39,900 bases of DNA from Armatimonadota bacterium (lineage in GTDB: Bacteria; Armatimonadota; UBA5829; JAUSEB01): the NCBI GenBank assembly GCA_030650495.1, contig JAUSEB010000161.1, positions 1-39,900 on the forward strand, in the 5' to 3' direction. Shown here in pieces: positions 1-39,900 of the stretch. Each line of letters begins with the position of its first letter. The stretch's first letter is position 1. Below the pieces are notes generated by a model that did not search any database, had not been told where the DNA came from, and saw only the letters and a list, made by a program, of their open reading frames with translations. The position numbers and the translations under genes were made by a program.

Positions 1-61
1 CAAAAATCGGTAAAATGAAGTCTGTGCTAAATTGGAACATGTAAGACACGAGGAGGATGGT

Positions 62-1108
62 ATGAGATTTGAAGGAGCGTGGACGGCCCTGGTCACGCCG
101 ATGACCACAAGCGGCGACGTTGATTGGGACGGTTATCGCAAAAATATAGATTTTCAGCTTTCGCAAGGAATTAGCGGCATCGTGCCGGTGGGAACCACGG
201 GTGAGTCTCCCACTTTGGACTGGGATGAGCACAATCACGCCGTGGAAGTCGCGCTGGATGAAGCCGACGGCCACTGCGAGGTATTAGCGGGAACCGGAAG
301 CAACTCAACTTCGGAAGCCATTGCCAGCACCCGGTATGCCGTCGGACACGGGGCAAAAGGCGCTCTTCTTGTGGATTGCTACTATAATGGGCCATCCTCC
401 CTTGAACTCAGGAAAGAATACTATGACGCTGTGGCCGAGAAATTCCCGGATGTTTCCATTGTTCCCTACATAATCCCCGGTCGCACCGGCACGGCTATGA
501 GCGCCGAAGATTTGGCGATTCTGGCTTCGGAGCGAAGCAACGTGCATGCGGTCAAGGAAGCGACCGGCGACCTGAAGCGCATGGCCCTAACCCGCGATCT
601 GTGCGGGCCGGATTTCGCCATTATGTCCGGCGACGACGACCTCACATTCCAGATGATGACCGATCCGCGAATCAAAGCCAACGGCGTTATTTCGGTAATG
701 TCCAATATAGCGCCGGCTGCTATTCAGGCTATGACCCACGAAGCCGCCGAAGGTAATGTCCAGGAAGCTGAAGAGATACGCAGAGCATTGGACCCGATAT
801 TTGGAGTCGTGGTGGTCAAAGTGAACTCCCAGCGCGAGATACCCGGAAGAGGAATGGCGGAAGTGTCGGATAAGTTCCGAAACCCGCTGCCGGTCAAGAC
901 AATGATGAGGGTAATGGGAATGCCGTCGGGGCCATGCAGGCAGCCTCTAGGTAAAATGAGCAAGGACGGTCTGTCCGTATTGCGGTCGGCGCTGACCGCC
1001 CTATGGGAGCGTAATCCCGAAGTCCTGGCGCCGATACAGGAGTTCTACGGAGTGGACATAGCAAGCCGACTCGCGGATGATCGGATTTGGAATAAACTGG
1101 CATATTGA
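62..1108 (+). CDS. DapA/dihydrodipicolinate synthase family protein (aldolase/lyase class)
   Basis: Motifs GTTGESPTL, YYNGPSS, YIIPGRTG and VKEATGD (Schiff-base Lys context). Start set to ATG 62, preceded by AGGAGG at 51-56; the ORF track's start at 32 has no such RBS. Confidence 0.88.
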   Translation: MRFEGAWTALVTPMTTSGDVDWDGYRKNIDFQLSQGISGIVPVGTTGESPTLDWDEHNHAVEVALDEADGHCEVLAGTGSNSTSEAIASTRYAVGHGAKGALLVDCYYNGPSSLELRKEYYDAVAEKFPDVSIVPYIIPGRTGTAMSAEDLAILASERSNVHAVKEATGDLKRMALTRDLCGPDFAIMSGDDDLTFQMMTDPRIKANGVISVMSNIAPAAIQAMTHEAAEGNVQEAEEIRRALDPIFGVVVVKVNSQREIPGRGMAEVSDKFRNPLPVKTMMRVMGMPSGPCRQPLGKMSKDGLSVLRSALTALWERNPEVLAPIQEFYGVDIASRLADDRIWNKLAY

Positions 1109-1128
1109 TTAGTCGTTAGCTGTTGTGG

Positions 1129-1165
1129 TGTATCGGGATTTGAGCGTAGCGGAAATCCCGATACA
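1129..1165. repeat. Hairpin A: 13-bp perfect inverted repeat TGTATCGGGATTT / AAATCCCGATACA, loop GAGCGTAGCGG
   Basis: Arms at 1129-1141 and 1153-1165, read directly. Confidence 0.85.
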
Positions 1166-1174
1166 TACGCGGCT

Positions 1175-1221
1175 TGTTTCGGGATTTCCATTCCGCTGCG
1201 CTCCATTCAAATCCCGAAACA
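1175..1221. repeat. Hairpin B: 13-bp perfect inverted repeat TGTTTCGGGATTT / AAATCCCGAAACA; its loop contains CCGCTGCGCTC, the near reverse complement of hairpin A's loop
   Basis: Arms at 1175-1187 and 1209-1221, read directly. B is a diverged inverted copy of A. Confidence 0.85.
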
Positions 1222-1463
1222 CCAACCTTTAATGGCGGGGTCAGGAGACCCTCGCCGAGCATAGGGAATATAAAATCCCACCCATCAATAGTCTCCAAAC
1301 GTAACTTTCCCACCAGTCCTGACGTTGTACATGTGGCGGGGAAATTGGGCTGTCGATAGTCGAAGTCGATTTTCCCGACCTTGCCGACGTAGGGACGCCG
1401 ATGTACGCCACCGCGAAAGCGATTGGTCGGGGCTGGTGGCCGCAAACAGTGAGCGGCGCCAGA

Positions 1464-2072
1464 GTGTCCAATCAATTTATAACAGATACAGACGAGAACT
1501 TGCTCGCCCGTTACCACGAGGGCGACCTTGAGGCGATGGAAGAGCTTTTCAGGCGATACCAGAAGCCGCTGTATGGTTACGTACGCCGGGTTGTGAACTC
1601 AAATGAACTGGCGGAAGATGTTGTCCAGGAGACGTTCATCCGGCTGTGCCGGTGTAGTCCAGGCCAGAGGCCGGAGGCCGGCAAATTCATCACTTGGCTT
1701 TACACCATAGCGACCAATCTATGCAGGGACGCTTTTAGACGAAGCTCGCGGCGCCCGGAACGACCGGCCAGCGAGATATATGAGGACGAAGAAGTTCCGA
1801 TAACCACCAACTTGTGGAACGCGGAGCCTCAGAGCGTGGAAGGGGAAACCCTCCAGCGAGAGCTTAGGAGGCAGGTCCGGGCGGCTATAGAAAACCTTCC
1901 AAAACGGGAGAGAACCGCCGTGCTTTTGAGAGAATATCAGGGGCTTGCTTATGATGAGATCGCCGAAGTTATGGGTTGCACGACCGGCAGCGTGAAACTT
2001 TTATTGCACAGAGGCCGCCGCAGATTGAAGGATTTACTGATTACATTGGTGGAAAACGAGGAAGAATTCTGA
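1464..2072 (+). CDS. RNA polymerase sigma-70 factor, ECF subfamily
   Basis: Region 2 (LARYHEGDLEAMEELFRRYQKPLYGYVRRVV...LAEDVVQETFIRL) and region 4 (LPKRERTAVLLREYQGLAYDEIAEVMGCTTGSVKLLLHRGRRRLKDLL). The start is uncertain: the ORF-track ATG at 1401 lies in repeat-like sequence, and GTG 1464 fits the protein N-terminus better. Confidence 0.9.
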   Translation: MSNQFITDTDENLLARYHEGDLEAMEELFRRYQKPLYGYVRRVVNSNELAEDVVQETFIRLCRCSPGQRPEAGKFITWLYTIATNLCRDAFRRSSRRPERPASEIYEDEEVPITTNLWNAEPQSVEGETLQRELRRQVRAAIENLPKRERTAVLLREYQGLAYDEIAEVMGCTTGSVKLLLHRGRRRLKDLLITLVENEEEF

Positions 2073-2120
2073 GGGAGTCGAGGGATGACCCCACCCCAGC
2101 CCTCCCCTAAAAGGAGTTTC

Positions 2121-2160
2121 GGCGCCAAAGGCGCCGGCATCGGCAGCAGGCTACCGATGC
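2121..2160. repeat. Two adjacent hairpins: GGCGCC-AAA-GGCGCC and GCATCGG-N9-CCGATGC
   Basis: Arms 2121-2126/2130-2135 and 2138-2144/2154-2160, read directly. Confidence 0.75.
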
Positions 2161-2177
2161 AACAGAAATCGAGGATA

Positions 2178-2251
2178 GTTGAAGGTTGAATGTTGAAGGT
2201 TTAAGGTATTGTTACGCCCTCATCTTCAACATTCAACATTAAACATTCAAC
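2178..2251. repeat. Imperfect inverted repeat of GTTGAA/TTCAAC units with a 14-bp perfect core, GTTGAATGTTGAAG / CTTCAACATTCAAC
   Basis: Core arms 2185-2198 and 2224-2237. Confidence 0.8.
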
Positions 2252-2269
2252 AGACTAGAGCGCTGAATT

Positions 2270-3082
2270 ATGAAATGCAAAAACGCTAAATTAATAATAT
2301 CCGCCGCCATTGATGGCGAAATCGCTGAGCGTGAAACGACTGCGCTTAATGCCCATCTTGCCGGGTGCGTCGAATGCCGTAGCGAGAGAGCTTCGTTAAA
2401 CACGCTTCGCCGGACGTTGACCGTCTGGGAAGCGCAAGAACCCGCGGAATCGTTGGCTGACGCATTTGCCGCCCGGCTGAGGAGAGAGCGGGAGACGCGA
2501 GCAAGAGGCTGGCGCGCGCTCATATTCCCAAGAGTCCAGGCTTTTGGGTTTGCTTCAGTGGCTGCCGCCGTGATTATAGTTGCGCTGTTTATCGGAACGG
2601 CACATTATAAGCCGCAAGCGCCCATTGTGAAGGATAATAAGACTAATATCGTTAAGAATGACGCGGGTCAACATGAACAGGCGGACTCTCAAATCGCAGT
2701 GGTCCCGGCTCCGGTTAGAGAAGCTGCTTCCGAGCAGGCGGTTCAGCCCGTTGTCAACCAAAACAAGCCGTTCAAACCCGAACGAACGCGAATTGCGACC
2801 AGAGTGGCTAAGGCTATAATTTATAAATCGCCGCGCCGGCGCTCGACAAAGGCGATTGTTGCCTTAGCTCCCGAAGCGACCGAGGCCGCGGAAAAGCTGG
2901 CCAAGTCGGCGAAGTTGGAAGCTGAGAAAAAAATAACCGAGAAAGCCCTGAGATTAAAGACTTTATTAGCCGAAGCCAATTATAGTATAGATCGCGCGAT
3001 TATAAGCCCGGCGTCGGAAGTTTCGGATGAGTTCATGGAGCCGGATGCTTACGGATCAGAAGCGGAAATAACATCCATCTAG
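2270..3082 (+). CDS. Putative anti-sigma factor with N-terminal zinc-finger domain and one TM segment
   Basis: N-terminal HLAGCVEC (H-x3-C-x2-C, ZAS-type), central TM FGFASVAAAVIIVALFIG, located directly downstream of the ECF sigma gene. Confidence 0.8.
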   Translation: MKCKNAKLIISAAIDGEIAERETTALNAHLAGCVECRSERASLNTLRRTLTVWEAQEPAESLADAFAARLRRERETRARGWRALIFPRVQAFGFASVAAAVIIVALFIGTAHYKPQAPIVKDNKTNIVKNDAGQHEQADSQIAVVPAPVREAASEQAVQPVVNQNKPFKPERTRIATRVAKAIIYKSPRRRSTKAIVALAPEATEAAEKLAKSAKLEAEKKITEKALRLKTLLAEANYSIDRAIISPASEVSDEFMEPDAYGSEAEITSI

Positions 3083-3101
3083 GACCTTGAATAGGTGTCG
3101 G

Positions 3102-3127
3102 TGTTTCGGCATTTCAATGCCGAAACA
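3102..3127. repeat. 11-bp-stem hairpin TGTTTCGGCAT-TTCA-ATGCCGAAACA immediately upstream of an RBS
   Basis: Arms 3102-3112 and 3117-3127, followed by an A-tract and AGGAG. Resembles hairpin B (TGTTTCGGGATTT). Confidence 0.75.
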
Positions 3128-3145
3128 AAAAAAAGGAGTTTGTTT

Positions 3146-4282
3146 ATGTGGCAATCCTATAACGCCAGGTTTTTTGCAGCTTTGGCGATCATAGCATTGC
3201 TCTTGATTCCTACAGGAGTGGCCGGAGGTCCGGCAAAGAGCGATTCAAACATATTCGACCTGCTTATGCCCGGCCAAGAGCCGGACTCCGTATATAGCGA
3301 GACTGACCCTTCGCCCGGCCTTCGCGCCATGCTGGAGCCGATGATGAGCGTCGTGCGCAAGGTTGAGGTTCTCAGCTATAGCGTGAAATCTGACGCAACT
3401 GATGAGGAAATACTGAAGGGATTCGAGACAACGCTGACACGGCAAGCATGGGAGAGACGCGTTATCCAGAGGCCGGGACGAGGTTTCGACGCTGTATTCT
3501 CGCATGATCGAAAAGATGGGCTGATGGAGTTTATGCTCATCGAAATCAGAGGTAAAAACGCCAAACGCGAGGCCAGCTTCACTCGAATAATCGGTGAGAA
3601 GGACAACGGCGTATCCGTGCCGCTGACTCCTCTTTCCAGAAAAGAAGCGCCGCCGTCCATCAACGGCCTTCGGATAACAGCCGCCGGTCCCAGCTTGCAA
3701 TATGAAGCCTGGGCAAAGGACATCGTGGAGGTCCAAAAGCTTCAGCCGACCGGCCAGTTTAGCATGCCGGATATTATCACCGAAGGCTCCGGGATGCGTA
3801 TCGACCTCCCGCTAAGCCAGCAGATGCAGCAGTTCCGTATGGGGTCCGCGCTGGACTACAGCATCAAAGGTCCGCAAAGATTCACGGTTAAGATAGAGAG
3901 CACAGGGTCGCCTGTGACCGTCAAAATGAACGGGATCAAGCAGTTGAGCGTAAACGCGGCCAACGCGCCCGTGGCCATACTCGGCTTGCCTTCCGATGGA
4001 ACGCATATCATCGAAGTAGTGAATCAGAAAGTCGTGCTGAACCTGGAACCGCTGCAGAGTGGCGAGATCAAAGTGAACGCGACAAATGCTGAAATTACCG
4101 CAACACTGCCTAATAGCTCAAATGTGGAAATTAGCGCAAATGCCGTGGCCGGAACGGTCAGGTTGGAATCTCCAGGATGGACTCCCAAAACGGAGAATCC
4201 GTTTAAGATGACTTTAGGAACTGGGGCGGCGAAGCTGTTCCTCGAATCCGTGAGTGGGAAAATAACGATTAATTTGAAGTAA
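3146..4282 (+). CDS. Secreted protein of unknown function; C-terminal beta-rich region resembling DUF4097-type adhesin repeats
   Basis: Signal peptide MWQSYNARFFAALAIIALLLIPTGVAGG. ATG 3146 preceded by AAAAGGAG (3131-3138). C-terminus ends LFLESVSGKITINLK. Confidence 0.65.
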   Translation: MWQSYNARFFAALAIIALLLIPTGVAGGPAKSDSNIFDLLMPGQEPDSVYSETDPSPGLRAMLEPMMSVVRKVEVLSYSVKSDATDEEILKGFETTLTRQAWERRVIQRPGRGFDAVFSHDRKDGLMEFMLIEIRGKNAKREASFTRIIGEKDNGVSVPLTPLSRKEAPPSINGLRITAAGPSLQYEAWAKDIVEVQKLQPTGQFSMPDIITEGSGMRIDLPLSQQMQQFRMGSALDYSIKGPQRFTVKIESTGSPVTVKMNGIKQLSVNAANAPVAILGLPSDGTHIIEVVNQKVVLNLEPLQSGEIKVNATNAEITATLPNSSNVEISANAVAGTVRLESPGWTPKTENPFKMTLGTGAAKLFLESVSGKITINLK

Positions 4283-4286
4283 ACTC

Positions 4287-4313
4287 AAGCTGACAGCTGT
4301 CAGCTGTCAGCTT
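4287..4313. repeat. Palindromic repeat AAGCTGACAG-CTGTCAG-CTGTCAGCTT between convergent genes
   Basis: 10-bp perfect arms 4287-4296 and 4304-4313 in the 36-bp gap between convergent stop codons. Confidence 0.7.
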
Positions 4314-4318
4314 CAATC

Positions 4319-4744
4319 CTACAACTGAAGCTCACGGCCAAGATCGATTATCACATCGTCAGTCAGGCGGGAGTTGAACTCTTCCCAGCGTTCTTTGGAC
4401 CAGATCTCTATGCGGTCGGAGAGGCCAACTATCCAGATGTCCGCTTTGACGCCGGCATGATCGAGCAGCATTTGGGGAATGGCCACGCGGCCTTGCCTGT
4501 CGGGGACGCACTCAACGGCGGAGCCGAGGAAATATCTTTCAAGTTTGACGCCGCGCTCATCGAGCAGCGACTTGGGCACAAACTTCTTTTGGACTTCAGA
4601 CCAGCTTCTGTCGGGGAAGACCCAGAGACAGCCGTGCAGGCCGCGAGTCATGACGAATTTCTCGCCGAGTTTGACCCTGAATCTGGCCGGCACAACAGTG
4701 CGTCCCTTATTGTCCACGGAATGAGCATAGGCCCCCGAGAACAA
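4319..4744 (-). CDS. mraZ: Division/cell wall cluster transcriptional regulator MraZ
   Basis: MFSGAYAHSVDNKGRTVVPARFR ... GRVAIPQMLLDHAGV...IWVGL-like double SpoVT/AbrB signature. TTG start at 4744 with GGAGGGG at 4749-4755. Confidence 0.93.
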   Translation of the reverse strand: MFSGAYAHSVDNKGRTVVPARFRVKLGEKFVMTRGLHGCLWVFPDRSWSEVQKKFVPKSLLDERGVKLERYFLGSAVECVPDRQGRVAIPQMLLDHAGVKADIWIVGLSDRIEIWSKERWEEFNSRLTDDVIIDLGRELQL

Positions 4745-4822
4745 TACACCCCTCCATTTATCCCGCCCTGGGTTTGGGATTTCGTTCTCTTATAACAATT
4801 TGCCCAGGGCGCAAAACCAGTC

Positions 4823-5458
4823 TTAGTTGTTTACCGCGCGGATTTGCTCCGCGCGCGATTGTATTCTGAACTTGATCGATTGCTTTTGTGATTTTGCGCG
4901 CACGAATTGCATGTCTTCCAATGCGCTGAAATCTCGGGTGTCCGCAAGCAGCAGTGAAAGCAGAAACTCCTTGTTGCTCCTGGCGGACGAAGCCGCCGTG
5001 CAAGTCCCGCAGTAAGCCCCTGACGCAATGGTTTCCCCGCCCTGATCGGCTAAATTCACAACCGTATCCGGGAAAGGCTCGATCTTTCCACAAATATTAC
5101 AGCGTGGAATAGGAAGGAGTTGGCTTCCGGTGTCCGCGCAGAGTTCGTCCACGATTTTGTAGATGACCTCGTCGAATGAGCGGTGCAATATGACGAAACC
5201 GAAATTCGATCTGAGAGCAAACTCCAACTCCGCAAGCGTCGCCTGTTGGTCCTGCCGTATCTTTACGGCATAGCTAAACAGTTTTCCCTGGCTCAATTGC
5301 CGGACTTGAAGATCCGTCTCCAGTTCGGCGAAGAGGTTAGACACTTCCCGAGCCTCCTCTTCATTTCGCGCCTCAACCAAGTAGACCGCGCGGGTCCCCT
5401 GCGGCTGAGGGTCAAGCCATATCTGTTTAACAGCTTTTACCGGCATTCGGCGACGCAT
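4823..5458 (-). CDS. Hypothetical protein with a CxxC...CxxC putative zinc-binding motif
   Basis: RCNICGKIEPFPD...GAYCGTC. ATG 5458 preceded by GGAGGT (5464-5469). Upstream of mraZ on the same strand. Confidence 0.75.
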   Translation of the reverse strand: MRRRMPVKAVKQIWLDPQPQGTRAVYLVEARNEEEAREVSNLFAELETDLQVRQLSQGKLFSYAVKIRQDQQATLAELEFALRSNFGFVILHRSFDEVIYKIVDELCADTGSQLLPIPRCNICGKIEPFPDTVVNLADQGGETIASGAYCGTCTAASSARSNKEFLLSLLLADTRDFSALEDMQFVRAKSQKQSIKFRIQSRAEQIRAVNN

Positions 5459-5481
5459 TGTTGACCTCCATTTGGCTCAAG

Positions 5482-5517
5482 TTACCAGAATCTACCACCG
5501 GCTACCACTTTCTACCC
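5482..5517 (-). promoter_or_regulatory. Putative MraZ-box array: four direct repeats (GGGTAG, TGGTAG, TGGTAG, TGGTAA) at exact 10-bp spacing
   Basis: Plus-strand positions CTACCC 5512-5517, CTACCA 5502-5507, CTACCA 5492-5497, TTACCA 5482-5487. 10-bp-phased TGG-type repeats are the known architecture of MraZ operators. Confidence 0.7.
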
Positions 5518-5522
5518 CACAG

Positions 5523-5552
5523 ATTATATTTTGTCGCCTGCCAGCTAGTCAA
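5523..5552 (-). promoter_or_regulatory. Sigma-70-type promoter TTGACT-N18-TATAAT for the 211-aa gene and mraZ
   Basis: Minus strand: -35 at 5547-5552, -10 at 5523-5528, with A-tracts upstream of the -35 (UP-element-like). Confidence 0.75.
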
Positions 5553-5676
5553 CAGTTTTTTAGGGGTTTAAGAATTTTTTTTTTTGGAGCCGGTGATGAA
5601 CTGTGCTGTTACAACGTCCTTTATAGTAGGATTGTTTAACAATGACACATAAGCGGAAATGTGGAGGCACACATAG

Positions 5677-8343
5677 ATGCGCTGGTTGCTGAACAGCATT
5701 TTATCTTTACTCATCCTCGCTTCGTGGCCGCAATTGAGCGGAGCCGTCGTTCTGGTTGATGAGGACTTCAACTCATGGGCAAAAGTCCCTGGTCCAGGCT
5801 GGCAGATGTCCGCGAAGCCGGGGGGAACTGTGGAGCTTGTGGCGGATGAAATGGGCGGGAAAGCCGTTAAGGCGTCTTCCCCATTGAACGGCAGTTCTTA
5901 TATCAGCCGTTCCCTGGGTGGGAGCTATTCTGAGCTGTATGTCTCGCTGCGCGTCAAAATAGTGTCATTCAATCAGGGAAATACTATAGAGCAGCAAAGA
6001 GACAAGGGGAATATTTTGCTGCTGCTTGGCGAGGCTGACGGAAGAACTAGATGGCGCACGAGTCTAACGCTCGAATCATCCCATCATGACTTGTTGATGA
6101 CGCTTTTCACGAGCCAGATGGGACTCCACAAGACAGGGCCGACATGGTCCAGAGGCGAGACTCTGGACATCGGTTTTGGCATCAAATACGGCAAGCAGGG
6201 CTTCCTCAAGTTCTATTACGGCGGCGCGAAAACTTACGAGATCAATTATGACACGACCGCTCCAAATCTGCCGAACAGCATCAGCGATCTGCGAATCGGC
6301 GCTCATGACGGAGCTGGTCTTGCAGTAGTTATAGACAATGCCAGGGTTGCAACATCCGAAGACGAAGCCGGTGTCCTAGCAAAAGTTGACTTGTCCCCCA
6401 GCCCGCTTGTGATCAGCGTTGACAGCCAAAAGGTTCTGAGGCCCGTAAACTTCGACTGTTTCGGCGTCGGCGCCGGGTCGCCTTCAGACCAGACTCCTTA
6501 TTCCAATCTCAAGGCGGCGACTCTACCCATGGGTTTCACATCCGTCAGATGGATGCCGGGCGGCGCGTACGGCGGGTTGGACTGGGACGCGGACGAGGAT
6601 GTCCCCGGGCTTTCTTCACGACCATTCTATTTTAAGGAAAGAGACTCCTCATCACGTCTTGGGAAGAACGGGCGGTCGTTTGAAGAACACTTGGACTACT
6701 TTGGCGCCGATCCACAGTTGGTATGCGTGACCGGCGGCGACTACACCGGAAAGAAACTGGATGGACCGAATGGCTGGGTTCATTACAATGAGAAACGAGG
6801 ACGCCGTGACTGCATTTATGAAATAGGCAACGAGTGCGAATTGACGCAGCGGCCACAGGATTGTTATGTGTTTACCGGCGACAAATGGGATCAAATCTGC
6901 AATGGTGTAATCCGCTGGCCTCCTCCTGGCCCTCAGCGTATCGAGCAATCGTTGCTGCATTATGGCGGGGAGAAGGATCCTGATTATGATTATACTTTTC
7001 CATTGAACAATAAAGGAGCGGCCGTTTACCTCGGTTTCGGGTATCGCTGGGACGGGTGCCGCATCAAATTGGCCAGAGCCGGCGTTGGTGATGCAAAACT
7101 CGGTTGGGCAATCTGGACCGGAACAGGCTGGGAAATCGTGCACGATGGCAGACCCGGTGGAAAATCCTACTTGATGACTCAGCATGGCAAGATTGATGAT
7201 TTGCGCGATATACGCAATCTTACTGCGTCAACGGCGAACGCATATTGGTCAGATTCATTCCATCTGCCCGGCGGACCTTTTGAGCGGTGGAAGCGGACTT
7301 CAGCGCGCGCATTATCCGGCGGTTCCATTCAAAGTGATAAGGAGCTTTATTACGTCAAAATCTGGACGCTCAGTGGTTCTTACACCGGTGGCGAACCCAG
7401 GGAAGGCCAAATATCATTAGGCATTGCGACTCCAGAATATCTGGCTGTCGGCAGAACGTATGCCGAAGTCATCAGGAAAAACGGCGGAACTGCTTTCGCA
7501 AGCTCCGCAACTCTGGATATTCGTCCCGGCTGGCTTGATATGCTTGAGCGGCTGGCGCCGGCAATTGACGGATTGGCGTTCCATAGCTACCCGTCTACTT
7601 CTGTGGATTGGGGTATACCGGAATGGCGACGGATAGGACAGAGCACATATACCACGGCGCTGTATGACGTTGAATGGATGCGGAAAATGGCTGAAGAGCT
7701 GCGCGCCAGGAAAGCGTTCACCGGAAAGAAACTGGCTCTGACCGAATGGAATTCAGGCGGCGCTGAGTATATCGGAGGGCTCAGCACGGCAATTGCTTTA
7801 TGCGAAATATTAAAAGGCGGATGGGATTCAGCGCAGCGTTATTCATGGCTCACTCTTTGGCAGCATCGAAACCTCTCGGATTCCGTGGCAAGCGATTCCG
7901 GTCTCTTAGCTTCTAAGTCCCCCAAGAAAGACACCGAATTCTTCGAAAGGCCAAGCGCGACTGCCTTTAAGCTGATCCGCCACACCGCCAAGTCGAATCT
8001 CATACAGGCTAAGTGTTACTACAAAGGACCGAATGGAGCCAGAGATTACTCAGGTGTATATGTCTGTGGATTCGAGGGGGCGAGCAAGACCGATAAGGCG
8101 CTGATGATAGTCAACCGTACGGATATTGATTTGCCTGGCATTCCTATTCAATGGAAAAGCGCGGCGGGACTGAAGTTTCGGGTCGTCGCTTTGGAGTCAA
8201 CAGCGGGAGTCCATGGCAACAATGAAGGCGATAAACCGCAAGTAGGAGTGGTTGGAAAGCCGGCGATCACGTTCTCGCGGACTGGTGAGGCGCGCATAAC
8301 GCTTCCGGCTTACAGTCTCTATGTGCTTGAGGTTCTGCGTTGA
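5677..8343 (+). CDS. Secreted glycoside hydrolase-like protein (clan GH-A type) with N-terminal LamG/ConA-like domain and an internal insertion
   Basis: Signal peptide MRWLLNSILSLLILASWPQLSGA; YEIGNE (candidate acid/base Glu, codon 6832-6834), LALTEWNSGG (candidate nucleophile Glu, codon 7744-7746), LAFHSYP. GGAGG before ATG 5677. Confidence 0.65.
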   Translation: MRWLLNSILSLLILASWPQLSGAVVLVDEDFNSWAKVPGPGWQMSAKPGGTVELVADEMGGKAVKASSPLNGSSYISRSLGGSYSELYVSLRVKIVSFNQGNTIEQQRDKGNILLLLGEADGRTRWRTSLTLESSHHDLLMTLFTSQMGLHKTGPTWSRGETLDIGFGIKYGKQGFLKFYYGGAKTYEINYDTTAPNLPNSISDLRIGAHDGAGLAVVIDNARVATSEDEAGVLAKVDLSPSPLVISVDSQKVLRPVNFDCFGVGAGSPSDQTPYSNLKAATLPMGFTSVRWMPGGAYGGLDWDADEDVPGLSSRPFYFKERDSSSRLGKNGRSFEEHLDYFGADPQLVCVTGGDYTGKKLDGPNGWVHYNEKRGRRDCIYEIGNECELTQRPQDCYVFTGDKWDQICNGVIRWPPPGPQRIEQSLLHYGGEKDPDYDYTFPLNNKGAAVYLGFGYRWDGCRIKLARAGVGDAKLGWAIWTGTGWEIVHDGRPGGKSYLMTQHGKIDDLRDIRNLTASTANAYWSDSFHLPGGPFERWKRTSARALSGGSIQSDKELYYVKIWTLSGSYTGGEPREGQISLGIATPEYLAVGRTYAEVIRKNGGTAFASSATLDIRPGWLDMLERLAPAIDGLAFHSYPSTSVDWGIPEWRRIGQSTYTTALYDVEWMRKMAEELRARKAFTGKKLALTEWNSGGAEYIGGLSTAIALCEILKGGWDSAQRYSWLTLWQHRNLSDSVASDSGLLASKSPKKDTEFFERPSATAFKLIRHTAKSNLIQAKCYYKGPNGARDYSGVYVCGFEGASKTDKALMIVNRTDIDLPGIPIQWKSAAGLKFRVVALESTAGVHGNNEGDKPQVGVVGKPAITFSRTGEARITLPAYSLYVLEVLR

Positions 8344-8353
8344 TTCCCGGCTT

Positions 8354-8517
8354 GTAACAGTTCAGAGTTGGTTAGCAATACCCCCCTCAATCCCCCCTTC
8401 TAAAGGGGGGAAGTGTCGTAGCTCCCCCTTCTAAAGGGGGGAAGCGCCGTAGCTCCCCTCCTTACGAAGGAGGGGTTGGGGGAGGTCAAATCGTACTCAC
8501 CAAGCCTGAACTGTTAC
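8354..8517. mobile_element. MITE-like non-autonomous element, 164 bp, 12-bp perfect TIRs (GTAACAGTTCAG), 8-bp target duplication CCCGGCTT; possibly IS66-related
   Basis: TIRs at 8354-8365 and 8506-8517 (19/22 identity when extended). CCCGGCTT at 8346-8353 and 8518-8525 directly abuts both ends. Interior holds three C-rich/G-rich hairpins. Confidence 0.82.
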
Positions 8518-8552
8518 CCCGGCTTTTCCGAGCGCCTTAGAAGAGCCTTATA

Positions 8553-8561
8553 TGGTATAAT
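8553..8561 (+). promoter_or_regulatory. Extended -10 element TGGTATAAT close to the GT4 start codon
   Basis: TGG-TATAAT, 9 nt upstream of ATG 8571; no clear Shine-Dalgarno sequence. Confidence 0.45.
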
Positions 8562-8570
8562 TGAGCCGGA

Positions 8571-9794
8571 ATGAGAGTTCTTGTATGCAACAAGTTTTAC
8601 AGACCGTTCGGCGGACCTGAGACCCAGGTATTGGAAAGCTCCAAGCTGCTCGAAGCTGATGGGCATGATGTCATACCGTTTTCCATGGCTCATCCTGACA
8701 ACTGGCCCACGCAGTGGTCCCGCTTCTTCGTATCGCAGGTAGATTACCATGCCAATCCCGGCTTGTTGTCGCGCGTCAAGGAAGCCACGAGCATTGTTTA
8801 TTCATCTGAGGCAAAGCGCAAGATGGAAGCGTTATTGGATGAAGCGCGACCCGATCTTGCCCACGCGCACAACATCTATCATCAACTGTCACCATCAATA
8901 TTCGGGCCGATTAAAAAACGCGGGATTCCTATAGTCATGAGCCTGCATGATTACAAACTCGCATGTCCGAATATGCTTTTTCACACCGAGGGCGAGGTGT
9001 GCGAGAGATGCTGTGGCGGGAAGTTCTTCAACGCGATAATTCACAAATGCGTATTTGGAAGCACAGCCGCCAGCGCCGTCTGCGCTTTTGAAATGTATGT
9101 TCATCGCCTGCTGGGAATGTATAAAAAGAACGTGGATGTCTTCATATCGCCAAGCCGGTTTTTGATTAACGCGCTCACGCGCTGCGGGGCGGGCGGCAAG
9201 CGGATGGTCCATATACCGGCGCTTGCGGATGTAGACGCCTATAACCCCAGCTATGACAACGACGGATATATTCTTTACTTCGGCAAACTGACACCTGAAA
9301 AAGGCGTAAAGACGTTGATAAGAGCGGTTGCCCTTATGGAATCAGCCAGGCTTGTGGTTGCGGGTACAGGTTCCCAAGGGCCGGAACTGGAAGCAATGGC
9401 GGAGGAGTTGGCCCCAGGGAGGGTGGAGTTCGCTGGCTTCCTCACGGGCGAAAAGCTCAGGCGTGTTGTGGAGCGCTGCATGTTTCTAGTTGTTCCCTCA
9501 GAATGGTACGAGAACTGTCCGGCGACCGTTCTCGAGGCATATTCGGCAGGAAAACCAGTAATAGGAAGCCGTATCGGCGGCGTCCCCGAGTTGATAAATG
9601 AAGGCGTGGATGGTTTTCTATTCCAGCCTGGGAATCATGAGGAGTTGGCGGAGAAGATCGGCTCGCTAATTCATAATCAGGCGCGTATTGTTGAAATGGG
9701 AAAAATCGGAAGAGCAAAAATGGAGCGGGAATACTCACGGCAGGCTCACTACCAAAAGTTAATGGACCTCTACCACGAATTAGTCCCCGTATAG
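8571..9794 (+). CDS. Glycosyltransferase family 4 protein
   Basis: CNKFYRPFGGPETQ N-terminus, LYFGKLTPEKGVKTLIRA, VVPSEWYENCPATVLEAYSAGKPVIGSRIGGVPELI. Confidence 0.92.
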   Translation: MRVLVCNKFYRPFGGPETQVLESSKLLEADGHDVIPFSMAHPDNWPTQWSRFFVSQVDYHANPGLLSRVKEATSIVYSSEAKRKMEALLDEARPDLAHAHNIYHQLSPSIFGPIKKRGIPIVMSLHDYKLACPNMLFHTEGEVCERCCGGKFFNAIIHKCVFGSTAASAVCAFEMYVHRLLGMYKKNVDVFISPSRFLINALTRCGAGGKRMVHIPALADVDAYNPSYDNDGYILYFGKLTPEKGVKTLIRAVALMESARLVVAGTGSQGPELEAMAEELAPGRVEFAGFLTGEKLRRVVERCMFLVVPSEWYENCPATVLEAYSAGKPVIGSRIGGVPELINEGVDGFLFQPGNHEELAEKIGSLIHNQARIVEMGKIGRAKMEREYSRQAHYQKLMDLYHELVPV

Positions 9795-9814
9795 CATTGC
9801 GGCTCTCACCTATT

Positions 9815-12706
9815 CTAGTACAGTTTATCTATGTCGGTTTGGTCGCGAATTCGCAAAACCCTGCACAGCACAGAGCCGGAGTAATCGCAACTGCTGATAC
9901 CGGTCACAATAACCATGTCTCCAGATGAAGGTAAGTCAACGCCGGCCGGAGCCACAACCAACACTCCTATTGAGCCATTATCAGCCCAAACTTTAGAACC
10001 GTCATAAACATAGAACCGGCTGTTCGTTTCCGACACGGATGTTACCATGCCAATGATTCTGATCAGCAGGCCGGTGTTGTTAACACCTCTCATGCCAAGA
10101 ATCCCTGGAACTCCGTTTATGGTTTCTCCACCTATAGCTGATATTTTGACGCCCAGCGGTCTGGGATCATCTGTTAGGCCACCCTTTGTAACAGTCGCGC
10201 AATTCAGAACCTGCTCCCCAGTGATGTCAATGTTGAGCATACCCGTGGCTTCCACCAACCGGCCTCTCTCAAGGTCAACAGGCGGTTCGCAAATCACCCA
10301 AATGCCCGCGGAGCGTTTGACATCTTCCACGTATACCCTGTTCAGCGAATCCGAAGATGCGCTGGAGACAACGCCGCTGCACGTCAGATAAGACCCGACG
10401 GGGGATTTCTTGACCTCTCCGAGCGACTTCGTGACGGGAAGCGGAGGAGTAAACGGCAACTGGAAAGCATCCAATGTACGGCCAAACTGATCGATATGGG
10501 CGACGTGGATTTCGGTCTCCGATATACTTAGCTGCACCCAGCCCGGCCTGGCCACATAAGCAGGAATAGTGCCGGGGTCACCGCCAAAATTTGGCTCGAC
10601 TGGAATAGCCGTGCTGCCTTGCTCGTATCCATCCCCTGTGAACCAGTTGCCGAGCAGCGTTGGCGTGGTATTCGTCACATAGCAGATTCCATTCTTGAAA
10701 TATCTATTGTAGACATGCCTGTGCCCTTGCAGAACGAGATCTACGCCGGTGTCTCTGAGCAAGTTATGCACTTGTTGCCAATTACTGATGCACCAGCCAC
10801 GGTCATCCACCGAAACCCCGTTAATGAGAATATGGGTGAGAACGATCTTCCAAGGTTTTGTTGAAGCTCTGAGGTCAGCCTCAAGCCATGCAAGCTGGGT
10901 TGGTCCGACTGACCAATAGGAATTGCCATTCCATTCCATAGAGTCAAGCACGACAAAATGGGCTGGGCCATAATCAAAGGAGAAGTAGCGTTCGTCACCG
11001 CTGCCATTTGAGGGCATAATAACTGAATCTTGATAACTCATTAGGCCGTATGGCCGAGAGGGGTCGAAGTAATCGTCATGGTTACCCTGTGTAGTATAAA
11101 GAGCTGCGCTGGTTGTTAGCGGCGTTATATCCGACAGAAACCACCGCCACTCATTCATAGCTCTGCTATAGGTTTTTTGCTCATCCGGTTGTTCGAGCAG
11201 TGGGGTATTATCGCCAACAGTCAAGACAAGATCATGAGGAAAAGTCGAGGCAAGTCGGAAGGTCGTGTTAAAATCCAAGCCTTGTGTATCGCCAACCACG
11301 GTCACATTGACGGACTGATTGTCGGAATTGGTTTTCAATGTGTAGTCCTGGGTGATAAAGAAGTCCGAGGGATCCGAGGGGTTGATCAGCTTAACCCGAT
11401 AGTGGTAAGTCGCGCCGGGCGCAAGACCCTCGATGTGAAATTCGTGCAATGTCTTGCCGGAAGATGATATTGACGCGCCGTAATCCGTGGTAGTCCCATA
11501 TTCGATAACCGCGTCGCTGGTCGATTGCGATTCCGCCAGCACGATGAAGCTGGTCTCAGTGACCAGATGCGGCGTAAGCCTTACCAGATGCTGGCCTTCA
11601 GTTTCAAGCAGGAAATACAAGTCGAAAAGTTTAGAGTCGGTTACTATCCCGGACGCTGTTTCAGTGAAGGTGTATGAAACGTCTCCACCAAATCCCAAGT
11701 TTATGTAGCTGTAGCCGCACTTTTGGGAGCCTAAAGAGTAATAATGGGATGAGTCCCCCAGTCCTCCTTCCTGTGTCAGATAAAGCTTGTATGGCGTATT
11801 TGCGGACAAGTCTATGGGAGAGCTGAAGGTATGCGAAGTCCAGTTGTAGTTCCAGGAGCTTGTGTCCTGTGGAGTGGAGAATACCTCGTCGGCTAAGACA
11901 TTACCAGTTGCCTCCTCCGCAATACCCACCCTCAGATTAGCAGTAGGCAAAGCGATACTCCGGGTGACGCAAAGCGAAATCTTTCGTATTGTCATCGGAT
12001 TTGATAAGACGAACCTTTGACCAACCTTGCAATTGGCATCGGAGCCATAGACCTGAAACTCCGTAAGCACGTTGAAGTAGGGATTACCGATCACTGAGCC
12101 GTCCATAAATGTGAGAATAAGGGTGGGGTCGGCATTACGATTCTCGAACCAGCCGCCTCCGAAATTCAGGCACACCCCGAAGTCCGGCAGATAGTCACAA
12201 AGTTGATATGTGATTATATAGTAGTTGCTTGCGTTTCCGAATCCAGCCGCGGGATGAAGGGCCAGGTGGTACCGCTCACCAGCCTGCAGACTGACCGAGG
12301 CGAAATTTATCTGATTCCAACTGTAGCTTACCGCCGGCGCGCAACTGCCTTGCGCCAGTATCTCACCCGTCGGCAGGCCGCCAACATCGCGGCGCAGTTC
12401 ACCGATTATTGGGAATGACGTTCCGACCATCTTTTCCACATAAAACCTGGCGCCGGCAAGTCTCTTCTCAGCCATATCGGGTGAGAGCGTAAACGATAGG
12501 GAGATACTCTTTGCGGGATTGTTGAAGTATATCCACATCAATCCCGGCTTGAAGCGGTTTTGGTCGAAACCATAACTTGCGGCCCATAGAGGCGCGGATA
12601 ATGCGAGCGCCAAAATAAACGCGAGGCCAAGGCTCGCCACTTTGCCGTTTGCAAAGCGCTTCCTACGCGTATCAATTCTAATATTATTACTGATCTGTAG
12701 CCACAT
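9815..12706 (-). CDS. Secreted calcineurin-like metallophosphoesterase with purple-acid-phosphatase-like Fn3 domain and C-terminal OB-fold-like repeats
   Basis: VVGDTQG, VGDN, QGNHDDY, LTHILING and LQGHRHVY metallophosphoesterase motifs; N-terminal signal peptide; beta-rich N-terminal repeats. Confidence 0.85.
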   Translation of the reverse strand: MWLQISNNIRIDTRRKRFANGKVASLGLAFILALALSAPLWAASYGFDQNRFKPGLMWIYFNNPAKSISLSFTLSPDMAEKRLAGARFYVEKMVGTSFPIIGELRRDVGGLPTGEILAQGSCAPAVSYSWNQINFASVSLQAGERYHLALHPAAGFGNASNYYIITYQLCDYLPDFGVCLNFGGGWFENRNADPTLILTFMDGSVIGNPYFNVLTEFQVYGSDANCKVGQRFVLSNPMTIRKISLCVTRSIALPTANLRVGIAEEATGNVLADEVFSTPQDTSSWNYNWTSHTFSSPIDLSANTPYKLYLTQEGGLGDSSHYYSLGSQKCGYSYINLGFGGDVSYTFTETASGIVTDSKLFDLYFLLETEGQHLVRLTPHLVTETSFIVLAESQSTSDAVIEYGTTTDYGASISSSGKTLHEFHIEGLAPGATYHYRVKLINPSDPSDFFITQDYTLKTNSDNQSVNVTVVGDTQGLDFNTTFRLASTFPHDLVLTVGDNTPLLEQPDEQKTYSRAMNEWRWFLSDITPLTTSAALYTTQGNHDDYFDPSRPYGLMSYQDSVIMPSNGSGDERYFSFDYGPAHFVVLDSMEWNGNSYWSVGPTQLAWLEADLRASTKPWKIVLTHILINGVSVDDRGWCISNWQQVHNLLRDTGVDLVLQGHRHVYNRYFKNGICYVTNTTPTLLGNWFTGDGYEQGSTAIPVEPNFGGDPGTIPAYVARPGWVQLSISETEIHVAHIDQFGRTLDAFQLPFTPPLPVTKSLGEVKKSPVGSYLTCSGVVSSASSDSLNRVYVEDVKRSAGIWVICEPPVDLERGRLVEATGMLNIDITGEQVLNCATVTKGGLTDDPRPLGVKISAIGGETINGVPGILGMRGVNNTGLLIRIIGMVTSVSETNSRFYVYDGSKVWADNGSIGVLVVAPAGVDLPSSGDMVIVTGISSCDYSGSVLCRVLRIRDQTDIDKLY

Positions 12707-12857
12707 TCAAAAGCCTTAGTTTATGATAATCAGGAAGCCAGAAACATCTCTTGTGAGAATGGTTACATAGGATTATAACTATGAACCGGCAAGATTAGCG
12801 CCATAAGAGTAACTTACGCGGGGCTGTGAGTCGTGATTTTCTATTACCCTCAGCACG

Positions 12858-14408
12858 CTATCTGCGGGCATTGCGGAGTGAGTCCAGCCCTTCCACCAAC
12901 CCCACATCACCGACCTGATAGTCAGACCAATCTTTTTCACCTTTGGTCGGATAATATACCTCGTCCTTAAGGATCTCGTAGTCTGCTCCGAAGTATTGAT
13001 TCAGCAGAACACGGAATGAGTTCACTGGACTGATGCTGTCATATAGAACTTTGTCTTTGCCGCCCGGAAAGTAGTAAGCATTCAGTATGGCAGTCCTAAC
13101 GTAAGACGGCTGGTGGCTATACTTACTCCAGCTCAGCGGATACACGCCATGATCCGCTTGTATTATAATGATGGGTGGAGTTTTAGAGGATGACAATATA
13201 TGGTCTATAGTGTCTTCAACCAGCTTGTTCAGATATATGACCTGTTCCACATAGTTCGTTCCCTCAGAAAACGATGCAACCAAACTTGGCAGTTTCCCAT
13301 TTCGTGAGAAGACAAACGGAGGATGCGGACACACGATATGCGCGAATGTAAAGGTTGGCTTTTCGATGCCTGGTATCCGCCTAAGCTGACTGAACAGAAA
13401 CAGGTGGTGTTTCCTGATGCTGCGATCCGATGGCCTTAGGAAACGAAAAGGTGTGCTGTCAACCAGAACACGCTCCAACTCGCTGAGAGTCCCTTCTTGC
13501 TCAGGAAAGACAATGTTGGCATAGCGGCTCCCGGATGTTACCTGAAATCCTGACGTAAGATATGCGAATGAATATCCCTGGTCTTTAAGCGTCCGGCAGA
13601 TCATACTGTTGTCAGCCATTTCCCTGAGCATGATTGTCTTAATGGTCTTGGTCTTTGCTGACTTGGCGAACTTGTGAAGGTAATCGAAATTGGTCGAGGA
13701 TGGAATCGAATAACAGGTGACTGGATAATTGGACCTACTCTTTTCGGCTACAAAGAAACCCTTGCCGCGCAGATAATCCAAGAACTCACTATTATCAAAC
13801 TTGTATTCCTGTTTCAGAATATCAGCGCGGACATATGCGTCCAGGATTATATAATAAATGTCCGGCTTGGGAGTATTTTTGCTCCACCTGAAACTCTTTG
13901 TTTCCTGCCTCCGCTCAGAGATTAATTTAGCCCATTGACGTTTCCAGTTATTATTCTCAGACAGACGCACAAAACCAAAGGCAGTCTGAAAAGTCGAAGT
14001 AACTATTAGAATTGTTCCAGCCATAGTCAGGAACTTGGAAAATTGCTGCAAATCCCATCGAAATAACACGATTATGGCAGGGATGATAACAGCCATGGCC
14101 GTCCACGCCGGCGCAAGAAATCGGTGCCTCCCAATCTCAAAGCCCATTATCGTTACATCGCCTAGCGCGCCATAGACCGGCTGGTAGGCGAATAACATAG
14201 TCATCATGAGAGTAACGAATATGCTAGCCTTTGTGGAGTCCTTCAGTATGAGGCGCAGGATCGCAAATGTCAGAAACGCCACCGCGAGCATACCGCATAA
14301 AGGCCTGACAAGCAGCGCGAGTGACGCTTCATCCATGTTCTTAGAGAACAGGAAGAGAACCGGATAAGCGGCGAAGAGGTAGGGGTGCATGATAATGTCT
14401 TTTCTCAC
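12858..14408 (-). CDS. Membrane-anchored sulfatase/alkaline-phosphatase superfamily protein
   Basis: N-terminal TM helices, then KPDIYYIILDAYVRADILKQEY...GYSFAYLTSGFQ...IIIIQADHG. Confidence 0.75.
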   Translation of the reverse strand: MRKDIIMHPYLFAAYPVLFLFSKNMDEASLALLVRPLCGMLAVAFLTFAILRLILKDSTKASIFVTLMMTMLFAYQPVYGALGDVTIMGFEIGRHRFLAPAWTAMAVIIPAIIVLFRWDLQQFSKFLTMAGTILIVTSTFQTAFGFVRLSENNNWKRQWAKLISERRQETKSFRWSKNTPKPDIYYIILDAYVRADILKQEYKFDNSEFLDYLRGKGFFVAEKSRSNYPVTCYSIPSSTNFDYLHKFAKSAKTKTIKTIMLREMADNSMICRTLKDQGYSFAYLTSGFQVTSGSRYANIVFPEQEGTLSELERVLVDSTPFRFLRPSDRSIRKHHLFLFSQLRRIPGIEKPTFTFAHIVCPHPPFVFSRNGKLPSLVASFSEGTNYVEQVIYLNKLVEDTIDHILSSSKTPPIIIIQADHGVYPLSWSKYSHQPSYVRTAILNAYYFPGGKDKVLYDSISPVNSFRVLLNQYFGADYEILKDEVYYPTKGEKDWSDYQVGDVGLVEGLDSLRNARR

Positions 14409-15796
14409 CTGGTTTCCTGCCTCTTGATCATCAGGTATAGAATCCTATCGGAATCGGCCAGGACATCGCGCCTCTTAATCTCAAAGCGTCCGTTAAACGC
14501 GTTCTCAAAACCTTCTTGCGTGTAGCCAGGGAAAATGTCTTCGCGCGTGGTCAGAAGGATTTGAACCTTGTGGTCGCTTTTCGGCACAAACTCGATTATC
14601 AGGGCGTTGCACAGCTTAGAGAAGTAGTCCGCCACCCGGCCAAGTGGAACGTTGTTCGAGATCGCCAGGTGGTGTATGAGCGCCAAAGCCATCGCGGCGT
14701 CCGCTGGTCCGCGTTCCGTGACGGACTGCCGCTCGTCGTTGTCCCAACCTATGCTGGGGCTAGGGTTGGTTAAATCCAAAAGCAAAGGAAGAACGTTCTT
14801 CTCACCAGTCTTCTTTACTTGCAGGTAGTTGACCTCGACACAGGCCGGGTCTATATCGAAAGAGACGGTGTAGGCGCCCAGATCGCTTGCGATTCGGCTG
14901 TGCAGGCCGGTGTTTGCGCCAAGGTCCCAGAGTGTTTTCGGATTGATTTCCTTCAGATACTCCGTGACCAGGCGTTTCTTATCGTCAAGAGCTTCCGACA
15001 CATAGCTGTCGTCGCTGTAGTAGTCGACCCATTCCGTCCCCTTTGGAATCCACTTCAATCCTCTTATACAAGACTCCAGGCTATCGATCAAGCCGAGCAT
15101 GGACTGCTTGCTCACTTTGGGGATGCGCTTGCTCTTATCTATTGCTTTGTCCGAGTAGTATTTCTGACTCTTGGCGTGCAGATGGATGTGCAGCAATAGA
15201 GAAAAAGAGAGCTTTGTGCGCCATGGCAGGATAGAGCCGGCGAGATCGAGTGGAACTCCGTCGATGTATATTCTGAATAGTTGGTTGAATCTCACATCTT
15301 TGAGACTCATAAGCGCTAGAGGGGCGAGAAAGTGTTGGCAAAACTGCTTGTAGGCCACCCAGGGTTGGCCTTCCACATATTTTTCAAATGAAAGGGTGTC
15401 GATGAACACCGGTTTGCCGTTCGCAAATTGTATATTGTATGCGCTGCAGTCTTTCAGAGTCATTCCGCGCGCGAGGGCTTTCTTCTGGATCTCCAGTGTC
15501 GCCAGGGCGGCGTCCTTTAGCTGGCTGAAACACCACTCGTGGGGATAAGAGATGAATGGGATCATCTCCGGCTTAAGCGTCTTATAAGCGCCGGAAGCCA
15601 CAGAGTCGTCAATCTCCACCTCGTCGTGCGCCACAAGCAGCCCGGAGCTGGCAAGGTCCTCATATAGACCAGAACTCATGAGGCAGTCATAATGATCCTT
15701 GTAGCTTGGGTTAACCCGGCGGTAGATTTCGCCATCAAGAAAGAACAGTGAGCCGCTGGGGTCGCGAAACGACCCCGGTACTAAATCTTTCGTCAT
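14405..15796 (-). CDS. Kinase-like domain fused to class I SAM-dependent methyltransferase (NoeA-like)
   Basis: LKDCSAYNIQFANGKPVFIDTLSF (kinase-like catalytic D-x4-N and ID) and LWDLGANTGLHSRIASDLGAYTVSFDIDP (SAM motif I). Start moved to MTKDLVPG (15796) from the ORF start at 15982 because this gives an ATGA overlap with the upstream gene. Confidence 0.75.
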   Translation of the reverse strand: MTKDLVPGSFRDPSGSLFFLDGEIYRRVNPSYKDHYDCLMSSGLYEDLASSGLLVAHDEVEIDDSVASGAYKTLKPEMIPFISYPHEWCFSQLKDAALATLEIQKKALARGMTLKDCSAYNIQFANGKPVFIDTLSFEKYVEGQPWVAYKQFCQHFLAPLALMSLKDVRFNQLFRIYIDGVPLDLAGSILPWRTKLSFSLLLHIHLHAKSQKYYSDKAIDKSKRIPKVSKQSMLGLIDSLESCIRGLKWIPKGTEWVDYYSDDSYVSEALDDKKRLVTEYLKEINPKTLWDLGANTGLHSRIASDLGAYTVSFDIDPACVEVNYLQVKKTGEKNVLPLLLDLTNPSPSIGWDNDERQSVTERGPADAAMALALIHHLAISNNVPLGRVADYFSKLCNALIIEFVPKSDHKVQILLTTREDIFPGYTQEGFENAFNGRFEIKRRDVLADSDRILYLMIKRQETR

Positions 15797-16029
15797 TCTT
15801 TGCGTCGCCTGACAACAAGACGGGAGAAGCCATCTCTGAGGTTCCGCCAGAAGGCCTTTATAACAAACAAGGCCGCCAATATCCCCGCTGCGAGCATCTG
15901 GAGAAGATAGCTGCCGGTTCCTGGGTCGATATATGCGTGGGCGGCTCTGGTTGCCATGATGCCTAAGCATACGACCGAGCACAAATAGGTTGCCAATTTG
16001 AGACTAAAATACCCTCTCACCTCTAACAT
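15793..16029 (-). CDS. Small secreted/membrane protein with AYIDPGTGSYLLQ motif
   Basis: Signal/TM segment ending RAAHA followed by YIDPGTGSYLLQMLAAGILAALFVIKAFW. The exact start is uncertain (ATG 16029 or GTG 16020; GGAGG at 16032-16036). Confidence 0.7.
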   Translation of the reverse strand: MLEVRGYFSLKLATYLCSVVCLGIMATRAAHAYIDPGTGSYLLQMLAAGILAALFVIKAFWRNLRDGFSRLVVRRRKE

Positions 16030-16556
16030 AACCTCCTTGAAAAAAAAGCGCGTTCGCAAACGCATGGAAAAGGATCGACCTGAAGTCATATACGGATGTC
16101 GTTTTGCAAGTTGTGTAATGCCACGAATTATGGAAGGTGAACGTTACTTGCAGGCTCTTCATTTTGCGAGAGCTTAACACACATCATACACAATATACTG
16201 CGGCCTTACCCTTATGTCAATCAGCGCTATTACCTGATCATGAGAACATCCCGATTAGAAACAACCGCTACTTTTTGTCTGTCACCAAGGCAATCCACAT
16301 ATTGATTATTGACAAGAGGACTTCCCTTCTTTAGTTCCTATGATAAGCTGCTTTATGCTTCGTGGACTGCCTAAATGCAGGTTAATCGCCGATTGCACGT
16401 CAATCGGTATTATTTATTACTTAGTATTATTGCTTTGTCGCTTTTCCACAGGCGCAAATCCATTTTGTCGCCTTTGCAGATAACAAACAGATGCGCCATT
16501 TTTGATTTTTCCCAAGAGAACGTTGTCTCTTTAGCTTGCTTTGTCGCTATGAGCGC

Positions 16557-17201
16557 CTATTTCTCCAATACATACACGACAGTCTCCGACACACATGGCA
16601 GTATCGCGTAACCGCGCGTTATCCTGAGACCGGCCTGTGAGGCCTCACGAGCTACTGTTCGCCGTGACGCCGGATTCCAGGGAGCATGCGGCCTCCTGAA
16701 CAGGGCCTTTAGCCGGCGTTTCATCGCTGATAAGCTGTTGGGATTACAGTATGAGATGATTATAGGACCATTCGAAACCCTGCGCATTTCGCTGAGGACG
16801 CGCAGGCGGATCTCCGGCGGAACGTGATTTGAGAAACGTATGCTGGTCACTGCGTCGAACTCGCCTTCCTTGAAAGGTAAGCTCTCCGCGTCAGCAAGGT
16901 AGAACGCCTCCATGCTCGGATGTTCCGCAAGGGCTTTCTTAGCGTGAGCCATCATAGGCTCGGATATATCCGCCCCAACAACTCTATAGCCAAGATTCAG
17001 AAGGAACTCCGTGATTCGCCCGGTTCCGCACGGCACATCGAGAATGCGCGCGCCCGGCGGGACATAACGAAGAGCTTTCAAGATAGCCTTTTTCTCTAAG
17101 CTATCAGTCATCCGGCCTTTTGCCGAGACGAACCTTGCCGCATCGTAAGTGTTCGCTTCATCCGCTTGTTGATATGCGGTCTTTGCCCGGTATTTGTCCA
17201 T
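16557..17201 (-). CDS. Class I SAM-dependent methyltransferase
   Basis: ARILDVPCGTGRITEFLLNLGYRVVGADISEPM and LPFKEGEFDAVTSIRFSNHV. Confidence 0.9.
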   Translation of the reverse strand: MDKYRAKTAYQQADEANTYDAARFVSAKGRMTDSLEKKAILKALRYVPPGARILDVPCGTGRITEFLLNLGYRVVGADISEPMMAHAKKALAEHPSMEAFYLADAESLPFKEGEFDAVTSIRFSNHVPPEIRLRVLSEMRRVSNGPIIISYCNPNSLSAMKRRLKALFRRPHAPWNPASRRTVAREASQAGLRITRGYAILPCVSETVVYVLEK

Positions 17202-17208
17202 ATGGCGC

Positions 17209-18345
17209 CTACTTGCTTTCCAACAACTTTCTATAAACGCTTATTGTCTTTTCAGCAATTACATCCCAACTATATTCCCTGCGGGCTTTTTCATGTGCTT
17301 TTTCGCCCGCTAAATCAGCGGATGCAGGATCGGAAAGATAAGCGATTGTTGCCTCAGCCAATTGACCAAGATTGTCCGGTTCCACCAACTTCCCTGTCAC
17401 CCCATCGTCGATCACTTCTGGAATTCCACCTACGGCGCTGGCTACAACAGCCCGCTTTGTTGCCGCGGCCACCTGAACCACACCACTCTGCGTGGATTCC
17501 AAATATGGCAGAACCACAACCGTGCTGGCGGCGAAATAAGTCGGCACTTCCTCGTACGGCAGGTAACCTAAACGAAGGTCCACGGCATCTTGCACTCCAA
17601 GTGATTCAGCCAAACTTCCGTAGAGGTTCTTGGCGTCATCAATCGAACCTTTCACCGGCCCCGCGGTGACAAGTTTAGCCTCTGGGATGGCGCGTCGAAT
17701 CTCCGGCAGAGCTTTGATAAGCCTATCCAGCCCTTTGTCAGGCCTGACCGCTCCAAAGAAGAGGATGAGCTTGGCGTTGGGACTGTAACCTAATCGCTCC
17801 AGGGCTTCCGCGCGGGTTGGCGCGTTAGAAACGTCGAAATGCATGTAATCCCCATGTGGGACAACATGGACCTTATCCTCGGAAATCCCAAGAAAGTCAG
17901 TCGCCGTTCGGCGGTTTTGGTCTGCGTGGACTATCACCGCATCCAGAGAGTTATAAAGAGCCCGAAACAACATCCGGTCATAGGGTTTTAGATGGTGTGG
18001 AAGCACGTCGTGCGCTGTCATCACCGTCTTTATCCCTTTTCGACGGACTAATCTCGCGAACACAATTTCCGCCAATGGAGACGTATGGTACTGAAAGTGG
18101 ACCACCTGTGGACGATAATTGACTATCTCACGGTAGACCTTCCACAAATGGGGTATGAAATGCCGCCGGCGATTAAACACCAAACGCAGTTCGTATGGCG
18201 TTTCAAGACCATGCGGGATACGGAATCCTATGTTGCCCCACATAGTCGCCTCGACGTCGCGGGACACCAGCTTGCACAGCAGGCTGTGGCTGTAAGGATA
18301 AAACATGCCGCCTTCTTTTACGAAGACAATCATCGCTAAGCGCAT
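17209..18345 (-). CDS. Glycosyltransferase family 4 protein
   Basis: LILFFGAVRPDKGLDRLIKALP and VVLPYLESTQSGVVQVAAATKRAVVASAVGGIPEVI. Confidence 0.92.
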   Translation of the reverse strand: MRLAMIVFVKEGGMFYPYSHSLLCKLVSRDVEATMWGNIGFRIPHGLETPYELRLVFNRRRHFIPHLWKVYREIVNYRPQVVHFQYHTSPLAEIVFARLVRRKGIKTVMTAHDVLPHHLKPYDRMLFRALYNSLDAVIVHADQNRRTATDFLGISEDKVHVVPHGDYMHFDVSNAPTRAEALERLGYSPNAKLILFFGAVRPDKGLDRLIKALPEIRRAIPEAKLVTAGPVKGSIDDAKNLYGSLAESLGVQDAVDLRLGYLPYEEVPTYFAASTVVVLPYLESTQSGVVQVAAATKRAVVASAVGGIPEVIDDGVTGKLVEPDNLGQLAEATIAYLSDPASADLAGEKAHEKARREYSWDVIAEKTISVYRKLLESK

Positions 18346-19400
18346 TGCTGTGGCCCTTGACCTCTTCCCGCGCGCGCCTGCGATCTTACTTCCCAGGTCT
18401 GCAATCCTTGGTAGTCAAACGCGAACTGAACTATCTGCCCACCGGCTTCTTCCAGTTTCTGGCAGACGATGTGCTTCCGGCGGAAATCGCAGAATAAGAG
18501 CAGGTAGCCTCCGCCGCCGGCTCCAAGTATCTTGCCTCCCAGAACGCCATTTTTCCGGGCAATGGTGTAAAGCTCGTCGATCTGGCTGCTTGATATGCTG
18601 GTGTCCAGCTGCTTCTTCTCAAGCCATGCGTCGTGCAGCAATGCGCCGAAGTCGCAAACCCGTCCGCGAAGTAGAGCGTTCTTCAGCTCGATTGCTATCT
18701 CCTTTGAACGGTGAAGCGAGTTCATAACTTCTTTCTTGTGCTTTTCCACCGAGCTTATCTGCCGGTCGAGAATATGCGCGGACAGGCGGGTTCTGCCTGT
18801 GTAGCAGAGTAACAGCGAGTATTCCAATTCGTTCAAGACATCATGCGATATGCGAAGCGGGTTTACCACTACACTGTCCGCATGAAATTCGATCAGATTA
18901 AAGCCTCCGAATGTGGCGGCGTACTGGTCCTGCATTCCACCCTTTATGCCCAGATCTTGGCGTTCGATTTTATAGGCGAGTTCAGCGATGTCGTAATTGG
19001 TAAGCGGCAGGTTTCGGGCGATCTGGAAAGCGCCGATCAGAGCGACTACCATTGTGGAGGATGAGCCAAGTCCGCTTCCGGGAGGGGCGTCGGAATGGAT
19101 GAACAGGTCCAGGCCGGTGTTTTTCCCCTGCCCTTTTCGCATGTACTTCAGCACCGCTTTGACCAAATCAAGCTCGCCGTCGTATGAAAGCTGGTCATTT
19201 GACCGGTATTTCGCCACTGCGTCGAAGTCAAGGGATTTGACGGTGGTGTCGGTGTCTTTGCGCTCGTTTATAGTCGCATAGGCGTACTTATTTATGGTCG
19301 TGCTGAGCACAATGCCACCGTGTTCTTCAAAGTACGGCGAGACATCGGTTCCTCCGCCGGCGAAACTTATTCTCAGCGGAGCTCTGCTCCGGTAGATCAT
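18336..19400 (-). CDS. hddA: GHMP kinase, D-glycero-alpha-D-manno-heptose 7-phosphate kinase-like
   Basis: MIYRSRAPLRISFAGGGTDVSPYFEEHGG, SDAPPGSGLGSSSTMVVALIGAF, GKILGAGGGGYLLLFC; adjacent to gmhA. Confidence 0.85.
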   Translation of the reverse strand: MIYRSRAPLRISFAGGGTDVSPYFEEHGGIVLSTTINKYAYATINERKDTDTTVKSLDFDAVAKYRSNDQLSYDGELDLVKAVLKYMRKGQGKNTGLDLFIHSDAPPGSGLGSSSTMVVALIGAFQIARNLPLTNYDIAELAYKIERQDLGIKGGMQDQYAATFGGFNLIEFHADSVVVNPLRISHDVLNELEYSLLLCYTGRTRLSAHILDRQISSVEKHKKEVMNSLHRSKEIAIELKNALLRGRVCDFGALLHDAWLEKKQLDTSISSSQIDELYTIARKNGVLGGKILGAGGGGYLLLFCDFRRKHIVCQKLEEAGGQIVQFAFDYQGLQTWEVRSQARAGRGQGPQQCA

Positions 19401-19402
19401 CT

Positions 19403-20002
19403 TCAGCTCTCCTTCGACAACTCAGCGGCTACTCTTTGCTCGACGAGATCGCAAATCACATGAGCGACCGCGATGTGTGATTCTTGTATTCTCGGCGTGT
19501 CGCGGGAAGGTATCGCAATTGCGATGTCGGCTTTCTCGCCGACCCGGCCTAATACGCCGCCGATGAGCGCGATTGTCTTGCAGCCTTTACTACGCGCGAC
19601 ATCCATCGCGAGCGCGACATTCTCCGACTGCCCGCTTGTGCTGATCCCAAAAAGCGCGTCACCGGCGACAGCCATAGCTTCCACCTGGCGCGCAAAAACT
19701 TTCTCAAAACCGTAGTCGTTCCCTATCGCCGTAAGCACGGACGTATTGACGTTAAGAGCAATTGCCGGGAGGGCGGCGCGTTCGATACGAAAACGTCCCA
19801 CGAACTCTCCCGCTATGTGCTGCGCGTCCGCCGCGCTGCCGCCGTTGCCGCAAAGGAGCAGTTTCCCGCCCGCAAGGAAGACATCGCCGATCAGCTTTGC
19901 CGCCGCCGCGATTTCATTTCTTAGCTCTTTTGCGACCTGCAGCTTGAGCTGCGCGGATTCTGTCAGCGCTTTCACAATCAATGTTTCTGTGTTGGTATCC
20001 AC
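19403..20002 (-). CDS. gmhA: Phosphoheptose isomerase-like SIS domain protein
   Basis: LLLCGNGGSAADAQHIAGEFVGRF, GISTSGQSENV, IQESHI. GTG start at 20002 preceded by GGAGG. Confidence 0.88.
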   Translation of the reverse strand: MDTNTETLIVKALTESAQLKLQVAKELRNEIAAAAKLIGDVFLAGGKLLLCGNGGSAADAQHIAGEFVGRFRIERAALPAIALNVNTSVLTAIGNDYGFEKVFARQVEAMAVAGDALFGISTSGQSENVALAMDVARSKGCKTIALIGGVLGRVGEKADIAIAIPSRDTPRIQESHIAVAHVICDLVEQRVAAELSKES

Positions 20003-20060
20003 TACTTTACATCCTCCTTGTTTGCGCAACTTACCCATCCAGTTTTTATCGGGGTACGAT

Positions 20061-21290
20061 CTATGATTCCTGAGGGCACGTTGCGTTTCCTGTCAATTCC
20101 GCAAGATTCTCCTCAAACCGGGCACAGGCCGCTTCCCAGGAATATTTTTTCCGCGCCAGCGCTAGAGCCGACGCGCCAAGTCTCTGCCTTTCGGTTTTGT
20201 CCGCAAGAAGCTTCACAATAGCATCGGCGAAAGACTGCGCATCGTCCCTGATAAAAAGATGCTCGCCGTCAACAACATCAAGACCTTCGGCTGCCAAACT
20301 GGTCGAGACCATGGCTTTGGCCATGGCAAAACCTTCCAATATCTTGAGCCGCACGCCGCTCTTAGGTCTAATTGGGACTACGCACACGGCGGCTCTTGCC
20401 ATATACGGGCGCACGTCCGGCACATCTGCAATAATCTTAGTGATAGGAGGATTATTCAGCGCCAAAATGGATGATGTAGGCGCTCGACCAACTATCTCCA
20501 CCCTGGCCCCTGAATGTTTTTGGCGAACCAACGGTAGTATTTCATGGACAAGAAATTTTAAGCCATCTACATTGGTCCCTACATTCAGACCACCTACAAA
20601 TACGATCAGATCGTTTTCCTCTGCGTCATGTTGAGGAATGAAGCGCCCCATATCAACTCCGATAGGAACAAATCTGACTCTTGCCGATGGTACCATCTGC
20701 TGCAAAGTTTCGCGATCCGTATCGCTTATAGCTATCGTCATATCGAATGCGCCGAGCATAGCTCGTTCGGTTTTCCTGACACTTCCGGACTGGGATCTGT
20801 GGATTATCCCTTTCAGCGTAAATCCAAACTGTCGCGCTGACTGCGCATGCCATAGCGACTCTACGTTGTGATCAACGAGCACAAGCTTAGCATTAGTTGC
20901 TCTTTTGATATACGGGAGAAAACGAGTCATGGCTAGATGTTCGACTATCACTATGTCAGGCTTATGAACCTGGATTTTCCGCTCGATTGCCGCGCCGATA
21001 ACATCGTCCCAGCCCATAACCCAATGTAAAGGCGCAGATGATGATAATGCTTTTAGGCGAGCCATAACAGCCTTAAACTTACTCAACCCAGATGGCTTTG
21101 AGATCGTTTCCACCACCCAGCGTCGCTCTTGAAGAAACCGTAAAGCCTCTTCATCACAAGACCGCCTTGTAGGCGCAAACAACACTATGTCATGATGCGC
21201 GCGGAGACGATCCACTCTGTTGAATATGTAGATACTTGTTCCGTCGGTCAACGGATATGGAAGAAATTGCGCCACAAAGAAGAGCTTCAT
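20061..21290 (-). CDS. Glycosyltransferase family 4 protein
   Basis: FLPYPLTDGTSIYIFNR N-terminus, VFVGGLNVGTNVDGLKFLVHEILPLVRQ, VVPIRPKSGVRLKILEGFAMAKAMVSTSLAAEGL. Confidence 0.9.
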   Translation of the reverse strand: MKLFFVAQFLPYPLTDGTSIYIFNRVDRLRAHHDIVLFAPTRRSCDEEALRFLQERRWVVETISKPSGLSKFKAVMARLKALSSSAPLHWVMGWDDVIGAAIERKIQVHKPDIVIVEHLAMTRFLPYIKRATNAKLVLVDHNVESLWHAQSARQFGFTLKGIIHRSQSGSVRKTERAMLGAFDMTIAISDTDRETLQQMVPSARVRFVPIGVDMGRFIPQHDAEENDLIVFVGGLNVGTNVDGLKFLVHEILPLVRQKHSGARVEIVGRAPTSSILALNNPPITKIIADVPDVRPYMARAAVCVVPIRPKSGVRLKILEGFAMAKAMVSTSLAAEGLDVVDGEHLFIRDDAQSFADAIVKLLADKTERQRLGASALALARKKYSWEAACARFEENLAELTGNATCPQES

Positions 21291-21293
21291 CTC

Positions 21294-22208
21294 TTAACCG
21301 CTTTGACCTCCAGTCGAGTCGGAGCTTTTGATCGAATCCATAATGTTCCACCAAATTGCTTTCAGCATCGAAGGATAGATTCTCCGCCAGAACTTCAGGC
21401 GCCTTCTCTTGGAGTCACCCGGCCATGGTTGAATCAAAAGATTGAGTATAAATCCCGGCCAGTAGGCCGGCTTGCCGTGTTTTCTCATAAAGATGATACG
21501 ATTTTTGGCGCAGTGAAAATAGGCGAAAGCCGAACGCGCGCCGGCTGAACTGCCGATCTTATGGCTGATCTTGGCCGCGGGCAGGCTGACAACCCTCATG
21601 CCGAGTTCTTTCATCATTATGCAGATGTCGCTGTCATCCCAGTATACAACATAGCGGGGATCGTAATGCCCAACCGCGTCCATGGCGGACCGCCTGAACA
21701 ACGCGGCGCAGCCGACTATGTAGTCACACTCGATTGGCTCTGTCAGTTCGCCCGTGTCGTCCTTACGGGTCCACGGATGATAGGAGCCCTTGGCCCGCTT
21801 CATATCGATCATGCCGCCGGTGGCCTGTATCCTGTTGGTTCCTTCGTCGTAGACGGTCGGGCCGCAGGCGCCAATGGACTCGTCTTCTTCCATGGCCTTG
21901 ACTAATGTCGTGAGAAATCGCGGGTCTATGATGTTGACGTCGTTGTCCAGATGCAGGACATACTTGCCGTCGGTCTGGGCGGTGCCGATATTTAGTCCTT
22001 TGGGCCTGCCGGCATTTGTCTCAAGCGGTATCAGCCGGACTTCGGGAAATTCGCCGCGGACTATCTCGCATGTGTTATCGGCGGAGCCGTTATCAACAAC
22101 CGTGATGTCGTAGTTGGGGTAGTCAAGCCCTCTCAGAGAGCTTAGAGTCTTTCTGAGGTCGTTTTCACCATTCCAGGTTACTATTACGATAGAGACTTTT
22201 GGTTCCAT
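21294..22208 (-). CDS. Glycosyltransferase family 2 protein
   Basis: VSIVIVTWNGENDLRKTLSSL, VVDNGSADNTCEIV, VLHLDNDVNI. Confidence 0.92.
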   Translation of the reverse strand: MEPKVSIVIVTWNGENDLRKTLSSLRGLDYPNYDITVVDNGSADNTCEIVRGEFPEVRLIPLETNAGRPKGLNIGTAQTDGKYVLHLDNDVNIIDPRFLTTLVKAMEEDESIGACGPTVYDEGTNRIQATGGMIDMKRAKGSYHPWTRKDDTGELTEPIECDYIVGCAALFRRSAMDAVGHYDPRYVVYWDDSDICIMMKELGMRVVSLPAAKISHKIGSSAGARSAFAYFHCAKNRIIFMRKHGKPAYWPGFILNLLIQPWPGDSKRRRLKFWRRIYPSMLKAIWWNIMDSIKSSDSTGGQSG

Positions 22209-22226
22209 ACTGACTGTATAGACTGG

Positions 22227-23159
22227 TCAGGCTTGAGTCTTGCGACACCAGTCGATTACTTCCTTTATGTCCTTTTCCAGATCGCTTGTTGGCGAGTACC
22301 CCAGCGCTTGTTTTGCCTTTGATATGTCGGGAGCCGAGCGAAACATCTCGCCCGGTTGGGCGGGAGCGTGGGCGGGTCTTGTCCCCGGCGCCAGTTCTTT
22401 TACGATAAGCTCGGCGATTTCGTTCACGGTCCTGGAGACGCCGCTGGCGACATTGAACACTTGCCCGCCTACATCTTGCTTCATTGCGAGTAAGTTTGCC
22501 TGGATAATGTCCCTGACGCTCACATAATCCCGCGTCTGCTCTCCGGTTCCGAATATGGTAATAGGCTCTCCAGCCAATAGCTTGCGTATGAATATAGTTA
22601 TAACGCCCACATATGGCGTAAAGGTCTGTCTTATTCCGTAGGTATTGAAGTATCTGAGGGCTACGCCGTCGATCCCAAGGATACGGCACACATTGAACAG
22701 ATACTTTTCGCTTGCCAGTTTGGCGATGCCATAGGGTGAGACCGGTTCGGTCGGGTAGTCTTCCGTCATTGTTTTCCCCGGAGGGAGATCGCCGTAGACC
22801 GCCATAGAAGATGCGAGCATAAACTTCTTCACCGGCGAGCCTTTGCACGCCTCAAGAAGAGTGATTGTGCCCATAACGTTCGTTTGGGCGTCATTGTAGA
22901 AGTCGCCGACGGTCCTGATGCTGACGATGGCTGCTTCGTGGAAGATAATATCGACTTCAGAAACGAGCTTCCGCATCAGATCGAGGTCTCTGACATCGCC
23001 CTCGACGAACTCCGCCTCTTGAGGCACGTTCTCCAATTTCCCCATCAGGAGGTTGTCGATTACGGTTACGTCTATGCCTTCGGCAACCAGGGCATGGGCC
23101 AAATGCCCGCCGATGAATCCCGCTCCTCCTGTTACCAAAGCTCTCTTGTAAGTTGACAT
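22227..23159 (-). CDS. NAD-dependent epimerase/dehydratase (SDR, UDP-glucose 4-epimerase-like)
   Basis: ALVTGGAGFIGGHLAHAL, YGIAKLASEKYL, LRYFNTYGIRQ, DYVSVRDI. Confidence 0.92.
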   Translation of the reverse strand: MSTYKRALVTGGAGFIGGHLAHALVAEGIDVTVIDNLLMGKLENVPQEAEFVEGDVRDLDLMRKLVSEVDIIFHEAAIVSIRTVGDFYNDAQTNVMGTITLLEACKGSPVKKFMLASSMAVYGDLPPGKTMTEDYPTEPVSPYGIAKLASEKYLFNVCRILGIDGVALRYFNTYGIRQTFTPYVGVITIFIRKLLAGEPITIFGTGEQTRDYVSVRDIIQANLLAMKQDVGGQVFNVASGVSRTVNEIAELIVKELAPGTRPAHAPAQPGEMFRSAPDISKAKQALGYSPTSDLEKDIKEVIDWCRKTQA

Positions 23160-23168
23160 TATGTCTTC

Positions 23169-24107
23169 CTATCCACAATCAACAGTGATTCGCGCTGACC
23201 TCACGCAGTCTACAATGTCGCCGTCCGATTCTATCAGGGTATTTGGCAAAACCACGGAATTGCAAATTCTAATCGGCTGTTTGACGATTACGTTTTCGCC
23301 TATGGAAGCGTACTCCAGCTTGCAGTCCGGGTGCACTTTGGACGATTCAGCAATTACGCTTTTGACCTGCTGTCTCTTCATCCATCTTACCGTGCAGTCC
23401 AGAAGGTCTTTCGGGAAAGTTACGTTGACGATCCAATCTATGGCTTCCTCGGCAAACACGGGGTAGCCGTCGTCAATAAGAATCTGGATAGCCTCAGTGA
23501 TCTCGTATTCATCGCGCATGGCGGTGCGAGGAGTGCGGCGAACGGCGTCGAAGACAGCTAAATCGAAGAGATAAATGCCGAAACCGGTGGCCTGGTTGGT
23601 TATGTGACGCGGTTTTTCTATGACCCTGCGGACTTGGGAGTTTTCATCCATTACCACGGCGAAATTTTGTTTGATTACATCCGCCGGTTGGTCCGGCTTG
23701 ATCACCAGAACGGATGAGTTCTCGCATGACCGCCATCTCTTGGTAAGCAGGCCCATATCTTTTGGAGCGTAGAAGATGTCGCCAAGGAACATTAGAAAAG
23801 ATGTTTCGACGAATCGTTCCAGTTGGCCCACCGCGTGCGCTATGCCCAAAGGCTGGTTCTGTTCGACATAGCGGATTTTGACTCCGAAATCAGACCCATT
23901 GCCGAAATACTCCATGATGCGGTTTTTCAGATGGCCGACCACGATGAACACGTCCGTAATGCCCAGATCCCGCATCATCTCGATCTGGTATTGCATTATC
24001 GGTTTGTTACATATTGGCAGCAGCGGCTTGGGATATTCATCACTGAATAAAGCCATGCGGCTGCCTCGCCCCGCCGCTAGTATTACTCCGGTAAGTTGTT
24101 CAGACAT
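23169..24107 (-). CDS. Sugar-nucleotidyltransferase (RmlA-like) with C-terminal left-handed beta-helix-like segment
   Basis: GVILAAGRGSRMALFSDEYPKPLLPICNKPIMQYQIE; C-terminal hexapeptide-like HPDCKLEYASIGENVIVKQPIRICNSVV. Confidence 0.88.
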   Translation of the reverse strand: MSEQLTGVILAAGRGSRMALFSDEYPKPLLPICNKPIMQYQIEMMRDLGITDVFIVVGHLKNRIMEYFGNGSDFGVKIRYVEQNQPLGIAHAVGQLERFVETSFLMFLGDIFYAPKDMGLLTKRWRSCENSSVLVIKPDQPADVIKQNFAVVMDENSQVRRVIEKPRHITNQATGFGIYLFDLAVFDAVRRTPRTAMRDEYEITEAIQILIDDGYPVFAEEAIDWIVNVTFPKDLLDCTVRWMKRQQVKSVIAESSKVHPDCKLEYASIGENVIVKQPIRICNSVVLPNTLIESDGDIVDCVRSARITVDCG

Positions 24108-24149
24108 ATGTGACTACCTCATAACGATAAAATCGTCTTGTCATCCTGT

Positions 24150-25001
24150 CTATACAGGATTGCGGGCATGAACCACCAGTGTCTCAGTCAACAGTTCCTT
24201 GCGGTTATAGCCCTTTGCGGCAAGTTCACGCTCTAAATCCTCTGTCAAGAGTTCCGCGTCTTGCTCGCGTACGCAATCAATCCACTTCAGAATATCAAAT
24301 TTACTCTCGATCTCTTTGCGGTAATCGTTTTCGCGCAACTCGTTAAGATAACTTGTGGGAGGAAATGTGCGCTCTCTCAGGTGATCCCACGGAGGCACAT
24401 TGCAGCCTAGCTTGCCAACCTTCCCTGTATGCCCCCCGGTCAAGCTCGGGTAGAGATGAATTCCCAACCTTATGATTCCGCCAGGCGCCAGTACACGTTT
24501 GGCCTCATCCAACGCTCTTCCTATGTCGGGAATATGCTCGTAAACGGCATGGGAGTATATTAAGTTAAAGCTGTTATCAGCAAAATCCAGATTAAGCGCA
24601 TCTCCCTCCCGCACATCTGGCGGCGGAATCTTCTTATTGGCATTCATCAGACGCTTTATCTCCTGAGCCAGAGCGGGATTGAACACGCAAGCTATAACGC
24701 CGTCCCGCAGCGCTCGCCGGACTCCGTGCTGCATAGCTATTTTCATTAGGCATCTAAATCTGGCATTCGGCTTCAACAACTCAATGTCAATGCCGACGAC
24801 ATCCGCGCCTATACACTGAAATATGATCACATGTGGGTAACTCAGACCACATCCTATGTCCAGGACACACTTATTTTCTAACCCGCCTAGCGCTTCAGCC
24901 AGATCGGGTGCGTCAAACTGAAAGTAGCCGACATAAGCCTCGGCTTGCACGGTAATATCAGCCAACAACTTCCGGCATTTTTTCACGGTCTTAAAAATCA
25001 T
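24150..25001 (-). CDS. Class I SAM-dependent methyltransferase
   Basis: KCVLDIGCGLSYPHVIIFQCIGADVVGIDIE, NSFNLIYSHAVYEHIPDIGRALDEAKRVLAPGG. Confidence 0.88.
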   Translation of the reverse strand: MIFKTVKKCRKLLADITVQAEAYVGYFQFDAPDLAEALGGLENKCVLDIGCGLSYPHVIIFQCIGADVVGIDIELLKPNARFRCLMKIAMQHGVRRALRDGVIACVFNPALAQEIKRLMNANKKIPPPDVREGDALNLDFADNSFNLIYSHAVYEHIPDIGRALDEAKRVLAPGGIIRLGIHLYPSLTGGHTGKVGKLGCNVPPWDHLRERTFPPTSYLNELRENDYRKEIESKFDILKWIDCVREQDAELLTEDLERELAAKGYNRKELLTETLVVHARNPV

Positions 25002-25238
25002 ATGAGTTTCTCATGCTTGCTAATGCAATGATAGCAGGCTGCTCCGCCGCGTTATACCTCGACAATTATATCATGTGGCCGGTTATATGGAACGGAACCG
25101 CCATCCGGCGGCGTCTTATTTGCGCCGCCTCAGCCCGAAATTATTCCTAAGCATGTTAAAGCACACTTTACAGAATTATCGGCTGCTTGCTTGCATATCC
25201 TTCCTGAGCCGGAACCCTTTATCTCGCCTTCAGAAGCA

Positions 25239-26732
25239 TTATGGAACAGTCGGTGGTTCACCTTCGGCCTCATCAGGCGCGGCGCTTTTTGATCTGAGGG
25301 CGCCGCGGATCAACTGGAAATCGCTCTGGTCGAATGTCTTTACAGCAATAAGGCTTATCATATATATGAGCATACTTGCCGGCGCCACCAGTAGAACGTG
25401 GTAATAATCGCGAAGGAGCCATATAAACAGGGCCATCGGAATACCCGCAAGCGCCGGACGGAGATACCACCGGGCGATTGGATACCTCTCAACCGACCTA
25501 AATGGAAAGGAAAAGCACAAAACGAAATGAACAGCTTCCATGACAACCATTGTGATGGCGGAGCCGATTATGCCGATCCTTGGCACGAGCAAAATGTTCA
25601 ATACCACATTTATCACTGCTCGGACGACAAAAAGCGGCGTTAACCGTAATTGCCCATCTCGCGAGATAAGAATGCGATAACTTGGGATCATCGGGAAGAA
25701 AAGGATGGCTGCCCATATCACTATTCTTAGGACAGCCCCCGCGCCAGCGAATTTAGGTCCATAGAACGATAAGATGATCTGGTCGGCTAAAAGGGTGAAG
25801 ATCACGGCGATGGGAACTGCCGATATGGCAAGGAATTTGTGCATGAGTTCCCAGGTTTTCCTCAGACCGGCGCCGCCGGCTTCGCACCGTCTGGCAATAA
25901 TGGGAAAAAGCGCATTGTCTGCCGCAAGAGCCGCGATAAGAACGACATCCTGTAGTTTGTAGGCTGATGTGTAAAAGCCGAGCTGGTCCTTCGCGACCAT
26001 CATCTTCAGGTATACATAATCGAACCTGTCCACAACCCGCAAGAACACGTCCATTACCAGAAATGGAGCGCCGGTCACCGCCAATGCTTTCGCGGCGGTC
26101 AAATCGGGCTTCCACTCAAGGTTTGCATGTCTGGATAGTATCCACATAAGGAACGAGGTTCCCGCAACGCCGACTACTACGACTACCGTGCCCATGTGGA
26201 CGAGCCGCAGGCCCATGTAGACGACCAGAATCGTAAAACCTGCCCTCAAACTAGCCGCCACAGTCATAATAGCCGAGGTTATTTCCTGTCTTTCCAATCC
26301 CGAATAGACCGCGCGGCATGCGAGCTCAACAGCGCCTGTGAAGAGCGTTAGCCACACTACGATCATCATCGCTCGTTGGTCAGAGGTAACACCGTGGTCA
26401 AAACGCAGCAGGAAGACTAAAACTAGATAGATCACCAAGCATGCGGGCAGTTTGAGCATAAGGCTGGACAGCAGCAGCCTGCCGGTTGATTTACGATCCT
26501 TCGCAATCTCTCTAGTCAACACCGGGTCTGTCCCGAAGCTGGCGAGGGCAAGACCCATTGTGACGATGGCGAAGGACATGCTGTATAGACCGGTGACGGA
26601 GGGACCAAGCTTACGGGCTATATACATCGCGCTAAGCAGCGCAGCGCCTTGGCTCAGCAGAAGAGACACAACACTAACGCTTGTGTTTTTTAGTAGTGAA
26701 CGCGCGTCTTCTACACCAGCGGATTTTTTCAT
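25239..26732 (-). CDS. Polysaccharide flippase, Wzx-like (MOP superfamily)
   Basis: 497 aa, about 12-14 hydrophobic segments; N-terminus LLKNTSVSVVSLLLSQGAALLSAMYIARKLGPSVTGLYSMS typical of O-antigen flippases. Confidence 0.88.
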   Translation of the reverse strand: MKKSAGVEDARSLLKNTSVSVVSLLLSQGAALLSAMYIARKLGPSVTGLYSMSFAIVTMGLALASFGTDPVLTREIAKDRKSTGRLLLSSLMLKLPACLVIYLVLVFLLRFDHGVTSDQRAMMIVVWLTLFTGAVELACRAVYSGLERQEITSAIMTVAASLRAGFTILVVYMGLRLVHMGTVVVVVGVAGTSFLMWILSRHANLEWKPDLTAAKALAVTGAPFLVMDVFLRVVDRFDYVYLKMMVAKDQLGFYTSAYKLQDVVLIAALAADNALFPIIARRCEAGGAGLRKTWELMHKFLAISAVPIAVIFTLLADQIILSFYGPKFAGAGAVLRIVIWAAILFFPMIPSYRILISRDGQLRLTPLFVVRAVINVVLNILLVPRIGIIGSAITMVVMEAVHFVLCFSFPFRSVERYPIARWYLRPALAGIPMALFIWLLRDYYHVLLVAPASMLIYMISLIAVKTFDQSDFQLIRGALRSKSAAPDEAEGEPPTVP

Positions 26733-28253
26733 TTATTTGATTTTCCGCAGCCCGCGGTACTTGTATACATGAAGACCGGTAAAGTCCCGGCGGCTTTCCA
26801 GTAAATAATCACGATCGAACATGGACTTCAGCATTCTGCCGTTCGGATGATTCTCCCAAGTAGCATTCATAACCAACCAAAGCCGTTTATATTGACCTGA
26901 CCCGATGATTTGCTGCTCTTTTTCCACGCGCTGTTTTTTGATTAAGGGTATCTCTAAAAGCGTGAGATCGGTCTGACCCGAATAACGCTGGGTATAGTAC
27001 CACTTAAAAGGCAGAGCCGAGCACACATAGATAATGTCGCTTGGAACTTCATTTCTGATCACATAATCAGCCGCGTGTTTCACATCAGCCTTGTGATATC
27101 TGGAGTCGAAGTAATAATTATGGATGGAATATAGACTGCTCAGGACAATGAATAAAACAGCGGCTGAGCGCCAGTGTTTCCTCAATGTTGCGGCGCCATG
27201 CGCCAGGATCAGGATGTAAACGGGCATACCCGCGCAGACATACCGGGCGTTGTACTTGCTTTCCACCAGTTTTGCCAATGCAAAAGCGCCCAGCATAGGA
27301 ATGATAATCCAAGCCACGAGCAGCAAGTTCCGTCTTATTTGTTGATCCCTGTCGACCAGGACTCCTCGCAGAAACAGAAATCCGTACACTGCCGCCAGAG
27401 GAGCCAACAGAGGTATATATGGAGTCATGGTAGAAACCGACGGATTCAGGCGAAGCTCGGCGACCGACGGGCCGACGGAAAAGCCAAAGGTATAGGCATA
27501 AAACGTGTATACCAAAGCCGACACACCCAGAGGTTTCGAGTCCTGAATGTCCCGGCCTGCTATGCCCAGGGAGATGTATATCCATGGCGCGTAGAGCGCG
27601 GCCATTGCCATGAAATAAACAAGCGGCAATTTTGCTTCGTTGGGCCACGCTCTCTTGGCAGCCATTGCATAGACGAACTGAATGAGAACTATGAAAGCCG
27701 CATATGGATGGTTATACATCGCAAACAAATTGCACAGCACATACAGCGAGCAGTTCACCCGCCCGCCTCGCTCCATCGCGCGAAGGTAGTAGAGCATGCC
27801 GCTGAGGCTGAAGAACATCAGAAAGGCGTAAGGTCTCGCCTCCTGGGAATACCAGAGATGGAAGGGGGATACGGCAAGGAGCAAGGCGGCAATGAGAGCT
27901 TGCTTGCGTCCGAAGATATGCGCTGCTAAACGATATATGACGTAGATAGTCGCCGTCCCGAACAATGCCGGAAGAAGGCGAATCCAGAACTCACCGGAGC
28001 CGAGAGTCAGCCAGAAGTGAAAGAAGTAATGTGACAGAGGCGGAAGCGCATCGCAGTTTATTCCTTGCCAGGTCACTATATCTAACAGATGTCGAGACGC
28101 TACATCGACTTCAACGGTTTCATCAAACCAGAAACTCTGCGCTCCTAGTTTATACAAACGCAGCGCCAGTCCCATCACGCATATGCCAGCCAGCGCCATT
28201 TTCTGTTTCAAATCAAATGATCTATCTATAGATGCTTTGCTTGTCATCGTCAT
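26733..28253 (-). CDS. GT39/ArnT-like polyprenyl-phosphate-sugar-dependent glycosyltransferase (multi-pass)
   Basis: LRLYKLGAQSFWFDETVEVDVA (PMT-like acidic loop), SPFHLWYSQEARPYAF, many TM helices. Confidence 0.85.
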   Translation of the reverse strand: MTMTSKASIDRSFDLKQKMALAGICVMGLALRLYKLGAQSFWFDETVEVDVASRHLLDIVTWQGINCDALPPLSHYFFHFWLTLGSGEFWIRLLPALFGTATIYVIYRLAAHIFGRKQALIAALLLAVSPFHLWYSQEARPYAFLMFFSLSGMLYYLRAMERGGRVNCSLYVLCNLFAMYNHPYAAFIVLIQFVYAMAAKRAWPNEAKLPLVYFMAMAALYAPWIYISLGIAGRDIQDSKPLGVSALVYTFYAYTFGFSVGPSVAELRLNPSVSTMTPYIPLLAPLAAVYGFLFLRGVLVDRDQQIRRNLLLVAWIIIPMLGAFALAKLVESKYNARYVCAGMPVYILILAHGAATLRKHWRSAAVLFIVLSSLYSIHNYYFDSRYHKADVKHAADYVIRNEVPSDIIYVCSALPFKWYYTQRYSGQTDLTLLEIPLIKKQRVEKEQQIIGSGQYKRLWLVMNATWENHPNGRMLKSMFDRDYLLESRRDFTGLHVYKYRGLRKIK

Positions 28254-28262
28254 TTCGGATTT

Positions 28263-28721
28263 CTAAGACCTAACCTTAAATGAGAAGTTGCGGTGTCCAA
28301 AGAAACTGAATACTATCGTCAAGCTCATAAGCGATGCCCCGGCGACATAAGGGGCAGAGTATTTGGAAACGATATGGCCGAACAAATATACCGCTATCGG
28401 CAGCAGGGACAGGTTCACTAATGCGGCGGCTCCATAAACTACATAGAAGCGCAGATACTCCCGCAGGTAGTTACCCTTGGTCTTGAAGACAAAAAGCTTG
28501 TAGCCGACGTACGCGTTCGTGATTGAGACGACCGTGCCGATGACGCTTGCCGCCATATAAGCGTAAGGGATCTTATCCGTCAATATCCATGTAAAGAGCG
28601 CGTAAACGCCGTACCCGAAAAGCGTGTTCCAGGCGCCTACGATAAGATAGCGGATGAACTGCCGGTTGCAGTACTTACCTGCCCACCCCCTAGTCAAAAT
28701 TAATTCGTTCCTTTTCCACAA
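28263..28721 (-). CDS. GtrA family membrane protein
   Basis: QFIRYLIVGAWNTLFGYGVYALFTWI...VSITNAYVGYKLFVF...FSFFGHRNFSFK, four TM segments. Confidence 0.88.
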   Translation of the reverse strand: MWKRNELILTRGWAGKYCNRQFIRYLIVGAWNTLFGYGVYALFTWILTDKIPYAYMAASVIGTVVSITNAYVGYKLFVFKTKGNYLREYLRFYVVYGAAALVNLSLLPIAVYLFGHIVSKYSAPYVAGASLMSLTIVFSFFGHRNFSFKVRS

Positions 28722-29622
28722 CCAGGGGACGTTTCAGAACCTGGGTGTGGATGGAGCCTATGTACTCGCCCAGGACGCCGATAAAGAATAGCTGCATCGA
28801 AGCGAAGAAGAAAAGACCTATCGCGATCGGCGCCATGCCCGCAGGGAACCGCCCCCAGAAGATCAGTTTGTAGGCAAAATAGAGTAGGCCGAACAGAAAA
28901 CTCATCAGGGAAAAACCAAATCCGGCAAGTGTGGCAAGCCGCAGCGGCACTTTGGAGTGGTTTGTGATCCCGAGCATAGCGATATCGTAGAGCGTATAGA
29001 AGTTATTCTTGGTGAACCCGCGTTTTCGGACCGGCTGCACGTATTCGATCTCCGCCCGCTCATAGCCAAGGTCGCATATCAGCCCGCGAAAATATGGGTA
29101 TGGATCGTCGACCTTCCTGAGAGCCTCGACCACCTCTTTGTCGTATAGTCCAAATCCAGTGAAGTTCTTCACCAGCTCGATCTCGGATAGCCGGGTGATT
29201 AGATTATAGTACATCTTCCTCACCATGAAGAACAGGCGGGATTCCTCGCTGTTCGTCTTTATGCCTATGACTACCTTGTAGCCTTCCTCCCATTTGCGAA
29301 CGAAATCGACGATCATCTCGGGCGGGTCTTGCAGGTCCGCGACTATGCCTATCACGGCGTCGCCTCTGGCCTGCATAAGCGCATGGTAAGGCGATCTGAT
29401 ATGCCCGAAGTTTCTGACATTAACAATGACCCTAACGTTCTTGTCCTGCTGCGCGATCCGCCTCAATATCGAAACAGTCTTATCCTGAGAAGCGTTGTCT
29501 ATGAATAGATGCTCGTAAGCGTAACCGTCCAGCTTGGACATGACGTCCTTGACTTGCTTGTAGATCTCTTCTACATTATCTTCTTCGTTGAAGCAAGGGG
29601 TTAAGATCGTTATTAGTTTCAT
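28690..29622 (-). CDS. GT2 polyprenyl-phosphate glycosyltransferase, GtrB/ArnC-like
   Basis: MKLITILTPCFNEEDNVEEIYKQV, VADLQDPPEMI, two C-terminal TM helices, GEYIGSIHTQVLKRP. ATG 29622 overlaps the upstream TGA (ATGA). Confidence 0.9.
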   Translation of the reverse strand: MKLITILTPCFNEEDNVEEIYKQVKDVMSKLDGYAYEHLFIDNASQDKTVSILRRIAQQDKNVRVIVNVRNFGHIRSPYHALMQARGDAVIGIVADLQDPPEMIVDFVRKWEEGYKVVIGIKTNSEESRLFFMVRKMYYNLITRLSEIELVKNFTGFGLYDKEVVEALRKVDDPYPYFRGLICDLGYERAEIEYVQPVRKRGFTKNNFYTLYDIAMLGITNHSKVPLRLATLAGFGFSLMSFLFGLLYFAYKLIFWGRFPAGMAPIAIGLFFFASMQLFFIGVLGEYIGSIHTQVLKRPLVVEKERINFD

Positions 29623-30776
29623 ACCTTGCACCTGCTGATTGGAATTGCGTAGCATACCATTTCCCAACACTCATCGCTGTATCGGCGCAGAAAGAGTTTG
29701 TATTTGTCCGACATCGATGCGATGAGCAACGGAACCTGCCAAAGATGCTCCTGGCGGTGATAAACGCATATAGCCAACAATGGGGCATTATGTGTTATCG
29801 TCAACAGCGCTCCCTTCAATGCGTCGATCTCCGCGCCCTCGATGTCCATCTTCAAGTAGGTCGGCGATTCCTCGGAGATGAGATCGTCCAGGAGAACGCA
29901 CTGCGCCTCGTAAGAGCCCGAACCCATCGAAGACTGGACCGTACCGGAGGCGTCAAACTTGACGGTCTCCCGGCAATCGCCCACAGCATAGTTCATAACC
30001 TCGATCTTACCTGCCACTTCGCCAGGCAGCCCTTCGATAAAAGACTTCAGGCCGCCGGCGTTCGTGGGATCTGGTTCGATTGCTATTGCCTTTCGGAAAT
30101 CGCCGTTGCGACGTTCGATGAAATCACGGATGGAATCTCCGTCGAATGCGCCGCAGTCCACAAAGACCTCATTGGCCGCTGGGACCGCCAGGTCTTCAGG
30201 ATAATAGGTTTCATCCGCCGGACGATGCGGCGGCAGCGCTTCAGGATCGAGCGAGGTGCGCCAATCGAGCTGGCCCGCGTACTCGCGCTTTGACTCTTCA
30301 TCCGCCCAGAGCGACATGGCTGCTCGCACATCCGAGGCGTTCTTGAATATGGAGTAAGGGTGTTCAACCGCGCAATGCGGTAGGAATGCGTCAGGATAAG
30401 CCCATGCCAATTGCGGAAACGTGATGACATCGACGCCCATGCCGAGAAGCTGCTTTCTCAACGGCTCGCTGGTATAGACGCCTGTTACGAATACCGCTTT
30501 GCCTGTATAGGCGGCGGCTTCCTTTGGAGAGATCACTTTCAAACCATCGACCGCTTTACCCCACGATGCAGGGTTGTTGTCCGCGAAAGCCAGCGGCTGG
30601 ATACCGGTTCTTTTTAGACCGTCCAAAACATCTCGTCCTAAACGCCCCGCTCCAAAGATGATTATCGAGCCGCCCCGGCTGGATACCAAGCCGCGAACAC
30701 GGTCCGATTGCTCGCTAACCACGTGATCAGCATTTCTTCCCAGTATTTCATTAAGTCGATCGTCCAGCGTTGGCAT
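29619..30776 (-). CDS. FkbM family methyltransferase with N-terminal Rossmann-like domain (paralog 2)
   Basis: IIIFGAGRLGRDVLDGLKRTGIQPLAFADNNPASWG; FVDCGAFDGDSIRDF; YLKMDIEGAEIDALKGA. Confidence 0.88.
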   Translation of the reverse strand: MPTLDDRLNEILGRNADHVVSEQSDRVRGLVSSRGGSIIIFGAGRLGRDVLDGLKRTGIQPLAFADNNPASWGKAVDGLKVISPKEAAAYTGKAVFVTGVYTSEPLRKQLLGMGVDVITFPQLAWAYPDAFLPHCAVEHPYSIFKNASDVRAAMSLWADEESKREYAGQLDWRTSLDPEALPPHRPADETYYPEDLAVPAANEVFVDCGAFDGDSIRDFIERRNGDFRKAIAIEPDPTNAGGLKSFIEGLPGEVAGKIEVMNYAVGDCRETVKFDASGTVQSSMGSGSYEAQCVLLDDLISEESPTYLKMDIEGAEIDALKGALLTITHNAPLLAICVYHRQEHLWQVPLLIASMSDKYKLFLRRYSDECWEMVCYAIPISRCKV

Positions 30777-30805
30777 CGATCCTCCATATACAATTAAAGA
30801 ACGTC

Positions 30806-31999
30806 TTACGCTATAAGCCTTTCGGGCGGGACAGCATAGTAAACCAGATCACCCCACTGATCGCCATGGCGCCTCATGTAGAAAGTGTAATCGCTCGATA
30901 TTCCGCGAATCAGCTCCGGTACCTCCCATAGATGCTCCTGGCGATGGTAGGCGCTGATCGCTAATATCGGCAAATCACGCTTTATTGTTTCTCTTGCTCC
31001 CTCAATGGCGTCCAACTCAGCTCCCTCGATATCCATCTTGATGTACGTCGTCCGCATATCGCCAACAAGGCTATCGATTGTCCGAACATCGACTTCGATA
31101 TCGCCTATGGAACTTATCTGCGATCCTACCGTGCCAAGAGCGGAGAAGCCGGCCTTCCCCGAAGCGCCGCCGGTGGCAACCGGTATCACGCTTATCTTAG
31201 AACGAACATCATCAGGCAATGCGCCAATATAGGCTTGCAGCAGACTATAGTTGCCCGGATCAGGCTCCAGGGCCAAGACCTTCGAAAATGCGCTTCCTAC
31301 TCGTTTCAGCAACCCCTGAATCGTATCGCCATCGTATGCTCCACAATCGATGAATACCTCATGGTCCGATAATTGGAACAAGTCATCAGGGAAATACGTG
31401 CTGTCTTCCATGCCATTAGGAATCAGCTCGAAATCCGCACTAGATACGATCCACCGCAGCCTGGCCAGGAATTCCATACGCGAAGTGTCATCAGCCAAAA
31501 GGTCGAAGATTTTGCGTATCTCGTCCGCCGACCTGCAGGCGTTTGTGGGTAGATCGATCCAATTATGGGGCAGAAATAGTTCCGGATGCTCCCAAAACAG
31601 GTGAGTGAACGGCGCAACGATCCGGCAGCCCATGTCTTGCAGCGATTTCCGTATCTTACTAAGCTGTCTATCATCGCCCGGACTATAGACCGTTATAACG
31701 AATCCCGCGTTATCGCCATAGTTCTGAGCGGCTTCCGTGGGAGATATGACCCGCGCCCCATCTACCATAGTGTTCCAGGATTTCGGGTTGTTATCCGCAA
31801 AACAGAGCGGCTCGATCCCCAGCTTCCTCAGCCCGGCCAGAGTTTTTCTGCCAAGATTTCCCGCGCCAAATAGAATGAGACGATCCGCGACGCCGCCGAT
31901 TTCCTTGCTAAAGAGGTCGGCGCAGCGCCCGGCTATGTAGTCCATATCCTGGTCGATAAATTCATCTAGCTTTTTCTTAAAGTCTATCTGACATGTCAT
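30806..31999 (-). CDS. FkbM family methyltransferase with N-terminal Rossmann-like domain (paralog 1)
   Basis: LILFGAGNLGRKTLAGLRKLGIEPLCFADNNPKSWN; FIDCGAYDGDTIQGL; YIKMDIEGAELDAIEGA. Confidence 0.88.
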   Translation of the reverse strand: MTCQIDFKKKLDEFIDQDMDYIAGRCADLFSKEIGGVADRLILFGAGNLGRKTLAGLRKLGIEPLCFADNNPKSWNTMVDGARVISPTEAAQNYGDNAGFVITVYSPGDDRQLSKIRKSLQDMGCRIVAPFTHLFWEHPELFLPHNWIDLPTNACRSADEIRKIFDLLADDTSRMEFLARLRWIVSSADFELIPNGMEDSTYFPDDLFQLSDHEVFIDCGAYDGDTIQGLLKRVGSAFSKVLALEPDPGNYSLLQAYIGALPDDVRSKISVIPVATGGASGKAGFSALGTVGSQISSIGDIEVDVRTIDSLVGDMRTTYIKMDIEGAELDAIEGARETIKRDLPILAISAYHRQEHLWEVPELIRGISSDYTFYMRRHGDQWGDLVYYAVPPERLIA

Positions 32000-32052
32000 T
32001 ACTGCAATCCTTTAGGGCAGAGTTTACGTCTTGGATTGGAGTCTCTGGATGA

Positions 32053-33852
32053 TCACGCTTCGACCGGCTCAACGAGCATATTCGAGAGAAACTCATCCCT
32101 ATCGAGAAACGGCCACATGTCCTCCAGCGGCTTCGAGACCATCGAGCCGTCTTCTTTCTTCATGGCGGCAACTCTGGGCGCGCGAGGCTCGTCAGGAATT
32201 ACCATTACATCGATTAAGCAGGGGCCTTCCGACCTTAACGCGCTTCGCACAGCTTTTCTGACGTCGTCTCCCGCCGATATGCGCATCGTGGGAATTCCGT
32301 ACGCCTCGGCTACCTTTACCATGTCGGGCAAGGTCAGCCCACTGGTCGCATCCGCACCGGTCAGCCGCCCAAAATAACCGGCCTGCGACGATCTGATCGA
32401 GGCATAGCCAGTGTTGTTGATAATGAAAAACTTTACCGGCAGGTTCAGCCGTTTCACTACTTCAAGTTCCTGAAGGTTCAACTGAAACCCGCCGTCGCCG
32501 TCTACGCACACCGTGCGCTTCCGGCCACTTGCCAGACACGCTCCTATCGCCGCGGGTTGGCAGAAACCCATAGCCCCTGTTCCCTTGTTGTGAAACACGC
32601 GCTGTCCGCGCTTTGCTTTGAAGGCAGTCAGGAATATCTCGGCGGCAAATCCCGAGTTGCCTGGCAGGACGACATCGCCTTCGGGTATCTCCTGCGACAG
32701 GATATCCGAGAACGCGTAGAGACTGAGGCCGTCTTTGGTGTCATAATGCTCGGGGAGCACAAACGGATAGCGCGCTCTCCAGTCCTTGCAGCGGTCAAGC
32801 CAAGCAGACCGGCTTACCGATGCCGGAGCATCTGATCTACCAAGCATTTCACGGATGAAAAGCCCCACATCGGCGGGCACAGGCACATCAATAATAGGCC
32901 CCAGCTTGCGGATTTCCGCTTCATCGATGTTCACCATTATCTTCTTGGCGGCTCTGGCAAGCCTTTCAGGAGCGTAGGCTATGAGGGCCATATCCATCCT
33001 TGCCCCAAGGATCAAGAGGCAGTCCGAGTTCTGCAAAGTGAAGTTCGAAGCTCTGGAAGCGATGCTTCCAGGCATGCCGAAACATAGGTCGTGCGATCCG
33101 GGGATCAGGTCAACCCCAAGCCTCGTGGTCAGCGCCGGTATTCCGTGCCTCTCGACAAGAGCAAGGAAATCATCTTGGGCTCCTGAAATGCGTATTCCAT
33201 TACCGGCCAATATGACCGGTCTTTCGGATTGTCGCAGCAGAGCAAGCGTCTGATCGACGGCTTGGTCCAACCTGATGGCGTCCGAACGCACGGGCAATTC
33301 ACCGGCGTCGAATCCCTTCAGTCGAGTCTCATCGATCTCCGCGGCCTGGACATCAAGTGGGACGTCGATCCATGCCGGTCCCGGTCGACCCGACTTCACG
33401 AGATGTAAAGCCTTTTCCAGATGGTATCGGATGCTGTCCGGCTCCATAATGGTGACCGCGTACTTGGTTATAGGCTTTACGATGGAGACAATGTCTATCT
33501 CCTGAACCCCAAGCTGCCTAATGCCCGTGCCGGACGCGATGTCGCTTCGCTTAACCTGGCCTGAAATGAATATGCATGGGGTGGAGTCCTGCCACGCCGC
33601 CACAACTCCGGTTACCGCATTTGTGCTCCCCGGCCCTGTGGTTACCAAAGCAACCCCCAGGTTGTTCGTAACGCGCGCGTACGCCTCGGCGGCGACGGCG
33701 CTGGCCTGCTCGTGAAGGTTGCATACGTAGTCCAGGTCGGGATTAGCGCCCAAAGAGTCCACCAGGTGCATGGCGCCGCCGCCAGGGAGCATAAAGACAT
33801 GCTTTACTCCCTGGCCGGCTATGAACTTGAAGATATAATCGGAGAGTTTCAT
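32053..33852 (-). CDS. Thiamine pyrophosphate-dependent enzyme, acetolactate synthase-like (YerE-type candidate)
   Basis: GVKHVFMLPGGGAMHLVDSL, CNLHEQASAVAAEAYARVTNNLGVALVTTGPGSTNAVTGVVAAWQDSTP, VDGDGGFQLNLQELEVVKRLNLPVKFFIINN (TPP motif GDG...NN). Confidence 0.9.
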   Translation of the reverse strand: MKLSDYIFKFIAGQGVKHVFMLPGGGAMHLVDSLGANPDLDYVCNLHEQASAVAAEAYARVTNNLGVALVTTGPGSTNAVTGVVAAWQDSTPCIFISGQVKRSDIASGTGIRQLGVQEIDIVSIVKPITKYAVTIMEPDSIRYHLEKALHLVKSGRPGPAWIDVPLDVQAAEIDETRLKGFDAGELPVRSDAIRLDQAVDQTLALLRQSERPVILAGNGIRISGAQDDFLALVERHGIPALTTRLGVDLIPGSHDLCFGMPGSIASRASNFTLQNSDCLLILGARMDMALIAYAPERLARAAKKIMVNIDEAEIRKLGPIIDVPVPADVGLFIREMLGRSDAPASVSRSAWLDRCKDWRARYPFVLPEHYDTKDGLSLYAFSDILSQEIPEGDVVLPGNSGFAAEIFLTAFKAKRGQRVFHNKGTGAMGFCQPAAIGACLASGRKRTVCVDGDGGFQLNLQELEVVKRLNLPVKFFIINNTGYASIRSSQAGYFGRLTGADATSGLTLPDMVKVAEAYGIPTMRISAGDDVRKAVRSALRSEGPCLIDVMVIPDEPRAPRVAAMKKEDGSMVSKPLEDMWPFLDRDEFLSNMLVEPVEA

Positions 33853-33872
33853 CCGCTACCGGTTTTCTTTAT

Positions 33873-34343
33873 TTATGTCTTGGACGATAGTATCATGTCG
33901 ATCACTTCTCGAACGGCGCCGTCTCCGCCACTACGCTGCGTTACAATATCAGCTATGCTTTTCACGCTGGTATGAGCGTTGGCGGGCGCCGCGACCAGGC
34001 CCGCTAGTTTCATCGCGGGAAGATCGTTTACATCATCACCCATGTAGCATATATGGGCCAAATCGATCCCATTTTTTTCCGCGAAACTTCGAAGCGCGGT
34101 GGCTTTGTCTTTGCAGCCTTTGTAGACATCGACTATGCCCATCTTACTTGCATAACGATCCACCTGATCGACATCCTCGCCGGATATGAGGGTGAAACGC
34201 ATGCCCGCTTTTATGCCTATGGAGACGCCCATCACATCCGTGAACGAGAAGCGTTTGTACTCCTCGCCGCCTGGCCCCCACCAGAAGGAGCCGTCCGTGA
34301 GCACGCCGTCGACATCCAGCGCCACCGCCTCTATTTTGATCAT
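33873..34343 (-). CDS. KdsC-like HAD-family phosphatase
   Basis: ALDVDGVLTDGSFWW, LISGED, KATALRSF, CYMGDDVNDLPAMKLAGL; overlaps the neuB-like gene by 4 nt. Confidence 0.9.
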   Translation of the reverse strand: MIKIEAVALDVDGVLTDGSFWWGPGGEEYKRFSFTDVMGVSIGIKAGMRFTLISGEDVDQVDRYASKMGIVDVYKGCKDKATALRSFAEKNGIDLAHICYMGDDVNDLPAMKLAGLVAAPANAHTSVKSIADIVTQRSGGDGAVREVIDMILSSKT

Positions 34344-35215
34344 ACTTTCAGTCCGACACGGCGCAGCTTTTTCATGACGGACACTTCGCTCTCCATGACT
34401 CGTTTAACGCCGTCGCCCATTGCCTGCTCGGTCTGACGGATGTAGGAAACGAGATGGATGATGCCGTTGATTCCAAGAGACGCGGCTTGGTCCGATCCCC
34501 ACATCGCGCGGTCGAGAGTAATATGACGCTCAACCATGCATGATCCGAGCGCGACTGCCGCGACCGTGGAAGGAAGACCTGTTTCATGGCCGGAGTAGCC
34601 TATCGGCACACCATATCTCTCCCTAAGCTGGTTGATGGCCTGGAGGTTCAACTCTTTGTACTGAGCCGGATACGTGCTGCACGCGTGCAGAAGTATCAAA
34701 TCCTCTTTCCCGAGCGCTTCGATCGCGTGGTCGACTTCCTCTATGGAACTCATTCCCGTGCCCATGATGATCGGCTTGCCTTTCGCCTTTGTATATCGGA
34801 GCAGATTATCGTCCGTGAGAGAAGCCGATGCAATTTTGTAACACGGCGGGTTGAACTGATTGATGAAATCGACGGACTGTTCATCCCAGCAGGATGCGAA
34901 CCACGGTATTTTTTTCTCGCGGCAGTATCTGTCGATCTCTTTGTATTCGTCGAGGCCGAATTCAAGCCCTCGTTTCAGGTCGCCGTTAGTAGCGCCGAAC
35001 GGGCTCTCCCTCGGTCGCGACAATTCCTCTTCGGAGTATACGACTTCGATAGTTCGTTTCTGGAACTTCACGGCATCGCATCCCGACATAGCGGCCAGGT
35101 CGATCAGTCTCTTGGCTATATCGATGTCGCCGTTATGGTTGATACCTACCTCGGCGACAATATAGCAGGGCTGCCCAGGACCAACTTCTCTGGAGCCTAT
35201 CTGAACACTCTTCAT
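34340..35215 (-). CDS. NeuB family (sialic/nonulosonic acid synthase-like) protein lacking a C-terminal SAF domain
   Basis: CYIVAEVGINHNGDIDIAKRLIDLAAMSGCDAVKFQKR, MGTGMSSIEEVDHAI, LLHACSTYPA, GYSGHETG, VERHITLDRAMWGSDQAASL. ATG 35215 preceded by GGAGG (35225-35229). Confidence 0.9.
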   Translation of the reverse strand: MKSVQIGSREVGPGQPCYIVAEVGINHNGDIDIAKRLIDLAAMSGCDAVKFQKRTIEVVYSEEELSRPRESPFGATNGDLKRGLEFGLDEYKEIDRYCREKKIPWFASCWDEQSVDFINQFNPPCYKIASASLTDDNLLRYTKAKGKPIIMGTGMSSIEEVDHAIEALGKEDLILLHACSTYPAQYKELNLQAINQLRERYGVPIGYSGHETGLPSTVAAVALGSCMVERHITLDRAMWGSDQAASLGINGIIHLVSYIRQTEQAMGDGVKRVMESEVSVMKKLRRVGLKV

Positions 35216-35318
35216 ACAGTCAATCCTCCTTATTTCATGAAGCGACAGCATTAAGCTGAGTAAACAACATCGGAATCTGCGCGAACTTTCGACGGAAACA
35301 GCAGCTCAACCAATATTC

Positions 35319-35344
35319 ATTATAGCATGCGCCATTAAGGTCAA
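35319..35344 (-). promoter_or_regulatory. Candidate extended -10 promoter (TGC-TATAAT; weak -35 TTGACC at 14-bp spacing) for the neuB-like unit
   Basis: Minus strand: TATAAT at 35319-35324 preceded by TGC; TTGACC at 35339-35344. Confidence 0.45.
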
Positions 35345-36387
35345 AGATTATGTATTGATTTATTCCATGCCACAGTGCGGCGAATCGACTCTTCCAGGCC
35401 AATCCAGCAATCGAGCCCGAGTTCGGTCCGCGCCCTTTGCGTAGACGGCGCATACCGCGCCGGAGGAACGCCCGGCGCCGGCTGTTGAGCCACAACGACC
35501 TCTACGCCGGAGCCGAGGACATCCGCTACTTTACGCGCTAATCGCGCAATGGTGAGGCTGTCTTCGGAGCCTACATTATATTCTCGGCAAGTCGTTCCAT
35601 TTACTAAAATTGTCCATAACCATATTGCCAAATCGGCGGCGTAAAGATAAGACCGATAAGGCGTCCCGTCTCCGCTAACTTGGATCGGACCGCCTTTCAT
35701 CCCATCCCGGATGAAGTTGCCTATGGCGAAATGCGCGTCCAACGGCAGGTAAGGGCCTACGAAAGCAAAACCGCGAGCGATTTTCGTCTCTATCCCGTGT
35801 TCCTGCGCGTATATGGCGCAGAGCAACTCGGAGAACCGCTTTCCTTCGCCATAGACAGATCTAATATCCATGGTATTCGGCGAACCGGCATAGTCTTCCG
35901 AAACATGCGTAACGTCGGGCGGCTGTTTCCCATACACCGCGCCGGAGCTTGTCAGCAGAAATTTCTTTGCCCCACAATGGACGGCGAAATCCAGAACGCG
36001 CCTTGTCCCCTGGGTTATTGTGTCCATCTCACTTAGTAGGCTCTTATCCCCTGACTTCACGCCTGCTTCGGTCGCCGCGTGAATTATATGGGAAAATGCT
36101 CCTTGAGGAAAATCGAAGGAGCGAATATCGCCCGCCAGAAGCCGCACGGCGGCGTTCGAGGCCAGGCGCGGGGCCTTCTTTCTGAACGCTTCCGGGCTTC
36201 TTGTTAGGACTGTAACCTCCGCCCCAAGACCCAAGCGCTCATTGGCCCAGAGAAAGGACTCCAAAAGCCAGCATCCGAAGAATCCGGTCCCGCCCGTGAT
36301 AAACAGGCGCTTCCCTCGCAAATCTTCCCACACTTCTTGGGTGTGGCTTAAAACGTGATCGATATCCTCTGCTAAAAGGTTGATCAA
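35341..36387 (-). CDS. NAD-dependent epimerase/dehydratase (CDP-sugar reductase/epimerase-like)
   Basis: KRLFITGGTGFFGCWLLESFLWANERLGLGAEVTVLTRSPEAF, YGEGKRFSELL; directly downstream of rfbH. Confidence 0.85.
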   Translation of the reverse strand: MINLLAEDIDHVLSHTQEVWEDLRGKRLFITGGTGFFGCWLLESFLWANERLGLGAEVTVLTRSPEAFRKKAPRLASNAAVRLLAGDIRSFDFPQGAFSHIIHAATEAGVKSGDKSLLSEMDTITQGTRRVLDFAVHCGAKKFLLTSSGAVYGKQPPDVTHVSEDYAGSPNTMDIRSVYGEGKRFSELLCAIYAQEHGIETKIARGFAFVGPYLPLDAHFAIGNFIRDGMKGGPIQVSGDGTPYRSYLYAADLAIWLWTILVNGTTCREYNVGSEDSLTIARLARKVADVLGSGVEVVVAQQPAPGVPPARYAPSTQRARTELGLDCWIGLEESIRRTVAWNKSIHNL

Positions 36388-37701
36388 TTACCGCCCTCGA
36401 CAAAACTCGCTGATGGTCGCAGCAACGTAATCCAGCATCTCTTGGGTCAAGCCGGGGAACACGCCTATCCAGAAGGATCGCTCCATTATCGCGCTGCTGC
36501 CGGAGAGGTCGCCTACTATGCGATATTCCACTTCTTTATACGCAGGCTGGCATACAAGGTTCCCTCCGAAAAGGAGCCGGCAGCCTATATTTCGCATATC
36601 GAGACGCCGCACCAGCTCATCACGCGTGAAGGGGGCCTCTGCACGGACTGTTATTGGGAAGCCGAACCAGCTTGGCTCCGTGTTTGGAGTCGCTTCCGGC
36701 AGGATTAAAAACTCCTCCAGGTCCTTTAGAGATTCACGGAGTATTTGGAAATTTCTCCTGCGCGTCTCGACAAATTCCGGCAGCTTTTGCAACTGGGCAA
36801 GACCGACCGCCGCCTGCATATCAGTAGCCTTCAGATTGTAACCTATGTGGGAATACGTGTATTTGTGGTCGTAACCATGCGGCAGTTCGCCCAGTTTCCA
36901 CTCGAAGCGCCTGGCGCAGGTGTTGTCTTTGCCGGGATCACACCAGCAGTCGCGTCCCCAATCCCTGAACGATTCCACCAGCGTCTTCAGCAGCGGCTGG
37001 TTCGTCAAAACGCAGCCACCCTCGCCCATCGTGATTTGGTGGGCGGGATAGAAGCTCGCCGTGGCCAGGTCGCCGAAAGTCCCTACTTTCTCTCCGCCAT
37101 AACTCGCTCCTACGGCGTCGCAGCAGTCCTCAATCAACCAAAGATCATGCTTGCGGGCAAAATCCGCCACGGCGTCGAGGTCGAATGGATTGCCAAGCAT
37201 ATGCGCGAAGATGACGGCGCGTGTGCGCTCCGAATACGCTTCTTCGATCTGTGTCACGTCCGCGTTGTATGTTGGAATAGTAGCGTCGACAAACACCGGA
37301 ACCAGTTGATTCTGGATGATGGGATTAACCGTTGTCGGGAAGCCGGCGGCTACTGTAATAACTTCATCGCCGGGCTTCAACCGGCGCTCGCCCAACTTGG
37401 GAGAAGTCAGACAAGATATCGCAAGCAGGTCGGCGGACGAACCTGAATTCACCAAAATCGAGTATTGCATTCCCATTGCGCGGGCAAATTCCGGCTCGAA
37501 TCTAGCGGCGAAACGACCAGTGGTCAACCAGAAATCTAGTGACGCGTCCACAAGATGCTGAAGCTCCGACGCGTCGAAGACTTTGCCGGAAACAGGCACA
37601 TGGGTCTTGCCCGGAACGAAGTCTTTTGCTGGAAAAGCAGCGCAGTAATACTCTGCCACCAGATCAAGTATCCGCGCGCGGAGGTCATCAGCTCTGGTCA
37701 T
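36388..37701 (-). CDS. rfbH: CDP-4-keto-6-deoxy-D-glucose-3-dehydrase (E1)
   Basis: [13 protein letters not shown] (His in place of the PLP Lys) and [12 protein letters not shown] (2Fe-2S Cys cluster). ATG 37701 ([11 protein letters not shown]). Confidence 0.93.
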
Positions 37702-38683
37702 TGGCAAGAAACTCCTCATACCATACAATTGTCTGCCGCAGACTTTCTTCAAGCGTAAACAGTGGCGACCAACCAAGCATGTCTCTTGCCTTGGCCGCGC
37801 TGAGATATTGATGCCGTATCTCGTTACTGGCTTCGTTGCGGACGTCCGCCTGAAGGTCGGATTTCATCAAGGTTAGTATCCGCTGCACAAGTTCGAGAAC
37901 CGTGACCTGCAGCTCGTTCGAGAAGTTGAACGCTTCGCCTTTCAAGGCTGGATTAGCGGCAAGTTTCTCCGCCAACAGCATGTACGCGGCGGCTCCATCT
38001 TCCACATAGAAATAATCGCGAACGAACTGGCCGTCTGATCTAATCACCGGACGCTGTCCGCGAACGATGGAACGAATTGTGCCCGGAACTATGCGGTTCC
38101 AATTCATATCTCCGCCGCCATAAAAATTCCCGCAGCGGGTGATTGCGACCGGCAAGTCGAATGTGACGGCGTACGCGTGCGCGATTAGATCAGCGCACGA
38201 TTTGCTCACGTCATACGGATGTTGGCCTTGCAGAGGCGTATTCTCATCGTAAGGCAGGACCTCCTGGTCTCCGTAGGCTTTGTCTGATGACGCGACTACG
38301 ATCTGCTTGACTGTCGGGTTTCGCCTGCACGCCTCTAAGAGCGACCATGTCCCACCTATGTTGGATTCAAATGTGGAAACCGGATTGCGGTTGGCTATGC
38401 CGACTATGGTCTGCGCCGCAAGATGGATGACCGTGTCTATTTCGTATTCGGCCAGCGCTCTTTCGAGCAGCGTCCGGTCGCTTACGTCGCCGCGCACGAC
38501 TTTGACAAGTTCCATATCACCTGAGCGGACCATCTCGCTCTGCGGCACCCAGTCTCGCACCAGGCAAACGACATCCGCGCCCGCGGAGAGCAGGCGTTTC
38601 ACCAACCACCCGCCCACCAATCCGGTTGCGCCGGTTACAAAAGTGGGCCGGTCAAGCCAAAACGTGTCTACCATACTTTCCAT
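37688..38683 (-). CDS. rfbG: CDP-glucose 4,6-dehydratase
   Basis: [76 protein letters not shown]; between rfbF and rfbH. Confidence 0.92.
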
Positions 38684-39450
38684 GGGGCCGCTCCATTATC
38701 CCATAATTGGTTGAGATATAGATATTCGCGATATGTGTCCATCGCAAAGAAGAACCCTTCATGCTGATAAGCCATAAGCTGGCCGTCGCGTGCGAGCCGC
38801 TCCAGGGGATCACGCTCGAGAATGCAGCTCGGGTCAATGTCAAGATAATCGAATACTCGGCGGTTGAACACGAAGAAGCCGGCATTTGCCCAACTGTCGA
38901 GCCGCGGCTTCTCAGCGAAGCTCTCCACTTTTCCCGGCTTGCTGATTGTGAGAACGCCGAAGCGCGAAGATGGGCGCACGGAAGTCAGCGTCGCTATCTT
39001 TCCATGAGACTGATGGAATTTCAATAACTCAGTGATATTGACATCGCTGAGACCGTCACCGTACGTGACCATGAAGATATCGTCGTCGATATAGGGCTGG
39101 ATGCGTTTGACACGGGAACCGGTCATCGAGTCCGCGCCGGTGTCCGCTAAAGTCACCGAAAAGCCTTGCTCCGTGTGCGCTCCGTGGTATTCGATCCGGT
39201 TTTCGCAGCCGAGGCAAATGGTGAAGTCGTTGGTCATAGCTTCGTAGTTGAGGAAGTAGTCCTTTATCATCTCGCCTTTATAGCCAAGGCACAGGATGAA
39301 TTCGCAAAATCCGTAATGAGCGTACTGCTTTATTATGTGCCAGAGAATGGGACGATTGCCGACATCCACCAGTGGTTTTGGACGATATTCGGTCTCTTCC
39401 CGCAAACGGGTTCCTTGTCCGCCACACAGGATAACAACCTTAGCTCTCAT
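38668..39450 (-). CDS. rfbF: Glucose-1-phosphate cytidylyltransferase
   Basis: [75 protein letters not shown]. Confidence 0.94.
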
Positions 39451-39716
39451 ATCGAAGTTCTCCCAGATTGCTTTTTTTCGCGTCTTGCCGGATGAGGTTT
39501 ACTTACATATACGCAACCTTGGCGGCTAGCGTGCCTGACATCAGGCAGATTTTTTGTCTAATTGTCACGGCCAATCATAAGTATCGGTTAGTTACAAGCC
39601 CTTCTATATGTTAACTCAAGATAATGCATAACACAACGCCAACGACAACTATTCAGAAATGCAGATGCTTCACCCCTGCGGGTTCACGACGATTTCCCCA
39701 CATTTGACAAGCGCCC

Positions 39717-39764
39717 GGGTTAGCTCGCGACACGGGTTAGTTCGGGTTAGTTCGCGGCGTGTCG
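39717..39764. repeat. Three GGGTTAG[CT]TCG direct repeats, two of them inside a CGACAC/GTGTCG inverted repeat
   Basis: Copies at 39717-39727, 39734-39744, 39744-39754; inverted arms 39728-39733 and 39759-39764. Confidence 0.65.
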
Positions 39765-39786
39765 AAGGTCTGGGATTATGTCACCC

Positions 39787-39900
39787 CTAATCTGTCAGTG
39801 ATTTTGTCACAGCTGGCTTCCTCCAAGGGTGATCGGGCGCAGGTTTTCTGACGGTCCTAGGCTTAACTTCGACAACAAGCGAGTCCGTTTCCTGCCGCGA
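39787..39900 (-). CDS. Truncated (window-edge) ORF C-terminus, possibly a transposase tail
   Basis: Minus-strand reading from the window edge: SRQETDSLVVEVKPRTVRKPAPDHPWRKPAVTKSLTD*. The PAPDHPWRK tail resembles integrase/transposase C-termini. Only 37 codons are visible. Confidence 0.35.
   Translation of the reverse strand, partial: SRQETDSLVVEVKPRTVRKPAPDHPWRKPAVTKSLTD

Follow-up and report, generated by a model that had tools for sequence, protein, structure and literature searches.

Organization of the locus

The window analyzed in this study, a stretch of 39,900 nucleotides, is a contig of a fragmented Armatimonadota genome assembly (3.59 Mb, 464 contigs; hereafter the host). It contains a 164-bp element (8354-8517) in the intergenic region between a gene at 5677-8343 and a GT4-type glycosyltransferase gene (8571-9794, plus strand; Pfam PF00534, E 2e-33; PF13439, E 2e-10). 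The upstream gene encodes an 888-aa protein with a 54% identical relative in the family-level relative G001. An earlier note called it a glycoside hydrolase, but we found no Pfam match and this annotation is thus unproven here. The element is flanked by two exact, directly abutting copies of the 8-bp sequence CCCGGCTT (8346-8353 and 8518-8525). Its 12-nt tip GTAACAGTTCAG (8354-8365) has a perfect reverse complement at 8506-8517, and the terminal inverted repeats extend to 22-nt arms with 19/22 matches (86% complementary), specifically GTAACAGTTCAGAGTTGGTTAG on the plus strand (8354-8375) and GTAACAGTTCAGGCTTGGTGAG read on the minus strand (8496-8517). The earlier note had described these features correctly to the base.

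The interior comprises a palindromic core (8380-8486, plus strand; ACCCCCCTCAAT...GGGGGAGGT) with three C/G-rich hairpins. Hairpins at 8391-8411 and 8455-8475 have 9-bp perfect arms each, and two tandem 31-nt units (8393-8423 and 8424-8454, plus strand) are 94% alike. The 164-nt strand folds at -93.2 kcal/mol against a mean of -55.4 for shuffled sequences (z -9.1), while comparison with Rfam gave only sub-threshold hits. Downstream of the element lies a predicted extended -10 element of the GT4 gene, TATGGTATAAT (8551-8561, plus strand), of which TATAAT begins 38 bp after the right tip. This predicted -10 box ends only 9 nt before the ATG of the GT4 gene (8551-8573), so the transcript would be leaderless or nearly so.

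A multicopy family with distinct 8-bp duplications

Using blastn, the 180 bp comprising the element and its duplications matched 64 pieces in the host genome. The 12-nt tip occurs 98 times (48 and 50) with at most one mismatch, against 14 times (5 and 9) for the reversed control, and a chance inverted repeat can therefore be rejected. Pairing of tips in the retrieved loci yielded elements of 125, 133, 135, 156, and 164 bp and a few longer ones, with 23 pairs having perfect 8-bp duplications. After deduplication and with longer flanks, 30 host elements have at most one mismatch in the duplication, 22 of them being exact. Over three genomes, 61 of 62 exact duplications are distinct. Copies of 133 bp carry one 31-nt unit, while the copy in the window carries two. 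A 48-bp pair of tips facing each other almost without interior (locus L050, 1017-1064, host contig C55) could be the smallest member or a deletion remnant. In named genomes, the exact tip pattern was found in one record, Armatimonadota bacterium E14_metabat.bin.108, and a G001 contig matches the record JAUSGG010000181.1 of this bacterium in length and tip.

Relationship to IS66 elements

The host holds one full IS66-family transposase gene, a single ORF of 470 aa (PF03050, E 8e-41; NCBIfam IS66, 250 bits). Its right end reads GTATGAGTTCAGTTCTCCGGGAG and the left end shares GAGTTCAGTTCTCCGG, both matching the 135-bp MITE subfamily (GTATCAGTTCAGTTCTGYGGGA). A second copy's 3' end and an internally deleted copy (residues 10-87 joined to 410-458) are also present in the host. 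Both IS66-type copies on host contigs C395 and C446 have a MITE or a MITE-like end directly next to their left tip. No IS66 copy with the exact GTAACAGTTCAG tip was found in the incomplete host assembly. In related genomes, however, complete single-ORF IS66 elements carry tips close to that of the window. The 1.44-kb element in genome G002 has the tip GTAACAGCTCAGTCTTGATGAGTA and an exact duplication CGTATTCT, and the element in genome G140 has the tip GTAAAAGTTCAGTCTTGGTGAGA and an exact duplication GCAAAAGA. The transposases with these tips match IS66 models only (PF03050 and NF033517), and the better-matching ones are about 50-63% identical to that of the host. Two other tip-rich genomes, G095 (239 exact tips) and G011 (39 exact tips), show no PF03050 match, the transposase being either lost, unassembled, or too diverged.

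The earlier note proposed a non-autonomous IS66-derived MITE, and this interpretation is supported. Inverted repeats of IS66 elements typically start with GTAA, as does GTAACAGTTCAG, and IS66 members with 8-bp repeats have been described (PMC3281130). Derivation of the interior from IS66 by internal deletion is not supported. The hairpin core (ACCCCCCTCAAT ... GGGGGAGGTT) occurs without a detectable IS66 tip at several host loci (contigs C44, C47, C110:21606, C243:8433, C124, and C331), and parts of it occur in other families of the phylum (genomes G020, G045, and G056). In G001, elements with the same tips contain a different palindrome (CACCCTCACCCTAACCCTCTCCC...), which this genome also has outside the elements. 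The element is therefore composed of IS66 ends around a palindromic repeat of the host.

Position of the elements relative to predicted promoters

Comparison of the flanks revealed predicted promoters at a fixed place. Exact TATAAT reading away from the element lies 26-39 bp from a tip in 10 of 30 host elements (1.36% of random intergenic sites; p 5e-12) and in 9 of 46 G001 elements (0.55%; p 4e-12). TTGAC at 3-14 bp occurs in 16 of 46 G001 elements (1.6%; p 1e-17) and 5 of 30 host elements (1.5%; p 8e-5). In the third, distantly related genome G095, exact outward TATAAT falls five times at 25-39 bp and nowhere else among 25 tip flanks. Over 80 elements, 43 have a -10 of at least 6 bits at 20-45 bp, against 7-13 in other intervals of the same width. 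The inward-reading control at 20-45 bp is 19, partly because the motif is nearly palindromic and the region AT-rich. About half of the elements have no good -10 in the interval tested, and we should note that the promoters are predicted by motif only.

The offsets form two discrete groups. In the first group (29 elements), the -10 lies at 24-34 bp with the consensus TTGAC...G.TATAAT, and in the second group (14 elements) it lies at 37-40 bp with the consensus TGGTATAAT and no clear -35. The duplications show no strong consensus. The window belongs to the second group with its offset of 38, and the earlier note had rightly placed the insertion between the upstream stop codon and the GT4 promoter. 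IS66 elements behave alike: the G002 copy sits on TTGACA-17-TATTCT, and the internally deleted host copy on TTGACC-17-TAAAAT ahead of a tRNA-like sequence. Not every intact IS66 relative shows a clear promoter, as loci L137, L144, and L291 do not.

No genome of the same species or genus as the host was found, and orthologous loci were compared with G001, which belongs to another genus. At host locus L049, the only locus where the order of events could be tested, the G001 orthologue has no element but has TTGACA-17-TATACT, and alignable sequence starts at TTGACA, where the host's element lies. The promoter is thus older than the element at this locus. At another orthologous intergenic region, host and G001 were hit independently, at 37 and 30 bp from the -10, with different duplications. 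The G001 orthologue of the window site (contig C183, between the homologues of the 5677-8343 and 8571-9794 genes) also carries a MITE with IS66 tips but a different palindromic interior, its tip being 38 nt from the conserved TATGGTATAAT, in the same orientation and with a nearly identical right end. The earlier note had listed conservation at orthologous positions as part of a refutation, but promoter targeting can explain it.

Interpretation and alternative explanations

Taken together, 8354-8517 is most probably a MITE moved in trans by a single-ORF IS66-family transposase that acts on its GTAA-starting inverted repeats and makes 8-bp duplications, and its insertion looks promoter-directed. 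We hold this explanation with good confidence, although the targeting itself is inferred from the strong enrichment of predicted sigma-70 promoters at fixed distances reading away from one tip. Transposition would be steered most simply by the promoter-bound RNA polymerase or by promoter DNA structure, joining the element just upstream of the -35 box or 37-40 bp upstream of an extended -10 box. Insertion there keeps the core promoter but replaces upstream DNA with a strong palindrome. It is about as likely as not that a clade of single-ORF IS66 transposases has independently evolved recognition of the promoter-bound RNA polymerase, as proposed for TnGBS, and that its MITEs use this to place palindromic cargo, taken from the host's own repeat families, immediately upstream of many promoters.

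Random insertion followed by purifying selection, with only those copies surviving that spare genes and promoters, would account for the sharp lower limit (almost no -10 closer than 24 bp). We consider it unlikely, since selection predicts a broad spread upstream of promoters whereas exact TATAAT counts are 19 at 26-39 bp and 3 at 40-149 bp (p 1e-15). Moreover, random intergenic sites lack the signal, as do stand-alone hairpins in G001 (0 of 44 flanks), and the two discrete offset groups also speak against it. The orthologous MITE in G001 leaves open an insertion inherited at the window site from the common ancestor of both genera and kept there, perhaps as a regulatory part of the GT4 promoter, with its interior replaced in one lineage. 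This is not fully excluded but appears improbable, and we favor a repeat hit on one promoter: the window duplication is perfect while the surrounding intergenic region has diverged, the interiors are different repeats, the G001 copy has no recognizable duplication, and other orthologous loci in G001 lack the element.

Some MITEs have outward promoters (MITEAba12, PMC6382973), but it is very unlikely that the present element carries or creates the promoters itself. The -35 and -10 lie outside the element and its duplication, flank sequences differ between copies, and the promoter at L049 persists in G001 where the element is absent. It is similarly unlikely that a promoter-targeting transposase of another family (ISLre2 or ISKra4) moves these MITEs and that the IS66 tips are a mere resemblance, even though G095 and G011 have many tips without a PF03050 match. 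Complete elements with these tips and 8-bp duplications encode IS66 transposases, and one of them sits at a promoter itself. PF06782 (ISLre2) was not found in four tip-rich genomes, in a search that had no positive control and is thus uninformative.

Comparison with known systems

Single-ORF (ISBst12-like) members of the IS66 family share the IS66 DDE transposase (PF03050, NF033517), inverted repeats starting with GTAA, and 8-bp duplications, and the 1.44-kb elements contain no tnpA or tnpB. The MITE has no transposase and holds an unrelated palindromic core. To our knowledge, fixed spacing from promoters has not been described for IS66, as judged from the open-access literature and without a search of ISfinder. 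Within the same limits, we found nothing on point on IS66 and MITEs, and no report on transposases of Armatimonadetes.

TnGBS, ISLre2, and some ISKra4-group elements also insert at a fixed short distance upstream of sigma-A/sigma-70 promoters, and contact with RNA polymerase was proposed (PMC3942029). These elements belong to the Mutator superfamily, an unrelated transposase family, and IS66 is not mentioned in that paper. TnGBS and its relatives insert 15-17 bp upstream of the -35, whereas here the -35 mostly starts 1-11 bp from the tip, with the second class spaced 37-40 bp from an extended -10. The promoter-directed DDE transposition that we could find in bacteria is confined to the Mutator superfamily. 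A second, separate family with this habit would make the question of how a bacterial transposase finds promoters testable by comparison, supplying two discrete spacing classes to model on the RNA polymerase complex and marking promoters in the poorly studied Armatimonadota. It would also show a MITE changing promoter-upstream DNA at many sites while sparing the core promoter.

Other bacterial MITEs are likewise short and transposase-less, with tips taken to come from a parent IS, but have other parent families: IS982 for MITECca01 (PMC9769881), possibly IS5 for MITEPsy1 (PMC3189936), and ISAba12 with 9-bp duplications for MITEAba12 (PMC6382973). No fixed promoter spacing was encountered in the parts of these reports that we consulted. 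Finally, the C/G-rich hairpin core resembles REP-like palindromic repeats in being a dispersed palindromic repeat in several Armatimonadota genomes, but here it lies between IS66 ends.
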